Below, piece after piece: positions 1 through 64,000 of a DNA stretch of 64,000 bases (positions within the stretch are counted from its first letter, which is position 1; each line of letters opens with the position of its first letter). This stretch comes from Terriglobia bacterium (GTDB taxonomy: Bacteria; Acidobacteriota; Terriglobia; Bryobacterales; Bryobacteraceae): contig JAIQFS010000011.1 of assembly GCA_020073145.1 (NCBI GenBank), positions 62,001-126,000 on the forward strand, in the 5' to 3' direction. The notes under the pieces were generated by a model. That model saw only the letters and a list, made by a program, of their open reading frames with translations, was not told where the DNA came from and did no database searches. The translations under genes and the position numbers were made by a program.

Positions 1-156
1 GTAATGGTGACAACCCGTGTTGGGCTGGCGAGACGCTGCGCTGTGGCAGGACACCAGATCAAACAAAATGCCGCGCCAGCCAGAACCCTCAGCGACCTTT
101 GACGCGTCACTCTCGTCATACCCATCGAGTCACACTGTGCTAATTCTTTCGGTCTT

Positions 157-435
157 CTAGCCGCAGTCGCATGGAGCTGGGGCACAACAAGCCCCGCCCG
201 CACCACACGGATAACTTACAAGCATCGCACCGCATGGGCCGCCTCCAGCAACATTATACGTGGGACACCCACCTCCGCCGGAGTACGACGGATCATAGAA
301 GAAATAAGCGTAGATTTGTTCGTAATACCCGCCCCACAAGCTTGGGCATGGGCGGTCGCAGGACTGACCCACGCAAGGGCCGCTCACCATACTCGCGACA
401 ACAACCCTTCTTTTCGAGCTGCATTTGAACCACAC
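157..435 (-). CDS. Cys/Gly-rich small ORF, possible frameshifted tail of the upstream small protein
   Basis: 92 codons from a GTG at 435, with no clear ribosome site of its own. The product has eleven cysteines, many in PC, SC or CC pairs, plus Gly- and Tyr-rich stretches (SYSGGGG, GGGPCG), as in some small secreted bacterial proteins. It overlaps the end of the co-directional ORF ending at 384. Joined by one frame change between about 435 and 480, the pair would give one exported Cys-rich protein of roughly 170-180 residues. No family recognised. A chance ORF cannot be excluded, since the opposite strand is also open here. Confidence 0.25.
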   Translation of the reverse strand: MWFKCSSKRRVVVASMVSGPCVGQSCDRPCPSLWGGYYEQIYAYFFYDPSYSGGGGCPTYNVAGGGPCGAMLVSYPCGAGGACCAPAPCDCG

Positions 436-713
436 GCCGAGGTTTGGCCGGCCCTGCTTCTGGAGTAGAATCCTTGCAATTCTGCCGCTGAAATCGCAGG
501 CGACCCGGAGCCCTCGAAAATCGAGGCCAATGGGACGCCGGATTCGGTCTGAGTTTGATATTTCCAGGAGAAGCCGTCGGCGTTAGGCGTCCGGAGGAAC
601 ACGAGCCCTGAAACTAGCAATGCGCACAAGATCGGAGCCAAGCGGGTTCCTCGGAACGAGCCGGACACAAGACCGCGCTTTGTGGCGATCAATCGCCTCA
701 CTCGGTCAAACAT
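384..713 (-). CDS. small predicted exported or membrane protein, possibly frameshifted
   Basis: 109 codons. The ATG at 713 is preceded by a strong ribosome site (GGGAGGCG, about 7 bases upstream), which is the best argument that it is expressed. The N-terminus is basic (Arg/Lys through residue 24), followed by one hydrophobic stretch at about residues 25-40 (LAPILCALLVSGLVFL), then a polar tail. This fits a signal peptide or single membrane anchor. I recognise no family. The last 52 bases overlap, in another frame, a second ORF on the same strand that encodes a Cys/Gly-rich tail. The two may be one gene split by a frameshift, or only the first may be real. Confidence 0.4.
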   Translation of the reverse strand: MFDRVRRLIATKRGLVSGSFRGTRLAPILCALLVSGLVFLRTPNADGFSWKYQTQTESGVPLASIFEGSGSPAISAAELQGFYSRSRAGQTSACGSNAARKEGLLSRVW

Positions 714-940
714 GAAACGCCTCCCAATCCTTTCTAAACCAGTGGCCCCAACTCCTCGGTGCCAACACCTGCGCTCTTTCTTAGGAGCATCCTAGTGTTA
801 GCGTATTCTCACCGAATCATAATGGGAAAAGCAATAAGGAAAACAGCTGCATAAAGGAAACACACGCGACAATTCAAAGTGTGTCAAGTTTCGGATTTGC
901 GTGCCGAAGCGCCAGACGTGCAGTACCGGCGGCCGGGCGC

Positions 941-1193
941 ATGGTTCCCACGGAGGAGCTGGTGTGCGGGATGATGGCGTGGAGCGGTCGGCAGGGCCCT
1001 TGGTTTTCTGTTATGCTCATCCATCGAGCTGTTCAATAAAGAAGTGCTGCCCGAGTTCAAGGAGCGCGATCAGCAGTGCGCGCGCCAGCGGGCGGAACGG
1101 AACGCACGCCTTTCGGATAAGGCGATGGCGCGCAAGCCCAAAACGGAAAGTACGCCGGCCCGGACTGTGATTCACGCCGCCGGCCATCACTAG
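941..1193 (+). pseudogene. decayed C-terminal remnant of a luciferase-like (LLM) flavin-dependent oxidoreductase
   Basis: Two pieces of the same type of protein lie in different frames. From 941 one frame reads MVPTEELVCG, resembling the 'PxELVCGTP' segment of LLM-class flavin or F420 oxidoreductases. From about 1017 another frame reads SSIELFNKEVLPEFKERD followed by a basic tail and a stop at 1191-1193, which is the usual C-terminal end of that family. The linking residues are missing and no N-terminal catalytic barrel is found upstream. I therefore read it as a relic left by deletion and frameshift. The assignment rests on remembered family motifs. Confidence 0.4.
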
Positions 1194-1309
1194 GAAGCGG
1201 CGTTGGGCAGGATGGCATCCTGCGCGGCGGTTGGCAACCGCCGCCGGCCGATTGCCAATCGGCCGCAGCTTGCCAAGCGGCCCCACAACACGGGGTGAGA
1301 GAGGGAAAT

Positions 1310-2230
1310 ATGATCGCAATCGACGAAAAGACCATTACCGATGTCGCGCTGGCTCAGATGGCGGGGACGCGGGATCCACGCCTCAAAGAGATCATGGCGT
1401 GCCTGGTCAAACACCTGCACGCCTTCGCGCGGGAGATCGATCTCACGCCCGAAGAATGGATCGACGGCATCAAGTTCCTGACGGCGGTGGGGCAGACCTG
1501 CACGCCGTACCGGCAGGAGTTCATCCTGCTTTCCGATACGCTGGGATTGAGCAGCCTGATCAACTCCCTGCATGACCGGCGCGCCCTGGAAAACGGCACC
1601 AAGACCAGCCTGCTCGGGCCGTTCTACCGCCAGGATTCGCCGCAGCGCAAGCTGGGTGAGTCGATCGCGGCCAACCCTGGGCCCGCGGAGATTTGTATCC
1701 ATGGACGCGTGGTGGACACCGCCGGCAAGGGCATTCCCAACGCCTCCGTCCAGATCTGGCAGACCGACGACGAGGGTGTTTACGACCTGCAACGCAACGA
1801 TCCCTCGGTGATGGATCTGCGCGGCACCTATCACGCCGATGCCGAAGGCCGCTACAACCTGCGGACCGTGCGCCCGCTGGGCTACATGATCCCCATGGAT
1901 GGCCCGGTGGGCGATATGATTCGCGCCCAAGGCCGCCACGGGTACCGCCCCGCCCACATTCACTTCCTGATCGGCGCACCGGGGTACCGGGAACTGGTGA
2001 CGGCGCTGTATCTGCGCAAGGATGATCACATCGACTCCGATACGGTGTTCGGGGTCACGGATTCGCTAGTGACGGAGACGACGAAGAACGATCCGGCGTC
2101 GCCGTTTCCGAATTTGCCGTCGATTTCATTTGATTTCCAACTTGCGGCGGCCAAAGCGGAGGACGCCACGGGCCGGGTGGGTGCGGATCCGTCGCAGATC
2201 ACCAAGAAGACGGTGCAAAGTTCACACTAG
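1310..2230 (+). CDS. intradiol ring-cleavage dioxygenase (hydroxyquinol/catechol 1,2-dioxygenase type)
   Basis: 306 residues. Intradiol dioxygenases use non-haem Fe(III) to open catechol-type rings between the two hydroxyls, giving muconates or maleylacetate. An N-terminal helical dioxygenase domain (about residues 5-100) precedes the beta-sandwich catalytic domain. The expected Fe ligands are visible: Tyr158 (GVYDLQ), Tyr192 (PLGYMIP), His216 and His218 (RPAHIHF). The 'VYDLQ' context is closer to hydroxyquinol dioxygenases than to protocatechuate enzymes. I chose the ATG at 1310 because GAGAGGGA lies just before it; an in-frame GTG at 1295 would add five residues. No maleylacetate reductase or other aromatic pathway gene is nearby, so the substrate is uncertain. 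Confidence 0.85.
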   Translation: MIAIDEKTITDVALAQMAGTRDPRLKEIMACLVKHLHAFAREIDLTPEEWIDGIKFLTAVGQTCTPYRQEFILLSDTLGLSSLINSLHDRRALENGTKTSLLGPFYRQDSPQRKLGESIAANPGPAEICIHGRVVDTAGKGIPNASVQIWQTDDEGVYDLQRNDPSVMDLRGTYHADAEGRYNLRTVRPLGYMIPMDGPVGDMIRAQGRHGYRPAHIHFLIGAPGYRELVTALYLRKDDHIDSDTVFGVTDSLVTETTKNDPASPFPNLPSISFDFQLAAAKAEDATGRVGADPSQITKKTVQSSH

Positions 2231-2299
2231 TAACCAACTGGAAAAGCAGACTTTTCGCTTTCTGCGCCGGTCGGGGCGTACACGCCCTCGATCGGTGGA

Positions 2300-2321
2300 T
2301 TAGAATAGAGTCTAATTCTAA
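2300..2321. promoter_or_regulatory. inverted repeat upstream of the CheB/CheR hybrid kinase
   Basis: Arms TTAGAAT (2300-2306) and ATTCTAA (2315-2321) are a perfect 7-bp inverted repeat around an 8-base spacer. It lies about 23 bases before the TTG start of the kinase and just before its GGGAGGGG ribosome site. TAGAAT at 2301-2306 also resembles a -10 box. It could be an operator, a promoter element or a weak hairpin. A second AT-rich hairpin (GAAAAG / CTTTTC, 2241-2256) sits just after the dioxygenase stop. Confidence 0.3.
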
Positions 2322-2343
2322 GACCCCCCCCGGGAGGGGCTCC

Positions 2344-5300
2344 TTGGCGGAAAGATCGAAGCCGGACGAAGCGCCGAAAGAAGCGAGGCGGGTCAAGGCC
2401 AAGCCGAACTCGTCTCCCGTGCGCCTCCCCGTTCGCAAAAGCGTGCGCGCCGCCAACCACCCGAAACGAAACCAGACGTTCCCGATTGTCGGCGTGGGCG
2501 CTTCGGCGGGAGGGCTGGAGGCGTTTACGGAATTGCTGCGGGCCCTGCCGGCGACCACCGGCATGGCCTTCGTGCTGATCCAGCATATGGATCCGACCCA
2601 TGAGAGCATGCTGCCGCAATTGCTGGCAAAGGCCACCAGCATGCCCGTGCTCCAGGTGCAAGACGGGCTGAAGGTGCGGCCGGATCATGTCTACGTCATT
2701 CCGCAAAATGCGAGTATGACCATCCAGGGAGGGATCCTGCACCTGGAGGCCCGCCATGCGGACAGCGCGGGCAAGATTCTCCCGATCGACGACTTCTTCC
2801 GGACGCTGGCCGAAGAGCGAAAGACGGCGGCCATCGGGGTGGTCCTGTCGGGGACGGCTTCGGACGGCACCCACGGTCTGACCGCGATCAAGGCGGAGGG
2901 CGGGATCACGTTCGCACAGGATGAGGAGTCGGCCCGGTTTCCGGACATGCCGCGGAATGCCGTGGCGGCCGGCAGCGTCGATTTCAGTCTGCCGCCGGCC
3001 GAGATCGCCGCGGAGCTGGCCCGCATGGGCCGCCACCCCTACATCCGGGCAGCGGAGGAGGCCGAATCCGAGGCTGCGGAAGAACCCGACGAAACGCTGC
3101 GCCGGATCTGCATTCTGCTGCGCACGGCGACCTCGGTGGACTTCCACCTCTACAAGTTGGGAACCGTCCGGCGGCGGGTGGCGCGGCGCATGGCGCTGCG
3201 CAAGGTGCATAGCCAGGAGAAGTACCTCCAGCTTCTGCGCGAGGACCAGGCCGAGGTGGATGCGCTGTATGAGGATATCTTTATCCATGTGACCGGGTTC
3301 TTCCGGGATCCCGAGGCGCTGCACGCGCTGCAGCACACGGTTCTGCCGAGGATTCTGGAGCACCACACGGGGAACCAGCCGGTTCGCGTGTGGGTGCCGG
3401 GGTGCTCCACCGGGGAGGAAGCGTACTCCATCGCCATGGTGCTGATGGAAAGCCTGGAGGCGCTGTCGGCGCGGATGAGGATTCAGATCTTCGGCACCGA
3501 CATTAGCCACGCGGCCATCGAGCACGCGCGCACGGGCATTTATGCGGACGCGGCGATGGCGGGCGTCTCGGAGGAACGGCGGCGCCGATTCTTCGCGCGC
3601 GTGAAGGAGGGCTACCAGATCGAGAAATTCGTGCGGGATCTGTGTATCTTCGCGCGACAGGACGTCACCAAGGATCCGCCGTTCTCGAAGCTGGATCTGA
3701 TCAGTTGCCAAAACCTGTTGATCTACCTGGGTCCGGTCTTGCAGAACCGGGTGGCGGAGACGTTTCATTACGCGCTACAGCCCCATGGCTGGCTGCTGCT
3801 GGGGAAATCGGAATCCATGCGCGCTCAGAGCCACCTGTTCACGGCGGACGAAAACAAGCTCCGGCTGTTCACGCGCAAGCCGGTGCCGGCGCGGCTGTAT
3901 GTGGGTCCGTCGATGATGGAGTTCGCCAAGCCACAGCCCACCACTTCCGCCGGCGAGCCCTCGCCGTCGGCCGACCTGCGGCGGGAAGCCGAGCGGCTCT
4001 TGCTGGAGCAATACGTGCCGGCGGCCCTGGTGGTGGATGCCGATCTGCAAATCGTCCACTTCCAGGGGAAGACCAGCCCGTACCTGGCCCCGGCGACGGG
4101 GCAGCCGAGCTTTCACCTCTTGCGCATGGTGCTGCCCGAGTTGGTGGGAGAGCTGCGCACGGCCATCCACGAGGCCAAAAAGAAGGGCGCCGCCGTGCGC
4201 CGGGAAGGGATCCGGCTGCAGCACAACGGCGGCGTGCGCACCGTGGATCTGTACGTGGCGCCGTTCAAAGGACGCGGCTCCAAGGAGTACGATTTTCTGG
4301 TGGTCTTCCAGGAAAAAGGGCCGGAGCAACCTGGAACGGCCGAACGGGGGCGCTTAGCCGGGAAGGGCCGGGAGCCTGGGCAGGTAGCGCGGTTAAAGCG
4401 TTCGCTGGAGGCGGCGTACCAACAGCTCCAAACCCTGACGGAGGAATACGAGGCCACCAGCGAAGAGATGCGAGCGGTCAACGAAGAGGTGATTTCGAGC
4501 AACGAGGAACTGCAAAGCACCAACGAGGAGTTGGAAACAGCCAAGGAGGAATTGCAGTCGTCGAATGAAGAGCTGATCACGCTCAACGATGAGCTGCAGA
4601 ACCGCAATGTCGAGCTCGGCCAACTGGCCAACGACATGAGCAACCTGCTGGTGGGAGTGGAAATTCCGATCGTCATCCTGGATAGCGAGTTGCGCATCCG
4701 GCGCTTCACGCCGTCCGCGGAGAAGGCGTTCAACCTGATCAGCGGCGATTTCGGTCGTGCCTTCACCAACCTGGCGATCCCGCTGGACGTCACCGACTGG
4801 AAGGAACTGGTGACGGGAGTGGTGGCGCACCGCCGGTTCGTGGAGCGGGACGTGCAGGACCACGAGGGTCACTGGTACAGCCTGCGCATGCGGCCGTATC
4901 AGGCCGGCGAGCACCGGGTGGAAGGCGTCCTGATGGCGCTGTTCGACATCGACACGGTCCGGCGTAGCGTGGACGCGGCTCGCGAAGCACGCGACTTCGC
5001 GGTGGCGATGGTGGAAACGGTGCGGGAACCGGTGGTGGTGCTGGACGGGGATCTGCGGGTCATCAAAGCGACGAATAGCTTCTACGAAACCTTCCGGACA
5101 TCGGCGGCAGAGACGGAGGCGCGCGGTTTCTTCGAGCTCGGCGGGGGCTGGTGGAACGTGACGGGGCTGCGGGAGCGTCTGCAGGACGTGCTGCGGAGCG
5201 ATGAGCGGCTGGAGGACTTCGAGGTGGCCGGGGAGTTTCCGCCCCTCGGCTACCGGTGCATGGTACTCAACGCGCGGCAGATCCGCCGGCAGTCCGGACG

Positions 5301-6771
5301 GCCGGCGTTGATTACTCTGTCCCTCGAGGATGTCACGGAACGCAAGCAGGCGGTGGAAACGCTGCAGCAACGCGACCGCGCGATCCAAGAGGCCAGCGTC
5401 CAAGGCATCGTATCGGCGGGGCCCGATGGCCGGATCGCGATGGTGAATCTCCGGGCGGCGGAAATGTTCGGCTACAACCGCGAGGAGTTGCTGGATCTGC
5501 CGGTGGAAGTGCTGCTGCCGGAGAGCCTGCGGGAGTCCCACGCCGCGCGGCGCGCCGGGTATCTGGCCAACCCCCAGACGCGGCCCATGGGGGCGGGGCT
5601 CGATCTGCGCGGGCGCCGCAAAGACGGGAGCGAGTTTCCCATCGCCATCCAACTGAGCCACATCGAGACCAGGGGCGGAACGCACGCCATCGACATCATC
5701 ACCGATCTGACGGAACGGAGGGAGGCCGAGACAGCGCTGCGACGCAGCGAGGAGCGGCTCATGCTGGCCCAGGAGGTGGCCGGCATCGGGGTTTGGGAGT
5801 GGGACGCCGGGTCGGGTGAGGTGCGTTATTCCCAGGAATGGGGTCCGTTGTACGGCCTTCCGCCGGGGGCACAGGTTTGCGTGGATGAGGAGTGGCTGGC
5901 GATGATTCATCCCGAAGATCGCGAACGCCTTCGGGACCTTCAGGAACGAACCCTGCAGACCGGCGAGCCCTACCAGGCAGAGTTCCGCGTGTTGTGGCCG
6001 GACGCCAGCTTGCACTGGCTGCTGGGGCGGGGCAGCGTCTTCTACGATGAGAGCGGAAATGTGCTGGGCATGCTGGGCGTGACCATGGAGATCACCAGCG
6101 GGAAACAGGCCGAAGAGGAGCGGCAAGCCCTGCTGTTGCGGCTGGCCACGGCTCAGGAAGAAGAGCGGCGGCGCATCTCCCTGGAGCTGCACGACGACCT
6201 GACCCAGCGGCTGGCCGGCCTGGCGATGGAGCTGGGCAGTCTGGCCACCGAATTCCCGGCCGCGTCCGAGCGCCTCAAGAAACGCCTGCGCAATCTGCAG
6301 AGCGGCGTGGTGCAGGCGTCGGAAACCGCCCGCCACGTGGCCTACGAGCTCCACCCCTCCGAGCTCGATGACCTGGGGCTGGCGGCGGCCCTTCGCGCGT
6401 ACTGCGAGGACTTTGGCCGTGATGGAATCACGGTCGAGGTTACCAGCCGCGACCTGCCCGACAAGCTGCCTCGCGAAATCGCCTCCTGTCTCTACCGCGT
6501 CACCCAAGAGAGCTTGCGCAATGTGGTGAAGCACGCCAAGACCGACCGGGCCTCGGTCACCGTAGAGCGGAAAGGAGACCGGATTCTGCTCCAGGTGCGG
6601 GATGCGGGCGTCGGCTTCCCGGTTCCGTCCCTGGGCGCAACCGGGGGGCTGGGCATTCTGAGCATGAGAGAACGCGTGAAGGCCGTCCATGGCCGATTCG
6701 CGATCCGGGCGAAGCCCGGAGAAGGCGCCGAGATTTCCGTGGAGATCCCCCTTCCCGGAGGCAATCCATGA
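2344..6771 (+). CDS. CheB-CheR-PAS hybrid sensor histidine kinase
   Basis: 1475 residues from a TTG start with GGGAGGGG 5-12 bases upstream. Domains in order: a CheB-type methylesterase (about 45-225, with Ser54 in GASAGG, His81 in QHMDP and Asp174 in TASDGTHG); a CheR-type methyltransferase (about 245-500, SAM motif VPGCSTGEEAYS); a PAS-like segment; a coiled coil of repeated 'NEEL' heptads (about 680-760); several PAS domains (about 765-1255); HisKA_3 with His1283 in LELHDDL; and a HATPase (about 1380-1470, N-box NVVKHA). It should sense a signal through PAS and pass phosphate to the regulator whose ATG overlaps its stop. No chemotaxis genes lie nearby, so the CheB/CheR parts probably serve signalling other than classical chemotaxis. 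Confidence 0.9.
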   Translation: MAERSKPDEAPKEARRVKAKPNSSPVRLPVRKSVRAANHPKRNQTFPIVGVGASAGGLEAFTELLRALPATTGMAFVLIQHMDPTHESMLPQLLAKATSMPVLQVQDGLKVRPDHVYVIPQNASMTIQGGILHLEARHADSAGKILPIDDFFRTLAEERKTAAIGVVLSGTASDGTHGLTAIKAEGGITFAQDEESARFPDMPRNAVAAGSVDFSLPPAEIAAELARMGRHPYIRAAEEAESEAAEEPDETLRRICILLRTATSVDFHLYKLGTVRRRVARRMALRKVHSQEKYLQLLREDQAEVDALYEDIFIHVTGFFRDPEALHALQHTVLPRILEHHTGNQPVRVWVPGCSTGEEAYSIAMVLMESLEALSARMRIQIFGTDISHAAIEHARTGIYADAAMAGVSEERRRRFFARVKEGYQIEKFVRDLCIFARQDVTKDPPFSKLDLISCQNLLIYLGPVLQNRVAETFHYALQPHGWLLLGKSESMRAQSHLFTADENKLRLFTRKPVPARLYVGPSMMEFAKPQPTTSAGEPSPSADLRREAERLLLEQYVPAALVVDADLQIVHFQGKTSPYLAPATGQPSFHLLRMVLPELVGELRTAIHEAKKKGAAVRREGIRLQHNGGVRTVDLYVAPFKGRGSKEYDFLVVFQEKGPEQPGTAERGRLAGKGREPGQVARLKRSLEAAYQQLQTLTEEYEATSEEMRAVNEEVISSNEELQSTNEELETAKEELQSSNEELITLNDELQNRNVELGQLANDMSNLLVGVEIPIVILDSELRIRRFTPSAEKAFNLISGDFGRAFTNLAIPLDVTDWKELVTGVVAHRRFVERDVQDHEGHWYSLRMRPYQAGEHRVEGVLMALFDIDTVRRSVDAAREARDFAVAMVETVREPVVVLDGDLRVIKATNSFYETFRTSAAETEARGFFELGGGWWNVTGLRERLQDVLRSDERLEDFEVAGEFPPLGYRCMVLNARQIRRQSGRPALITLSLEDVTERKQAVETLQQRDRAIQEASVQGIVSAGPDGRIAMVNLRAAEMFGYNREELLDLPVEVLLPESLRESHAARRAGYLANPQTRPMGAGLDLRGRRKDGSEFPIAIQLSHIETRGGTHAIDIITDLTERREAETALRRSEERLMLAQEVAGIGVWEWDAGSGEVRYSQEWGPLYGLPPGAQVCVDEEWLAMIHPEDRERLRDLQERTLQTGEPYQAEFRVLWPDASLHWLLGRGSVFYDESGNVLGMLGVTMEITSGKQAEEERQALLLRLATAQEEERRRISLELHDDLTQRLAGLAMELGSLATEFPAASERLKKRLRNLQSGVVQASETARHVAYELHPSELDDLGLAAALRAYCEDFGRDGITVEVTSRDLPDKLPREIASCLYRVTQESLRNVVKHAKTDRASVTVERKGDRILLQVRDAGVGFPVPSLGATGGLGILSMRERVKAVHGRFAIRAKPGEGAEISVEIPLPGGNP

Positions 6772-7409
6772 AAGTGCCGTGTGTCGTTCTGGCCGATGAC
6801 CATTCGTTGATCCTGGCCGGTGTCCGGAGCTTGCTCGGAACCTTCTGTGAAGTTCTGGAGCAAGTCGGGGATGGCCGCTCGCTGGTGGATACCGCTCTGC
6901 GGCTGCGGCCGGACCTGATCCTCCTCGACGTCAGCATGCCCATCCTGAACGGAATCGACGCCGCCCGCCAGATCAAGAAGGCCTGGCCGCAGGCCAAGCT
7001 GCTGTTCCTGAGCGTGCATTCGAGCCCGGTCTATTTACGCGAAGCCCTGAACGCCGGTGGTTCCGGGTATTTGCTCAAGTCTTCCGCTGCCGAAGAGCTG
7101 CGCACCGCGGTGGAAACCGTGCTCAGGGGAAAGATTTACATCGCCCCGGCGTTCGGCGCTAGTATTGTGCACACTTTGTTCACGCCGACCGGCCGGCGCC
7201 CCGGTGCGTCCAACAAATTGACCGGCCGCCAGCGCGAGGTATTGCAGCTGATTGCGGAGGGCCGCTCCAACAAAGAGGCCGCCGCCATTTTGAACGTTTC
7301 CGTGAAGACCGTCGAGTTTCATCGCGGCCGGATCATGACCAAGCTCGGAGTGCATACGGCGGCTGAACTGGCCAGGTGCGCCATGCGGGAACGCCTGGTG
7401 GGAGAATAG
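6768..7409 (+). CDS. NarL/FixJ-type response regulator (REC plus LuxR HTH)
   Basis: 213 residues. The receiver domain covers about residues 5-120, with acidic pair Asp10-Asp11, phospho-acceptor Asp54 in LLDVSMP, and the conserved Lys in YLLKSS. A LuxR-type helix-turn-helix follows at about 145-205 (LTGRQREVLQLIAEG, NVSVKTVEFHRGRI). The ATG lies inside the last codons of the hybrid kinase (ATGA overlap), so the two are translationally coupled. This HisKA_3 kinase with a NarL-type partner is the classic pairing. The ABC exporter gene converges from the other side, with six bases between stops. Target genes cannot be read from the sequence. Confidence 0.92.
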   Translation: MKVPCVVLADDHSLILAGVRSLLGTFCEVLEQVGDGRSLVDTALRLRPDLILLDVSMPILNGIDAARQIKKAWPQAKLLFLSVHSSPVYLREALNAGGSGYLLKSSAAEELRTAVETVLRGKIYIAPAFGASIVHTLFTPTGRRPGASNKLTGRQREVLQLIAEGRSNKEAAAILNVSVKTVEFHRGRIMTKLGVHTAAELARCAMRERLVGE

Positions 7410-7415
7410 GGTTCC

Positions 7416-9362
7416 TCAAGCGGACAGTATTTCGTCGCCGCGTCCGTGGGATTCCATCTGGCGGACCACCATGTCACGGTAGATGCCGCGGGCATTCATC
7501 AGATCCTCGTGGGTACCGCGCTCGATAATGCGGCCATCCTCCATCAGCAGGATCAAGGTAGCGCGGCGGACCGTGGAGAGGCGGTGGGCGATGACAAAGG
7601 TGGTGCGTCCGGCGAGGAGTGCGGCCATGGACGCCTGAATGAGCTGCTCGCTTTCGGTGTCAAGGTTGCTGGTGGCCTCGTCGAGGATGAGGATCTGGGG
7701 AGAGGCGAGGATAGCGCGGGCGATGGCCAGGCGCTGCTGCTGTCCACCGGAGAGCTTGACACCGCGCTCGCCGACAAACGTATCGTAGCCGTCGGGAAGC
7801 TTGACGATGAACTCGTGCGCGTTGGCGCGGCGGGCGGCGTCCAGCACTTCGTCATCGGTGGCGTCGAGACGACTGTAGGCGATATTGTCGCGCACCGAGC
7901 CATCGAACAGGAAAACATCCTGTTGAACCAGCGCCAGCAGGCCGCGGTAGGAACGCAGCCGGAAATCGCGGATGTCGGTTCCATTGACCAGGATGCGGCC
8001 GCGGGTGGGGTCGTGAAACCGGGCGACGAGATCGGTGACGGTGGTTTTGCCGGCGCCGCTGCGGCCGACCAAGGCAACTACCGAGCCGCCGGGGACCACC
8101 ACGTTGAAGTCGTGAACCACGGGCCGCCCCTCGCGGTATTCGAACTCGACCTGATCGAACCGGATCTCCTCGACCACCAGCGGCGCATCGCGGGCGTCGA
8201 GCCGGTCGGGTTTATCGGTGTCCATGGCCAGGAGTTCAAAGACGCGCTCCATCGCTGCGAGCGAGCGCTGCAGTTCGGAGAAGGTATTGACGATGTTCCA
8301 CACCGGGTTGAGCAGCAGAAAGGTGTACCACTGAAAGGCCATGATGTCGCCGATGGAAGCGCCGCCGCGGAGGTTGAGATAACCGCCGTACCAGACGATG
8401 ACCACGTTGACGGCGCCCATCAGCAGGTTCCAGGAAGTCCAGATGACCATCTCGCGGCGCTGGGCGAACATCTCCTTGCGGAGGATGGTATGGCGCCCGC
8501 GAAGGTAATCCAGCCTTTCGCGGACCTCGCGGCGAAAGGCCCGGACGACGCGAATTCCGGAAAACGTTTCGCCCACGCGGCCATCGATATGTTCCGCGTC
8601 CTTACGAAGGGAACGGTAAATGGGCCGAATCCGTTTCGCGGAGATGAAGCTGATGAGCATCACGCCGGGGATGATGGCCAGGGCGGTTAGGGCGAGACGC
8701 CAGTTCAGCGCCATCAAGATGAACACCGCGACAATCAGGCGGATCACCGAGACCGATGGTGACACGATGGCCATCTGGAGCAGGCCGGTCGTGGTATCAA
8801 CGTCGCCGGACAGCCGAGAGAGGATGCCACCGGTCTTCATGTCCCAGAGCTTGGGTAAGGGCAAGTGCAGCAAGCGCTCGAAGAGGGAGTGCCGCAGTGC
8901 GAGCATGATGCGGGTGTTGACCAGGCGCTGGCGGTAGTCCTTGAAGGCGTTGATCAGGTTGGAAGCGATGATGAGGCCGAGAAACAGGGCGCCGGCCGCG
9001 TTGAGGCGCGCCATTCGGGCTCCATGATCGAGGCCGCCGATCAAGAGCACGCGGTCGATCATGAACCGCATGAACAGGGGTTCGAGCATCTGCAGACCGG
9101 CCACCAGCAGCGCGAGGACGAAGAGTCCGCCCACAGCGAAGCGATGGGGCCACAGCCAGCGCAGGTATTCCCGCAGGTAGCGTCGCCGCTGCCGCCGGCG
9201 CGCGAGGGTGGTTTCCGCCGCGGCCGGCCCGCCGTCCGGGGGGGCACCGCCTTCCACTTGCGGCGCGCGTTCCGCGGTCTCAATCGCTTCGTCGAGGCGA
9301 CGCCGCCGGTAGTCCTGCACAAACGCGCGATAGCGTTGCTGGGATGACAGCGGCCGCTTCAT
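7416..9362 (-). CDS. ABC transporter, fused permease and ATPase (MsbA/MDR-like exporter half)
   Basis: 648 residues from an ATG at 9362. A charged cytoplasmic N-terminal stretch (about 1-75) precedes a six-helix exporter membrane domain (about 75-350). The nucleotide-binding domain has Walker A GRSGAGKTT (about 430), signature LSGGQQQRLAIARA (about 536), Walker B ILILDEATSNLD (about 556) and the H-loop His (IAHRLST). One polypeptide carries one membrane and one ATPase domain, so it should act as a homodimer in the inner membrane exporting a lipid, drug or peptide. The substrate cannot be deduced. It is monocistronic here, convergent with the response regulator. Confidence 0.92.
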   Translation of the reverse strand: MKRPLSSQQRYRAFVQDYRRRRLDEAIETAERAPQVEGGAPPDGGPAAAETTLARRRQRRRYLREYLRWLWPHRFAVGGLFVLALLVAGLQMLEPLFMRFMIDRVLLIGGLDHGARMARLNAAGALFLGLIIASNLINAFKDYRQRLVNTRIMLALRHSLFERLLHLPLPKLWDMKTGGILSRLSGDVDTTTGLLQMAIVSPSVSVIRLIVAVFILMALNWRLALTALAIIPGVMLISFISAKRIRPIYRSLRKDAEHIDGRVGETFSGIRVVRAFRREVRERLDYLRGRHTILRKEMFAQRREMVIWTSWNLLMGAVNVVIVWYGGYLNLRGGASIGDIMAFQWYTFLLLNPVWNIVNTFSELQRSLAAMERVFELLAMDTDKPDRLDARDAPLVVEEIRFDQVEFEYREGRPVVHDFNVVVPGGSVVALVGRSGAGKTTVTDLVARFHDPTRGRILVNGTDIRDFRLRSYRGLLALVQQDVFLFDGSVRDNIAYSRLDATDDEVLDAARRANAHEFIVKLPDGYDTFVGERGVKLSGGQQQRLAIARAILASPQILILDEATSNLDTESEQLIQASMAALLAGRTTFVIAHRLSTVRRATLILLMEDGRIIERGTHEDLMNARGIYRDMVVRQMESHGRGDEILSA

Positions 9363-9599
9363 GATTGTTTCCGGGGGCCGGCTGGCCAGGCTCTAGGCGC
9401 CAGAGCAATGCTTCACCGGCAAGCAGGCAGAACTTTAGAATATCACCGGCAAGTGCCTGCAAGGGCGCAGCTTCTTTGCCAGCGGAAGGCAATCGTCTTT
9501 ACCGTAAGCTTACCCTTCCATACTCCTGAGCGGCCGGCCCCGCGCCCCATTCTGGATTCAGGAACTGGAAACCAAACAGATTCCGGAGGAACTGGGTAA

Positions 9600-9953
9600 A
9601 TGAAAAAGACGATACTGCTCGCGATGACTGTCGCCGGACTGGCGATGGGCGCCGCCAAATCCTATTCGATCACGCTGAATGAGCCTGCTCTGCTGGGCGC
9701 CATGCCGCTGGCATCCGGCGATTATCGGGTGGAGGTGGCCGACCAGAAGGCCGTGGTTCACAACAGTAAATTTCATGGCGAGGCCCCGGTGAAGGTGGAG
9801 AGCGTAGACTACAAATACATCAGTACCAGCGTGCGGTACGACACCAGCGGCGGCAAGCTGCGCATTCAGGAGATCCACATCGGCGGCACGAAAACCAAAT
9901 TGGTCTTTGATGAACAGTCCGCGCTTGCCGCAAGCACGAGCCAGCGCCCTTAG
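9600..9953 (+). CDS. small exported protein of unknown function
   Basis: 117 residues. The ATG at 9600 follows a clear ribosome site (GGAGGA at about 9584). A Sec signal peptide is visible (MKKTILLAMTVAGLAMGAAKS), followed by a small beta-rich domain with 'SGDYRVEV' and 'IGGTKTKLVFD'. Compact exported proteins with an 'LPAGDYRV' core are common in Acidobacteriota and have no assigned function that I know of. Its stop overlaps by four bases the stop of the convergent glycosyltransferase gene. About 237 bases separate it from the divergent ABC transporter start; I see no strong promoter there. Confidence 0.75.
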   Translation: MKKTILLAMTVAGLAMGAAKSYSITLNEPALLGAMPLASGDYRVEVADQKAVVHNSKFHGEAPVKVESVDYKYISTSVRYDTSGGKLRIQEIHIGGTKTKLVFDEQSALAASTSQRP

Positions 9954-11299
9954 GGGGCCAGGGTGGCCGGCACGGGGGCGCAGTCGGCGAGGAACTGCGT
10001 CATCTGCGAGGACTCCACTTGCGCCGTGCCGGGCCGCCACTTGTTCACCGTCTGGCGCAAGGCGGCCCGGAAGGACGCAGTTTCGCCAGTTCGAACCAGC
10101 ACCGCTTCCACACAGCACTGCAGCACTTCGGCCGGAGGCGGTGCGGCGGCGCCGGTGAAGGCGACCAGAATGGGATCGCACTCAGCGGCCGCGCCCTGCA
10201 GCCGGTCGAGTAGGGCAAGCGGCGAGGCGGCGACAAACAAAACCCGCGGTTTCGCGGCCGGCTTGTGGCCCGGGAAGATCCACACAGCGCCGCTGGTCAA
10301 TGCCAGGATCTGATCTTCGGCGAGCTCGGGAGCGGCCGACGGACCTCCGGCGTGAGCGATGGCGGCGGCCGCGAGGAGGGCCTGGCGGGCGGCTTGGTGG
10401 TGGGGCGCGCGGAATCGCAGGCGCGTCAGGGCCTGAGTCCACAACCGGCGGAACGTGGCCGGGGCCGAGACCGAACGCGCGAGAAACTTCAAGTAATTGA
10501 TTTCGAGGATCGACTCGAGTTCCGCGGCCGTGTAATAGCGCGACGTGGTGGCACGGTGCCGGTGCTCCACGCCGGCGGCCGCCACGTAGACCGAAGGCCA
10601 GCCGCGCTGCCAGGCGCGGTAGCCAAGATCCAGATCTTCTACGTAGGCCGGCTCATAGATCGTATCGACACCGCCGAGCTCCCGAAATTTGCCAGCGTCG
10701 TAGAGCGAGCAACCACCGCTACCGTAGAGCACATAGGTCAGATCCTCGCCGGGCAGCGGCTCGTCACAACGCAATGGAAAGTCATCGGGCCGCGCCTGAG
10801 CCATCACCGCCTTTCCGGTTTCCTCGCGACGGACGCCGGGGGGGAATCGAATCTGGGCGGTAGCGCAGAATAGATCGGGAACTTCGACAAAAGCGCGCTC
10901 GAGCGCGGCGAAGAAGCCCGGATCGAGGAGCATGTCGTTGTTCAGAAAACAGAGGCGCGCATAGCGCGCGGCCGCGGCCCCGCGGTTGACGGCGCGGGCG
11001 AACGACAGCGGCTCCCGCGAAAGCTCCACCCGCACTTGTGGCCAGGAACCGCACAGCCACTCTCCGGTGCCATCCTCGGAACCGTTGTCCACCACCACAA
11101 TCTCGGCGGTAGTGGGCAGGTCTCGGACGATGCCGGGCAACTGCCCAGCCAGCAGGTGCCTTCCATTTCGGGACGGAATCACCACGGAAATCCCGGGCTC
11201 GGCTGGTCTCGCCGCCAACGGCGCCGTGGTCCGATTTCTGCGCCGCGACCAGCCCGCGAGGCGGGCGGCAGCGTACGCGACCTGGATGCGCGGCTGCAA
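9950..11299 (-). CDS. family 2 glycosyltransferase with C-terminal extension
   Basis: 449 residues from a TTG at 11299. The GT-A domain of about residues 37-300 shows the nucleotide-binding start ISVVIPSRNG, the VVVDNGSEDGT motif, and a DxD-like FLNNDMLLDPGF. The later segments resemble rhamnosyl- or galactofuranosyltransferases that extend cell-surface glycans. The C-terminal 130 residues (after ALTSGAVWIFPG) form a separate region I do not recognise. The gene begins two bases after the stop of the upstream toroid-like protein, so the two are co-transcribed and probably translationally coupled. The start codon is uncertain, as no good ribosome site precedes the TTG. Confidence 0.85.
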   Translation of the reverse strand: MQPRIQVAYAAARLAGWSRRRNRTTAPLAARPAEPGISVVIPSRNGRHLLAGQLPGIVRDLPTTAEIVVVDNGSEDGTGEWLCGSWPQVRVELSREPLSFARAVNRGAAAARYARLCFLNNDMLLDPGFFAALERAFVEVPDLFCATAQIRFPPGVRREETGKAVMAQARPDDFPLRCDEPLPGEDLTYVLYGSGGCSLYDAGKFRELGGVDTIYEPAYVEDLDLGYRAWQRGWPSVYVAAAGVEHRHRATTSRYYTAAELESILEINYLKFLARSVSAPATFRRLWTQALTRLRFRAPHHQAARQALLAAAAIAHAGGPSAAPELAEDQILALTSGAVWIFPGHKPAAKPRVLFVAASPLALLDRLQGAAAECDPILVAFTGAAAPPPAEVLQCCVEAVLVRTGETASFRAALRQTVNKWRPGTAQVESSQMTQFLADCAPVPATLAP

Positions 11300-11301
11300 G
11301 C

Positions 11302-12381
11302 TCAGATCAATCGAGGCGGAGGCGTGGCCTCCCCGCTTTCCGGGCGCTGGTTCCAGAGCGCGAGCGACTGCAGGGCAAAGGCGGTGGAAACGGGGTTGAC
11401 GTAGGGCAGCCAGGCGCCGGCTCGCCTCCCGAAATAAAAGCCCCCGTCGATTCGCGGATCGGCGGAGGAGGCCTGGAACCCAGCCAGCAATGCGGCCTCA
11501 CGCTGTGCGGCAGCCTGGTCGATGGGCACGGCGCCCGCCGCATGAGCGTACAGACGGATGCGCAGCAACTGCGCGTAGACATCGGAACGTTCGAATTGGG
11601 ATTCCGCTTCCTGCAAGTGCGCGCTGACGCGCTGAATCCCGTCACAGATTGCCGCGGCGCAGCGCTTCTCCCCGGCTCGCGGGAGCATACCTTCGAGGAA
11701 GTAGAGAAAGGCGTGCAGACGGTCGACCACTTTCGGGAGATCCGGATGGCCGGGCAGGAAAGACGCGTATCCTCGCAAGGAGGCTTCCAGCACACAGTCG
11801 TAAGGCTCACGAAAGCTCTGATCGCCGGTCGCTTCGGCCAATTCCCACCAGGCCATGGCGGACTTCAGCTGGTAACAGCCCGGGGCGCGCGACCACCGCA
11901 CGGCATCGCGATCCATCGGGTGTTTTTCCGGCAGCGTCAGAATCGGGTGATAGACGCCGTCGCCGGCGGCGAAATCAACAGCCATCGCGCGGCCGAGCGC
12001 GCCAGCCACCTCCAGAAACTCCGCTTCGCGAGTGGCGTGCCAGGCGGAGAGCAACCCTCGCACTACGATTCCGCAATCGAAGAAATACGAGAGGCGGCCT
12101 TCCGGACCGGGATCGACCTCGAACGGCATGGACTGACCGTCCCAGGCCGAGCGCGTCAGGAAATGGGCGGCCGCCAGGCCCCGTTCGAAGTACTCGCGTT
12201 CGCCGGTGGCCGCGTGAAGATCGAAGAGCGCGCTGGCGGCATAGCCCGTAATCTCAGTCGAGACGGGCTGATGCCGCTCCAGATCCGCGCGGTAATAGCG
12301 GGCGACGCCGCCTCCGGGTTCCTGGATGCCGGACCGAAGAAACCAGCGGCCCGCGCGGGACAAATCAGTTCGCAAGGGCAA
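11302..12381 (-). CDS. alpha/alpha-toroid (six-hairpin glycosidase-like) protein
   Basis: 359 residues, no signal peptide. The sequence is a series of helical hairpins with aromatic and acidic motifs (STEITGYAASALFDLH, YFERGLAAAHFL, FDCGIVVRGLLSAW, PGCYQLKSAMAWWELAEATG, VNPVSTAFALQSLALW). These are typical of alpha/alpha-barrel glycan-active enzymes such as AGE epimerases, GH88/GH105 or terpenoid-cyclase-like folds. No catalytic pair can be assigned safely. It directly precedes the GT2 gene in the same transcription unit, which suggests a joint role in making or trimming a surface glycan. The 9-base gap to the next gene (transporter, same strand) hints at a longer operon. Confidence 0.6.
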   Translation of the reverse strand: MPLRTDLSRAGRWFLRSGIQEPGGGVARYYRADLERHQPVSTEITGYAASALFDLHAATGEREYFERGLAAAHFLTRSAWDGQSMPFEVDPGPEGRLSYFFDCGIVVRGLLSAWHATREAEFLEVAGALGRAMAVDFAAGDGVYHPILTLPEKHPMDRDAVRWSRAPGCYQLKSAMAWWELAEATGDQSFREPYDCVLEASLRGYASFLPGHPDLPKVVDRLHAFLYFLEGMLPRAGEKRCAAAICDGIQRVSAHLQEAESQFERSDVYAQLLRIRLYAHAAGAVPIDQAAAQREAALLAGFQASSADPRIDGGFYFGRRAGAWLPYVNPVSTAFALQSLALWNQRPESGEATPPPRLI

Positions 12382-12390
12382 GCCGCTATT

Positions 12391-13593
12391 TTATCGCAGC
12401 ATCCAAATCCCCACGGCGAGAGTGAAAACCGTGAGTGGGACGCCGGCCTTGGCATATTCGCCGAACGAGATCTTTACGGCGTGCCGGGCTTTTTGGACGA
12501 CGATGAGGTTGGCAACTGACCCCAGCACCGTCAGGTTGCCGGCCAGAGTGGAGGACATCGCCAGCGTCAGCCACGTATGGGTCGCATCCGGAACATGGGA
12601 GATGAATCCCTTGAACACCAGTACGGCCGGAACGTTGCTCACCAGGTTGGAAAGCAGCGCGGTGAAGATGCTCATGGGGGCGGTGCGTTCCAGGTGGTAC
12701 CGCGAAGCCGCCGCGAACAGATCGGTGGCCAGGCTGGTCTTCTCGATGGCGGCGATGACGATGAACAGGCCGATGAAGAGCACCAGCAGGCTCCAGTCGA
12801 TTTCACGGTAGACGCGCTCGGGCTTCAGACGCCGCGTGATCAGGAGCAGGGCGCCGGCGATCACGGCGACCTTAGGCACAGGCCAGCCGGCGAAGAAGAA
12901 CACCATCATGGCAACGGACACGCCCAGAGATTTCCAGAGAAGCGCACGGTGCACGCGGACCGGGCGCCGATCGATCGCTAGAAACCCCTCGTCTCGGAAC
13001 TCCGCGCGGTAGACTAACGCAATGGTGACGACGGTCAGCACCAGGCCGGCCGCGGCCACCGGCGCCAGGCGGGCCGCGAATGCCGCGTACGGGATGCCGG
13101 AAAAACTCCCGATCATCATATTCTGCGGATTGCCCGTGATGGTGGCGACGCTGCCGACATTGGAAGCCATGGCCACGGCCAGTAAGTACGGGATGGGGTT
13201 GCGGCGCAGGCGTTCGGTGATCTCGAGCACCAGCGGGGTGAGCACCAGGCACATGGTGTCATTCACGAAGAAGGCCGAGAGGACGCCGGAGACCAGGACG
13301 ATGCCGGAGAGCAGAAGCAGCGGCCTGCGCGCTCGCTCCACAACCCAGGCGCTCACCAGGGTGAAGAACCCCGAGAGTCGCAAGTTGGCGACCACGATCA
13401 TCATGCCGAACAGCAGCATGATGGTGTCATAGTTAATGGCCGCGTAGGCTTCTGCCACCGTCAGGACGTTGGCGGCCAGCATGAGGCTGGCGCCGATGAT
13501 GGCGGCGCCGGTTCGGTCGACCCGGAAACCGGGCAGCCGGCCCACGGCCAGCACCAGGTAGGTGGCGCCGAAGATCGCGGTTGCGGTCAGCAC
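12391..13593 (-). CDS. CitMHS/ArsB-NhaD superfamily transporter (anion or Na+/H+ type)
   Basis: 400 residues, about ten to eleven hydrophobic segments. Signature stretches of the superfamily are present: DTIMLLFGMMIVVANL near the start, FFVNDTMCLVLTPLVLE, SNVGSVATITGNPQNMMIG, and in the second half SNLVSNVPAVLVF with GNLTVLGSVANLIVV. The duplicated N-P/N-D elements are the substrate sites in this fold. Whether it moves arsenite, sulfate, dicarboxylate or sodium cannot be told. The start is set at the GTG at 13593 because homologues begin at about 'LTATAIFGATYLV'. The frame stays open upstream only by running through the divergent DUF885 gene. Confidence 0.8.
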   Translation of the reverse strand: MLTATAIFGATYLVLAVGRLPGFRVDRTGAAIIGASLMLAANVLTVAEAYAAINYDTIMLLFGMMIVVANLRLSGFFTLVSAWVVERARRPLLLLSGIVLVSGVLSAFFVNDTMCLVLTPLVLEITERLRRNPIPYLLAVAMASNVGSVATITGNPQNMMIGSFSGIPYAAFAARLAPVAAAGLVLTVVTIALVYRAEFRDEGFLAIDRRPVRVHRALLWKSLGVSVAMMVFFFAGWPVPKVAVIAGALLLITRRLKPERVYREIDWSLLVLFIGLFIVIAAIEKTSLATDLFAAASRYHLERTAPMSIFTALLSNLVSNVPAVLVFKGFISHVPDATHTWLTLAMSSTLAGNLTVLGSVANLIVVQKARHAVKISFGEYAKAGVPLTVFTLAVGIWMLR

Positions 13594-13613
13594 GGGCCGC
13601 CGGAGAGCGCCGA

Positions 13614-13619
13614 TATAAT
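13614..13619 (+). promoter_or_regulatory. candidate -10 box (TATAAT) for the DUF885 gene
   Basis: A perfect TATAAT lies 28 bases before the chosen ATG at 13648, giving a predicted transcription start near 13626. No convincing -35 box is found at 16-18 bases upstream. Confidence 0.35.
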
Positions 13620-13647
13620 GAAACAGGGTTTCTGGCAAGACGGAACT

Positions 13648-15357
13648 ATGAAATATAGGCGCATCCTTCTGATTTTCGCACTGGCTGGGGCCTGCTTTGC
13701 GCAGACCCGCGACGCGCAGTTCAATGCCTTGGCCGATCGCTTTTTCGACGACGTGCTGTTCCGCTACGATCCGGCGCAGGGGACGGCACAGGGTTTTCAT
13801 CAGTACGATGCGCTGCTGCCATCGGAATCGCGGGCGGAAATCGAGGCAGAGACCGCCGCGTTGAAGAAGTGGGAAGCCGACGTCCGCGCGTTTGACCCAC
13901 GCGGCCTTTCCTCCTGGGCCGCCGCGGACCGCGAACTGATGCTGGCGCAGATCCAAGGCCAGTTGCTCGGCATCGAGTCCATTCGCAATTGGGAAAAGAA
14001 CCCGGATGTCTACTCGTCGGGCGTCACCAGCGCCATCTTCGTGGTGATGAGCCGGAGCTTTGCGCCGCCGGCCGAGCGGCTGAAGTCGGTCATCGCGCGG
14101 GAGCGGCTGATCCCCCGGGTGTTTGCATCGGCCCGCGAGAACCTCAAGAACCCGCCGCGCATCTACACCGAGATCGCCCTCGAACAACTGCCCGGCATCG
14201 AGAGTTTCTTCCAGAAGGATGTGCCGCTGGCCTTCCGGCAGGTCACCGATGCCGCACTGCTGGCCGAGTTCCGCAAGACCAACCAGGGCGCGATCGACGC
14301 GCTCCGTTCCTATGAAACTTGGTTGAAAAGCGATCTGTTGCCGCGGTCGAAGGGCGATTTTCGCATCGGCGCCGAGAACTACCGCAAAAAGCTGCTATAC
14401 GACGAGATGGTGGATCTGCCGCTCGACCGGCTGCTGGAGATCGGCTATCAGGATCTACGGCGCAACCAAGCCGAATTCCGGCGGGTCTCGGCGCAAATCG
14501 ACGCAAAGCGGACGCCCCAGCAGAATCTCGATGAGCTCGAAAGCGATCATCCCCCGGCCGGGCAGTTGCTGCAGACCTTTCGCGGCGTGTTGGGGGGGCT
14601 GAAGGATTTTCTCCAGACCAAGCATATCGTGACCCTGCCGTCTCCGGTTTTGCCGATTGTCGAAGAGACGCCGCCGTTCCTGCGCGCGCTGACGACTGCG
14701 TCCATGGACACGCCGGGCGCTTACGAGAAGGTGGCCAAAGAAGCGTTCTTTAACGTGACGCTCCCGGATCCCGGATGGACCGCCAAGCAGGTGGACGAAT
14801 ACCTGCAGGATTTTAACCGCGGAACCATCATCAGCACCGCCGTGCATGAGGCCTATCCCGGACACTACCTGCAGTTTTTGTGGTTACAAAGCTTGCCGAG
14901 CAAAGTGCGGAAGCTCATGGGGTGCAGCACCAACGCCGAAGGGTGGGCGCACTACAGCGAGCAGATGATGCTCGACCAAGGCTACGGCAACGGGGATCTG
15001 AAGCTGCGGCTCGGGCAACTGCAGGATGCGCTGCTGCGTAACGCGCGGTACATCGCCGGAATCCAGATGCACACGGGTACGATGACGGTGGAGCAGGGCG
15101 TCGAGTTCTTTGTCAAAGAAGGCTACCAGACGCGGCCCATCGCGGAGAAAGAGGCGAAGCGCGGCACCTCCGATCCGACGTACCTGTACTATACCCTCGG
15201 CAAGCTGGAAATCCTGAAGCTGCGGGACGATTACCGGAAAATGAAGGGCGCGCAGTTCTCACTTGAGGAATTCCACGACGCGTTTTTGAAGCAGGGCGTG
15301 GCCCCGCTGAAGCTGGTGCGCCGCGCGCTGCTGGGGAACGATTCGCCGGTGCTGTAG
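13648..15357 (+). CDS. exported DUF885 family protein, putative zinc metallopeptidase-like
   Basis: 569 residues. The ATG at 13648 gives a clean Sec signal peptide (MKYRRILLIFALAGACFAQ); the in-frame ATG ten codons earlier would spoil it. The long helical body carries the family's metal-site-like motif HEAYPGHYLQF at about residues 400-410 and WAHYSEQMM downstream, as in DUF885 proteins. These resemble M32/M3-like helical peptidases. Length matches the family (550-620). The periplasmic substrate is unknown. The neighbour on the other strand is the CitMHS transporter, whose start lies only 54 bases away, so the two share a divergent control region. Confidence 0.85.
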   Translation: MKYRRILLIFALAGACFAQTRDAQFNALADRFFDDVLFRYDPAQGTAQGFHQYDALLPSESRAEIEAETAALKKWEADVRAFDPRGLSSWAAADRELMLAQIQGQLLGIESIRNWEKNPDVYSSGVTSAIFVVMSRSFAPPAERLKSVIARERLIPRVFASARENLKNPPRIYTEIALEQLPGIESFFQKDVPLAFRQVTDAALLAEFRKTNQGAIDALRSYETWLKSDLLPRSKGDFRIGAENYRKKLLYDEMVDLPLDRLLEIGYQDLRRNQAEFRRVSAQIDAKRTPQQNLDELESDHPPAGQLLQTFRGVLGGLKDFLQTKHIVTLPSPVLPIVEETPPFLRALTTASMDTPGAYEKVAKEAFFNVTLPDPGWTAKQVDEYLQDFNRGTIISTAVHEAYPGHYLQFLWLQSLPSKVRKLMGCSTNAEGWAHYSEQMMLDQGYGNGDLKLRLGQLQDALLRNARYIAGIQMHTGTMTVEQGVEFFVKEGYQTRPIAEKEAKRGTSDPTYLYYTLGKLEILKLRDDYRKMKGAQFSLEEFHDAFLKQGVAPLKLVRRALLGNDSPVL

Positions 15358-15396
15358 GCGCGATCCAGGCCCTTCGCACCCCGCGCCGGACCGTGA

Positions 15397-15948
15397 TTAC
15401 GCCACCGGGAGCAGCAAGTGTGCGAGATAGGTGGAGCCGAAGGCGAGAGCGGTTCCGATCGCCGCGCCCGCCAGCACGTCGCTCAAGAAGTGCATCCCGA
15501 GCAGAATGCGCGAGGCCGCCACACTCACGGCGCAGAACAGCAGCCCGATTGCCAGCGTGGGATAAAACTGACTCAAGCAGACCGCCACGGTGAAGGCGGT
15601 AATGGTGTGGCCGGAGGGAAAGGAAAACTGGTCGGGCGGCAGCAGGGTGGCCCAGCAGTGCGGCTCGATGGCGCACGGGCGCTTGCGGCCGGTCATCTTC
15701 TTGAGCCGTAGAAACAGGGCGATGCCCACGCCCGCCGCCAGCGCCGCCGAGGCCACCGCCAGGAAGCGCTGATCGCCTCCGAACAGGAGTATGACGAGCC
15801 CCATCCCGTACCACAGCCAGCCGTCTCCGCCGCGGGTGGCGCACAGCATCCACAGGCGGATCCAGCGCGGAGCCGGCCAGCGGTTAATCCGCAGCATGAG
15901 GTTATGGTCGCGTCGGGCGATGAAGGTGAGCATTGCGGCTCTAGTCAT
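15397..15948 (-). CDS. PAP2 family membrane phosphatase
   Basis: About 183 residues from the ATG at 15948. The frame is open further upstream but without protein-like sequence. The three PAP2 phosphatase motifs are present: KKMTGRKRP, the central PSGH (FSFPSGHTITAF), and SRILLGMHFLSDV. Four to five membrane spans surround them. Members dephosphorylate lipid pyrophosphates or phosphates, such as undecaprenyl pyrophosphate or phosphatidylglycerophosphate, at the periplasmic face. Position gives no further clue to substrate: the next gene, divergent, encodes a GT28-like lipid glycosyltransferase, which would suit a lipid phosphatase. Confidence 0.85.
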   Translation of the reverse strand: MTRAAMLTFIARRDHNLMLRINRWPAPRWIRLWMLCATRGGDGWLWYGMGLVILLFGGDQRFLAVASAALAAGVGIALFLRLKKMTGRKRPCAIEPHCWATLLPPDQFSFPSGHTITAFTVAVCLSQFYPTLAIGLLFCAVSVAASRILLGMHFLSDVLAGAAIGTALAFGSTYLAHLLLPVA

Positions 15949-16079
15949 AGTGTCCCGGGGCGGCCCCTGTTTCCGCAAGGGACACCCGTCCTCGCCCCAC
16001 TTATAGGCCGGAAAGGCTACAGCTCCGTGACAATGACAAAAAACATCTGTGAAGCCGGATGTTTTGAGTACCATAACCT

Positions 16080-17249
16080 GTGCCGCATGACACAATCGAA
16101 GTGTTGAAGAAGCTCGACTTCATCTTTTTCGATGCCGGCGGCGGCCACCGCGCGGCCGCCAACGCCCTGCGGGATGTGATCCAGAGTCAGCAGAGCCCCT
16201 TCCAGGTCCGCCTGGTGAACCTGCAGGAACTGCTCGATTCCATCGACGTGTTTCGCCAGCTCACCGGCCTCCGTCTGCAGGATCTCTACAACCTGATGCT
16301 CAAGAAGGGTTGGACCCTCGGCTCCCCGCAGCTCACGGCCGGTATGCACGTGGTGATTCGGATGTTTCACCGCAAACAGGTGCGGCTGCTCGAAACGCTG
16401 TGGCGCGAGAACCAGCCGGATCTGGTGGTTTCGCTCATTCCCAATTTCAATCGCGCGCTGGGCGAAAGCCTGCGGCGCGCGCGGCCGGGCGTGCCGCTCG
16501 TGACCGTGTTGACCGACATCGCCGATTACCCGCCGCATTTTTGGATGGAGTGCCAGGAGCAGTACTTGATCTGCGGCTCGGATCGGGCTGTGGAGCAGGC
16601 GCTTGCGATGAAACACGCGGAGTCTAAGGTGTTTCGGGTGTCGGGCATGATCTTGAACCCAAAGTTTTACGAGATGGCGCCGTTGAGTGCGGAGCAGCGC
16701 GCGGCCGAACAGGCGCGGCTGGGTCTGGATCCGGCACGTCCCGTGGGCCTGGTCCTGTTTGGCGGGCAAGGCGCGGCGGTGATGCTCGACATCGCTCTCA
16801 AGGTCTCCGGCCGGCGGCAGCTTCTACTGATTTGCGGTCACAACGAGAAGCTGGCGGCCAAGCTGCGGGCGCTGCCTCACATGGCGCCGATGTTTGTCGA
16901 GGGCTTCACCAAGGACGTTCCGAAGTACATGCAGTTGGCCGATTACTTCATTGGCAAACCCGGCCCGGGAAGCCTCAGCGAGGCCGTCGCCATGCGATTG
17001 CCCGTAATTGTGGAGCGGAACGCGTGGACCTTGCCACAGGAGCGCTATAACGCCGAATGGGTGCGTGAGCAGGGCGTGGGCATCGTGCTGCCGAATTTTC
17101 GCCGCATCGCGGATGCGGTGGACGAACTGCTCGAGCCCGCAGCTTACGCGCGCTTCCGGTCGGCCACCGAGCGTCTGCACAACCGCGCCGTGTTCGAGAT
17201 CCCCGAGATCCTGGAACGGATTCTCCGCCTCGCCAATGAGGCACAGTGA
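16080..17249 (+). CDS. GT28-like glycosyltransferase (MGDG synthase / processive glucosyltransferase type)
   Basis: 389 residues from GTG 16080; GTG 16101 and TTG 16104 are also possible. The N-terminal Rossmann half starts FIFFDAGGGHRAAANAL, the GGGH acceptor-side loop of MGDG synthases and UgtP-like enzymes. The C-terminal half holds the donor-binding run GLVLFGGQGA, then YFIGKPGPGSLSEAVAM, the GT28 GPGxxxEA signature. It likely adds a hexose from a UDP-sugar to diacylglycerol or a related lipid at the inner membrane. It ends four bases into the reading frame that carries the next small exported protein. Confidence 0.8.
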   Translation: MPHDTIEVLKKLDFIFFDAGGGHRAAANALRDVIQSQQSPFQVRLVNLQELLDSIDVFRQLTGLRLQDLYNLMLKKGWTLGSPQLTAGMHVVIRMFHRKQVRLLETLWRENQPDLVVSLIPNFNRALGESLRRARPGVPLVTVLTDIADYPPHFWMECQEQYLICGSDRAVEQALAMKHAESKVFRVSGMILNPKFYEMAPLSAEQRAAEQARLGLDPARPVGLVLFGGQGAAVMLDIALKVSGRRQLLLICGHNEKLAAKLRALPHMAPMFVEGFTKDVPKYMQLADYFIGKPGPGSLSEAVAMRLPVIVERNAWTLPQERYNAEWVREQGVGIVLPNFRRIADAVDELLEPAAYARFRSATERLHNRAVFEIPEILERILRLANEAQ

Positions 17250-17328
17250 CAGGCAGCCTGCTTGCGGTCGAGAGGCTCGGTCTGACGGTTGAAACGCCCG
17301 GCAAGTGGGCGGCCCGCCCGTCGATTGC

Positions 17329-17334
17329 TATAAT
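17329..17334 (+). promoter_or_regulatory. candidate -10 box (TATAAT) for the small exported protein at 17354
   Basis: A perfect TATAAT lies 19 bases before the ATG at 17354, with the ribosome site AGAGGAAG between them. No matching -35 box is evident; an extended -10 TGC precedes it (TTGCTATAAT). Confidence 0.35.
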
Positions 17335-17353
17335 CCGGACAGAAGAGGAAGCC

Positions 17354-17812
17354 ATGCCGCGTTTCCTTGGTACGGCTCTGGCGCTGTTGTTCGGTTGCGC
17401 CCTGGCCCACGCCCAGCACGTCGTCTTTACGATGCGCACCCATCCCACCTGTCCCGTGCTCATTGCCTCGCTGGTCCAGTCCAAAGACTTCGGATTTCAG
17501 GCCGTTACCCTGCTCGACGACTCCCCGAAAGCCATCGATTCGATGATGCTCACGGTGGTGCTGACCGTGGGGTCGCGGGAGGAAGTGGTGGATGGCGGCC
17601 GCGTGTTCGCCATGCTGGCTCCCGGAGATCGCAAGAGCGTGGATGTCTTCCTGGGGCGGATTCAGGCCCTCCAACAGCGGGTGCAAGAGCTCCGCCTGGC
17701 AGAGGCGCGGGCGATCATTTACGTCGATTCCGTCGACTTCTCGGACGGGACCCGGTGGGACGGCCGGGAGCCTGTAGTCGGGCCGGGCGGAGACGTCCCC
17801 TTGCGCAAGTAG
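17354..17812 (+). CDS. exported hypothetical protein
   Basis: 152 residues. I chose the ATG at 17354 because GAGGAAG lies right before it and a Sec signal peptide follows (MPRFLGTALALLFGCALAHAQ). The mature part has two cores, FTMRTHPTCPVLI and an EVVDGGRVFAMLAPGDRKSVDVFLG stretch, then a short Leu/Gln-rich helix. The later IIYVDSVDFSDGTRW motif recurs in acidobacterial exported proteins of unknown function. The convergent DinB gene follows after six bases. No enzymatic motif seen. Confidence 0.7.
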   Translation: MPRFLGTALALLFGCALAHAQHVVFTMRTHPTCPVLIASLVQSKDFGFQAVTLLDDSPKAIDSMMLTVVLTVGSREEVVDGGRVFAMLAPGDRKSVDVFLGRIQALQQRVQELRLAEARAIIYVDSVDFSDGTRWDGREPVVGPGGDVPLRK

Positions 17813-17818
17813 GCTCGG

Positions 17819-18298
17819 TCAGTCGAATTCCAGCCGCGGCTTGGCCTGATCGGCTCCTACCCGGCCGGCAACGATTTCCGCTTTCAGATAGTTCTCACCG
17901 CGCACGGGAGTGCCCGCCATCCGGCGCAGCATCGCGATCTGTCCCACGTGCGTGAGAGCATCGGCGACCGGCCCTTGAAAGAGCCGCTCCGGCGGCGAGC
18001 CCAGCGGCGCTCCAGAAGCCAGGCGGCGATCCAGCGCCGCGAGGGCTGCGAAGAACCGGGCCGTTCCTTGATCCCAGGCGAGGACCGGCGCATTATGCCA
18101 CTCCGGCGCGCCTTCCGCGAGGCTGAGCGCCCAGTCCAGGAGATCGCCGAGATGCGCCAGGACTTCTCCCGGCGTACGAGTTTGCGGCCCGGCGCGAAAG
18201 GTTGCGAACTCCGGCGGAGCGCCGCGGAGCGCTTTGCCGCCGCGGTAGGCAAGCGTAGCCACAGTGTGGCGCAGCAGGGAAGTCTGGTCGGGTTCCAT
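17819..18298 (-). CDS. DinB family protein
   Basis: 159 residues, a four-helix-bundle length. The family's spaced histidines are visible: His in EVLAHLGDLLDW, in WHNAP, and in ALTHVGQIAMLRR. DinB/YfiT proteins bind a metal with three His and include thiol-dependent transferases as well as many members of unknown function. No signal peptide. The ATG at 18298 follows the stop of the RNB nuclease by two bases, so the two form one transcript, though no functional link is evident. Confidence 0.8.
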   Translation of the reverse strand: MEPDQTSLLRHTVATLAYRGGKALRGAPPEFATFRAGPQTRTPGEVLAHLGDLLDWALSLAEGAPEWHNAPVLAWDQGTARFFAALAALDRRLASGAPLGSPPERLFQGPVADALTHVGQIAMLRRMAGTPVRGENYLKAEIVAGRVGADQAKPRLEFD

Positions 18299-18300
18299 GG

Positions 18301-19740
18301 TTATCTCCCGAAATCGATGAAGCCGCGTTCCGGATTGGTGCTTAGCAGGGTCACGCGGATGCGGTCGCCAACGTCCAGGCCCTGCTCGCCGCGCATCAGG
18401 CGGCCTTCGACCGGCGGGTCGAGCGCCCGTACGAACACGCCCTTCGGCGTCACGCCCGTCACCACGGCGGAAAAGGAATCTCCCACGCGGCGCCCTAGCG
18501 CCACCGCTGCGATGCGCTTGCCCATGGCGCGCTGCACTTTTCGCGCGGCATCCTCCTTCAACGTGCAGTTGCGGGCGATGGCGTCCAGTTCGTCGTCAGT
18601 GTAGGGCTTGACCTTCGAGTCCAGCGATTTGACCAGCCGCTGCGTCACCAGGTCGGCGAAACGCCGGTTGGGCGCGGTGGAGTGCGTGTAGTCATGAGCG
18701 GCCAGCCCGAAGTGCCCGGGAGCCGGATCGCCGGGTCGGTCAACCACATACTCGCCGGGGCCCATCAGCTTCAGCACCGAGAGGGATACATCGGCGTAGT
18801 GCAGCGGATCGGCATCGCGCCGGCGCAGCAGGAAACCGTTGAGCGCGGCGGCGTCGGGGGCAGACGGAAGCGCCTCGCCATATCCGCGGGCCAGAACTAC
18901 GATCCGCGGCCAGCGCTCAGGATCCTTTACCACGCGGCGGATGGAGGAGATTCCCGCATCGCGAAGGGCGCGTGCCATCGACTCATTGGCCGCGATCATG
19001 AAGTCTTCGATTAATTGCGCGGCGCGGTTGTGTTTCCTCGTGGTGAGGCCGCGCACCTGGCCATCGGTGATGACGGCCTCGGCCTCCGTGCGGTCAAAGC
19101 TCAACGCGCCGTGACGGTGGCGGGCCTCGGCGAGGCGCTGCGCCGCTTCATCCTGCAGCCGGAGTTGGGCCTGGAGATCGGCTGAAACGGCTACCTTATC
19201 GGGCGCAGGAGCGGTGTTCTCGAGCCAACTGCCGGTGGCGTTGTAGGTGAGCTGCGCTCGATTGCGAACCAAGGCGCGATAGCTGCTGCTCGACTGAATC
19301 TCGCCATCGGCCGCGATCGTCATCTCGATAACCACGGCGGCTCGGTCTTGATTCTCGTTTAGGGAGGTCAGGTCGGTCGACAGGCGCAGGGGCAGCATCG
19401 GGAACACACGCACGCCGGTGTAGACCGTCGTGGTTTCCTGAGCAGCGTAGCGGTCGATGGGAGTCGCGAGAGCGACTGAGGCCTCCACGTCGGCGATGGC
19501 TACCAGCACGCGGATGTTGCCGCTGGCGCGATCGGCCCATTCGATCTGGTCGAGGTCGCGCGAATCGTCGTTGTCGATGGAGGACCACAGCAGGGCTCGG
19601 AGATCGCGCAGCGAGGCATCGGGACGCGGATCGATCGAGGCGAGCTGCTGTTCAACGCCGGCGGGAAAGTCGGGCGTGAAGCCGTGATCGATCATCTCCT
19701 GGCGGGCCGCGGCTATCAAATCAAAGCCCTGGTGAGTCAT
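18301..19740 (-). CDS. RNB-domain exoribonuclease (RNase II/R family, short form)
   Basis: 479 residues. The RNB catalytic domain covers about residues 45-370: the metal-binding cluster is DNDDSRDLDQIEWA (four conserved Asp), with later motifs YVVDRPGDPAPGHFGLA and YTHSTAPNRRFADLVTQR. A short S1-like OB segment closes the protein (FSAVVTGVTPKGVFVRAL ... GDRIRVTLLST). N-terminal cold-shock domains of classical RNase R are missing, so this is the shortened class seen in many non-Proteobacteria. It should degrade RNA 3' to 5'. It is the first gene of a two-gene unit with DinB. Confidence 0.88.
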   Translation of the reverse strand: MTHQGFDLIAAARQEMIDHGFTPDFPAGVEQQLASIDPRPDASLRDLRALLWSSIDNDDSRDLDQIEWADRASGNIRVLVAIADVEASVALATPIDRYAAQETTTVYTGVRVFPMLPLRLSTDLTSLNENQDRAAVVIEMTIAADGEIQSSSSYRALVRNRAQLTYNATGSWLENTAPAPDKVAVSADLQAQLRLQDEAAQRLAEARHRHGALSFDRTEAEAVITDGQVRGLTTRKHNRAAQLIEDFMIAANESMARALRDAGISSIRRVVKDPERWPRIVVLARGYGEALPSAPDAAALNGFLLRRRDADPLHYADVSLSVLKLMGPGEYVVDRPGDPAPGHFGLAAHDYTHSTAPNRRFADLVTQRLVKSLDSKVKPYTDDELDAIARNCTLKEDAARKVQRAMGKRIAAVALGRRVGDSFSAVVTGVTPKGVFVRALDPPVEGRLMRGEQGLDVGDRIRVTLLSTNPERGFIDFGR

Positions 19741-19771
19741 GCAAATCCGAGGGTAGCATGCAGGCCGGAAC

Positions 19772-19777
19772 TATAAT
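19772..19777 (+). promoter_or_regulatory. candidate -10 box (TATAAT) for the B3-type metallo-beta-lactamase gene
   Basis: A perfect TATAAT lies at 19772-19777, in the 43-base gap between the divergent RNB and beta-lactamase-like genes. Transcription would start close to the ATG at 19784, implying a leaderless or near-leaderless mRNA if that ATG is used. No ribosome site is present upstream of it. Confidence 0.35.
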
Positions 19778-19783
19778 GTGGGG

Positions 19784-20620
19784 ATGCTGGCTCGTCTGTT
19801 GCTCTGCGTGGCCTGCGTGGCTGGACTGGCCGCCGCGCAGAATGATCTCAACGCTCCGTTCCCGCCGCACCGCATCGCCGATAACCTCTATTACGTCGGC
19901 TCCAAGGGCCTGGCAACTTATCTGATCGTCACGCCGCAGGGCGACATCCTGATCAATTCCGGCTACGAGCGCACGGTGCCGGTGATCCTCGGCAACATGC
20001 TGAAACTCGGCTTCAAGCCGACCGACGTGAAGATCCTGCTCGCCAGCCACGCCCACGGCGATCATGTCGAAGGCATGGCCACGCTCAAGGAAGAAACCGG
20101 CGGGCGCGTCTTCGTGATGCAAGGCGACGACCAGGTGATGGCCAAGGGCGGGGAAGGGCAGTACCTCTACAAGGACCATTGGGCGCCGGTGAAGGTGGAT
20201 CGCGTGCTGCATGACGGCGACACGGTGACCTTGGGCAACACCACCCTGACCGCGCACTGGACCCCCGGCCATACCCGCGGCTGCACCACCTGGACCTGGA
20301 AGGCCAAAGACAAAGGCAAGACCTATGACGTGGTGATCGTTGGAAGCGTCAACGTGAATCCGGGATTTCAGCTGGTGCACAACCCGGATTATCCCGAGAT
20401 GGCCGACGACTATGCGCGCACGTTTCGGGTGCTGAAGTCGCTCGATTGCGATATCTTCCTGGGCGCGCACGGCGCCTATTACGGCATGGAGGAGAAGTAC
20501 GCGCAGTTAAAGGTCGGGGTGAAGGGCAACCCGTTTGTGGATCCGCAAGGGTACCGGAGGTTCGTGGCCGACCGCGAGAATGCATACCTCGACACGCTCG
20601 AAAAGCAGAAAAAGCCCTGA
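19784..20620 (+). CDS. subclass-B3-like metallo-beta-lactamase fold hydrolase, exported
   Basis: 278 residues from ATG 19784 (an in-frame GTG lies at 19778). A Sec signal peptide is present (MLARLLLCVACVAGLAAAQ). The zinc ligands of B3 enzymes are all present: HAHGDH (His89, His91, Asp93, His94), His163 in TPGHTRGCTTW, and His229 in GAHGAYYG. The 'PGHTxGxTTWTW' block and the 'LGAHGxYY' ending mark B3 over B1/B2. Family knowledge: B3 enzymes hydrolyse carbapenems and other beta-lactams, but many environmental members are untested. No regulator or ampC-like context is present. Resistance activity is an inference. Confidence 0.8.
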   Translation: MLARLLLCVACVAGLAAAQNDLNAPFPPHRIADNLYYVGSKGLATYLIVTPQGDILINSGYERTVPVILGNMLKLGFKPTDVKILLASHAHGDHVEGMATLKEETGGRVFVMQGDDQVMAKGGEGQYLYKDHWAPVKVDRVLHDGDTVTLGNTTLTAHWTPGHTRGCTTWTWKAKDKGKTYDVVIVGSVNVNPGFQLVHNPDYPEMADDYARTFRVLKSLDCDIFLGAHGAYYGMEEKYAQLKVGVKGNPFVDPQGYRRFVADRENAYLDTLEKQKKP

Positions 20621-20745
20621 GCGCAAGAACGCTGGCGTGTGACGGGCAGGCCACAACCGGGCTTCGGAGGCACTGGCGGGCCTGGTGAAACCTGTGTCAA
20701 ATCGAAGGCGTCCCAGTTGGCAGGGAAACTGCATCGGTACTTCAT

Positions 20746-21168
20746 ATGCTCAGGGATTCGATCGGATTGGTTCTCGTATACGCGGTGTTTGCGGCCGGAT
20801 CGGCCGCCGCGGAGGGCCTGCGCGGGGCGCGGAATTTCGCCGGCGTGTGGGAAGCCCGCTTCGACGGAACGGTGATCTGTACTCTTCAATTGCAGGCCGG
20901 CGAAACGATGAGCGGGGCCTTGCGCGGTTGCAGCATTCAAGTCAACCAGCAGGGCGAATTGATTCCGGCCGCCATGGCGCGGCGAGCCGGCGAGGAATGC
21001 CCCATCCAGAATATCCGGGTGCAAGGCCAGACGCTTTCCTTCGAAGTGAATAGTCCCGCGGATGCGATGAAGTTTGAACTGGTGATGACCGGGGAGGATG
21101 GGGCCGACCTTCGCTTCGTCCGGACCCCGATCAAGATCCAGCCGATTCACTTCGAGCGGCGGACGTAG
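20746..21168 (+). CDS. exported hypothetical protein
   Basis: 140 residues. Predicted signal peptide MLRDSIGLVLVYAVFAAGSAAA, then a small beta-rich domain with NFAGVWEARFDGTVICTLQL, two cysteines (GCSIQ, EECPIQ) and a closing LRFVRTPIKIQPIHFERR. The pattern 'GxWEARFxGxxxCxLxL' recurs in small acidobacterial exported proteins of unknown function. No close ribosome site is seen upstream of the ATG. Convergent with the kbl-type gene; 175 bases between them hold no convincing gene. Confidence 0.65.
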   Translation: MLRDSIGLVLVYAVFAAGSAAAEGLRGARNFAGVWEARFDGTVICTLQLQAGETMSGALRGCSIQVNQQGELIPAAMARRAGEECPIQNIRVQGQTLSFEVNSPADAMKFELVMTGEDGADLRFVRTPIKIQPIHFERRT

Positions 21169-21343
21169 AATAGCTCGTGCGCGGCCTGAATGTGCTCCAG
21201 GGGTGCCTGTCGCCCGGGTTCCCCTGGTGTCCCGAAACCGAAGTTCGCGTACGGAATCTGCGATTCAATGAACTTCCAACTCACGACACTAGCGCGATGC
21301 CGAGGAGTGCGGGTGTGCGAGGACCATACCAGGGCCGGGTTCC

Positions 21344-22525
21344 CTACACCAGCCCTAGCTTCTTTCCCACCTTCCGGAAGGCCTCCAGCGCGCGGTCGAG
21401 CTCGGCCTTGGTGTGCGTGGCGGTGACGATGGTGCGCACGCGCGCTTTGCCTTTGGCCACCGTCGGGAAGCCGATTCCCGTCGCCAGTACCCCTTCTTCG
21501 AACAGCGCCTGCGACAGCTCGTGCGCCAGCTTCGCTTCGCCCACGATCACCGGCGTGATGGGCGTCTCGCTCATTCCCGTGTTGAAACCGGCCGACGCCA
21601 GCCCCGCCTTGAAATATTTCGTGTTGTCCCACAGCGCCTGAATGCGCTCCGGCTCCTGCTCCAGCACGTCGAACGCCGCCAGGCAGGACGCCGCCACTGC
21701 CGGCGGGTGCGACGTCGAGAACAGGAACGGACGCGCGCGATGATACAAATACTCGATCAGGTCGCGGCTGCCACACACGTAGCCACCCAGCACGCCGACC
21801 GCTTTGGACAGCGTTCCCACCTGCACCTGCACCCGGCCGTGGACGCCAAAGTGATCGATGGTGCCCCGCCCGCAGCGGCCCAGCACGCCGGAGGCGTGTG
21901 CGTCATCCACCATCATGATGGCACCGTGCTTCTCGGCCGCTTCCACCAGGCCGGGCAGCGGACCGATGTCGCCGTCCATCGAGAATACGCCGTCGCTAAT
22001 CAGCAGCTTGCGCCCGGATACGCCGTCCAGCTCCGCCAGAATCTTCTCCGCCGCCGCTACATCTTTGTGTGGAAATACGTGGATCTTGGCGCGCGAAAGC
22101 CGGCAGCCGTCGATGATGCTGGCGTGGTTCAGTTCGTCCGAGATGATGTGATCTTCCGGCCCGAGGATGGCCGACACCGTTCCCGCGTTGGCCGCGAAAC
22201 CGGATTGAAATACCACGCAGGCTTCCACGTTCTTGAACCGGGCGATGCGCTCTTCCAATTCCAGATGCAGGCTCATGGTGCCTGAAATGGTGCGCACCGC
22301 GCCCGAGCCTACGCCGAATTTTCGCGTGGCTTCGAGGGCGGCCTCGCGCAGCTTGGGATGGGTGGTTAGCCCAAGATAGTTGTTGGAAGCAAGGTTGATG
22401 ACGTCTTTGCCGTCAAATCGCGATTCCGCGGCGCTTTCCGATTGCAGAACGCGCAGCCGCTGATAGGTGCCTTCCTGACGCCACTGGTTGAGTTGTTCCG
22501 TGAGATACGAAAGAGGATGGGCCAC
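21344..22525 (-). CDS. kbl: 2-amino-3-ketobutyrate CoA ligase (glycine C-acetyltransferase), AOS family
   Basis: 393 residues, the length of Kbl. A PLP enzyme that, with threonine dehydrogenase, turns threonine into glycine and acetyl-CoA. Visible residues: PLP Lys241 in VGTLSKAVG, His134 in ELNHAS, Asp208 and His210 in VDDAHASG. Other AOS marks are LASNNYLGL, GSGAVRTISGT and VARTIVTATHTK near the end. BioF or another AOS member is possible, but GSGAVRTI and no bio genes favour Kbl. No tdh is next to it; the partner upstream in the same unit is a flavin reductase (19-base gap). A second AOS-family gene, at 57913, is the serine-palmitoyltransferase type. Confidence 0.85.
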   Translation of the reverse strand: MAHPLSYLTEQLNQWRQEGTYQRLRVLQSESAAESRFDGKDVINLASNNYLGLTTHPKLREAALEATRKFGVGSGAVRTISGTMSLHLELEERIARFKNVEACVVFQSGFAANAGTVSAILGPEDHIISDELNHASIIDGCRLSRAKIHVFPHKDVAAAEKILAELDGVSGRKLLISDGVFSMDGDIGPLPGLVEAAEKHGAIMMVDDAHASGVLGRCGRGTIDHFGVHGRVQVQVGTLSKAVGVLGGYVCGSRDLIEYLYHRARPFLFSTSHPPAVAASCLAAFDVLEQEPERIQALWDNTKYFKAGLASAGFNTGMSETPITPVIVGEAKLAHELSQALFEEGVLATGIGFPTVAKGKARVRTIVTATHTKAELDRALEAFRKVGKKLGLV

Positions 22526-22544
22526 GAATTCAGTCTAACGCCAG

Positions 22545-23027
22545 TCAGTCCGAAGCCAGCCTTCGATAACGGCTCGCGTAGTGGACCAGCGGAGCGCCAT
22601 CTTCGATCCGCGTCCGCACCACCCGGCCGATCAGAAGGTCGTGGTCGCCCGCGGTGATGCGTTGGTGCGTTTCGCATTCCAGGATGGTCAGCGCACAATC
22701 GAATACGGGCGCGCCGGTCTGTCCGGGGCGCCACGCCACTCCGTCGAAACGGTCGAGGCCTTTGGTGGCAAAACGGTTCGAGATGTTCCGGTCTTCTTCC
22801 CTCAGAATATTGATTCCAAAGTGCCGCGCCCGGCGAAAAGCCTCAATCATGGTGACTTCGTGGCCGAGACAGATCAGAATCAGCGGCGGGTCCAGCGACA
22901 CCGACGTGAAAGAACTCACAGTGAGGCCGTGCGCCGCGCCGGTTTCATCGGTGACCGAGGCCACCGTCACCCCGGTCGCGAACCGCCCGCAGGCCTGCCG
23001 GAACTCCTCGCTCGAAACGGACTCCAT
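22545..23027 (-). CDS. flavin reductase domain protein (FMN-binding split barrel)
   Basis: 160 residues. The ATG at 23027 has the ribosome site GGAGAGAGGG in front. An in-frame ATG at 23054 lies without a ribosome site and inside the -35 box of the divergent HU promoter. Family motifs: FRQACGRFATGVTVASV, HGLTVSSFTSVSLDPPLILICL, FGINIL and GRVVRTR. These proteins reduce FMN with NAD(P)H, usually to feed a separate monooxygenase, but no monooxygenase lies next to it. It is the first gene of a unit with kbl. Confidence 0.88.
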   Translation of the reverse strand: MESVSSEEFRQACGRFATGVTVASVTDETGAAHGLTVSSFTSVSLDPPLILICLGHEVTMIEAFRRARHFGINILREEDRNISNRFATKGLDRFDGVAWRPGQTGAPVFDCALTILECETHQRITAGDHDLLIGRVVRTRIEDGAPLVHYASRYRRLASD

Positions 23028-23047
23028 CCCTCTCTCCAGCCCCTCGC

Positions 23048-23077
23048 TTGACATTGAGATAAATTCAATCCTATCAT
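23048..23077 (+). promoter_or_regulatory. strong sigma-70-type promoter of the HU gene
   Basis: A perfect -35 box TTGACA (23048-23053) is followed after 18 bases by TATCAT (23072-23077, five of six). Transcription should begin near 23084, giving a leader of about 47 bases before the TTG at 23131. This is the best promoter match in the window and fits an abundant nucleoid protein. It overlaps the alternative upstream start of the divergent flavin reductase. Confidence 0.65.
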
Positions 23078-23130
23078 GTGGTTGTCGATAGCGGGAACCA
23101 GCTCGCCCCGTGCCGTAGGAGGAGGCTGAC

Positions 23131-23400
23131 TTGATCAAGCTGGACATCATCAACGAAGTCGTCAACAGAACGGGCATCACCAAGACCAAGGCGGAAATGG
23201 CCGTCGAGACGGTCTTCGAGTCCATGAAGAAGGCTCTGGAGCAAGGGGACCGCAGCGAACTGCGCGGCTTCGGCGTGTTCAACGTGAAGCCTCGCAAGAC
23301 CGGGATCGGGCGGAACCCCCGCACTGGCGCCGAGGTTTCCATCCCGCCCGGAAAAGCCGTGCGGTTCAAGCCTGGCAAGGAGTTACAGACGCTGCAATAA
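23131..23400 (+). CDS. HU/IHF family DNA-binding protein
   Basis: 89 residues, the normal size. TTG start with a strong AGGAGG ribosome site about 9 bases upstream. The family signature is intact: TKTKAEMAVETVFESMKKAL in the dimerisation helices, ELRGFGVFNVKPRKTGIGRNPRTG in the DNA-embracing arm (GRNPxTG), and the ending IPPGKAVRFKPGKEL. It bends and compacts DNA as a homo- or heterodimer. Whether it is HU or IHF cannot be told. Transcribed from its own strong promoter. Confidence 0.95.
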   Translation: MIKLDIINEVVNRTGITKTKAEMAVETVFESMKKALEQGDRSELRGFGVFNVKPRKTGIGRNPRTGAEVSIPPGKAVRFKPGKELQTLQ

Positions 23401-23421
23401 CCTGCGGCACTCCTCATCATC

Positions 23422-24390
23422 GTGTCTTCCCAGGATTTTTCTCCTGCGCCCTATCCCTTCTATGCTGAGGAAGGGCCCGGTGCTGAGGTCGTTGCGTCTC
23501 CCGTTCGCCCTCGCGACCGTTACTGGCTGCACGCCCTGCTGTTCGTCCTGACCATGCTCACCACCACCATGGTTGGCGTGGCCCTGCAGGCGGATTTCGA
23601 CCGCAACCTGGCCTTCGATGTCGAGCACAGCTTCGAGAGCTACGCGCTGGTCTGGCAGCATCCGGGGGCGCTCCTGGGAGGTCTGCCGTTTTCGCTCACT
23701 CTGGCCGCCATCCTGCTCGCCCACGAGTTCGGACATTATCTGGCCTGCCTGTATTACCGGGTCGACGCTACGCTCCCCTACTTCTTGCCCGCGCCCTCGC
23801 TCATCGGCACCTTCGGCGCTTTCATTCGCATCCGCTCCGCCATCTATTCCAAGCGGGTTCTGTTTGACATCGGCATTGCCGGCCCGCTGGCCGGTTTCGT
23901 GTTCTTGCTTCCCGCGCTCGGCGTAGGCTTGGCGTTTTCCAAGGTGATCCCCGGGATCGCGGGCCAGGGGAATATTCACTTCGGCCTGCCCGCCTTGGAG
24001 TGGCTGCTGGAACGCGCGATTTTTCCCTCGGCCCATTCCGCCGACATCTACTTGCACCCGGTGGCTCGCGCCGCCTGGATCGGTATCTTTGCCACCGCCC
24101 TCAACCTGCTGCCCATCGGGCAACTCGATGGCGGACACATCCTCTATGCCCTGGCTGGCGACCGGCATCGCCGGATCTCAATGGTGGCGATTGCCGCGCT
24201 GGTCCCGCTGGCGTTGTTCTGGTGGGTGTGGCTGGTATGGGCCGCCGTGCTGTTCTGGATGGGCCGGCGCCATCCCGTGATTCACGATCTCAGTGACCTC
24301 GGCCCCGGCCGTCGCAGACTCGGCTGGATCGCGCTGGCCATCTTCATCCTCTGCTTCATGCCTGCGCCCATTGCCGCCGGCGGCCTGTAG
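23422..24390 (+). CDS. site-2 protease family (M50-like) membrane metalloprotease
   Basis: 322 residues from GTG 23422. After a cytoplasmic N-terminus (about 1-33), several membrane spans follow. The zinc motif HEFGHYLAC lies at residues 101-109 (His101, Glu102, His105), and the second metal ligand motif NLLPIGQLDGGHI is in a later span. A PDZ domain is missing, so this is the short S2P/FeSM type also called SREBP-protease-like. Substrates are membrane-bound regulators in other bacteria. The genes downstream on the same strand (two GTs, prepilin peptidase, panB, panC) start within a few bases, so co-transcription is likely. Confidence 0.87.
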   Translation: MSSQDFSPAPYPFYAEEGPGAEVVASPVRPRDRYWLHALLFVLTMLTTTMVGVALQADFDRNLAFDVEHSFESYALVWQHPGALLGGLPFSLTLAAILLAHEFGHYLACLYYRVDATLPYFLPAPSLIGTFGAFIRIRSAIYSKRVLFDIGIAGPLAGFVFLLPALGVGLAFSKVIPGIAGQGNIHFGLPALEWLLERAIFPSAHSADIYLHPVARAAWIGIFATALNLLPIGQLDGGHILYALAGDRHRRISMVAIAALVPLALFWWVWLVWAAVLFWMGRRHPVIHDLSDLGPGRRRLGWIALAIFILCFMPAPIAAGGL

Positions 24391-24396
24391 ACCGCT

Positions 24397-25134
24397 ATGA
24401 AGATCACCGCGACCATCATCACCCTCAACGAAGAGCGCAATATCGCGCGCGCCATTGAGAGCTTGCGGTGCTGCGATGAGATCCTCATCCTCGACAGCGG
24501 CTCGGTGGACCGCACCGTCGAGCTGGCCCAGAAGTTGGGCGCCCGGGTCATCGAAGCCGGTTGGCGCGGCTACGCCGGCCAGAAGAACTGGGCCGCCGAG
24601 CAGGCCGCGCACGACTGGATTCTGTCTCTCGACGCCGACGAGGCCCTCAGCGAGGCTCTCGAGGCCGAGATCTGGAACGTCAAAAAGAACGGCCCTCAGT
24701 ACGACGCCTACACCATGCCGCGCCTGGCCCGCTATCTGGGAAAGTGGATCTTCCACTCGGGCTGGTATCCCGACCGCAAGGTCCGGCTGTACCATCGCTC
24801 CAAGGCCAAGTGGGTGGGTGACGTGGTGCATGAGAGCGTCCAAGCGGACGGGTCTGTCGGTCACCTCGACGCGAATATCCTGCATTTCACCTGCGAATCG
24901 CTCTCCGAACATGTGAAGAGCCTGGACCGCTATACCACGCTGGCGGCGCAGGAATTAGTTGCGCGCCAGACCCAGATCGGCCTGTGGCGTCTGATTCTCG
25001 ATCCGCCCTGGACTTTCGTCAAAACCTACTTCTTTCAGCGGGGCTTTCAGGACGGGCTGGAAGGCATGATCATCGCCTACATGGCGGCGTTCTACACCTT
25101 CCTGAAATATTCCAAAACGAGAAACATGAGCTGA
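24397..25134 (+). CDS. family 2 glycosyltransferase, LPS-core type (WaaE/KdtX-like)
   Basis: 245 residues, six bases after the protease gene. Marks of the WaaE group: ITATIITLNEERNIARAIESL at the start, ILILDSGSVDRTVELA, GYAGQKNWAAEQAAHDWILSLDADEAL (DAD motif), and VRLYHRS ... VGDVVHESV. Homologues add glucose to the inner core of lipopolysaccharide. The stop TGA shares its A with the ATG of the next gene, a family 4 transferase, so both likely act on the same surface lipid. Confidence 0.87.
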   Translation: MKITATIITLNEERNIARAIESLRCCDEILILDSGSVDRTVELAQKLGARVIEAGWRGYAGQKNWAAEQAAHDWILSLDADEALSEALEAEIWNVKKNGPQYDAYTMPRLARYLGKWIFHSGWYPDRKVRLYHRSKAKWVGDVVHESVQADGSVGHLDANILHFTCESLSEHVKSLDRYTTLAAQELVARQTQIGLWRLILDPPWTFVKTYFFQRGFQDGLEGMIIAYMAAFYTFLKYSKTRNMS

Positions 25135-26015
25135 TGCGCATTCTGCACCTCGACGCCGGCAAGGAAATGCGCGGAGGCCAGTGGCAGGTCTTGCGGTTGA
25201 TCGAGGGGCTGGCGGCCGAGGGCGTGGCGTCCACTCTGTTAGCGCGCGACGCGACCCCCTTGTTCGAAGCCGCGCGGCAGAGAGGCTGTCAGGTCGAGAT
25301 CCTCCGGCCGGCGCGGGTTGCCGCGCTGGCGCGCTCGCACGACCTGGTGCATGCTCACGACGCTCGCAGCCATACCATCGCCGCCTTGCTCGGAAGCGCT
25401 CCGTTGGTCGTGGCCCGCCGCGTGGCTTTTCCCGTGGGGTCCCGTTGGAAGTACGCGCGCGCCCGGCGTTATATCGCGGTCTCCGCATTCGTCAAGGCGG
25501 TTTTGCGGCAGGGCGGCGTGCCGGAAGAGAAGATCGCCGTGGTCTATGATGGCGTTCCGCTGCTGGAACCCGCGCACGGCGCCGCAGTGCTGGCTCTGGC
25601 CAACGCCGCCGACGCTCAAAAGGGCGCTCCGCTCGCGGAAGAAGCGGCTCGCCTCGCGGGCGTACCGCTCCGCTGGACCACCGACCTGGAGGGCGATCTA
25701 CGCGACGCCGCTCTGTTCGTTTACATCACCTACAGCGAGGGCCTCGGCTCCGCGTCCTTGCTGGCCATGTCGGCGGGCGTCCCGGTCATCGCCAGCCGAG
25801 TCGGCGGCCTGCCGGAGATCATCCGCGACGGCGAAAACGGCCTGTTGGTGGACAATACCGCCCCGGCCATTGCCGAAGTGATCAGGAAATTCACCGATTC
25901 CCCCGATCTGGCTGCGCGCCTGGGGCTAGCCGCCCGTCAATCCGTTCAGGAAAACTTCACCATCGGCCGCATGGTCCGCCGTACCATGGAAGTCTATCGT
26001 CAGGTGCTCACGTGA
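25134..26015 (+). CDS. family 4 glycosyltransferase (GT-B)
   Basis: 293 residues. The ATG at 25134 overlaps the preceding stop by one base (TGATG), giving a natural N-terminus MRILHLDAGKEMRGGQWQVL. The frame is open upstream but only as a shadow of the neighbour. GT-B features: the N-terminal acceptor domain with LVHAHDARSH, and the C-terminal donor site YSEGLGSASLLAMSAGVPVIAS with GGLPEIIRDGENGLLV (the E-x7-E type of GT4). It is shorter than usual: the linker between PHVYDGVPL and the donor domain is reduced. Probable role: sugar addition to LPS core, coupled to the WaaE-like gene. Confidence 0.82.
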   Translation: MRILHLDAGKEMRGGQWQVLRLIEGLAAEGVASTLLARDATPLFEAARQRGCQVEILRPARVAALARSHDLVHAHDARSHTIAALLGSAPLVVARRVAFPVGSRWKYARARRYIAVSAFVKAVLRQGGVPEEKIAVVYDGVPLLEPAHGAAVLALANAADAQKGAPLAEEAARLAGVPLRWTTDLEGDLRDAALFVYITYSEGLGSASLLAMSAGVPVIASRVGGLPEIIRDGENGLLVDNTAPAIAEVIRKFTDSPDLAARLGLAARQSVQENFTIGRMVRRTMEVYRQVLT

Positions 26016-26824
26016 TCCCATCCCTGATTGCGCTCTTATTCGGGTTGCTGATCGGCAGCTTTCTCAACGTATGCATCTATCGCTGGCCGCGCGATCTTTC
26101 CGTGGTCCGCCCGCGCTCGCACTGTCCCGCCTGCGAGAAGACCATCGCCTGGTACGACAATATCCCGCTCGTCAGTTACGCGCTATTGGGCGCCAAGTGC
26201 CGGTATTGCAGAGCGCGCATCTCGCTGCGCTATCCGGTGGTGGAATTGCTCACCGGGCTGTTGTTCTTCTACTTTGTCCGCGCGCTGGGAGCGACGCCTG
26301 CCGCCGCCAAGATGTGCGTGTTCTCGGCGCTCCTGGTGGGGTTGGTCTTCTCCGATCTCGAGGAACTGATTCTGCCCGACGAACTGACCCTAGGCGGCGT
26401 CGTGCTGGGGATCCTGTTCGCGATTTTCGTGCGCGTGCCGGAGAGCCTGCCCTCCTTTGCGTTGATCGTTTTGACCCACGCGGAATTGACGGGCCGGGCG
26501 CAATGGCTCACCGAAGCCGTGTTCGGTGCGGCACTCCCGGCGTTTTTTCTGTGGCTGGGCGGATGGATCTATGAGCGCGTGCGCCACCGCGAAGGCTTGG
26601 GCTTGGGCGACGTGAAGCTCATCGCCATGGTCGGCAGCTTCCTTGGTCTGAGCGGTGCGTTATTCACTTTGATGCTGGGGTCGATCGCTGGCTCGGTGAT
26701 CGGCTACGGGTACATTCGCGCTACGGGAAAGGACGCCTCCAACTACGAACTCCCCTTCGGCACGTTCCTCGGAGCCGCCGCCCTGGTCATCGCGTTGCTC
26801 GCGCGAACCCTCCTCGGTTCTTAG
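26012..26824 (+). CDS. pilD: prepilin peptidase (A24 aspartic protease and N-methyltransferase)
   Basis: 270 residues. The GTG at 26012 overlaps the TGA of the GT4 gene (GTGA). Zinc-binding cysteines at 38, 41, 63 and 66 (HCPAC, KCRYC) belong to the methyltransferase domain. The peptidase aspartates are Asp115 in FSDLEELILPD and the Asp in GLGLGDVKL. Seven to eight membrane spans. It cleaves the leader of type IV prepilins or type II secretion pseudopilins and methylates the new N-terminus. No pilin or secretion gene lies in the window, so it may serve several systems. Confidence 0.9.
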   Translation: MIPSLIALLFGLLIGSFLNVCIYRWPRDLSVVRPRSHCPACEKTIAWYDNIPLVSYALLGAKCRYCRARISLRYPVVELLTGLLFFYFVRALGATPAAAKMCVFSALLVGLVFSDLEELILPDELTLGGVVLGILFAIFVRVPESLPSFALIVLTHAELTGRAQWLTEAVFGAALPAFFLWLGGWIYERVRHREGLGLGDVKLIAMVGSFLGLSGALFTLMLGSIAGSVIGYGYIRATGKDASNYELPFGTFLGAAALVIALLARTLLGS

Positions 26825-26885
26825 CATGCCCGGATCAACCATCAGGACCGGCCTTTTGGGACGTTCTACCATAAGAGAGAGAACC

Positions 26886-27719
26886 GTGCCACATCCGCCC
26901 AACCGGGTCCGGATCCCCGACCTGATCCGCAAGAAGACGCTCGGCGAGAAGATCGCGATCCTCACCGCCTATGACGCCACCATGGCGCGGCTCCTCGACC
27001 GCGCTGGCATCGACGTCCTGCTGGTCGGAGACTCCCTCGGCACCGTGATCCTCGGCCATGAAACCACCGTTCCGGTGACGCTCGAGGCCATGATTCATCA
27101 CACCCGTGCGGTGGCCCATGGTGCGTCGCGCGCGCTAGTGGTGTCGGACCTGCCGTTTCTGACATACCAGGTCAACGTCGAGGAAACAGTCCGCAACGCC
27201 GGCCGTTTGATCCAGGAAGGGGGCGCGGCTGCCGTGAAGTTGGAGGGCGGCGAGCCCGTGGCCGACCGTGTGCATCGGCTGAGTGAGATCGGGATCGCTG
27301 TCATGGGCCACCTCGGCCTGACCCCGCAGTCCGTCCACCGGCTCGGCGGCTATCGCGTGGTGGGGAAGACTCAGGAGGAGGCGGAGCGGCTGTACCGCGA
27401 CGCGCGCATCCTGGAGCAGGCGGGAGCGTTCTCCGTGGTGCTCGAGTGCGTGCCGCCGGACGTGGCGGCCGCCATTACGGCCGAGCTCAAGATCCCCACC
27501 ATCGGCATCGGCGCAGGCCCCGATTGCGATGGCCAGGTTCTGGTGAGTTACGATGCCTTCGGCCTCTTCGACGAGTTCCAGCCCAGCTTCGTGAAGCGCT
27601 ATGCCAACCTCGCCGAGCAGGTGTCCGAGGCCACCCGCCAATATATTGATGACGTGCGGCAGGGCCGATTCCCCGCCGCCGGGCAAGGCGTGGATGCGGT
27701 CTCCGATAAGGCCCGATGA
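26886..27719 (+). CDS. panB: 3-methyl-2-oxobutanoate hydroxymethyltransferase (ketopantoate)
   Basis: 277 residues. Makes 2-dehydropantoate from 3-methyl-2-oxobutanoate and methylene-tetrahydrofolate, the first step of pantothenate synthesis. Motifs: KIAILTAYDATMARLLDRAG, VGDSLGTVILGHETTVPVTL, MGHLGLTPQSVHRLGGYRV, ECVPP and IGIGAGPDCDGQVLV. I take the GTG at 26886 (AGAGAGAA in front, product starting VPHPPNRVRIPDL). The in-frame ATG at 26826 would add twenty residues not usual in the family. Its stop overlaps the ATG of panC. Confidence 0.94.
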   Translation: MPHPPNRVRIPDLIRKKTLGEKIAILTAYDATMARLLDRAGIDVLLVGDSLGTVILGHETTVPVTLEAMIHHTRAVAHGASRALVVSDLPFLTYQVNVEETVRNAGRLIQEGGAAAVKLEGGEPVADRVHRLSEIGIAVMGHLGLTPQSVHRLGGYRVVGKTQEEAERLYRDARILEQAGAFSVVLECVPPDVAAAITAELKIPTIGIGAGPDCDGQVLVSYDAFGLFDEFQPSFVKRYANLAEQVSEATRQYIDDVRQGRFPAAGQGVDAVSDKAR

Positions 27720-28567
27720 CGTGCGTCCGGACGATCGCCGAGACTCGCTGTCATGTGGCGGAGGCGCGGCGTACGGGCCTCGGTATCGCCCTGGTTCCCA
27801 CCATGGGTGCCCTTCACCCCGGGCACGGGGTGTTGATCGATTGGGCCCGCCGTCCAGCCGATTTCAGGGTGGTCAGCATTTTCGTGAACCCCACTCAGTT
27901 TGACCGTCGGGAAGACTTCGAAGCCTACGCCATCAACCTGAATGCCGACCTGGAGTTTTGCGCCGCGCGCGGGGTCGATCTGGTCTTCGCGCCTTCCGCC
28001 GCCGAAATGTATCCGGTTCCTCTGAGCACGCGAATCGAGGTGACCGGTCTCGCCGATCACCTGTGCGGCCCGTTCCGCCCCGGCCATTTCCAGGCTGTCG
28101 CCACCGTAGTCGCCAAGCTGTTCCAGATCGTGGCGCCCGATCGCGCCTACTTCGGAGAGAAGGACGCCCAGCAACTGGCGGTCATTCAGCGCATGGTGGC
28201 CGACTTGAACATGCCCATCGAAATCGTGCCGGTGCCGACCGTCCGCGAGCCCGATGGCCTGGCGCTGAGTTCCCGCAACGCGCGCCTCACCCCGGAACAG
28301 CGCGCCGCCGCTCCAATCCTTTACCGCTCGCTCGAACGCGCGCTCCAGAGCCTGGCCGCTGGGTCTCGCTCCGCTTCCGAGGTACGCCAAACCGCGCTTG
28401 AGGTTCTCGCAGAGATTCCGCCCCTGCGCGTCGAGTATCTGGAAGTCGTCGACGCCGCCACACTGGCGCCAGTCGAGACGGTGACCGGCCCCGTGCTCAT
28501 TGCCGCTGCTGTCTGGCTGGGCGCCACCCGCCTCATCGACAACGTGGCGGCGGATGTCAGGCCCTAA
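27716..28567 (+). CDS. panC: pantothenate synthetase
   Basis: 283 residues. Joins pantoate and beta-alanine using ATP. Motifs: VPTMGALHPGHGVLI (HxGH adenylate site), FVNPTQF, CGPFRPGHFQAVATVV, YFGEKDAQQLAVIQRMV and LALSSRNARL (the KMSKS-like loop). Length is normal. Start ATGA overlaps the end of panB, so the two steps of the pathway are translationally coupled. panD and panE are not here. Confidence 0.94.
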   Translation: MTCVRTIAETRCHVAEARRTGLGIALVPTMGALHPGHGVLIDWARRPADFRVVSIFVNPTQFDRREDFEAYAINLNADLEFCAARGVDLVFAPSAAEMYPVPLSTRIEVTGLADHLCGPFRPGHFQAVATVVAKLFQIVAPDRAYFGEKDAQQLAVIQRMVADLNMPIEIVPVPTVREPDGLALSSRNARLTPEQRAAAPILYRSLERALQSLAAGSRSASEVRQTALEVLAEIPPLRVEYLEVVDAATLAPVETVTGPVLIAAAVWLGATRLIDNVAADVRP

Positions 28568-28712
28568 CTTCACAAGGTGAATAGTCTGGGCCGCCGGCCC
28601 GAGATTTTGGCGCGCTTCCCACCCGTGATCCGGTGTTCGAAACTCCTTCGTAGTGGACTTGCCGCGGGGCCTGTGCCATACTCATGTGGTAGTCCAACAG
28701 GAGTAGGGGTTG

Positions 28713-29063
28713 ATGGCCGATTCGAAACTCGACCTTCTGCAAGGCACGCTGGACCTGATGGTGCTTCAGACCCTGGAAACCATGGGCCCGCTGCACGGCT
28801 ACGGCATCGCGCGCCGGATTGAGCAGTTGAGCCAGGACCAGGTCCTGCTCAACCAAGGGACAATCTACGCCTCATTGGTGCGTCTGCAGCAGCGCGGATG
28901 GATTTCGGCGGCGTGGGGTGTTTCGGACAACAACCGCAAGGCGAAGTACTACTCCATCACCAAAGCCGGAAAGCGCCAGGGCAAGCAGGAGAGATCCCAC
29001 TGGCTCCGCCTGGCGGCGGTCATGGGGCGAGTCCTTGCCGGCGGAGAGGGCGGACTGCGCTGA
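28713..29063 (+). CDS. PadR family transcriptional regulator
   Basis: 116 residues from ATG 28713; a TTG sits one codon upstream, and AGGAG lies about ten bases before. The winged-helix core is typical: [28 protein letters not shown], then the [18 protein letters not shown] recognition region and [11 protein letters not shown]. PadR members of this small type usually precede ADOP-type ABC permeases in Acidobacteriota and probably repress them in response to a ligand. Two bases separate it from the first permease. Confidence 0.9.
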
Positions 29064-29065
29064 CC

Positions 29066-31878
29066 ATGCTCCGCCGCGCCTGGGCCCGTCTGCTCTCGTT
29101 CTTCCGCAAGCAGCAGCTTGACCGCGATTTCGATCAGGAACTGGCAGCCCACCTCGAGTTGGCCACTCAAGATCATCTGCGCCAGGGGTTGACGTCACCG
29201 GAAGCCCGCCGCCGGGCGCTGATCCAACTGGGCGGAATCGAATCTACCAGGGAGGTCCATCGGGAAGCGCGAGGCCTCGGCTGGCTGGACGATATCCTCC
29301 AGGATCTGCGGTATGCGGTGCGGGTGCTGCGGCGCAGTCCGGGAGTCACCACGGTCGTCGTCCTGTCACTGGCCCTGGGCATCGGCGCGAGTACGGCCAT
29401 CTTCACCCTGATCGATCGACCCTGTTGCGGCCGATCGCCGTGAAGCACCCAGACAGGCTCCGGCTGCTGACTTGGCGCGAACAGTGGGGCGGATGGGTGG
29501 CGCCCAATCTGGGGTATCTTTCTCCGGCCTTCGGCACCATCTACGAGCAGCGCGAAACTCCGGATGGCGGATTGATGCACACGGACTTCACTCCTCGGAT
29601 CTATCGGGAGTTTCTCCGCTACAACACGGTCTTCGAGAGTCTGTTCGGGTTCAAGGAATTAGGCCGCGCCACCGCCGTGGTGGATGGAAACGCCGAGCCA
29701 GTCAATTGTTTCCTGGTTTCCGGAGACTTCTACCACGGAATGGAGCTTTCCACCGTCATCGGCCGCGCGATCCGACCCGAGGATGACGTTTCGACAACCG
29801 CGGGCTCCGTGGCGGTGATCAACTACCAATATTGGACCAGTAGATTCTCGCGCAGCTCTTCGGTCATCGGGAAGACCATCACCCTGAATCAGGTTCCAGT
29901 CACCATCATCGGCGTAAATCCCGAGTATTTTACGGGAATCGAACCGGGCGCGGCCTTTGAGATCTGGGCGCCCCTGCATCTTCCTCCGGCGGTTTATGGA
30001 AATCTCCAGCACGGCCCGGATTTCAAAGCCCAATCGGAACGTTCGTTCCTCGAGGAAGAGAAGGCGTGGGCGCTTCCGATCATGGGGCGCTTGAAGCCCG
30101 GTGTCTCGGACTCACGCGCGCAGAGCGAGTTGGACGCGCTCTTTCAGCCGCAGGTCGATGCCAACCCCGGCCCGCTGAGCAGCTTTTTGAAAGACCCCGC
30201 GAAACGCCCGCGTTTGATTCTGCAATCGGGTGCCCGGGGCGTGGACTATCTGACGGACCGGTATGACCGCATGCTGCTGGCGCTGCTTGCTCTCTCCGCC
30301 TTGGTGCTGTTGATCGCCTGCGCCAACGTGGCCAACTTGCTGTTGGCAAAGTCCGCCGTGCGGCGGCGTGAAATCAGTCTGAGGCTCGCGCTGGGCGCGG
30401 GAAGAGGGCGGATCGCCCGGCAGTTGCTGGCGGAAGGCTTGTTGCTGGCTTCCATCGCCGGCGTGGTGGGCGTGGTTTTGGGATATTGGACTCGTAACGG
30501 GATTCCCGCCTTACTGGCGACCCCCTGGCGGCCAAGCCCGTTCGATACGGCATTCGATCCAAAGGTGCTGCTGGTCTCGGTCGGGATCACCCTGACCACC
30601 GGCTTGCTGTTCAGTCTGGCGCCTATGTGGCAGGCGCGGCGGGTGGAGGTGCATGACGCCTTGAAAGAGGGGACCCGTGGCGCCGCCGGTCTTTCGAAGC
30701 TGCGCATCGGACGGCTCTTGGTGGCGTTGCAGGTCGCCTTGTCCGTGCTGCTGTTGGTGGGCGCTGGAATCTGCGTCAAGACGTTCGTGAATTTGAAGAA
30801 CGTACCGCTCGGCTTCCAGCCCGACGGCTTGTTGCTGTTTAGTCTCGATCCTCCGCGCTTGTGGGACCCGGCGGAGAGTATGGGCGTCTTGCTTACCGGA
30901 CTGCAGAAGAATCTCAGTGCAATACCCGGCGTTCAATCCGCCGCGTTCTCCGCCAGCCGTGCGGGCACCGCGATCGCCGGGCAAAACCAGAAGGGGGATC
31001 GCACCTTCGATGCCTATGTGCGAGTTACGGTTGTCGGAAGCCACTTCTTCCAAACCATGGGAATCCCCATTCTGCAGGGGCGGGCGATTGAGGAACGAGA
31101 CAGCCATCGCAATGCTCTTCAGGCGGTGGTGGTCAACCGGGAGTTCGCTCGCCATTTCTATAGTGACCAGAATCCCCTCGGCCAAACCTTCAAAGACTCC
31201 GGCGATGTGACGTATCAGATCGTCGGAGTGTGTGCCGACTGGCGCTTCGAGCACTTGCGCGACCCCATCCGCTCTGCTTTCTACAGCGCCTGGATCCAGT
31301 CTTCGGGTGTTGGCCGTGTCGATTTTGAACTCAAGATTGCGGGTCCGCTGGCCGGCGTCGTCAGACAAATTCGCCGCGTGGTGCCCTCCGTCGATTCGAA
31401 CCTGGCAATGGCCGATGTGCGTACGGGAGTGCAACAAGCCGACGACGCCCTGGCCCAGGAACGATTGATGGCCTCGCTGGCGGTGGTCTTCGGCGCGCTG
31501 GCCTTGGTCCTCGCGATCATCGGCATCTACGGCGTGATGGCCTACGCGGTCGCGCGGCGGACCAGTGAAATCGGCATCCGCATGGCCTTGGGAGCTCGGC
31601 CCCGCGCCATCGCATGGATGGTCCTGCGCGAGACCCTGTCCGTCGCCGCCGCCGGCGTGGCCGTCGGGGTTGGCTTGGTGTTGAGCGTAAGCCCGATCCT
31701 GGACCACTTTCTCGCGCCCGGCTGGAACAAGAGCTTCACTTACGGAACCAGGCCGAACGATCCCCTGAGCATCGCGATCGCGGCTCTGGTGCTGGCCGGG
31801 GCGGCCTACCTGGCGGCCTATTTTCCGTCTCGACGGGCAGCGAACGGAAATCCGATGTTGGCCCTGAGGCATGAGTAA
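29066..31878 (+). pseudogene. ADOP/MacB-FtsX-type ABC permease interrupted by a one-base frameshift
   Basis: The ATG at 29066 opens a frame reading [22 protein letters not shown] through the ADOP N-terminal domain to [15 protein letters not shown] and a TGA at 29441-29443. The expected continuation, ending ...[19 protein letters not shown], is in another frame from about 29419 and runs open to the stop at 31878. One base seems lost at about 29416-29417 in GATCGATCGACC. The rest (about 820 residues) is intact: periplasmic MacB-like domain, then FtsX membrane domains with LLALSALVLLIACANVANLL, LRLALGAGRGRIARQLLAEG and a final repeat. Either a true lesion or an assembly error; with one inserted base the product would be about 937 residues. 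Confidence 0.85.
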
Positions 31879-34537
31879 CGGGATGACCCGATTTCGCCGG
31901 ACCTGGGCCCGTCTGCTCGCGTTCTTTCGCAAGCAGGAGCTCGACCGCGAATTTGATGAGGAACTGGCAGTCCACATCGAGCTGGCCACCCAAGACGAGC
32001 TGCGCCAGGGAGTCCCGTTGCCGGAAGCCCGCCGCCGCGCTCTCCTCAAGCTGGGCGGCATCGAGCCTTCCAGGGAATTGCATCGCGAATCCCGCGGCAT
32101 CGTTCGGCTGGACGGCATCGTCCAGGATGTCCGTTATGCCACTCGCGCCGCTCGTCGCAGCCCCGGGTTCACGGTTACCGCCATCGCCATGCTTGCCGTC
32201 GGGATCGGCGTCAATGCCACCGTCTTCACCGTGACGAATGCGGTCCTTTTCAAGGGATTCCCGATGGTGGAAGCCAATGATCGCCTCCTGTATATCAGCA
32301 ATGTTGGCGGCACGAATGGCGGCGGTTGCTGCATCTCCTATCCCGATTTCGAGGACATTCGGGATCAGGCGCAGTCGTTCCAGGCGATGGGGATTACCCA
32401 CGGAATCGGGAGGATCCTGGTCGACGAGTCCGGATTTCCGGACAACATCGACGTGACCGAAGTCAGTGCCGATACCTTCCGAGCGGTTGGCCGGAAGCCG
32501 ATTTTCGGGCGGGACTTCGTGGCCGCGGATCAGGCGTCGGGCGCCCAACCGGTGGCCCTCCTGAACTACGGGTTTTGGGGCCGCCGATATGGAAACGAAC
32601 GGAACATCGTCGGCCGGGTAGTCCGGATGAATGGCACACCGACCACCATCATCGGAATCATGCCCGATGGATTCTCGTTCCCGCAAAAGACCGATGTGTG
32701 GGTTCCGCTCGTCGAGACCGCGAGAGTGATGAACCGGGGAAACACCGACACCTGGTTCGCCTTCGGGCGCCTCGCCGATGGCGTCACGTTGCAAAGCGCG
32801 CGCGTGGAAGTGGAATCGATCATCAAACGGCTGGAGACCGAATACCCGGTCACCGACCAGCGCTTCCATCTGACGGTACAGAATTTCGCTCAGTTCTTTA
32901 TCGGCGCCAGCGCCGCCAGGGTCTACGGATCCATGTGGGGCGCGGTGGGCTTTGTGCTCTTGATCGCCTGCGCCAATCTGGCGAATCTGATGCTGGCGCG
33001 GGCCATCGGCCGGGCGCGCGAAATCTCGGCCCGGATCGCACTCGGAGCCGGCCGCTGGCGCATCACCAGGCAACTGCTGATCGAGAGCGTCATGCTATCG
33101 GGGCTTGGCGGCTTTTTCGGCTGGTGGATCGCTCAATGGGGTGTGCAAGCTTACGCTCGCGCGATGATTCATAAATCGTCCTGGCTGATCGTCGACTACG
33201 CCATGGACCGTCGCGTCCTGGGCTATCTCATCGCCATCTCCATCGGAACCGGAATCCTGTTCGGGCTGGTCCCGGCGCTTCGGCTCTCCAAGTTCGATCT
33301 GAATGCCGCGTTGAAGGACGGCGGCCGCGCAGCCACCGGCGGAGCGCGCGGAAAGCATCTCTCCGCCGTTCTCGTGACCGGAGAAATGGCGCTTGCCGTC
33401 GTGCTGCTGGCCGGAGCCGGGGTCATGATCCGTAGTTTTCTGAAAATCCGCGCCGCGGATCTCGGAGTCACCACCGCCAACGTGCTCGCCGGGTCGGTCG
33501 ATCTCCCGCCCGCCCGGTATCCCCGCCCGGAGCAGAGAATTTCCCTCTTCGACCGTCTCGTCACCGGCCTGGATGCGATGCCCGGCGTGGAGTCGGTGGC
33601 CATGGCCGAAGTTCTTCCCTCATGGAACACACGCCGCGTGCCCTACGAGATTGCCGGTGGTCCGGCATACGAGGATAAGAATTTTCGCCGGTCGAAGCTG
33701 CTGGCGCTGAAAGTGAGTCCGGCGTACTTCCGAACCCTGGGCGCGACCGTACTTTCGGGCCGGGACTTCAACGATACGGACTTCGCTTCATCCCCTCCCG
33801 TGGCGATTGTCAATCAGCGTTTTGCGGCCAGCTTCTGGCCGGGAGAGGATGCTCTCGGGAAACGTCTCCGCCTGTTCAACGGAACCGCGCCGCAACCGTG
33901 GAGGACAGTAGTGGGCGTCGTTTCGAACATCATTCAGAATGACCAAACCCGGCAAGAGTTCCAGCCGCTGGTGTATCTGCCCTACCGCCAGGAACCGGGA
34001 GGCGGCATGTGGGTCTTCGTGCGAACTCACGTCCCGCCCGCCAGCCTGGGAACCGCCTTCCGGCACGAAGTGGTCACGCTCGATTCGGACCTGCCTGTCT
34101 ACGGCCCCTTCCCGCTGACGGAACGTCTGGAGCAGTTTTGCGACAACCGGTTCTACGGAACGCTCTTCCTGATCTTTGCCGCGATCGCGCTCCTGCTGGC
34201 ATCGGTGGGCCTCTATACAGTCATCGCGCATTCAGTCTCCCAGCGAGCGCAGGAAATTGGAATTCGGATGGCGCTGGGCGCAACGGCGCCCGATGTACTG
34301 AGACTCGTATTCCGGCAGGCAATATTTCCGCTAGGCGTGGGGTTGACCATCGGGTTGGCCGCGTCTTTGGCCGTCAATCGAGTCCTCAGAGCCGAGCTGA
34401 TCCGCGTTTCGCCAGATGATCCGATCGCGCTGATCGCGTCATCGGTCGTCTTGGTTTTGGCGGCCGTGCTCGGGTGCCTGATCCCGGCGCGCCGCGCCGT
34501 GCGCCTCGATCCGGTGACCGCTCTGCGGCATGAATAG
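31871..34537 (+). CDS. ADOP/MacB-FtsX-type ABC transporter permease
   Basis: 888 residues from ATG 31871; the internal ATG at 31883 matches the N-terminus of its neighbour and is equally possible. The first 90 residues (WARLLAFFRKQELDREFDEELAVHIEL ... VQDVRYATRAARRSPG) repeat those of the broken upstream permease, so the pair arose by duplication. FtsX-type segments: FVLLIACANLANLMLARAIGRAREIS, ARIALGAGRWRITRQLLIES, and the second copy IAHSVSQRAQEIGIRMALGA. The membrane part likely works with a separate LolD-like ATPase or a macrolide/lipid export system; none is encoded here. It overlaps the end of the preceding gene by eight bases and belongs to the PadR unit. Confidence 0.9.
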   Translation: MSNGMTRFRRTWARLLAFFRKQELDREFDEELAVHIELATQDELRQGVPLPEARRRALLKLGGIEPSRELHRESRGIVRLDGIVQDVRYATRAARRSPGFTVTAIAMLAVGIGVNATVFTVTNAVLFKGFPMVEANDRLLYISNVGGTNGGGCCISYPDFEDIRDQAQSFQAMGITHGIGRILVDESGFPDNIDVTEVSADTFRAVGRKPIFGRDFVAADQASGAQPVALLNYGFWGRRYGNERNIVGRVVRMNGTPTTIIGIMPDGFSFPQKTDVWVPLVETARVMNRGNTDTWFAFGRLADGVTLQSARVEVESIIKRLETEYPVTDQRFHLTVQNFAQFFIGASAARVYGSMWGAVGFVLLIACANLANLMLARAIGRAREISARIALGAGRWRITRQLLIESVMLSGLGGFFGWWIAQWGVQAYARAMIHKSSWLIVDYAMDRRVLGYLIAISIGTGILFGLVPALRLSKFDLNAALKDGGRAATGGARGKHLSAVLVTGEMALAVVLLAGAGVMIRSFLKIRAADLGVTTANVLAGSVDLPPARYPRPEQRISLFDRLVTGLDAMPGVESVAMAEVLPSWNTRRVPYEIAGGPAYEDKNFRRSKLLALKVSPAYFRTLGATVLSGRDFNDTDFASSPPVAIVNQRFAASFWPGEDALGKRLRLFNGTAPQPWRTVVGVVSNIIQNDQTRQEFQPLVYLPYRQEPGGGMWVFVRTHVPPASLGTAFRHEVVTLDSDLPVYGPFPLTERLEQFCDNRFYGTLFLIFAAIALLLASVGLYTVIAHSVSQRAQEIGIRMALGATAPDVLRLVFRQAIFPLGVGLTIGLAASLAVNRVLRAELIRVSPDDPIALIASSVVLVLAAVLGCLIPARRAVRLDPVTALRHE

Positions 34538-34731
34538 CAGTCCTTTTTCGGCGGCGAATGGCGGACTCCGCCCGGCTCCCCCTGCCCCTACTTCCCCATG
34601 CTGTGCTGGCCGCCTCCGGTCTCGCAAAACCGCTGTCGCTACCAGCTGATCGTTTGGCCTCCCCCTGTGCTGCTGAATAGAAATGATAGAATTTATCGAC
34701 GTAGAGTAAGATTTCTTCCTCAGGGTAACCG

Positions 34732-36297
34732 ATGACCAAACTAATCGCGATGCTGAGTATTGCCGGAATCGCCGGCGCGCAGGCGCCATCGGCGCCGTCG
34801 GATCCTCACCCCGGAGAGCGGGCTGTGATCGTCGATGTGCTCGTCCGGAACAAGACGGGGCCCGTCTCGGGTTTGACGAAGGATGATTTCACTCTCCAGG
34901 ACAAAGGGAAGCCGCAAACCATCGCAATCTTCGCCCCTACCGAGGCCCGGGACCCCAGCGCCAAACCGTCGCCTCTCTCCCCGCTGGTCGGGAACAACAA
35001 GGTGACGCGTCAGGGCCTGCCGATTCAGGCCGCCACCGTGGTCCTGTACGATCGGCTGAATACTCCGGCCGCAGACCAGGCTTTTGTCCGGAAGCAAGTG
35101 CTGGCCGCCTTGAGTAAGCTCCCGGAAACCGCCACTTTCGCGTTCTACTCGTTGGGACGGTCGCTCGCTGTGGTCCACGACTTCACCGAAGATCCGGCTT
35201 CGCTCATTCATGCCGCGGAGCGCTTGAGCGCGGCGCCCCCGCAACCACCCCCGGCCAACCCCGCCGACCAGACCATGCAAAAAGCCCTGGAGGACGCGCT
35301 GCAGCCGGAGCAGGGTATCGATATGCTGTTCCGCGTAGCCACCACCACTCGCGCTTTTCAGTCCATCACCCGCCATCTGGCCGGGTTGCCAGGACGCAAG
35401 AGCATCGCCTGGATCACCCGTACCTTCCCCCTCACGTTTGGCGCTGACGTCAACCGGCGTGAAGAATTGGTCAAGGAACTCAACGCCTTTACCGAGACGC
35501 TGCTGGATGAGGATGTCGCGCTCTACTCCTTGAACCCCGGGGGTGTCGGCAAAGGCTACAAAGACAACACCACCTCCAACACCGATCAGGCCCAGGTCCA
35601 GGAGGGCCAGTTGTTGACTGGGGCCAATGCGTCGATCGCCCAGGATTCGGGCACGCTCTCGGATAATTCCACCATGGAAGACGTCGCGCACACTACTGGC
35701 GGGCTGGCCTTCTACAACCTCAACGAGATTGCCTCGAAGGTGAACGACGTGATCGCCGATGGCGATCTGACATACAGCCTGGGGTTTTATCCCACCAAGC
35801 TCGACGGCAAGGCTCACGATTTTGGAGTCAAGGTGAAAGCCTCGGGAGCGACCCTGCGATTTCGCAAGAAGTACCTGGCCGCCAAGGAAGACCTGCGGCT
35901 GCAGACGCCCCCGATTCCCCAACTGGCGGCCGATCCGCTCGAAGCCACCGCCATCGCCCTCGTGGCCGCTGCGCAGCCCGACCCAGCCCACCCCGGGTCT
36001 CAGAAGGTCGACGTGTCGGTGAACTTGAACGATCTGACGCTGCAGCACGCCGCGGACCGCTGGACCGGCACTTTTGAAATGGGATTGTCAATCAATGGGA
36101 CGATGGGCGCGACCGGAGCGGTGAAGGTGTACAAACTGAATCTAACCGACGACCAGTTCCATCAGGCTCAGAGATCCGGATTGATCGTCAGCAATACGAT
36201 CGATACCGGGAATCAGCCGGTCTACCTTCGCGCCATTGTCCGCGACAATACCAGCGGCTCTGCGGGAGCAGTGCACGTACCGCTCCCGTCGAAGTAG
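34732..36297 (+). CDS. exported VWFA-related protein of the acidobacterial type
   Basis: 521 residues. Signal peptide MTKLIAMLSIAGIAGAQAPS. Near the N-terminus, ERAVIVDVLVRNKTGPVSGLTKDDFTLQDKGKPQTI is the hallmark opening of the acidobacterial VWFA-related family. A von Willebrand A-like domain follows (ATVVLYDRLNTP, then LPGRKSIAWIT), then a tail with TYSLGFYPTKLDGKAHDFGVKVKASG. The MIDAS motif DxSxS is replaced by YDRLN, as in many members, so metal binding is doubtful. Role unknown; many copies per genome are usual in these bacteria. The 194 bases before it hold no gene. Confidence 0.88.
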   Translation: MTKLIAMLSIAGIAGAQAPSAPSDPHPGERAVIVDVLVRNKTGPVSGLTKDDFTLQDKGKPQTIAIFAPTEARDPSAKPSPLSPLVGNNKVTRQGLPIQAATVVLYDRLNTPAADQAFVRKQVLAALSKLPETATFAFYSLGRSLAVVHDFTEDPASLIHAAERLSAAPPQPPPANPADQTMQKALEDALQPEQGIDMLFRVATTTRAFQSITRHLAGLPGRKSIAWITRTFPLTFGADVNRREELVKELNAFTETLLDEDVALYSLNPGGVGKGYKDNTTSNTDQAQVQEGQLLTGANASIAQDSGTLSDNSTMEDVAHTTGGLAFYNLNEIASKVNDVIADGDLTYSLGFYPTKLDGKAHDFGVKVKASGATLRFRKKYLAAKEDLRLQTPPIPQLAADPLEATAIALVAAAQPDPAHPGSQKVDVSVNLNDLTLQHAADRWTGTFEMGLSINGTMGATGAVKVYKLNLTDDQFHQAQRSGLIVSNTIDTGNQPVYLRAIVRDNTSGSAGAVHVPLPSK

Positions 36298-36359
36298 CCG
36301 GACGGCCTATCGAGGAGAAACTCGCGCCATCGCTGGCGCGGCAGCCGGGGTTGGAGGCC

Positions 36360-37430
36360 CTACTTCCCGCGCCCTTTCGCGCCCTGCGCGATCGTCGGAA
36401 TTCCGATGATCCAGTCCTTGTCGCCTTCCCGGGATACGGTGTAGAGCGTCTTGCTATCCGGCCCGCTGAACGCCACGCTGATGACCCCGCGCGGCGTCGG
36501 GATCAGCCCCAGATACTTGCCGTCCGGCCCAAGCACCTGCACCCCGGCATTGGTAGTCACGTAGAGGCGTCCGGCCGAGTCGAACGTGCTGCCGTCGCCC
36601 CCGCTGCCGCCCTCCAGCTTCCCGAATTCGCGCTGGTTGGTGAGCGAGCCGTCCTTCTCCACGTCGAACTCCGCCACCGTCGCTCCGTTGGTCACGAACA
36701 GATGCTTTTCGTCGGCGCTCAGGACGATTCCGTTGGTCCCCAGTTTCTCGCCGTACTGCGTGATCTTGCCTTTCGCGTCGGTGTAGAACAGGCCGCTCCC
36801 GCCGCCGGTGTTGGTGAAGTACACGCCGCCCTTGCTGTCGGCCGTCAAGTCGTTCATCACCCCGCCCAGGCAATCCAGGGGGTCGTCGTTGTACCGGTTG
36901 GCCAGGGTCTTGCGCTTGGGCGCCAGTTCCTCGATCGATGGGTTGAGCCCCCGGTTCACCAGGAACAGGGCCCCTTTCGCGTTCATCGCCAGCGCGCCGC
37001 CCGTATTCGTTCCGCGATACGCCACTGAGACTTTCCCGTTCCGATCGAGCTTCACGACCTCGCTTTTGTCGTTCTGCGCGATCAACAGCCCGCCATCTTT
37101 GGTGCCGATGATGCCGTCGGCATTGTTGCCGTCCACTTCCCAGATCTCTTTCCATTGCTGCCCAGCGGCGATGACGCCGGGAATCTCCATCACCGTGTAT
37201 GGCCGCGGACCGGCCGCCGCAGGGGCTCGCCCCGCTCCTCGTCTCGGCCCGCCACGCCCGCCTCGCGCCGGCGGCGGCGTCTTGCACGCCTTCAGCACCT
37301 CCGGTTCTCGAGCGTCTTGTCCGGCCTGCACGCCAGGCCCCGACCGCTGTCCGGTCGGAGGCTGAATCTGGCACCAGGCCGCCGCTGCACCGAACGCCAG
37401 CGTGATCGTGAGCATTCCCGTCAATTTCAT
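36360..37430 (-). CDS. exported SMP-30/gluconolactonase-like beta-propeller protein
   Basis: 356 residues. The ATG at 37430 follows a good ribosome site (GGAGGGG) and gives the signal peptide MKLTGMLTITLAFGAAAAWC. A Gly/Arg/Ala-rich linker (about 45-75) precedes a propeller with metal-site-like motifs WEVDGNNADGIIGTKDGGLLIAQND, GGVMNDLTADSKGGVYFTN, GTNGIVLSADEKHLFVTN and GSGGDGSTFDSAGRLYVTT. These match the NDxxxDxxGxxxFT pattern of SMP-30 lactonases. Probable sugar-lactone hydrolase outside the cytoplasm; substrate unknown. Confidence 0.85.
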   Translation of the reverse strand: MKLTGMLTITLAFGAAAAWCQIQPPTGQRSGPGVQAGQDAREPEVLKACKTPPPARGGRGGPRRGAGRAPAAAGPRPYTVMEIPGVIAAGQQWKEIWEVDGNNADGIIGTKDGGLLIAQNDKSEVVKLDRNGKVSVAYRGTNTGGALAMNAKGALFLVNRGLNPSIEELAPKRKTLANRYNDDPLDCLGGVMNDLTADSKGGVYFTNTGGGSGLFYTDAKGKITQYGEKLGTNGIVLSADEKHLFVTNGATVAEFDVEKDGSLTNQREFGKLEGGSGGDGSTFDSAGRLYVTTNAGVQVLGPDGKYLGLIPTPRGVISVAFSGPDSKTLYTVSREGDKDWIIGIPTIAQGAKGRGK

Positions 37431-37539
37431 GAAACCCCTCCAGCTTCCGCGTTCCAGAATATCAAGATCGGGCGTAACGGGGGCCGGCTCCGCCCGCATC
37501 GCCGCTTCCCGCCGCCACGGGCTGGCAGGCCGCCTCCAC

Positions 37540-37555
37540 TTGTTACATTGTTACA
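37540..37555. repeat. perfect 8-bp tandem repeat TTGTTACA x2 in the divergent promoter region
   Basis: TTGTTACA occurs twice without a gap at 37540-37547 and 37548-37555, between the divergent SMP-30-like gene and the exported protein at 37652. A -10-like TATAGT follows at 37583-37588. It could be a binding site for a regulator, or an AT-rich promoter element by chance. Confidence 0.35.
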
Positions 37556-37651
37556 CTTGCGGACCCCGGGGCCAAGATACGATATAGTGTAATCTTGCCT
37601 TGCTGCTCTCGCGGCGGGGAATTCTGGACAGGTCAACTGGAGGTCACCGAA

Positions 37652-38188
37652 ATGAAACGCTGGATCCTGACTGTTGGAGTATTGGCCCTATCGGCCGGCG
37701 CGTTCGCACAGTCATCTGAGGAAATCGACAAGGCGCTGTCTGCCGCACCCGCCCGTCTGCGCGATGCAGCGACGGTCGTTAAATGGAAGTCTGACTACAC
37801 CTACGACACGGTGAAAAAGGGGACCAACAATCTCGTCTGCTACGATCGCTCGGGCCTTCCTGGACAGCAGGCATTTTCAATTGAGTGCACCAACCTGGGC
37901 AACTTGCCCCGGGCCGCCCAAAATCTGAAGTTTGAGGCCATGGGCGCCCAGAAACAAGCCATGCTCGATGCCGCGGAAAAGGACGGAACCCGCGTGAAAC
38001 CCGAGTACGGATCGGTCTGGTATCACCTGATGGGCGCCGACAAGGATCACGCTCGAACCCACATGACCATCGCCGTCCCCGGCGCCACCGCGCAGACCAC
38101 CGGCCTGCCCGAGTCCGGCACCAAAGGTGGTGTTTGGATCATGAATGCCGGCACGACGACCGCCCATCTGATGGTGCCGGGCGAATAA
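37652..38188 (+). CDS. exported hypothetical protein
   Basis: 178 residues. The ATG at 37652 follows GGAGGT and opens the signal peptide MKRWILTVGVLALSAGAFAQ. The mature part reads SSEEIDKALSAAPARLRDAATVVKW, then NLVCYDRSGLPGQQAFSIECTNLGN and a C-terminal GGVWIMNAGTTTAHLMVPG. Two cysteines may form a disulfide. The 'APARLRDAATVV' opening and 'YGSVWYHLMGAD' resemble a family of small exported proteins found in soil bacteria; I know no function. Its upstream region carries the TTGTTACA repeat. Confidence 0.72.
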   Translation: MKRWILTVGVLALSAGAFAQSSEEIDKALSAAPARLRDAATVVKWKSDYTYDTVKKGTNNLVCYDRSGLPGQQAFSIECTNLGNLPRAAQNLKFEAMGAQKQAMLDAAEKDGTRVKPEYGSVWYHLMGADKDHARTHMTIAVPGATAQTTGLPESGTKGGVWIMNAGTTTAHLMVPGE

Positions 38189-38514
38189 ACGGACGTCGGT
38201 CCACGGAGCGGTCCAGCACGGTCTTCACGAACGACCGGCTCGACGCTCCGTTTGGCCGGTGTCGATTTGACCGCTCCAGCAACCCTCGCAAAGCTCTCCG
38301 GCCGGCCGTGCGCTCTCGAGAGCGTACCGGGTGATCCGTATGTCTCCGGCCTAAACTCTTCTTCGACTGCCTCCTGTCTACAAGGGTTGTGCCCCGTGGT
38401 GTTTGCCTCAGCCGCCTGTCTTGCGCCGGGGGCGCACCGGCTTGTCCCAAAAAAGAAGTGGCTATAATAAACGGGTCGAGCTTCCATCGGTTCATAGAAG
38501 GGACTACCGAACAC
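38189..38514. other. non-coding stretch upstream of the cytochrome gene with candidate promoter
   Basis: 326 bases with no convincing gene on either strand. A 14-base palindrome CGCTCTCGAGAGCG lies at 38311-38324. A promoter-like pair TTGTCC (38442-38447) and a perfect TATAAT (38463-38468), 15 bases apart, lies about 46 bases upstream of the ATG at 38515. The 5' part looks like featureless GC-rich DNA. Confidence 0.45.
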
Positions 38515-39738
38515 ATGAGGCCAAGCGAACGAAAGACAAGGTGGTTCCGGCGCAGGATCGTCGAGAGTGCGGCCATGGTGGCGGCCGGGCTCATGGGCGC
38601 GGGGTTTGCCGCCGCCCAGCCGGCTCCCGAGCAGCCCCTTCTGGCGGAACAGGTCTTCAAGAACGTTCAGGCCCTTAAGGGAATTTCCGTGGACGATTTC
38701 ATGGAGACCATGGGGATCATGACGGCCGCCCTGCAGTTCGATTGCTCGGATTGCCATGCCAATGCGGGCACCGACAAGGTCGACTGGGCCGCCGACACGC
38801 CGCGAAAGCGGACGGCCCGCCGCATGGTGACCATGGTGGCCACCATCAACAAGGACAACTTCGGCGCGCGCCAGATGGTCACCTGCTGGACATGCCACCG
38901 CAATCGCGATCGCCCGCTGGTCACGCCCCTCATGGAGACTATCTATGGCATGCCCAGTTTGGACCCCGATGATGTCCTCGTCCAGACTCCTGGACTTCCC
39001 TCGCCGCAGTCGATCCTCGACAAATATATGGAAGCGTCCGGCGGGGCCACGCGTTTGGCCGGGCTCACCAGTTTTGTGGGCAAGGGGACCAGCGTGGGGT
39101 TCGGTGGATTCGGCGGTGGCGGCGATGTTGAAATTGTGGCGAAAGCTCCCGACAAACGCGCCACCATCATCCTGTTCAAGCAACAGACCGGCCGCGGAGA
39201 TCAGATCCGAACCTACGACGGCCGCGCCGGCTGGGTGAGGACCCCGCTCAATGTCCTCGGAGAATATCAGTTGAGCGGCGGCGACCTGGACGGAGCACGG
39301 TTCGACGCGCAACTCTCCTTTCCCGGTCAGATCCAGCGCATTCTCACCAATTTGAAAACCGGCCCGCCAACCTCAATTGCGGATCTCCCGGGGCCCGACA
39401 GCCAGACGTCGCTCCAGAAGGACGCGGAGTCCGGCAAGAACCACAGTGTCAACGTGGTGCAGGGGACCGGGCCGCGGGGCCTGCTGGTCACCTTGTATTT
39501 CGACCGCCAGACGGGTCTGCTGTTGCGGGAATTGCGTTATGGAAATTCCCCCATTGGCCGCGTTCCCACCCAAATCGACTATGCCGACTACCGCGCCGTC
39601 AACGGAATCACGCTGCCGTTTCAGATTACCTATGCCTGGCTCGATGGACGCGATTCGATCCTTCTTCGTGAAATCCAGACCAATGTGCCGGTGGATGAAG
39701 CGAAGTTCGGCCGGCCGGCTCCGTTGAAACCTCGTTAG
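38515..39738 (+). CDS. exported c-type cytochrome related to the PSRC cytochrome subunit, with long C-terminal domain
   Basis: 407 residues from ATG 38515. A long basic N-region (RKTRWFRRR) is followed by a signal peptide (ESAAMVAAGLMGAGFAAAQ). Two haem sites, CSDCH (77-81) and CWTCH (124-128), lie in a segment like half of the photosynthetic reaction-centre cytochrome subunit. The other two haems of that family are missing. The remaining 270 residues, from SPQSILDKYMEASGG on, form a second domain ending ITYAWLDGRDSILLREIQTNVPV. This two-domain protein is common in non-phototrophic Acidobacteriota. It probably transfers electrons in the periplasm; partner unknown. Confidence 0.85.
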   Translation: MRPSERKTRWFRRRIVESAAMVAAGLMGAGFAAAQPAPEQPLLAEQVFKNVQALKGISVDDFMETMGIMTAALQFDCSDCHANAGTDKVDWAADTPRKRTARRMVTMVATINKDNFGARQMVTCWTCHRNRDRPLVTPLMETIYGMPSLDPDDVLVQTPGLPSPQSILDKYMEASGGATRLAGLTSFVGKGTSVGFGGFGGGGDVEIVAKAPDKRATIILFKQQTGRGDQIRTYDGRAGWVRTPLNVLGEYQLSGGDLDGARFDAQLSFPGQIQRILTNLKTGPPTSIADLPGPDSQTSLQKDAESGKNHSVNVVQGTGPRGLLVTLYFDRQTGLLLRELRYGNSPIGRVPTQIDYADYRAVNGITLPFQITYAWLDGRDSILLREIQTNVPVDEAKFGRPAPLKPR

Positions 39739-39768
39739 GCCCATTTCTGGTGATAATGGGTAGACTCC

Positions 39769-40308
39769 ATGACCGATCCAAAACTGAGGGTCTTGCTTTC
39801 CTCCGCAAAAATCCAGGCGCGCATCCGTGAGATGGGCGAGACCATCTCGCGCGATTATCCCGCCGGCAATCTGCACTTCATCTGCATTCTCAAAGGCGCC
39901 TGCTTCTTCCTCACCGATCTGGCGCGCGCCATGAAGCGCGACGTGTTCGTGGATTTCATGGGCATCTCCACGTACGGAAAAGGCAAGAGCAGCTCGGGTG
40001 AGGTGAAAGTAACCAAGGACCTGGATATTTCGCTTGAGGGCGCCGACGTGCTGGTGGTCGAAGACATCGTCGACAGCGGCATCACGCTGAATTACCTGAT
40101 CCACATGCTGGAGCAGCGCAAGCCGAAGTCACTGCGCATCGCCGCTCTCTTGGATAAGCCCGAGCGGCGGCTGCGGCCCGTGCCGGTGTCTTATGTCGGG
40201 TTTCAGATTCCGGATCAGTTCGTCGTGGGGTACGGCCTCGACTACGCCGAGAAATACCGGAATCTCGACGATATCTGCGTCCTGGAAGGCGTCGGGGAAA
40301 AGGAGTAA
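39769..40308 (+). CDS. hpt: hypoxanthine phosphoribosyltransferase
   Basis: 179 residues, the normal length. Makes IMP (and often GMP) from hypoxanthine or guanine with PRPP. The PRPP-binding loop VVEDIVDSGITLNYL is intact; other marks are LHFICILKGACFFLTDL, ISTYGKGKSSSGEVKV (the flexible loop) and YVGFQIPDQFVVGYGLDYAEKYRN. No ftsH or tilS beside it, which are frequent neighbours elsewhere. It lies between the cytochrome gene and two hypothetical genes on the other strand. Confidence 0.95.
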   Translation: MTDPKLRVLLSSAKIQARIREMGETISRDYPAGNLHFICILKGACFFLTDLARAMKRDVFVDFMGISTYGKGKSSSGEVKVTKDLDISLEGADVLVVEDIVDSGITLNYLIHMLEQRKPKSLRIAALLDKPERRLRPVPVSYVGFQIPDQFVVGYGLDYAEKYRNLDDICVLEGVGEKE

Positions 40309-40316
40309 CGCGCCAA

Positions 40317-40994
40317 TTAACGCGCCGCTTCGCGCTTCTTCTGAAAGTGGTGTTTCACGTCGGGCCAGAATTCCTTGAGCACATTCGAGAGGCCGTCGGC
40401 AGCGCACTGAACTACCAGCTTCTCGAGGTTCTCGGAGGCCGTGCGCGTGTCCGGATACCAGGCATTCGAAACGGCCGTCGCAACCGCGTTGCCGCCCCAT
40501 TCCGCGAAATTGAAGGTGCGGCGTCCGGAGTCGGTCCGCGTGACCAGAATCTGGCCGAAGGCGGACAGCAGCCGCCTCCCTTTGGAACCGCGGCTCATTC
40601 GGAAATACCGGGGATCCTCATGCAGCAGGCTGGGCATGACGCCCTCCGTCATCATGTTGGAGATCACCTGGTCGCCGTAGGATGTGGCGAGGCGTCGTGA
40701 GTATCCTGCCATCCCTTGACCGAACGAGGGGTTCCGATCCTCCATCTGGTATAAACCGGCGAAAAGCCCGGAGGTCAAACCCAGCGGCACTGCGAACGAA
40801 TCCTTCACTGCGATGGTCATCTTGTACCGCGCGGTGATCGCCATAAAGGGCAGGGAAGCCTCGGTGGTGCGATTGTTTGGAATAAACCCGAAAGCCCGCT
40901 TGTCCTCCGGCGGCGGGTTCGCCGCGGAGTTTTCTTGAGCGAAGGCGCCCGGTACAAGCAAAATCAGGGCCAGGAGGCAATGGCGCAAATACAT
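40317..40994 (-). CDS. exported protein, first of two tandem paralogues
   Basis: 225 residues from the ATG at 40994, which gives the signal peptide MYLRHCLLALILLVPGAFAQ. A GTG at 41036 would add fourteen residues before it. After a low-complexity stretch (NSAANPPPEDKR) the protein shares with its neighbour at 41100-41900 the order FGFIPNNR, FAVPLGLTSGLFAG, MPSLLHEDPRYF, GQILVTRTDSGRRTFNFAEWGG and LSNVLKEFWPDV. That suggests a common fold of unknown function, probably membrane-associated given the glycine-rich hydrophobic segments. The two genes are co-directional, 105 bases apart. Confidence 0.7.
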   Translation of the reverse strand: MYLRHCLLALILLVPGAFAQENSAANPPPEDKRAFGFIPNNRTTEASLPFMAITARYKMTIAVKDSFAVPLGLTSGLFAGLYQMEDRNPSFGQGMAGYSRRLATSYGDQVISNMMTEGVMPSLLHEDPRYFRMSRGSKGRRLLSAFGQILVTRTDSGRRTFNFAEWGGNAVATAVSNAWYPDTRTASENLEKLVVQCAADGLSNVLKEFWPDVKHHFQKKREAAR

Positions 40995-41099
40995 GTAGAC
41001 GTATAGATGGCAGGGGCGGCGCCGCTGGTTACTCACTGCAGGAAAGATAGCGCATGTTCTTCCGGATCGTGTCGAACCGCCGAAGTAAATTTTTGGGAA

Positions 41100-41900
41100 C
41101 TAGGGAGTGTTATCGGATGGGTGATGGCGGTGCAGAACGTGAGCCGAGATATCGGGCCAGAACTCGCGGAAGACGTTGGTCAGCGCATCGCGGCTCATGG
41201 CATATCCGTATTTTACGGCTAGGGCGCCGAGGGTACGGTCCGCGCTCGGGTAGTAGCTGGCCGAAATGCCTTGCGCCATCCCGCGGCCGAAGACCTCAGC
41301 GGCATTGAAGGTGGCGTGCCCGTGGTAGTCGGGAGTGATGAGGATGCGGGAGGCTGCATAAATCGCGCGCTTAAGGGCCCCTCCCTCGCCCTTGGCGTAA
41401 TAGCGCTCGTCTTCATGGAGGATGGTGGGCAGCGCGAAAATCACCAAATAATTGCCGTCGGTTTTGTCGAGGAATCCTCGCCAATAGTACCGGGAATAAC
41501 CGATCAGCCCACTGCCAAGTGCCGGATGCGAGGGCTTTGCGTGCGGCCACTCCACTCCCCAGGCCATCAACGAAGTGACGCCCACAAAGAGGAAAGACGA
41601 GCGGTCAAAGCTGTTCTGCGTCGCGATTTTAAACGCCTGTTTTGCGGTCGGCGGCGGCGCAATCGCCCCGGCGCTGACGGCGCGGTAATTCGGCATGATG
41701 CCGAGGATGCGCTTGGGCTGCTGCCTTAAGGCCGGCCGGGTTGAATTCTCCGCGGGAGCCGCTGGCTGTGCGGATTCGGCCGCCGGCGGTGTCAATTCGG
41801 CCCCCGGCGGTGGTGCCGGCGCCTGGTCTTGCGCGAAACACACTCCGACCACCAACACGAAAGGACTTGAGTAGGCCCAAAAACGGTGGCGCACGGTCAT
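41100..41900 (-). CDS. exported protein, second of two tandem paralogues
   Basis: 266 residues from ATG 41900. Signal peptide VRHRFWAYSSPFVLVVGVCFAQ, a Pro/Ala/Glu-rich linker (about 25-60), then the shared domain: RILGIMPNYRAVSAGA, SLMAWGVEWPHA, LPTILHEDERYYAKGEGG, SRILITPDYHGHATFNAAEVFGRG, YYPSADRTLG and LTNVFREFWPDI. It aligns along its whole mature length with the gene at 40317. The HEDxRYY element is the most constant part. No enzyme family recognised. No close ribosome site is seen at the chosen ATG. Confidence 0.7.
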   Translation of the reverse strand: MTVRHRFWAYSSPFVLVVGVCFAQDQAPAPPPGAELTPPAAESAQPAAPAENSTRPALRQQPKRILGIMPNYRAVSAGAIAPPPTAKQAFKIATQNSFDRSSFLFVGVTSLMAWGVEWPHAKPSHPALGSGLIGYSRYYWRGFLDKTDGNYLVIFALPTILHEDERYYAKGEGGALKRAIYAASRILITPDYHGHATFNAAEVFGRGMAQGISASYYPSADRTLGALAVKYGYAMSRDALTNVFREFWPDISAHVLHRHHPSDNTP

Positions 41901-41976
41901 GAAGCGTTAGATGGAAGCGAACTCCCGCAAGGTTCCCGGAAATACGTCTGCTCCCATTTTAGACTAGACTGACTCC

Positions 41977-43206
41977 ATGCGCCGGTGGCTGACCGTATTT
42001 CTCTTGGCGGCCGGACTGGTGATCGCCTACGTCGACCGCACCAATCTCTCGGTGGCGTTGGCCGCGGCGGACTTCAAGCAGTACTTTCAGCTCACCGATG
42101 CGCAGCGCGGCCTGCTCAACTCCGCCTTCTTCTGGAGTTATACCCTGCTGCAGATTCCGGCCGGGCTTGTGGTCGACCGCTTCGGTGTAAAGCGCCCCAT
42201 TACACTGGCACTGCTCCTGTGGTGCGGGATGAGCGCGGCCACCTCGGCGGCCACTCTGCTGTGGCAGTTGATCGCGATGAGGCTGCTCTTGGGAGTCGGC
42301 GAGGCCGTGGTTTTTCCAGCCGGGCTCAGTTGGATCCACCGCAACGTGGACGAGGAACGACGAGGCTTGGCGGCCGGCATTTTCGTCTCCGGCACCAAGT
42401 GGGGGCCCGCCATCGCTGCGCCGCTGGCTGCCTGGTTAGTGAGTCATTACGGTTGGCGCAGCATGTTCCAGGTGATCGGTTTGGGTGGGCTAATCTGGCT
42501 GCTGCCCTGGATGTGGCTGGCTGAAGAAGGCGTTCGCCCGCCCAGACGGACGGCGGGGCCAGCCCCGCCCATCTCCCTGGCCGCTTTATTGCGGTCCCGG
42601 ATCATCTGGGGAACCCTCATCGGCACATTCTGTTACAACTACTTTCTCTTCTTTTCCATTACCTGGCTCCCGGCCTATTTCGTGGAGCGCCGAAACCTGT
42701 CGCTCGACTCCATGGGGATCTACACCATGTTTACCTTCGCCGGCACCGGCGTGGTGGCCATCCTGGCGGGCGCGGCCGCAGACTGGTGCATCGCCCGCGG
42801 CGCCGACGCCGCTGCCACACGCCGATGGTTCACCATCGCCGGCCTGCTTGCCGCTTCCACCGAAGTGTTTGGGGCTCTGGCCGAGTCCAACCATCTGGCG
42901 GTGTTCTTCGCCATCTTCTCGATGGCCGGCCTCGGACTCGCCACCGCGAATTATTGGGCCTTGACGCAAACGCTCGTTTCCCGCCAGGCGGCCGGACGCG
43001 TGGCCGGCTTGCAGAACACGGCGTTGAATTTGGCCGGAATTGTCGCGCCCATCCTGACAGGCTGGCTGAAGCAGGTCACGGGCAGCTACACTGCTCCCAT
43101 GCAAGCCATCTGGGTCGTGCTGTTATTGGGCGTGGGCGCCTACCTGGTTCTGGTCCGGCAGGCCGCGGTGGAGCCGGTGGCGGTGGCTTCGGGATCGTTA
43201 GAGTGA
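41977..43206 (+). CDS. MFS transporter, anion:cation symporter (ACS) type
   Basis: 409 residues, twelve predicted membrane spans. The opening RRWLTVFLLAAGLVIAYVDRTNLSVAL is typical of the ACS family (hexuronate, glucarate and other organic anions). The loop DRFGVKRP and the segment AGIFVSGTKWGPAIAAPLAAWLVSHYGWRSMF also fit. A second family motif lies near the centre (FLFFSITWLPAYFVERRNLS). It likely imports an organic acid with a proton; substrate unknown. It takes the place normally held by nusG-rplK upstream of rplA. Confidence 0.9.
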   Translation: MRRWLTVFLLAAGLVIAYVDRTNLSVALAAADFKQYFQLTDAQRGLLNSAFFWSYTLLQIPAGLVVDRFGVKRPITLALLLWCGMSAATSAATLLWQLIAMRLLLGVGEAVVFPAGLSWIHRNVDEERRGLAAGIFVSGTKWGPAIAAPLAAWLVSHYGWRSMFQVIGLGGLIWLLPWMWLAEEGVRPPRRTAGPAPPISLAALLRSRIIWGTLIGTFCYNYFLFFSITWLPAYFVERRNLSLDSMGIYTMFTFAGTGVVAILAGAAADWCIARGADAAATRRWFTIAGLLAASTEVFGALAESNHLAVFFAIFSMAGLGLATANYWALTQTLVSRQAAGRVAGLQNTALNLAGIVAPILTGWLKQVTGSYTAPMQAIWVVLLLGVGAYLVLVRQAAVEPVAVASGSLE

Positions 43207-43268
43207 CGCCAGCCCATCCGCTCCCCTCGAATCCCCTCAGGCCGGCGCCGGCCGCCTTACTTTGGGAG

Positions 43269-43298
43269 TAGACAGCGCTTCTCCCGGTTTGGTACACT
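43269..43298 (+). promoter_or_regulatory. candidate promoter of the rplA operon
   Basis: TAGACA (43269-43274, five of six to TTGACA) is separated by 18 bases from TACACT (43293-43298, four of six). A start near 43305 would give a leader of about 75 bases before rplA, where autogenous control by L1 usually acts. A promoter is needed here because the usual upstream gene rplK is absent. Confidence 0.4.
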
Positions 43299-43380
43299 TC
43301 TTGCTGTCCCTTAAGAACATTGCCCAGTGGGAGGTTCGTTTGCCTTTTTTGGGACGGACCGCTTGCACCAATGAGGTAAC

Positions 43381-44091
43381 ATGGCACGCCAACCCGGTAA
43401 ACACTATCAATCCGCAAAAAAGCAGGTGGAGACCCGCGAGTATTTGCTCGAAGAGGCGGTCCCTCTGCTGAAGAAGATCAAGTTCGCCAAGTTCGACGAA
43501 ACCGTGGAAGTTCACATGCGGCTGGGTGTCGACCCCAAACACGCTGACCAGATGGTTCGCGGCACCGTCCTGATGCCCAACGGGCTCGGCAAATCGAAGA
43601 AAGTGCTTGTCATCGCCAGCGGCGACAAGCAGAAGGAAGCCATGGACGCCGGCGCCGACTTTGTGGGCGGCGAGGACATGGTCAACAAGATTCAATCGGA
43701 GAGCTGGACCGATTTCGACGCCATGATCGCCACCCCGGACATGATGCGATCGGTCGGCAAGCTCGGCAAAATTCTTGGCCCGCGCGGCCTGATGCCGAAT
43801 CCGAAGACGGGCACCGTTACCCAGAATGTGGCCCAGGCCGTCAAAGAGGTCAAAGCCGGCAAGGTGGAGTTCCGTGTCGACAAGACGGGGATCATCCACG
43901 CCCCGGTCGGCAAGATCAGCTTTGAGGCCGACAAACTCGTCGAAAATGCGGCCAGCCTGATCTCGGCGGTGATTAAGGCCAAGCCGGCGGTGGCCAAAGG
44001 CAAGTACGTCAGGAGCGCGACTCTCTGTTCCACCATGAGCCCGGGCGTGGCCATCGATACGGCCCCGTTCAGCGTGAAGGCGACAGCCTAG
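43381..44091 (+). CDS. rplA: 50S ribosomal protein L1
   Basis: 236 residues. ATG with GAGGTAAC directly before it. The L1 signature is intact: [34 protein letters not shown] near the N-terminus, then [17 protein letters not shown] and the C-terminal [12 protein letters not shown]. It forms the L1 stalk on 23S rRNA and represses its own operon in many bacteria. First gene of an rplA-rplJ-rplL-rpoB-rpoC run; rplK is not in front. Confidence 0.97.
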
Positions 44092-44107
44092 ACCGACAGG
44101 TGTTTTC

Positions 44108-44635
44108 ATGAAAAGCAAGGACGACAAGCAAAAAGATATTGAAGCTCTACGTCAGGATTTGGAGCGATCCAAGAACCTGTTCGTGACCGGCTATGAGAAG
44201 TTGCGCGTCGAACAGGACTTCGAACTGCGTAAGGTGGTCCGCGGCGCTGGCGGTAAATACCGGGTCATCAAAAACAATCTGGCCGAGAGGGCTTCGGAAG
44301 GAACCGCCGCCGAGCAGGTGTTGAAAGGGCTGCGCGGGATGACTTCGCTGGCCTACACGACCAAAGATCCGGTGGCTCTGGCCAAGGCGCTGACCGCCTA
44401 CGCCAAGAACAATCCGAGTTTCACGTTCAAAGCCGGGTTGGTGGAAGGCCGGGTGATCGACATCAAGGCGATCAACGATCTGGCCACCATGCCGTCCAAG
44501 GAGCAGATCTTCTCCAAGCTGCTGTTCCTGATCAATGCGCCGGCGCAGCGCCTGGTGACGGTCATGAACGCCGTCGGCCGGAACCTGGCGGTAGTCGTGG
44601 ATCAAGGCGTGAAAGAGAACAAGTTTCAGGCGTGA
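44108..44635 (+). CDS. rplJ: 50S ribosomal protein L10
   Basis: 175 residues, 16 bases after rplA. The N-terminal rRNA-binding part (KQKDIEALRQDLERSKNLFVTGYEKLRVEQDFELRKVVR) is normal, followed by the helix that anchors L7/L12 dimers. The VIKNNLAERA motif (K-N-T/N-L-A) is conserved. L10 is the base of the L7/L12 stalk. Confidence 0.96.
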   Translation: MKSKDDKQKDIEALRQDLERSKNLFVTGYEKLRVEQDFELRKVVRGAGGKYRVIKNNLAERASEGTAAEQVLKGLRGMTSLAYTTKDPVALAKALTAYAKNNPSFTFKAGLVEGRVIDIKAINDLATMPSKEQIFSKLLFLINAPAQRLVTVMNAVGRNLAVVVDQGVKENKFQA

Positions 44636-44687
44636 CCGGACCGAAGGCCGGGGCGCAATGATTTTTTGAATACGAAGGAGTTGAGAA

Positions 44688-45068
44688 ATGGCGGACATTA
44701 ACGCAATTGCGGATCAGATCCAGGGCCTGACGCTGCTGGAGGCCTCCCAGTTGGTCAAAATGCTGGAGGAGAAGCTGGGAGTTTCGGCGGCAGCGGCCGC
44801 TCCTGTGATGGTGGCGGGCGGTGCGGCGGCGGCGGCAGCGCCGGCGGCCGAAGAAAAGACCGAATTCACCGTGATCCTCACCGGAGCCGGATCGAATAAG
44901 ATCAACGTGATCAAGGCGGTACGCGAGGTCACCAGTCTCGGGCTGAAGGAAGCCAAAGACTTGGTCGACGGCGCCCCCAAGCCGGTCAAGGAAGGCGTCA
45001 GCAAGGAAGAAGCCGAGACCATCAAGAAGAAGTTTGTCGACGCCGGCGCTACCGTCGAAGTGAAATAG
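44688..45068 (+). CDS. rplL: 50S ribosomal protein L7/L12
   Basis: 126 residues. ATG at 44688 with GAAGGAG upstream. N-terminal dimerisation domain ([21 protein letters not shown]), an Ala/Gly-rich flexible hinge, then the C-terminal factor-binding domain [47 protein letters not shown], fully conserved. It recruits translation GTPases to the ribosome. Confidence 0.97.
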
Positions 45069-45132
45069 GGTGCAGGTGGCGGACGGCTGGAGGGTGCCCT
45101 TCGGACCCCGCCCCAAGAGTTTTTTGTGGGGT

Positions 45133-45162
45133 TTGACGGAGGCCGTAAGGCCTTGTTAGACT
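45133..45162 (+). promoter_or_regulatory. candidate internal promoter between rplL and rpoB, overlapping a hairpin
   Basis: TTGACG (45133-45138) and TAGACT (45157-45162) are separated by 18 bases. Between them sits a perfect small hairpin AGGCC-GTAA-GGCCT (45140-45153). Just upstream, CCCC (45111-45114) and GGGG (45128-45131) can pair around a T run. This arrangement could be an attenuator, a weak terminator, a secondary rpoB promoter, or several of these. Confidence 0.35.
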
Positions 45163-45341
45163 AGGTAGTTGGGCGTTGGATTCAGCCGGATTCGATCCCC
45201 ATTGGTGACTGTGATCTCCGAATCCTGGTACTTCAATTGCAGTTCCCGCGAAACTGCAGAGAGGAGATCTCTGCCCGTTTTCGTTGCCCAAGCGAACGTT
45301 CTGGATTTTGAGGTCTCTAATTCCACAAATCTGATCTTCAT
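45156..45341 (-). CDS. possible small protein antisense in the rplL-rpoB gap
   Basis: 61 codons. ATG at 45341 with GGAGAA about ten bases upstream. The product (MKIRFVELETSKSRTFAWAT ... DLLSAVSRELQLKYQDSEIT ... GDRIRLNPTPNYLV) is polar and protein-like, with no hydrophobic segment and no known family. Codon use is less GC-rich in third positions than neighbouring genes. The opposite strand is also open for 91 codons. The position, inside a leader between two highly expressed genes, argues for caution. It may instead be chance in an rpoB leader. Confidence 0.25.
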   Translation of the reverse strand: MKIRFVELETSKSRTFAWATKTGRDLLSAVSRELQLKYQDSEITVTNGDRIRLNPTPNYLV

Positions 45342-45489
45342 CGCGCACAGTTCTCCGGAACCTGTTCGAGGTCTGCCCCTCGATCCTCATTCGGCGCTGC
45401 AGGAGGTTTCTCCTCCCGCGGCGCCGTTGGCTTTGTGCTGGTAAGCGCAGTTTCTTGGCTTTGGCTGTTCGGCCCTCAGGAGTAGAAGA

Positions 45490-48400
45490 ATGGATATTCA
45501 ACACAACGGCGCGGCCCCCGAGCGAGTCGATTTTTCTAAAATCAAGACCTCGATCCCGATTCCCAACCTGATCGAGGTGCAGAAGAAATCGTATGAGCGG
45601 TTTCTGCAGATGAACCTGCTCCCTAATGAGCGCGAGGACATCGGGCTGCAAACCGTATTCAACTCGGTGTTTCCCATCTCCGATTTCCGCGGCGTCAGCG
45701 ATCTGGAATTCGTCGACTATTCCATCGGAAACTGGGAATGCAAGTGCGGCAACCTCAAGGGACTGCACCATCTGCGCTCCACCTGCCGGAGTTGCGGCGC
45801 TACCATCCGCACCGATCCGTTCCATGCCGGCGACATTCTGTGCCAGCACTGCGGCACCTTCAATAAGAACGTGGTCACCTTCTGCAACAAATGCGGCGAC
45901 CCAGTCGGCCTGCAGTTGAAATACGACATGCTCGAGTGCCAGGAGCGCGGCATGACTTATGCGGCGCCCCTCAAGGTCACCATCCGGCTCACCGTCTACG
46001 CCAAAGATCCGGAAACGCAAAAGAAAAGCGTCCGCGACATCAAGGAACAGGAAGTCTTCTTCGGCGAAATCCCGTTGATGACCGACAACGGAACTTTCAT
46101 CATCAACGGCACCGAACGCGTCATCGTTTCTCAGTTGCACCGCTCCCCCGGCGTATTCTTCGAGCGCGTGCCGGCGCAGGGCTACTTCCTCGGCAAGATC
46201 ATTCCGTATCGTGGAAGCTGGGTTGAATTCGAGTACGATCTCAAGAACCTGCTGTACGTCCGGATCGACCGGAAACGCAAATTCTACGGCTCCGTCTTCC
46301 TCCGCGCCTTGGGCTATAAGACCGACGAGCAGATCCTCCGCGCCTTCTACCGCGTCAGCAAAATCACCCTCAAGGACAAAAAACTCCTCTGGGCCGTGGA
46401 TGAGAGCTTGGTCGGCTTGAAACTGTCCCACGCCATCGGCACCAAGAACGAGACCATCGTGGGGCAGGGCAAGAAGATCACGCCTTCCCTGTTTAAGGAA
46501 GTGCAGAAGGCCAAAATCCAGCAGGTCGAAGTCGCCTCCAATGACCTCGAAGGCGCCTACGTCGTGGCTGACGTGGTCGACATGTCAACCGGCGAAGTGC
46601 TGATCGATGCCAACAGCGAATTGACCCCGACCGCCCTCACCAAGTTGATGGATGCGGGCATCGAGGAATTCGAGATCTTCTTTCCCGAGCGCGACGACGT
46701 CGGCACTGTGATTTCGTCCACCATCCGGAAAGACAGCGCCGTCAAAACCCAGAACGAGGCGCTAATCGAAATCTACCGCAAGCTGCGCCCCGGCGATCCC
46801 CCCACGCTCGATACCGCCACCCAGTTATTTCAGGGCATGTTCTTCGACGCCCGCAAGTACGATTTCTCGCGCGTCGGCCGCATGAAGTTCAACATCAAGC
46901 TGCACGACAACGCGGAATTCGCTCCCGCCGGCTGGCTCGCGGATGGCAAGAACAAGAGCCCGATGGACCGCCGTACGCTCGACCAGGACGATTTCCGCGA
47001 CACCATCAAATACCTGCTGAAGCTCCGCAGAGGCATCGGCGCGGTGGACGATATCGACCACCTCGGCAACCGCCGCGTGCGCGCGGTCGGCGAACTGCTC
47101 GAGAACCAGTTCCGCATCGGTCTGGTGCGCATGGAGCGCGCCATCAAAGAGAAGATGTCGGTCTACCAGGAAATGTCGACCGCCATGCCGCACGACCTGG
47201 TCAACGCCAAGCCGGTGATGGCCGCCATCCGCGAATTCTTCGGGTCCAGCCAGCTCTCGCAATTCATGGATCAGACCAACCCGCTGTCGGAAATTACCCA
47301 CAAGCGGCGCCTGTCGGCCCTGGGGCCAGGCGGTCTTTCGCGCGAACGAGCCGGGTTCGAAGTCCGCGACGTGCATCCGACCCACTACGGCCGCATCTGC
47401 CCCATCGAAACGCCGGAAGGCCCCAACATCGGGCTGATCTCGTCGCTCTCCTGTTTTGCCCGGATCAACGAATACGGCTTCATCGAGAGCCCGTACCGTA
47501 AGGTCGAAAAAGGCACAGTGCGGGATGAGGTTCGGATTCTCAATCCCGGCGACACCAACTTCAAGGTCGGCGATATCCTGCGCCGCTTCGAAGCCGAAGA
47601 AGCCAACCGCAAACTGGGCGCCAAGAAACAGCCCGCCGAATTTGAAGCTCACTGCGAGTACCTGTCGGCATGGGAAGAAGACAAGTACCTCATCGCTCAG
47701 GCGAACGTGGAATTGGATGAGAAGGGCCGCATTGTTCCCGACCTCTCCAACGCGCGCCAGGCCGGAAACTTTGTCCTCAAGCCGAGAGATGAAATCGAGT
47801 ACATCGACGTCAGCCCGAAACAGCTCGTCTCCGTGGCCGCCAGCTTGATTCCGTTCCTCGAGAACGACGACGCCAACCGCGCTCTCATGGGTTCGAACAT
47901 GCAGCGCCAGGCCGTGCCGCTGCTCCGCGCCGACGCCCCCTATGTGGGCACCGGCATGGAGAAGGTGACCGCCCGCGATTCCGGCGCCGTGGTCCTCTGC
48001 AAGCGTTCCGGCGTGGTCGATTCGGTCGACTCCGAACGCATCATCGTGCGCGTGGAAGGCGCGGCCCATGAAGGCCAGCTCTCGCGCGAAGTGGGCGCCG
48101 ATATCTACCAGCTCACCAAGTTCAAACGCTCCAACCAGAACACCTGCATCAACCAGAAACCCATTGTGCGTGTGGGGCAAAGAGTCCAAAAGGCCACCGT
48201 GCTGGCCGACGGCCCTTGCACGGATCTGGGCGAACTGGCCCTCGGGCGCAATGTGCTGGTGGCCTTCATGCCCTGGCGCGGCTACAACTTCGAGGACGCC
48301 ATCCTGGTCAGCGAAAAACTGGTCAAGGAAGACTACTACACCTCCATCCACATCGAGGAGTTCGAAATCGAAGCTCGCGACACTAAGCTGGGGCCGGAGG

Positions 48401-49824
48401 AAATCACTCGCGACATCCCCAACATCGCCGACTCCTTCCTGCGGAACTTGGACGAAAGCGGTGTGATCCGCATCGGCGCCACCGTGAAGCCGGGCGACAT
48501 TCTGGTGGGCAAGGTGACGCCCAAGGGCGAAACCCAGCTCACTCCCGAAGAAAAACTGCTGCGCGCCATCTTCGGCGAAAAGGCCGGCGATGTGAAGGAC
48601 GCCTCGCTCTACTGCCCGCCGGGCATCGAGGGCACCATCGTCGATTGCAAGATCTTTTCCCGCAAAGGCCAGGAGAAGGACGAACGGTCCAAGGCCATTG
48701 AAGAAGAGCAAATTCAACGCTTGCAGCGCAATCTCCAGGACGAAATCCGTATCCTCACCGACGAGCGCGCCAAGCGTTTGGCGAATCTGCTCGACGGCAA
48801 GAAGCTGCTGGCCGACCTGCACGACGAAAAGACCAACAAGCGCCTGCTCTCCAAAGACACCGAGCTGACGCGCGACCTCATCGAAAAGATGAAATCGCGC
48901 GATCTGAAACGCATGCGCCTTGCCAACAAAGACCCGCGGCTCAACGAGCAAATCGACGAAATCGAAGAGATGACATCGCGCCAGATCGCGGTGCTCGAGA
49001 AGATTACCGATGAGAAAATCGCCAAGCTCCGCAAGGGCGATGAGTTGCCTCCCGGCGTCATCAAGCTGGTGAAGGTCTATATCGCCATGAAGCGCAAGCT
49101 GTCGGTGGGCGATAAGATGGCCGGCCGCCACGGGAACAAGGGCGTGATCGCCCGCATTCTGCCGGAAGAAGACATGCCGTACCTGCCGGACGGAACGCCG
49201 GTCGAAATCGTGCTCAACCCCCTCGGCGTCCCGTCGCGCATGAACGTCGGCCAGATTCTGGAAACGCACCTGGGGTGGGCCGCCAAGGCGCTGGGGGTGC
49301 AGTTTGCCACCCCGGTCTTCGACGGCGCCACCGAGCGTGAAATCAAGAAGGCCTTGGCTGAGGCCAAACTGCCGAGCTCCGGCAAAACCATCTTGTACGA
49401 CGGCATGACCGGAACGCAGTTCGAACAGCCGGTGACCGTGGGCTACATTTACATGCTCAAGCTGTCGCACCTGGTGGACGACAAGATTCATGCGCGCTCC
49501 ATCGGGCCGTACTCGCTGATCACGCAGCAGCCCCTGGGCGGCAAGGCTCAGTTCGGCGGCCAACGCTTCGGCGAAATGGAAGTCTGGGCCCTGGAAGCGT
49601 ACGGAGCCGCGTACATTCTGCAGGAACTGCTGACGGCGAAATCCGACGACGTCTATGGCCGCGCCAAGATTTACGAGGCCATCGTCAAGGGCGAGGCCGC
49701 CATCGAACCTGGTGTTCCCGAATCGTTCAACGTGCTCATCCGGGAATTGCAGTCGCTCTGTCTCGATGTCGAATTGATGAAGAAGCCGCGCGAGGTCGTG
49801 GACACCGCGCTGGCGGCCGACTAA
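45490..49824 (+). CDS. rpoB: DNA-directed RNA polymerase subunit beta, with Cys-rich zinc-ribbon-like insertion
   Basis: 1444 residues. All core beta regions are present: [25 protein letters not shown], the rifampicin pocket [36 protein letters not shown] (wild-type, sensitive residues), and the late [24 protein letters not shown]. Unusual: after LEFVDYSIG, where other bacteria go straight to 'KYDxxECQxRGxTYAAPL', about 60 residues are inserted (about 81-141). They carry C84-x-C86, C99-x2-C102, C118-x2-C121 and C132-x2-C135, resembling two zinc ribbons. The protein resumes at [17 protein letters not shown]. Product joins beta-prime, alpha and sigma in RNA polymerase. Confidence 0.98.
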
Positions 49825-49912
49825 CGGCACAATGCTCCGCCTTGTGCAAGCGATCGGCTCGCCGGTCGCCTGGGTTGGATGTGGTTTTAGGGATTAGAAA
49901 CTGGAGGCTACT

Positions 49913-54127
<4,215 letters not shown>

Positions 54128-54140
54128 CCGCTGCCCGTTG

Positions 54141-54185
54141 AACCGCCGGTGGTGCCTGGTGCCCCAGCCGGCGGTTCTTCGTTTG
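54141..54185 (+). terminator. rho-independent-like terminator of the rplA-rpoC operon
   Basis: A 9-bp perfect stem AACCGCCGG (54141-54149) / CCGGCGGTT (54168-54176) with an 18-base loop is followed by CTTCGTTTG, a short interrupted T tract. It lies 13 bases after the rpoC stop. Confidence 0.65.
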
Positions 54186-54319
54186 ACCTCCCTGGGCGTG
54201 CATCCAACCGTTAACTCCCGACATCATACCCTTAGCTGTTCTATGCCCGCGGTGCTTTGGCAATCGGCGGTCCGCCGTGAGATATTGAAGGAAGACTACT
54301 CGCCTGTCGAAGAGGTTAT

Positions 54320-54976
54320 TTGAGAAGCCTTTTGGTGTTTCTAGCCCTAGCCTGTGTTGCGTTCACTGACGCGGCGCACACTTCCCAGTTGGCCGTGATT
54401 GTTCTGAACACGTCAAATTGGGGCGGTGGACACCTGCCTTCCGACTGGCAAATCAAGGTGAACCACGGGAAACCGGAAGTCTTCGTGTGCCATGAAGACA
54501 ACAGCTCCTGCCTGCTCTTGAAGAGCGCCAAATCGTCGTTTGCTCTGGAACATGAGGTGGAGGTCAATCCTTACGCAACTCGGTTTCTCACCTGGCGTTG
54601 GAAGGTCACCCAGCTACCCGCCGGCGGGGATTTCCGGCATGCGGGCACCGATGACCAGGCCGCCCAAGTCCTGGTGGCCTTCTCGGACCGCCACGTGTTG
54701 ACGTATATCTGGGATACCACAGCCCCCAAAGGGACTGCGCAACTGGCCAGCTCCATTCCCCTGGTTCACATCTTTGCCGTGGTCTGCGAATCCGGCGCCG
54801 CGGATGCGAATCGCTGGCTCTCGGAGACTCGCGACGTCGCCACCGACTACGAGCGGGCCTATGGCAAAACCGCGCCCCAGGTCAAGGGGCTGCGCCTCCA
54901 GATCAATTCGCAGCACACCGGTACCGCCGCCGAAAGCTACTTCGGGGAAGTGGCATTTCGCGCCACCGCCCAGTGA
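54320..54976 (+). CDS. exported DUF3047 family protein
   Basis: 218 residues from a TTG with GAAGAGG in front. Signal peptide (SLLVFLALACVAFTDAAH). The mature domain has LPSDWQIKVNHGKPEVFV, the FLTWRWKVTQLPAGGDFR core, DDQAAQVLVAFSDRHVLTYIWDTTAPKGT and VKGLRLQINSQHTGTAAESYFGEVAF, all features of DUF3047. These proteins form a beta-jelly-roll-like domain of unknown function in the periplasm. Its stop shares one base with the ATG of the next gene (TGATG), so it belongs to the lipid-type operon that follows. Confidence 0.8.
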   Translation: MRSLLVFLALACVAFTDAAHTSQLAVIVLNTSNWGGGHLPSDWQIKVNHGKPEVFVCHEDNSSCLLLKSAKSSFALEHEVEVNPYATRFLTWRWKVTQLPAGGDFRHAGTDDQAAQVLVAFSDRHVLTYIWDTTAPKGTAQLASSIPLVHIFAVVCESGAADANRWLSETRDVATDYERAYGKTAPQVKGLRLQINSQHTGTAAESYFGEVAFRATAQ

Positions 54977-55938
54977 TGACCCTGGTCACGGGTGCCACTG
55001 GATTTATTGGGAGTCATCTGGCCGAAGCCCTACTGGCCCGGGGGGAGAGGGTGCGGGCCTTCGTCCGCCGCTCCAGTTCCACCCGCTATCTGCCTGCCGT
55101 CGAACTTTCCTACGGTGATCTGGTCGGCGGTGCCGGCCTCCCGGAAGCGCTCGCCGGCGTCCGCATGGTATTTCACGTGGCCGGCGTCACCAAAGCCCTG
55201 CGCGCCCAGGATTATCAGACTGGCAACGTCCGGGCCACGGAGACCCTGGCGCGCGCGGTGGCGGGGCAGGGCATCCGGCTCGTGCACGTCAGCTCCCTCG
55301 CAGCCATGGGCCCGACTCCTGCGGCGGCGCCCCTGACCGAAGAGGCGCCGCCTCGCCCGTTGACCCGCTACGGAAAGTCGAAGCTCGAAGCCGAGCGCGT
55401 GGTGCGCGCATTGGCGCCCGAAGCCGTAATCGTCCGTCCGCCAGTTGTCTATGGACCGCGTGATTCCGGAGTCTTCCAGGTATTGAAGCCGATCAGCCGC
55501 GGGTGGTCTCTGGAGATCGCTGGTGGCGAACGCTGGTTCAGTGCCATCTACGTGAAGGACCTGGTGGAGGGGCTCATCGCCGCTGCGGCCAGTTCCCGGG
55601 CTGCCGGCAGGACTTATTTTCTGGCCCACCCCAAGCCGGTTTCCTGGAGCGAGTTGACGGCTGCCGCGTCCCGCATCATGCGCACCCATCTGCGGGTCCT
55701 CCGGATCCCCGTGCCCCTGGCGAAAACGGTGGGATTCGGTGCCGAGGTGTGGGCCCAGATTTCACGCCGGCCCGGCATCCTCTCGCGCGAAAAGATCGCG
55801 GAGGCCCAATGTCCGGCCTGGACCTGCGATTCGCGGCGGGCTGCCGCCGAGTTCGACTTCCAAGCGCGTACCTCCCTCGATGATGGGTTAGCCCAAACCC
55901 TGGCCTGGTATAAGGAGGCCGGTTGGCTTCGGTATTGA
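54976..55938 (+). CDS. NAD(P)-dependent epimerase/reductase (extended SDR), candidate CerR ceramide-pathway reductase
   Basis: 320 residues. Rossmann start MTLVTGATGFIGSHLAEALLARG (GxxGxxG), FHVAGVTKA, the catalytic YGKSK (Tyr-x3-Lys), and VRPPVVYGPRD. The family includes HpnA-like and NDP-sugar enzymes. What points to a ceramide-pathway role is context: it sits two genes upstream of a GNAT acyltransferase and three upstream of a serine-palmitoyltransferase-type enzyme, on one transcript. In Caulobacter the 3-keto reductase step is done by an epimerase-like protein (CerR) coded near Spt. Sequence alone does not show the substrate; a sugar epimerase is the alternative. It overlaps the next gene by 16 bases. 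Confidence 0.7.
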   Translation: MTLVTGATGFIGSHLAEALLARGERVRAFVRRSSSTRYLPAVELSYGDLVGGAGLPEALAGVRMVFHVAGVTKALRAQDYQTGNVRATETLARAVAGQGIRLVHVSSLAAMGPTPAAAPLTEEAPPRPLTRYGKSKLEAERVVRALAPEAVIVRPPVVYGPRDSGVFQVLKPISRGWSLEIAGGERWFSAIYVKDLVEGLIAAAASSRAAGRTYFLAHPKPVSWSELTAAASRIMRTHLRVLRIPVPLAKTVGFGAEVWAQISRRPGILSREKIAEAQCPAWTCDSRRAAAEFDFQARTSLDDGLAQTLAWYKEAGWLRY

Positions 55939-56783
55939 CCCCTGAGACCCGTTTCTGGCCGGTGGACAAGGTTCTCCTGGCGTATTTCGCGTTCGCCCTC
56001 GTGCTGATTCTCGGCTGGTGGACGACGGTGCCTGACGCCGCTGGCCTGCTCACCGCTCACGTGCTGGGAGCCGGGCTCCTGGTGTACCAGGTCAAACGCC
56101 CCAATCCCACCACTCGCGTCTTCCACCATTGGTATCCCTTGCTGTACGTGGCCGCCTGCTACAAGGAAATGGCCCTGTTCATTCCGGCCGTCCGTCATTG
56201 GGAGGCGGATCAGTGGCTCGCGAACCTGGACGTCGCGATCTGGAAGGCCCATCCTACGGTCTGGCTGGAGCGGATTCAAACGCCGGCGTTCACGGAATTC
56301 TTGCAAGTGGTCTATACCTTATTTGTGCCGATGGTGCTGCTTCCCGCGATTCTCCTGTGGAAAAGGAAGGGTCTGAAGGAGTTCCAATATTTCGCTTTCT
56401 TAATCGCCATAGGCTACCTGGTCTCCTACGTGGGGTACCTGGTCGTGCCGGCTCGCGGGCCCCGTTTCCTGCTCGCTCATCTGCAGCATGTGCCGTTACG
56501 GGGCTTGTGGCTCTTTCAGGGCATGCAGGGCGCTCTGGACCGGCTCGAATCGGCGCATTATGACTGCTTTCCCAGCGGTCATACGGAACTCACCATCCTT
56601 GCGTGGTGGAGCACCCGCCAGTTCGGAAATCGATGGTTCTGGCCTTCTTTTGCCTACACTCTGAGCATCATTTTTGCTACAGTTTATCTTCGATACCACT
56701 ACACGGTTGACGTGATGGCGGGGGTGCTTGTGGCAGCCATTCTTCTTTTAGCCACTCCCGCTTTATATAGAAAGCTAAAATAA
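55923..56783 (+). CDS. PAP2_3/Aur1-like membrane enzyme, candidate (phospho)ceramide headgroup transferase or phosphatase
   Basis: 286 residues from TTG 55923 with AAGGAGG just upstream, overlapping the end of the preceding gene. Six membrane spans. The C-terminal PAP2 motifs are present: VVPARGPRFLL, FPSGHTELTILAWW and YLRYHYTVDVMAGVLVA (His, His, Asp triad). A long N-terminal half matches the PAP2_3 type that includes yeast inositol-phosphoceramide synthase Aur1 rather than simple phosphatases. In this operon it may add or remove a phosphate-containing head group on ceramide. The reaction is inference; a polyprenyl-phosphate phosphatase is the alternative. Confidence 0.72.
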   Translation: MASVLTPETRFWPVDKVLLAYFAFALVLILGWWTTVPDAAGLLTAHVLGAGLLVYQVKRPNPTTRVFHHWYPLLYVAACYKEMALFIPAVRHWEADQWLANLDVAIWKAHPTVWLERIQTPAFTEFLQVVYTLFVPMVLLPAILLWKRKGLKEFQYFAFLIAIGYLVSYVGYLVVPARGPRFLLAHLQHVPLRGLWLFQGMQGALDRLESAHYDCFPSGHTELTILAWWSTRQFGNRWFWPSFAYTLSIIFATVYLRYHYTVDVMAGVLVAAILLLATPALYRKLK

Positions 56784-56794
56784 GAGGGACTTGG

Positions 56795-57907
56795 TTGGGA
56801 GGAATCGAAGTCGTTGCGACGGACAAACGCGCACTGAATGAGTTCGTGGAGCTGCCGTACCAACTCTACCGGAACGACTCATTTTGGGTGCCGCCCTTGC
56901 GTATCGCGGTCAAGGAGTTGCTCGACCGCCGGAAACACCCATTCTACGCGGACGCCGAAGCCGAATTCTTTGTGGCGCGGCGGGGGGGCCGGGTGGTGGG
57001 GCGGATCGCCGCCATCATCGACCGGAGCCACAACCGCTTCCAGGAGGAGAACGCTGGGTTCTTTGGCTTTTTTGAGTGTATCGACGATGCCGGGGTCGCG
57101 GAAGCTCTGCTGACTCGCGCCCGGCAGTGGGTATTCGATCGGGGAGCCCGGTTTCTGCGCGGCCCGGTTAGCCCCTCCACCAACTATGAGTGCGGGATGC
57201 TGATCGAGGGTTTTGATTCCAGCCCCATGGTCATGACCACGTACAACCCGCCATACTATCCCGCCCTGATGGATCAAGTGGGGTTGCGCAAGGCCAAAGA
57301 CCTGCTCGCCTACCTGAGCAATTCCGCCAAAATCCCCCTGGAGAAGATCGAACGCGCCGCCGCGCGAGTGTACAAGAAGACCGGGGTCCGCGTGCGCTCC
57401 ATCAACCTGAAGGATTTTAGGGGGGACGTGGAGCGGGTTTGGAACGTCTATCGTGCGGCGTGGAGCCGCAATTGGGGCTTCGTGCCCATGTCCAAGGAAG
57501 AATTTCTTCTGATGGGCAAGGAAATGAAGCAGATTCTCAAGCCGGACCTGGTGTTGATCGGGGAAGTGGGGGACCGCATGGTGGGTTTCGCGCTGGCGTT
57601 ACCCGACGTTAACCAGGCTCTCAAACCCGCAGGTGGATCCCTGTTTCCCACAGGACTGCTCAAAATCCTGTATCATCAGCGTTTGATCAAGAGTGTCAGA
57701 GTCCTGGCGCTGGGGGTCGTGGAGGAACACCGGGCGTCTGGGCTGGCGGCGGCTTTTTATGCGACACTAGTTCGCAATGCCCGGAAACTCGGTTTTGGCG
57801 ACTGCGAAATGTCCTGGATCCTGGAGGACAACGTGTTGATGAATCGCTCCCTGGAGGTGATGGGGGCCAAGCGGTACAAAACCTACCGAATTTACGAATG
57901 GAGCTGA
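56795..57907 (+). CDS. GNAT-fold acyltransferase, candidate bacterial ceramide synthase (bCerS)
   Basis: 370 residues from TTG 56795 with GAGGGA upstream (another TTG lies at 56791 in another frame). The N-terminal part reads FVELPYQLYRNDSFWVPPLRIAVKELLDRRKHPFY, then VARRGGRVVGRIAAIIDRSHN and GFFECIDDAGVAEALLTRAR. A C-terminal part has KSVRVLALGVVEEHRASGLAAAFYATLVRNARKLGFGDCEMSWILEDN, a GNAT acyl-CoA-binding block. Proteins of this double-GNAT type are found next to serine-palmitoyltransferase genes, and the Caulobacter ceramide synthase is of this kind. Five bases before the Spt-type gene. The substrate is inferred from neighbours. Confidence 0.65.
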   Translation: MGGIEVVATDKRALNEFVELPYQLYRNDSFWVPPLRIAVKELLDRRKHPFYADAEAEFFVARRGGRVVGRIAAIIDRSHNRFQEENAGFFGFFECIDDAGVAEALLTRARQWVFDRGARFLRGPVSPSTNYECGMLIEGFDSSPMVMTTYNPPYYPALMDQVGLRKAKDLLAYLSNSAKIPLEKIERAAARVYKKTGVRVRSINLKDFRGDVERVWNVYRAAWSRNWGFVPMSKEEFLLMGKEMKQILKPDLVLIGEVGDRMVGFALALPDVNQALKPAGGSLFPTGLLKILYHQRLIKSVRVLALGVVEEHRASGLAAAFYATLVRNARKLGFGDCEMSWILEDNVLMNRSLEVMGAKRYKTYRIYEWS

Positions 57908-57912
57908 GGACC

Positions 57913-59151
57913 ATGCGTGTACCGAGTGCCGAAATCGCCGGCAAGAAGAAAGGCAGCGGGTCGAACGATGTCTTCGAGAAGTGCCGCACCTTTACTCGTC
58001 CGGGCGATCTGCAGTCCGCCGGGTTGTACATGTACTTCGAGGTCTTCGGGGATCGCGACGGGTGCGAGCCGGGTGAGGTGCGGCTGGGTGGACGCCGCGT
58101 CTTGATGTTCGGTTCCAACGACTACCTCGACCTGATTACCCATCCCCAAGTGAAAGAAGCCGCCGCTCAGGCCATCCGCAAGTACGGCAGCGGGTGCAGC
58201 GGCTCCCGCCTGCTGAACGGAACCCTGGACCTGCACGTCAAGCTCGAAAGCGAGCTGGCTGCCTTTGTGCACAAACAGGCCGCCATCATCTTTGGCACCG
58301 GTTTCCAGGCCAATTACGCAACCCTTTCGGCTCTCACCGAAAAGGGCGACGTGATGATTTGCGATCACAACCTGCACGCCAGCCTGGTGGAAGGCGCGTT
58401 ACGGTCGGCTGCGCGCACGGTCCGTTTCCGTCACAACGACATGGAGCACCTGGAGCGGTGCCTCGAGAATTGCCCTCCGGAAGAGAAGATCCTCGTGGTG
58501 AGCGAGGGAGTCTTCAGCATGGAAGGCGACATTGCCGACTTGCGCGGCATTCTGAAGCTGGCCAAGCCCTATGGCGCGCGGGTGTATGTGGATGAGGCCC
58601 ACGGCATCGGAGTGCTCGGCCCCACGGGCGCCGGCGCCGCCGAGCATCTGGGCGTGCTGGACGATATCGATATCGTGATGGGGACCTTCAGCAAGTCGCT
58701 GGCCTCGGTGGGCGGATTTATCGCGGGCGAGAAGGCCGTCATCGATTACCTGAAGCACACCGCGCGGCCCTTTGTTTTCTCCGCCAGTCTCCCAGCCGCC
58801 TCGGTGGCGGCGGTCGCCACGGCCCTGAAGATCATGAAGAAGGAGCCGGAACGGCAACGCCGCGTCCTGCGGATCGCCGGCCTGCTGCGCGAGGAACTGC
58901 GGAACCGCGGGTTCTCGGTGCTTCCCGGCGAGACGGCCATCGTTCCGGTGGTGATCCGCGAAGAGCTGGATCTGTGCCGCTTGTGCAAGAGCTTGCTGGA
59001 ACAGGGCATCTACATCAACCCCGTGCTCCGGCCGGCGGCCGCACAGAATCTGCTGCGAATCTCCTGTACCGCCGCCCATACCGAGAAACACGTAGACCGG
59101 CTGGTGACGACCCTGGAAAAGGTGGCGCGCGCGCTGGACATCGAGCGCTAG
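57913..59151 (+). CDS. spt: serine palmitoyltransferase-type PLP enzyme (AOS family)
   Basis: 412 residues. ATG 57913 has TGAGGA just in front; the in-frame ATG at 57898 is less likely. Condenses serine with a fatty acyl thioester to 3-ketosphinganine. From the longer start the key residues are His160 (NLHAS), Asp232 and His235 (VDEAHGIG), Lys266 (GTFSKSLASVGGF) and Arg378 (NPVLRPA). Their spacing (72, 3, 31) equals that recalled for the Sphingomonas enzyme (His159, Asp231, His234, Lys265). The Kbl-type enzyme at 21344 differs (Ser-rich GTLSKAVG, D-x-H spacing). BioF-like or other oxoamine synthases remain possible. It is the keystone of the operon. Confidence 0.78.
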   Translation: MRVPSAEIAGKKKGSGSNDVFEKCRTFTRPGDLQSAGLYMYFEVFGDRDGCEPGEVRLGGRRVLMFGSNDYLDLITHPQVKEAAAQAIRKYGSGCSGSRLLNGTLDLHVKLESELAAFVHKQAAIIFGTGFQANYATLSALTEKGDVMICDHNLHASLVEGALRSAARTVRFRHNDMEHLERCLENCPPEEKILVVSEGVFSMEGDIADLRGILKLAKPYGARVYVDEAHGIGVLGPTGAGAAEHLGVLDDIDIVMGTFSKSLASVGGFIAGEKAVIDYLKHTARPFVFSASLPAASVAAVATALKIMKKEPERQRRVLRIAGLLREELRNRGFSVLPGETAIVPVVIREELDLCRLCKSLLEQGIYINPVLRPAAAQNLLRISCTAAHTEKHVDRLVTTLEKVARALDIER

Positions 59152-59168
59152 GTTCGGAGAAGCGGGTC

Positions 59169-60881
59169 GTGCCCTCGGTCAAGAAGAAATCCCGACGGCG
59201 GACCGAGGTTCCCAGCGCCCCTCTCGCCCCCACCCCGACTCCCAGCCCGGGATGGTGGCAAACTCAGGCGGCTCCCTTTTTAGCAGCCCGGGCCTTCCTG
59301 CTGGCGATCAGTCTGATCGCCGTCGGTGCGTTTCGCATTGTGGCCGCTTATCCTGAGACCGGGATCACGTTCGATGAGCCGGGCCACATGGCCTGCGGCT
59401 TGCAATTCCTGGCGGAACACGTCTATCGCTACGAGTCGCAGCACCCCCCGCTGGCGCGCGTGATGACCGCGCTCGGGCCGTACCTCGACGGTGCCCGTCC
59501 CATGGGCGTGGCTGACCAGAACCAGGAAGGCGTGGCCGTGATGTACCGCGATTCCCACGTGCTCCGAACCCTGATTCTGATGCGGCTGGGAGTGCTGCCG
59601 TTCTTCTTTCTGGGATGTCTGGTGGTGTACTTCTGGTCCGCCCGCTTTTTCGGAAAGCCGGTGGCGGTGATGGCAACCGGTCTGTTTACTCTGTTGCCGC
59701 CGGTGCTGGCTCATGCTGGTCTGGCCACCACCGACATGGCGCTGGCGAGCTGCCTGGGTTTGGCGTTCCTGGCGCTCCTCCGCTGGGCGGAACATCCGGC
59801 ACTGCCCCAGAGCCTTGGGTTGGGTTTCGCCACCGCGTTGATGGTGCTTTCCAAATTCACCGCGCTGGCTTTCTTCCCGGCCGCCGTCCTCCTGGCGCTC
59901 CTCGCGTATCTGGCCACCAGGAAGCCGGGTCTGGGAGAGGTGATGGCTCTGGCAAAAGCGCGCGCTCTCCCGTTTGCCCTCGCCGTCGCCACCGGCGCGG
60001 TGCTGATTTGGGCCGGTTATCTGTTCTCCTTCGGCAAGGTTCCCGGGTGGAATGTCTCCCTCCCCGCTCCGGAGGTCTTCGACGGCGTGCGGGTTGCTCT
60101 CCGTCACAACGACCGCGGCCACCTGGCCTACCTGCTCGGCAACATCAGCCAAGACGGATGGTGGTATTACTTTCCCGTGGTTCTGGCCGTGAAGACGCCC
60201 CTAGCGTTTCTTCTGCTCCTGGCCGGGGGGATCGGGATCGGTTGGAAACAGCGCCACAACACCGCATACTGGCTTCCCTGGGCCCTGTCTCTGGGGATTC
60301 TGATTCCCGCCATGATGGGCCATGTCAACATCGGCGTCCGCCACATCCTTCCCGTCTACATGGGCTTCTCCATTACGGCCGCCCTGGCTCTGGTCCAACT
60401 CTTCGCGGCGGCCCAGTCCCGGATCTGGACGGGTATCGTGGCTGGAGTTCTGTTGGTTTGGCTGGTGTTTTCCGGTGCTCGCAGTCATCCCGATTACGTC
60501 GCTTACTTTAACGAATTCGGCGGCAGCCACCCCGAAAATATCCTGGTGGATTCGGATCTGGATTGGGGGCAGGACACGGTGCGGCTGGCCCGTTGGCTGA
60601 AAGCCAGGTCCATCACCGACGTTTCCTTCGTCACCATGAACCTGACCGCGAGCCGCCTGGCGGCATGGCCGGGTCTGCCGGCCGTACGCCCCATCCTGGC
60701 GACCTCTCCCGCCGAGGGCTGGACCGCGGTGAGCCCCACCATTCTGATCTTCAACGAATACGGCCTCGATCACAAATACCCCAATTTGAAGCCCTGGTTC
60801 GAATACATCCATCCGGTAGACAGAGTCGGGTCGCTCTTTTTGTACTACATCAAACCGGGCACATTACCGCCTAGGTCCTGA
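59169..60881 (+). CDS. GT-C (PMT/ArnT-like, GT39/83) glycosyltransferase, integral membrane
   Basis: 570 residues. GTG 59169 preceded by GGAGAAGCGGG, 17 bases after spt. A basic cytoplasmic N-terminus (KKKSRRR) leads into about eleven spans. The first periplasmic loop has GITFDEPGHMACGLQFL, with the Asp-Glu pair usual in PMT/ArnT transferases, and YESQHPPLARVM. These enzymes use polyprenyl-phosphate sugars on the outer face of the inner membrane. As last gene of the operon it may glycosylate the sphingolipid or a linked surface component. That role is inference; no motif tells the acceptor. A 55-base gap precedes the next gene. Confidence 0.82.
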   Translation: MPSVKKKSRRRTEVPSAPLAPTPTPSPGWWQTQAAPFLAARAFLLAISLIAVGAFRIVAAYPETGITFDEPGHMACGLQFLAEHVYRYESQHPPLARVMTALGPYLDGARPMGVADQNQEGVAVMYRDSHVLRTLILMRLGVLPFFFLGCLVVYFWSARFFGKPVAVMATGLFTLLPPVLAHAGLATTDMALASCLGLAFLALLRWAEHPALPQSLGLGFATALMVLSKFTALAFFPAAVLLALLAYLATRKPGLGEVMALAKARALPFALAVATGAVLIWAGYLFSFGKVPGWNVSLPAPEVFDGVRVALRHNDRGHLAYLLGNISQDGWWYYFPVVLAVKTPLAFLLLLAGGIGIGWKQRHNTAYWLPWALSLGILIPAMMGHVNIGVRHILPVYMGFSITAALALVQLFAAAQSRIWTGIVAGVLLVWLVFSGARSHPDYVAYFNEFGGSHPENILVDSDLDWGQDTVRLARWLKARSITDVSFVTMNLTASRLAAWPGLPAVRPILATSPAEGWTAVSPTILIFNEYGLDHKYPNLKPWFEYIHPVDRVGSLFLYYIKPGTLPPRS

Positions 60882-60936
60882 CCGGCAACCGGGGGCCGGC
60901 CGGTTCCCGAGAGGGCGGTGCTACCCTATCAATGGG

Positions 60937-61929
60937 ATGAAGGGCAAATGGGCGCTGGCGTCGATGGCGGCAATTGCAGCGGGAGTGGGCGTCGGCGTCT
61001 ATAGCATGCGGCACCGCGCGCCGGCCGCTCCCCCGGTTTCTCCGGCCGCCCCGGCTGCCCTGGCGGCGCCTCAGCAGATCACCGTGACAGGAAAAGTTCG
61101 CGCGGCCCATGTGGTTGGGGTGGGCGCCGCCGTGCCGGGCACCATCGATGCCTTCATGGCCGACGTGGGGGATGAGGTCTACCAAGGCCAGGAGCTGGCC
61201 AGTGTTGGCAGCACGGGGCTCGAGAGCGACCGCACCGACGCTGCCGCGGCCGCGCAGCAGGCGCAGACCCGTGTGGAGGGGGCCGAAAAGACGGTCAGCG
61301 GGGCGCAGTTGGAGGCCTCGCGGGCCCGCGCCGACGCCGTGCGGGCGCGCGCGGATTTCGATCGTGCGAACAAGACGTACGAGCGGCAGAGAACCCTGTT
61401 CGCCGCCGGCGCCACCCCGCGCCTGACGTTCGAGAAAGCCGGGAGTGAATACGAGAGTGCCCGCCAGGCGTTCGACGTGGTGGACCAGGCGGCCCGTTCC
61501 GCCGATCAACGCGTTCAAGACACTCTCAAGGAACTCGAAAACGCCCGCAAAATGCTGGCGGACAAAAGCCAGCAACTGGACGCCGCCTCCTCCGCCGTGG
61601 ATGCGGGCATGGTGCAGGCTCCCGTGGACGGCTTGATCGTCGGCCGCAAGGGTGAAGTCGGCCAGTCCGCGCAGGGCTCCGGCGACGAGTTATTTCAGAT
61701 CGCCACCAATCTCTACGATCTGGAGGTAGCGATCGAGCCCAAGCCCGAGGTGTTGCGGCGCATGCGCCCCGGCCAGCCGGCGCTGGTCATCATCCCCGAC
61801 CTGCAAGGCACCGGCATCACCGGCCAGGTGAAAGCCATCCAGGGCAATCAGGCGGTGATCGGGTTCGAAAGTTCCCTACCGGCGATTCGCCCCGGCATGG
61901 TGGCGGACGTTCGCTTACGGCCGGAGTGA
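60937..61929 (+). CDS. HlyD/AcrA-type membrane fusion protein
   Basis: 330 residues. A single N-terminal membrane anchor (KWALASMAAIAAGVGVGVYSM), an Ala/Pro linker, then the lipoyl half VTGKVRAAHVVGVGAAVPGTIDAFMADVGDEVYQGQELASVGS. A long coiled coil (about 100-215, AQQAQTRVEGAEKTV to SQQLDAASS) follows, then the second lipoyl half GMVQAPVDGLIVGRKGEVG and a beta-barrel. It joins inner-membrane exporters to an outer-membrane channel. No cognate ABC, RND or MFS pump or TolC gene is adjacent, so it is an orphan here. Whether it is part of the sphingolipid transcript is open. Confidence 0.85.
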   Translation: MKGKWALASMAAIAAGVGVGVYSMRHRAPAAPPVSPAAPAALAAPQQITVTGKVRAAHVVGVGAAVPGTIDAFMADVGDEVYQGQELASVGSTGLESDRTDAAAAAQQAQTRVEGAEKTVSGAQLEASRARADAVRARADFDRANKTYERQRTLFAAGATPRLTFEKAGSEYESARQAFDVVDQAARSADQRVQDTLKELENARKMLADKSQQLDAASSAVDAGMVQAPVDGLIVGRKGEVGQSAQGSGDELFQIATNLYDLEVAIEPKPEVLRRMRPGQPALVIIPDLQGTGITGQVKAIQGNQAVIGFESSLPAIRPGMVADVRLRPE

Positions 61930-61968
61930 AATCAGGAGCTGGGCCGGAGGTAGAATGAAGACGCACTC

Positions 61969-63486
61969 ATGGAATTCCTCGCCACCAGTCTTCTGGAACT
62001 GATCACGCAAACCTCCACCAACCTGCCGCCGGACGTGCGCGCCGCCATGGCGCTGGCCGCCGGTACGGAGACGCCCCACACGCAGTCTTCGCAGGCGTTC
62101 AGCATCATTCTCTCGAACATCGATATGGCGAAGGATGATGAAGGCCCCATCTGCCAGGACACCGGCATGCCCACCTTCGTGGTGCACACGCCGGTGGGCG
62201 TCAACCAGATCCGCCTCAAGAAAGCCATCCATGAGGCCGTGGCGGAGGCCACGCGGCGCGGCAAGCTGCGCCCGAACTCCGTCGATTCGCTCACCGGCAA
62301 GAACAGCGGCAACAACCTGGGCGAAGAGACTCCGGTGATTCACTTCGAGCAGTGGGAAGAGAACGAAATCGAAATCCGCCTGATCTTGAAAGGCGGCGGT
62401 TGTGAGAACAAGAACATTCAATACTCGCTGCCGTGCGAACTGGACCACCTGGGCCGCGCCGACCGCAATCTGGAGGGCGTGCGCAAGTGCCTGTTGCACG
62501 CGGTGTGGCAGGCGCAGGGGCAGGGATGCGCGCCCGGGGCGTTGGGCGTGTGCATCGGCAGCGACCGGGCGCACGGTTACGATCTGTCCAAAGGCCAGCT
62601 CTTCCGCACCCTCGACGACGTCAACCCGCACCCCGAGCTGGCGAAGCTGGAAGCCGAAGTGATGGAGGAAGCCAACCGCATCGGCGTGGGCGCCATGGGA
62701 TTCGGCGGCAAGTCGAGCCTGATCGGCTGCAAAATCACCGCGGCCAACCGGCTGCCCGCCAGCTTTTTCGTCTCGGTGGCGTACGATTGCTGGGCCTTCC
62801 GACGCCTGGGCGTGCGCCTGGACGCCGCCAGCGGCGCCATTACGAAATGGCTCTACCGCGACCCCGAGCGCAAAGTGGAGCGCATGGCGCGCGGCGAAGG
62901 ATTTCCGCTGACTGGACGGGAAGTGGTGCTCACGCCGCCGCTGACCGAGGCGCAAATGCGCGCGTTGCAGGTGGGGGATGTCGTGCTGATCGACGGCGAA
63001 ATGTACACTGGCCGCGACAACGTTCACGCGTATCTGATGAAGAACCCGCCGCCGGTGGATCTGCACGGCACGGTGCTCTACCACTGCGGCCCGGTGATGC
63101 TGAAGGAAGGCGAGCAGTGGAAGGTGAAGGCCGCCGGACCCACCACCAGCAGCCGCGAGGAGCCGTACCAGGCGGATGTCATCAAACGCTACGGCGTGCG
63201 TGCCGTGATCGGCAAGGGCGGCATGGGCCCCAAGACGCTGGGCGCGCTGAAGGATTTCGGCGCAGTGTATCTGAACGCCATCGGGGGCGCCGCGCAATAC
63301 TACGCGCGCAGCGTGGAGCAGGTGTTGGGCGTGCACTTGATGGAGTTCGGCATCCCGGAAGCGATGTGGCACCTGCGCGTGAAGGGGTTCGCCGCGATTG
63401 TGACTATGGACGCGCACGGCCACAGCCTGCACGCGGACGTGGAGCAGACCACGGGCGCGGCGCTGGAGACATTGCAGAAAGCGTGA
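61969..63486 (+). CDS. fumarate hydratase class I (iron-sulfur), alpha and beta parts fused
   Basis: 505 residues. The TCA-cycle hydration of fumarate to malate; tartrate dehydratase is the nearest alternative. The alpha part (about 1-280) shows the start FSIILSNIDMAKDDEGPICQDTGMPTF (Cys62), the NSVDSLTGKNSGNN motif, CAPGALGVCIGSDRAHG (Cys187, Cys195) and SSLIGCKI (Cys254). Three such Cys carry the [4Fe-4S] cluster in the family. The beta part (about 300-495) has VLIDGEMYTGRDNVH, LYHCGPVM, AAGPTTSSREEPYQ and IGKGGMG. In many bacteria the halves are two genes. The sequence spacing is not that of E. coli FumA. Confidence 0.9.
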   Translation: MEFLATSLLELITQTSTNLPPDVRAAMALAAGTETPHTQSSQAFSIILSNIDMAKDDEGPICQDTGMPTFVVHTPVGVNQIRLKKAIHEAVAEATRRGKLRPNSVDSLTGKNSGNNLGEETPVIHFEQWEENEIEIRLILKGGGCENKNIQYSLPCELDHLGRADRNLEGVRKCLLHAVWQAQGQGCAPGALGVCIGSDRAHGYDLSKGQLFRTLDDVNPHPELAKLEAEVMEEANRIGVGAMGFGGKSSLIGCKITAANRLPASFFVSVAYDCWAFRRLGVRLDAASGAITKWLYRDPERKVERMARGEGFPLTGREVVLTPPLTEAQMRALQVGDVVLIDGEMYTGRDNVHAYLMKNPPPVDLHGTVLYHCGPVMLKEGEQWKVKAAGPTTSSREEPYQADVIKRYGVRAVIGKGGMGPKTLGALKDFGAVYLNAIGGAAQYYARSVEQVLGVHLMEFGIPEAMWHLRVKGFAAIVTMDAHGHSLHADVEQTTGAALETLQKA

Positions 63487-63512
63487 GTCGGCTGCTAGAC
63501 TAGAATTTCCAC

Positions 63513-63588
63513 GGCCAGGTAGCTCAGTTGGTAGAGCGCAGCCCTGAAAAGGCTGGCGTCGGCGGTTCAATTCCGTCCCTGGCCACCA
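63513..63588 (+). tRNA. tRNA-Phe (GAA)
   Basis: A 76-base gene with encoded CCA (63586-63588). Acceptor stem GGCCAGG (63513-63519) pairs with CCTGGCC (63578-63584). D stem GCTC/GAGC, anticodon stem CAGCC/GGCTG with loop CTGAAAA, anticodon GAA at 63546-63548, and T arm GGCGG-TTCAATT-CCGTC. tRNA genes, Phe included, are frequent integration sites; an IS lies about 280 bases downstream. Confidence 0.97.
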
Positions 63589-63864
63589 CATTTTCAATCA
63601 CTTGCAAGCCTCGAAAATCCGAAACCGGTTCCAATTGGTTCCAATTTCGGCTCGCGCAGATTGTGTCTCAGGCCAAGATGTGGGCTTTACCACTCGGGCC
63701 GGGTGTGCAGTTTAGGTGGGGTCCGCCACCGTGGCGGGCTCGTTGCTCCAATCGAAGACGATTCGGAACGGTCCCAGGGGCGTAGGCCATTCAAGCACGC
63801 GAAGGCGATCAATCATCTCTTGGCCGTTACGCCGCGTCGGCGATGTCGTTACCACTGTCTCGAA
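63589..63864. other. tRNA-Phe to IS gap with tandem 10-bp repeat
   Basis: 276 bases with no convincing gene. GGTTCCAATT occurs twice in tandem at 63627-63636 and 63637-63646. A 34-codon ORF lies on the minus strand (63712-63816), starting MIDRLRVLEWPTPLGPFRIV, and may be a relic of an accessory gene; I do not recognise it. No tRNA 3'-end direct repeat (att site) is visible inside the window. Confidence 0.4.
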
Positions 63865-64000
63865 GGATCTGTTGCAACCGTGGCAGACGGATTTGGCAGG
63901 GTGATTCAGTGAGCCAAAAGCGACCAGCGCTGTTCCGGGGGCGGCACTTCCAGGACGTGATCATCGTTTTGTGCGTGCGGTGGTATTTGCGGTACTCGCT
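63865..64000 (+). mobile_element. IS6-family insertion sequence, left end, cut by the window edge
   Basis: GGATCTGTTGCAAC at 63865-63878 resembles the terminal inverted repeat of IS6/IS26-like elements (GGxTCTGTTGCAAA). It is followed after about 30 bases by the start of a transposase of that family. The right end lies outside the window, so completeness is unknown. Confidence 0.6.
63909..64000 (+). CDS. IS6-family transposase, N-terminal part (runs off the window)
   Basis: The visible 30 residues from GTG 63909 (SQKRPALFRGRHFQD then VIIVLCVRWYLRYSL) match the start of IS6 transposases, which typically read '...FKGRHFxxxxILxCVRWYLRYxLSYRDLEE'. The DDE catalytic core would lie downstream, outside the window. 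These enzymes move the IS by copy-in and form cointegrates. Confidence 0.75.
   Translation, partial: MSQKRPALFRGRHFQDVIIVLCVRWYLRYS

Follow-up and report, generated by a model that had tools for sequence, protein, structure and literature searches.

A probable compact sphingolipid operon with an AUR1-like enzyme in an Acidobacteriota genome

Sphingolipids are a class of lipids better known from animals and fungi. In Caulobacter crescentus the genes concerned are spt (CC_1162), cerR (CC_1164) and cerS, or bCerS (CC_1154), which encode an alpha-oxoamine synthase (AOS), an SDR reductase and a GNAT N-acyltransferase, respectively, and which are reported to be needed for ceramide (PMC11324152). 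As described, the Caulobacter-type pathway has a dedicated acyl carrier protein (ACP) and acyl-ACP synthetase, with cerS in another operon (PMC11324152, PMC9386255). Genes for the ACP and its synthetase are reported beside spt in alpha-, beta- and gammaproteobacteria, in one of two subgroups of serine palmitoyltransferase (SPT) (PMC9386255). Bacteroidota carry an inositol phosphoceramide operon, BT_1522-1526, in which BT_1522 is described as an AUR1-like headgroup enzyme (PMC9246714, PMC8791184); the locus studied here also encodes an AUR1-like enzyme. For Acidobacteriota, soil lipidomics has correlated ceramides with sequence from this phylum and has raised its sphingolipid synthesis as a question (PMC9969633). 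Among the papers listed on Acidobacteriota and sphingolipids or ceramides, none deals with this operon; survey tables or supplements may mention it. The complete and compact candidate operon described below makes the question directly testable.

The window, the whole 64,000-nucleotide stretch analysed, contains a real cluster of five genes followed by a sixth gene, all with verified open frames on the plus strand. The six encode a DUF3047 protein (54320..54976; TTG start, 218 residues; PF11249, E 5.7e-30), a CerR-like SDR reductase (54973..55938; GTG start, or ATG at 54976; Epimerase, 5.5e-33), an AUR1-like PAP2 membrane enzyme (55923..56783; TTG, 286 residues; PAP2_3, 2.3e-17), a GNAT N-acyltransferase of the bCerS (CerS) family (56795..57907; TTG, 370 residues; Acetyltransf_1, E 1.1e-6, 29.4 bits against a cut-off of 20.7), an SPT-type AOS (57898..59151; ATG, 417 residues; Aminotran_1_2, 1.9e-61), and a GT-C glycosyltransferase-like membrane protein (about 59169..60881; GTG; PMT_2, 4.5e-7), whose mechanically called reading frame opens earlier, at 58974. 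The Pfam matches bear out the family labels that an earlier note had given to all six. In gene order the spacing is an overlap of 4 (or 1) bases, an overlap of 16, a gap of 11, an overlap of 10 and a gap of 17, for which the note's range of 5-17 was nearly right; within the DUF3047-SDR-PAP2-GNAT-AOS block (54320-59151), neighbours overlap or lie at most 11 bases apart. We put the probability that this locus is a compact sphingolipid operon at about 0.83. The organism probably makes a sphingolipid, since the bacterial ceramide genes lie side by side together with the gene for an AUR1-like candidate headgroup enzyme.

The cluster follows rpoC. After that gene, an inverted repeat read by eye (GAACCGCCGG...CCGGCGGTTC, then TTCG; 54140..54177, plus strand) is possibly the rpoC terminator separating it from the cluster; the repeat is absent from the output of the consensus scan, which has a loop limit of 8 bases. 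A weak promoter-like candidate, TTGGCA-18-GATATT (54257..54286, plus strand; 9/12 matches), lies 5' of the first gene, and it is no better than chance, as the scan of the region found 2 such sites against 1.3 expected. The DUF3047 protein encoded by this first gene begins with what looks by eye like a signal peptide and is perhaps exported, perhaps periplasmic. Its single-sequence structure prediction was too poor for a fold search (mean pLDDT 38.2).

Within the family, five further genomes (L062, L063, L064, L065 and L068) have the same five genes in the same order, with the AOS gene of L062 cut by the contig end. Beyond the family, the AOS, GNAT and SDR genes again lie near each other, both elsewhere in the phylum of the window and, in different gene orders, in Actinomycetota, Bacteroidota and Pseudomonadota. 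The arrangement is therefore not a product of chance. DUF3047 is a more local element, lying within the cluster at seven of nine loci of the family and at none of the 28 loci outside it. A point against the sphingolipid reading is that in three relatives (G001, G002 and G014) the cluster itself contains no SDR gene.

The AOS had been proposed to resemble SPT. Its best NCBIfam model is the Bacteroidota SPT (NF047600), at 459 bits versus 376 for BioF, and its best solved structure is the SPT of Sphingobacterium (353 bits), against 263 for a BioF/Kbl enzyme, 260 for the SPT of S. wittichii and 241 for a cysteate acyltransferase. In two trees it falls in an SPT clade comprising 43 of 55 rows (support 100/98) and 35 of 54 rows (support 100/99). 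In each tree the clade takes in the two solved SPTs together with the enzymes encoded at the spt loci of three Caulobacter genomes, and E. coli BioF and Kbl, a HemA and the genome's own two AOS paralogues fall outside it. Thus, in the comparison fixed beforehand as the test of this assignment, the protein groups with the SPTs, apart from BioF and Kbl. The active-site residues H160, D232, H235, K266, R378 and R387 are all present, K266 being the PLP lysine. The score of 459 bits is below the equivalog cut-off of NF047600 (640), which places the enzyme outside that equivalog family, on a branch of its own within the SPT clade.

Because the AOS is below this cut-off, its amino acid could be serine, alanine or cysteate. 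With alanine or cysteate the operon would make 1-deoxyceramides or sulfonolipids by the same core chemistry, an outcome that we consider improbable. The SPT clade is defined by sequence alone, which leaves room for such a substrate, and 1-deoxyceramides and sulfono-1-deoxyceramides are reported, by correlation, from bacteria with Spt-like genes (PMC11334938). However, the solved cysteate acyltransferase scores well below the Sphingobacterium SPT (241 versus 353 bits). Moreover, the AUR1-like gene fits poorly with such a product, because a phospho-headgroup needs a 1-hydroxyl as acceptor and neither a sulfonate nor a 1-deoxy lipid offers one. As a separate observation, one relative (G019) carries GNAT and PAP2, but its sole AOS match lies outside the SPT clade, which counts against the sphingolipid reading.

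The GNAT and SDR proteins had been likened to bCerS and CerR, and both likenesses hold against Caulobacter; a GNAT protein unrelated to bCerS had been named in the note as a refuting outcome, and this did not occur. The GNAT protein has a single match in each of three Caulobacter genomes, with 35-36% identity and 212-224 bits over residues 11-368. In these genomes the matched gene lies about 7 kb from the spt match on the same contig, in agreement with the reported layout of CC_1154 and CC_1162 (PMC11324152, PMC9386255). An alignment of 16 proteins from the family of the window, Actinomycetota, Bacteroidota and Pseudomonadota, the three Caulobacter genomes among them, has 30 invariant columns. 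The best match of the SDR adjoins spt in all three Caulobacter genomes, and a search back with one of these Caulobacter proteins returns the SDR of the window at 93 bits with the next at 41, making the two reciprocal best hits. The best NCBIfam model of the SDR is HpnA, a hopanoid sugar epimerase, yet at 130 bits versus a cut-off of 368 we rejected this assignment; all 16 aligned SDR proteins, including those of Caulobacter, match the HpnA model.

A GNAT gene by itself is no proof of ceramide, since relatives with 50-51% identity (L071 and L072) have other neighbours and no AOS within about 10 kb, and 8 of the 20 loci examined in the phylum likewise have GNAT without an AOS in that distance. 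A further alternative is that the locus has nothing to do with sphingolipids and that the product of the AOS, GNAT and SDR is an acylated amino ketone of secondary metabolism. The triad of Streptomyces NBC_01001, which is followed by a condensation-domain gene, gives this idea some substance. Nevertheless, we regard it as very improbable because the best matches of all three proteins converge on one locus in each of the three Caulobacter genomes, where the counterparts are those reported as needed for ceramide (PMC11324152).

The absence of an ACP from the cluster, already remarked on in the earlier note, is seen in the spacing, which leaves no room for one between the genes. The cluster likewise has no room for acpR and aasR, which lie beside spt in the ACP-dependent Rhodobacteria type. 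That an ACP and acyl-ACP synthetase accompany Spt is true of the proteobacterial subgroup but does not stand as a general rule, and the SPT of the window is nearer to the Bacteroidota enzyme (353 versus 260 bits). Adjacent AOS-GNAT-SDR triads occur in Rubrobacter, Streptomyces, Nonomuraea and Aureispira, and those of Rubrobacter, Streptomyces and Aureispira also have no annotated ACP in their gene tables, which are incomplete. The missing ACP is thus no objection to a ceramide pathway.

The PAP2 protein is a fourth member of the set and a candidate phospho-headgroup transferase. Orthologues are found in 11 of 12 relatives that bear the GNAT gene versus none of 29 that are free of it, and outside the family a PAP2 gene lies near the triad at 5 of 28 loci (L053, L083, L084, L087 and L089), in differing gene orders. 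By profile, the nearest solved structure is yeast AUR1 (E 4.3e-5 over 223 positions), and 9 of 13 members match NF052609, the phosphoinositol dihydroceramide synthase model, with E up to 0.01. This evidence is weak but consistent with the AUR1-like character first suspected. Since the protein of the window scores 20.6 bits against the NF052609 equivalog cut-off of 480, we label it AUR1-like and not a member of that family. H220, H259 and D263 occupy the catalytic positions of PAP2 and AUR1 (FPSxH and HYxxD) and are invariant in all 13 members; they align with AUR1, and the same residues occur in PAP2 phosphatases. The single-sequence structure prediction (mean pLDDT 45.6) was too poor for a fold search.

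PAP2 is largely a family of phosphatases, and the enzyme could instead dephosphorylate a lipid such as ceramide phosphate or undecaprenyl diphosphate, leaving free ceramide as the final product or as the substrate of enzymes encoded elsewhere. The second-ranked profile match, LpxE (E 4e-4 over 75 positions), agrees with such a role, as do the five of 13 members that match the LpxE model. We nonetheless find it rather unlikely, because AUR1 ranks ahead over a stretch three times longer, NF052609 is matched by more of the members, and the cluster has no ceramide kinase to supply a phosphatase with substrate.

The GT-C gene probably just adjoins the cluster and contributes nothing to the pathway. 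It lies on the same strand as the AOS gene after a gap of only 17 bases, and in Roseomonas an SPT gene is followed by a gene annotated as glycosyltransferase family 39, both of which would suit an operon whose product is a glycosylated (phospho)ceramide, the proposal of the earlier note. However, no similarity was found between the Roseomonas protein and the GT-C protein of the window. The best homologues in 41 genomes (51% and 48% identity) and the others listed there either share no contig with the cluster or are distant from it, and a second copy (39%) is present elsewhere in the genome of the window; the homologues form a scattered multi-copy family. In the reading frames 3' of AOS, a GT-C gene was found at none of the nine family loci with sequence beyond AOS. 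A 19-bit match beside the L066 cluster proved false, the gene after AOS being a carbamoyltransferase. A glycosylated product of this operon is therefore quite unlikely, and of the note's overall interpretation the ceramide core and the AUR1-like PAP2 enzyme are supported, whereas the GT-C protein as a pathway member is not.

We infer the substrate, product and headgroup of the pathway as follows. The AOS would form 3-ketosphinganine by condensing an amino acid, in all likelihood serine, with an acyl thioester that is probably acyl-CoA; homology supports this predicted step well. The bCerS-type GNAT would then add the N-acyl chain and the CerR-type SDR would reduce the 3-keto group, in either order, to yield (dihydro)ceramide; as a pair, these two predicted steps are also well supported. 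In Caulobacter, CerR is reported to be periplasmic, and the localisation data favour acylation before reduction (PMC11087976). Finally, the AUR1-like PAP2 enzyme may use a glycerophospholipid as the donor of a phospho-headgroup for ceramide. The first candidate for this group would be phosphoinositol, with phosphoethanolamine or phosphoglycerol also possible. The genome encodes an inositol synthase (MIPS), but this does not single out inositol, as MIPS is found in 35 of 41 relatives with or without the cluster. The DUF3047 protein may, as a guess, take part in lipid handling or export.

A broader reading, which we offer tentatively and hold at somewhat less than even odds, is that this soil Acidobacteriota operon encodes an entire ACP-free pathway to a phosphosphingolipid, which starts with acyl-CoA and serine and ends in a lipid that bears a headgroup, and that the gene for the AUR1-like transferase is its constant fourth member. 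The four-gene set, rearranged from locus to locus, would then be the mark of a widespread class of sphingolipid producers belonging to neither Bacteroidota nor Proteobacteria, and would account for the soil ceramides that track Acidobacteriota.

Compared with known systems, the locus shares homologous AOS, SDR and GNAT genes with Caulobacter, and differs in packing them together in a cluster without an ACP. The likeness to the Bacteroidota pathway lies in the AOS, whose nearest solved SPT is that of Sphingobacterium, and in the AUR1-like enzyme, comparable to BT_1522. In two Bacteroidales records, by contrast, the annotation shows neither GNAT nor PAP2 up to 8 kb from SPT, whereas both are adjacent in the window, and its PAP2 enzyme is only a distant relative of the Bacteroidota inositol enzyme (20.6 bits, cut-off 480). 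The Rubrobacter triad differs in having an LTA-synthase gene as its neighbour and the Streptomyces triad in having a condensation domain; of the triads in Rubrobacter, Streptomyces, Nonomuraea and Aureispira, only that of Nonomuraea has a PAP2 match. The profile of the yeast inositol phosphorylceramide synthase AUR1 covers most of the PAP2 protein with FPSxH and HYxxD aligned, though the match is weak (E 4.3e-5). The pathway is a known one; what is new is that its genes are so compactly arranged and include one for an AUR1-like enzyme.

The cluster lies directly 3′ of rpoC, which ends at position 54127 of the window, and an inverted repeat between them (54140-54177, read by eye) looks like the rpoC terminator. 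Five genes follow on the forward strand in the order DUF3047 (54320-54976), SDR (54973-55938), PAP2 (55923-56783), GNAT (56795-57907) and α-oxoamine synthase (AOS; 57898-59151), joined by overlaps or an 11-base gap. A GT-C gene (approximately 59169-60881) starts 17 bases past AOS, and an HlyD-like gene 55 bases past GT-C. The family labels proposed in an earlier note match the Pfam results. Since adjacency to rpoC varies among relatives (at locus L064 the cluster is preceded by genes read as acetyl-CoA carboxylase subunits), the cluster is a unit of its own. Judged from its sequence, it appears to be a compact sphingolipid operon of known chemistry that has no acyl carrier protein (ACP) of its own and includes an AUR1-like gene as a fourth member; homology and context give good support to the core of this reading.

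The AOS is of the serine palmitoyltransferase (SPT) type. Among NCBIfam models, the Bacteroidota SPT ranked first, with 459 bits against a cut-off of 640, followed by BioF with 376. The top solved structure was an SPT that we take to be from Sphingobacterium (353 bits), with a BioF/Kbl presumably from Thermus (263), an SPT presumably from S. wittichii (260) and a cysteate acyltransferase (241) lower. In a tree of 55 rows, the window AOS falls within a 43-row clade (support 100/98) together with the two solved SPTs, the enzymes from the spt loci of three Caulobacter genomes, and AOS from Roseomonas, Sphingomonas, the E. coli yghO cluster, Bacteroides, Parabacteroides, Rubrobacter, Streptomyces and Aureispira; the window's own family, Bryobacteraceae, forms a separate branch inside it. 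Outside stand E. coli BioF and Kbl, rhizobial HemA, the two paralogues in the window's genome, further AOS from Caulobacter, the Thermus enzyme and two AOS from the phylum (L073, L074), though the branching order among these rows carries little meaning because of long branches there, as the tool warned. Another tree, of 54 rows and including nine additional AOS of relatives, gave the same split (100/99). Both trees thus group the AOS with SPT and not with BioF or Kbl, as the earlier note had supposed. Caulobacter sp. 602-1 carries a second SPT-clade AOS on a different contig from its spt locus (L108). The window also encodes a second AOS of 393 residues (21344-22525, reverse strand), which groups with the Thermus BioF/Kbl enzyme and relatives' AOS and is probably a BioF or Kbl, and a fusion protein of 1475 residues that combines CheB methylesterase and CheR methyltransferase with several PAS domains and a histidine kinase (2344-6771, forward strand).

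In each of three Caulobacter genomes searched, none the type strain, the window GNAT has a single match (35-36% identity, 212-224 bits). Some 7 kb from it, on the same contig, sits the best AOS match (260-269 bits), adjoined by the top-scoring SDR match (97-118 bits, next best 56-70). A reverse search with one Caulobacter SDR returned the window SDR at 93 bits and the next at 41. The proposed kinship of the GNAT with the one near Caulobacter spt, and of the SDR with the one in the CerR position, is therefore borne out. We equate this locus with the published one because of the CC_1152-CC_1168 layout in PMC11324152 and the orthologue list, including CC_1154 and yghO, in PMC9386255. An alignment of 16 GNAT proteins has 30 invariant columns.

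Of 41 near genomes, counting that of the window, 12 carry a GNAT relative; across the phylum sample the figure is 110 of 396. Eleven of the 41 have an AOS of 67% identity or more and 11 a PAP2 of 49% or more, always with GNAT; one of these PAP2 (G003) is a fragment of 26 residues where the contig ends. Fisher's exact test over the 41 genomes gives 4e-9 for co-occurrence with GNAT of either gene, a value overstated because the genomes are related. Five other genomes share the five-gene order (L062, L063, L064, L065, L068). The cluster is without SDR in G001 and G002 and without SDR and DUF3047 in G014, and it is cut by contig ends in G003 and G021, the latter having no PAP2 between SDR and GNAT. 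DUF3047 is limited to the family among the loci examined. Outside the family, 28 loci were chosen by hand, L051-L058 for an AOS or GNAT match and L071-L090 for a GNAT match. In ten of the latter 20, all from the phylum, an SPT-clade AOS lies no more than about 10 kb from GNAT (L075, L078, L082-L085, L087-L090; tree rows L034 and L038 stand for L078 and L082), in two the AOS falls outside that clade (L073, L074), and in eight there is none near GNAT within the fetched stretch, some stretches ending early. A Black Sea survey found Spt-like genes in 38 phyla (PMC11334938), so the window's phylum may already be in its tables.

Some GNAT relatives do not fit the ceramide reading, as they are without a nearby SPT-type AOS. 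G019 (L067) has GNAT and PAP2 orthologues, a weak SDR match and no DUF3047, and the one AOS match in its genome lies outside the SPT clade; SPT may have been lost, sphingoid bases may be salvaged from outside, or the assembly may have a gap. At L071 (G299) and L072 (G379), the GNAT reaches 50-51% identity, the top of the phylum sample, with no AOS within about 10 kb and neighbours read as BON-domain-like and chloride-channel-like proteins, a context that points to a possible second role for this GNAT family.

We infer a headgroup step from the PAP2 gene. A profile of 13 PAP2 members matched yeast AUR1 best (E 4.3e-5, 223 profile positions) and LpxE next (4e-4, 75 positions). The phosphoinositol dihydroceramide synthase model matched nine of the 13 with E no higher than 0.01 (lowest 5.7e-7), and the LpxE model five. 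The known bacterial enzyme, BT_1522 of Bacteroides, was itself discovered via AUR1, according to PMC9246714 and PMC8791184. PAP2 lies near the AOS-GNAT-SDR triad, in altered order, at 5 of the 28 loci outside the family (L053, L083, L084, L087, L089), which belong to other families of the phylum and to Nonomuraea; L083 is the clearest, with AOS, GNAT, SDR and PAP2 in a row. L086 has GNAT and PAP2 without AOS. On a Rubrobacter radiotolerans plasmid (L052, 6914-12506), an LTA-synthase family gene comes after the triad and could encode an enzyme that adds a phosphoglycerol headgroup.

A glycosylation step, for which the GT-C gene had been put forward as sugar transferase, is not supported: its adjacency to the cluster is not kept in relatives, and GT-C follows AOS in none of nine family loci with sequence past AOS. 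A weak match beside the L066 cluster proved to be a carbamoyltransferase gene.

The earlier remark that ACP and acyl-ACP synthetase are missing stands, as neither ACP nor acyl-AMP ligase was found in the cluster. According to PMC9386255, both genes accompany spt in alpha-, beta- and gammaproteobacteria, and some deltaproteobacteria keep acpR and aasR homologues elsewhere in the genome; because of the latter, an ACP gene may lie elsewhere in the window's genome. An ACP-type sphingolipid cluster with genes for AOS, ACP, acyl-AMP ligase, SDR and GNAT, accompanied by NRPS and P450 genes, lies on the IncP plasmid pDCB2 of Diaphorobacter sp. JS3051 (L055, 1-17135). This plasmid is typed as conjugative and would be a possible route for transfer of the pathway. 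In E. coli PN43 (L058, 2322-10101), yghO stands with AOS, ACP, SDR and acyl-AMP ligase, together with lptF/lptG-annotated genes and next to the glc operon; this is the form that the ceramide cluster takes in gammaproteobacteria.
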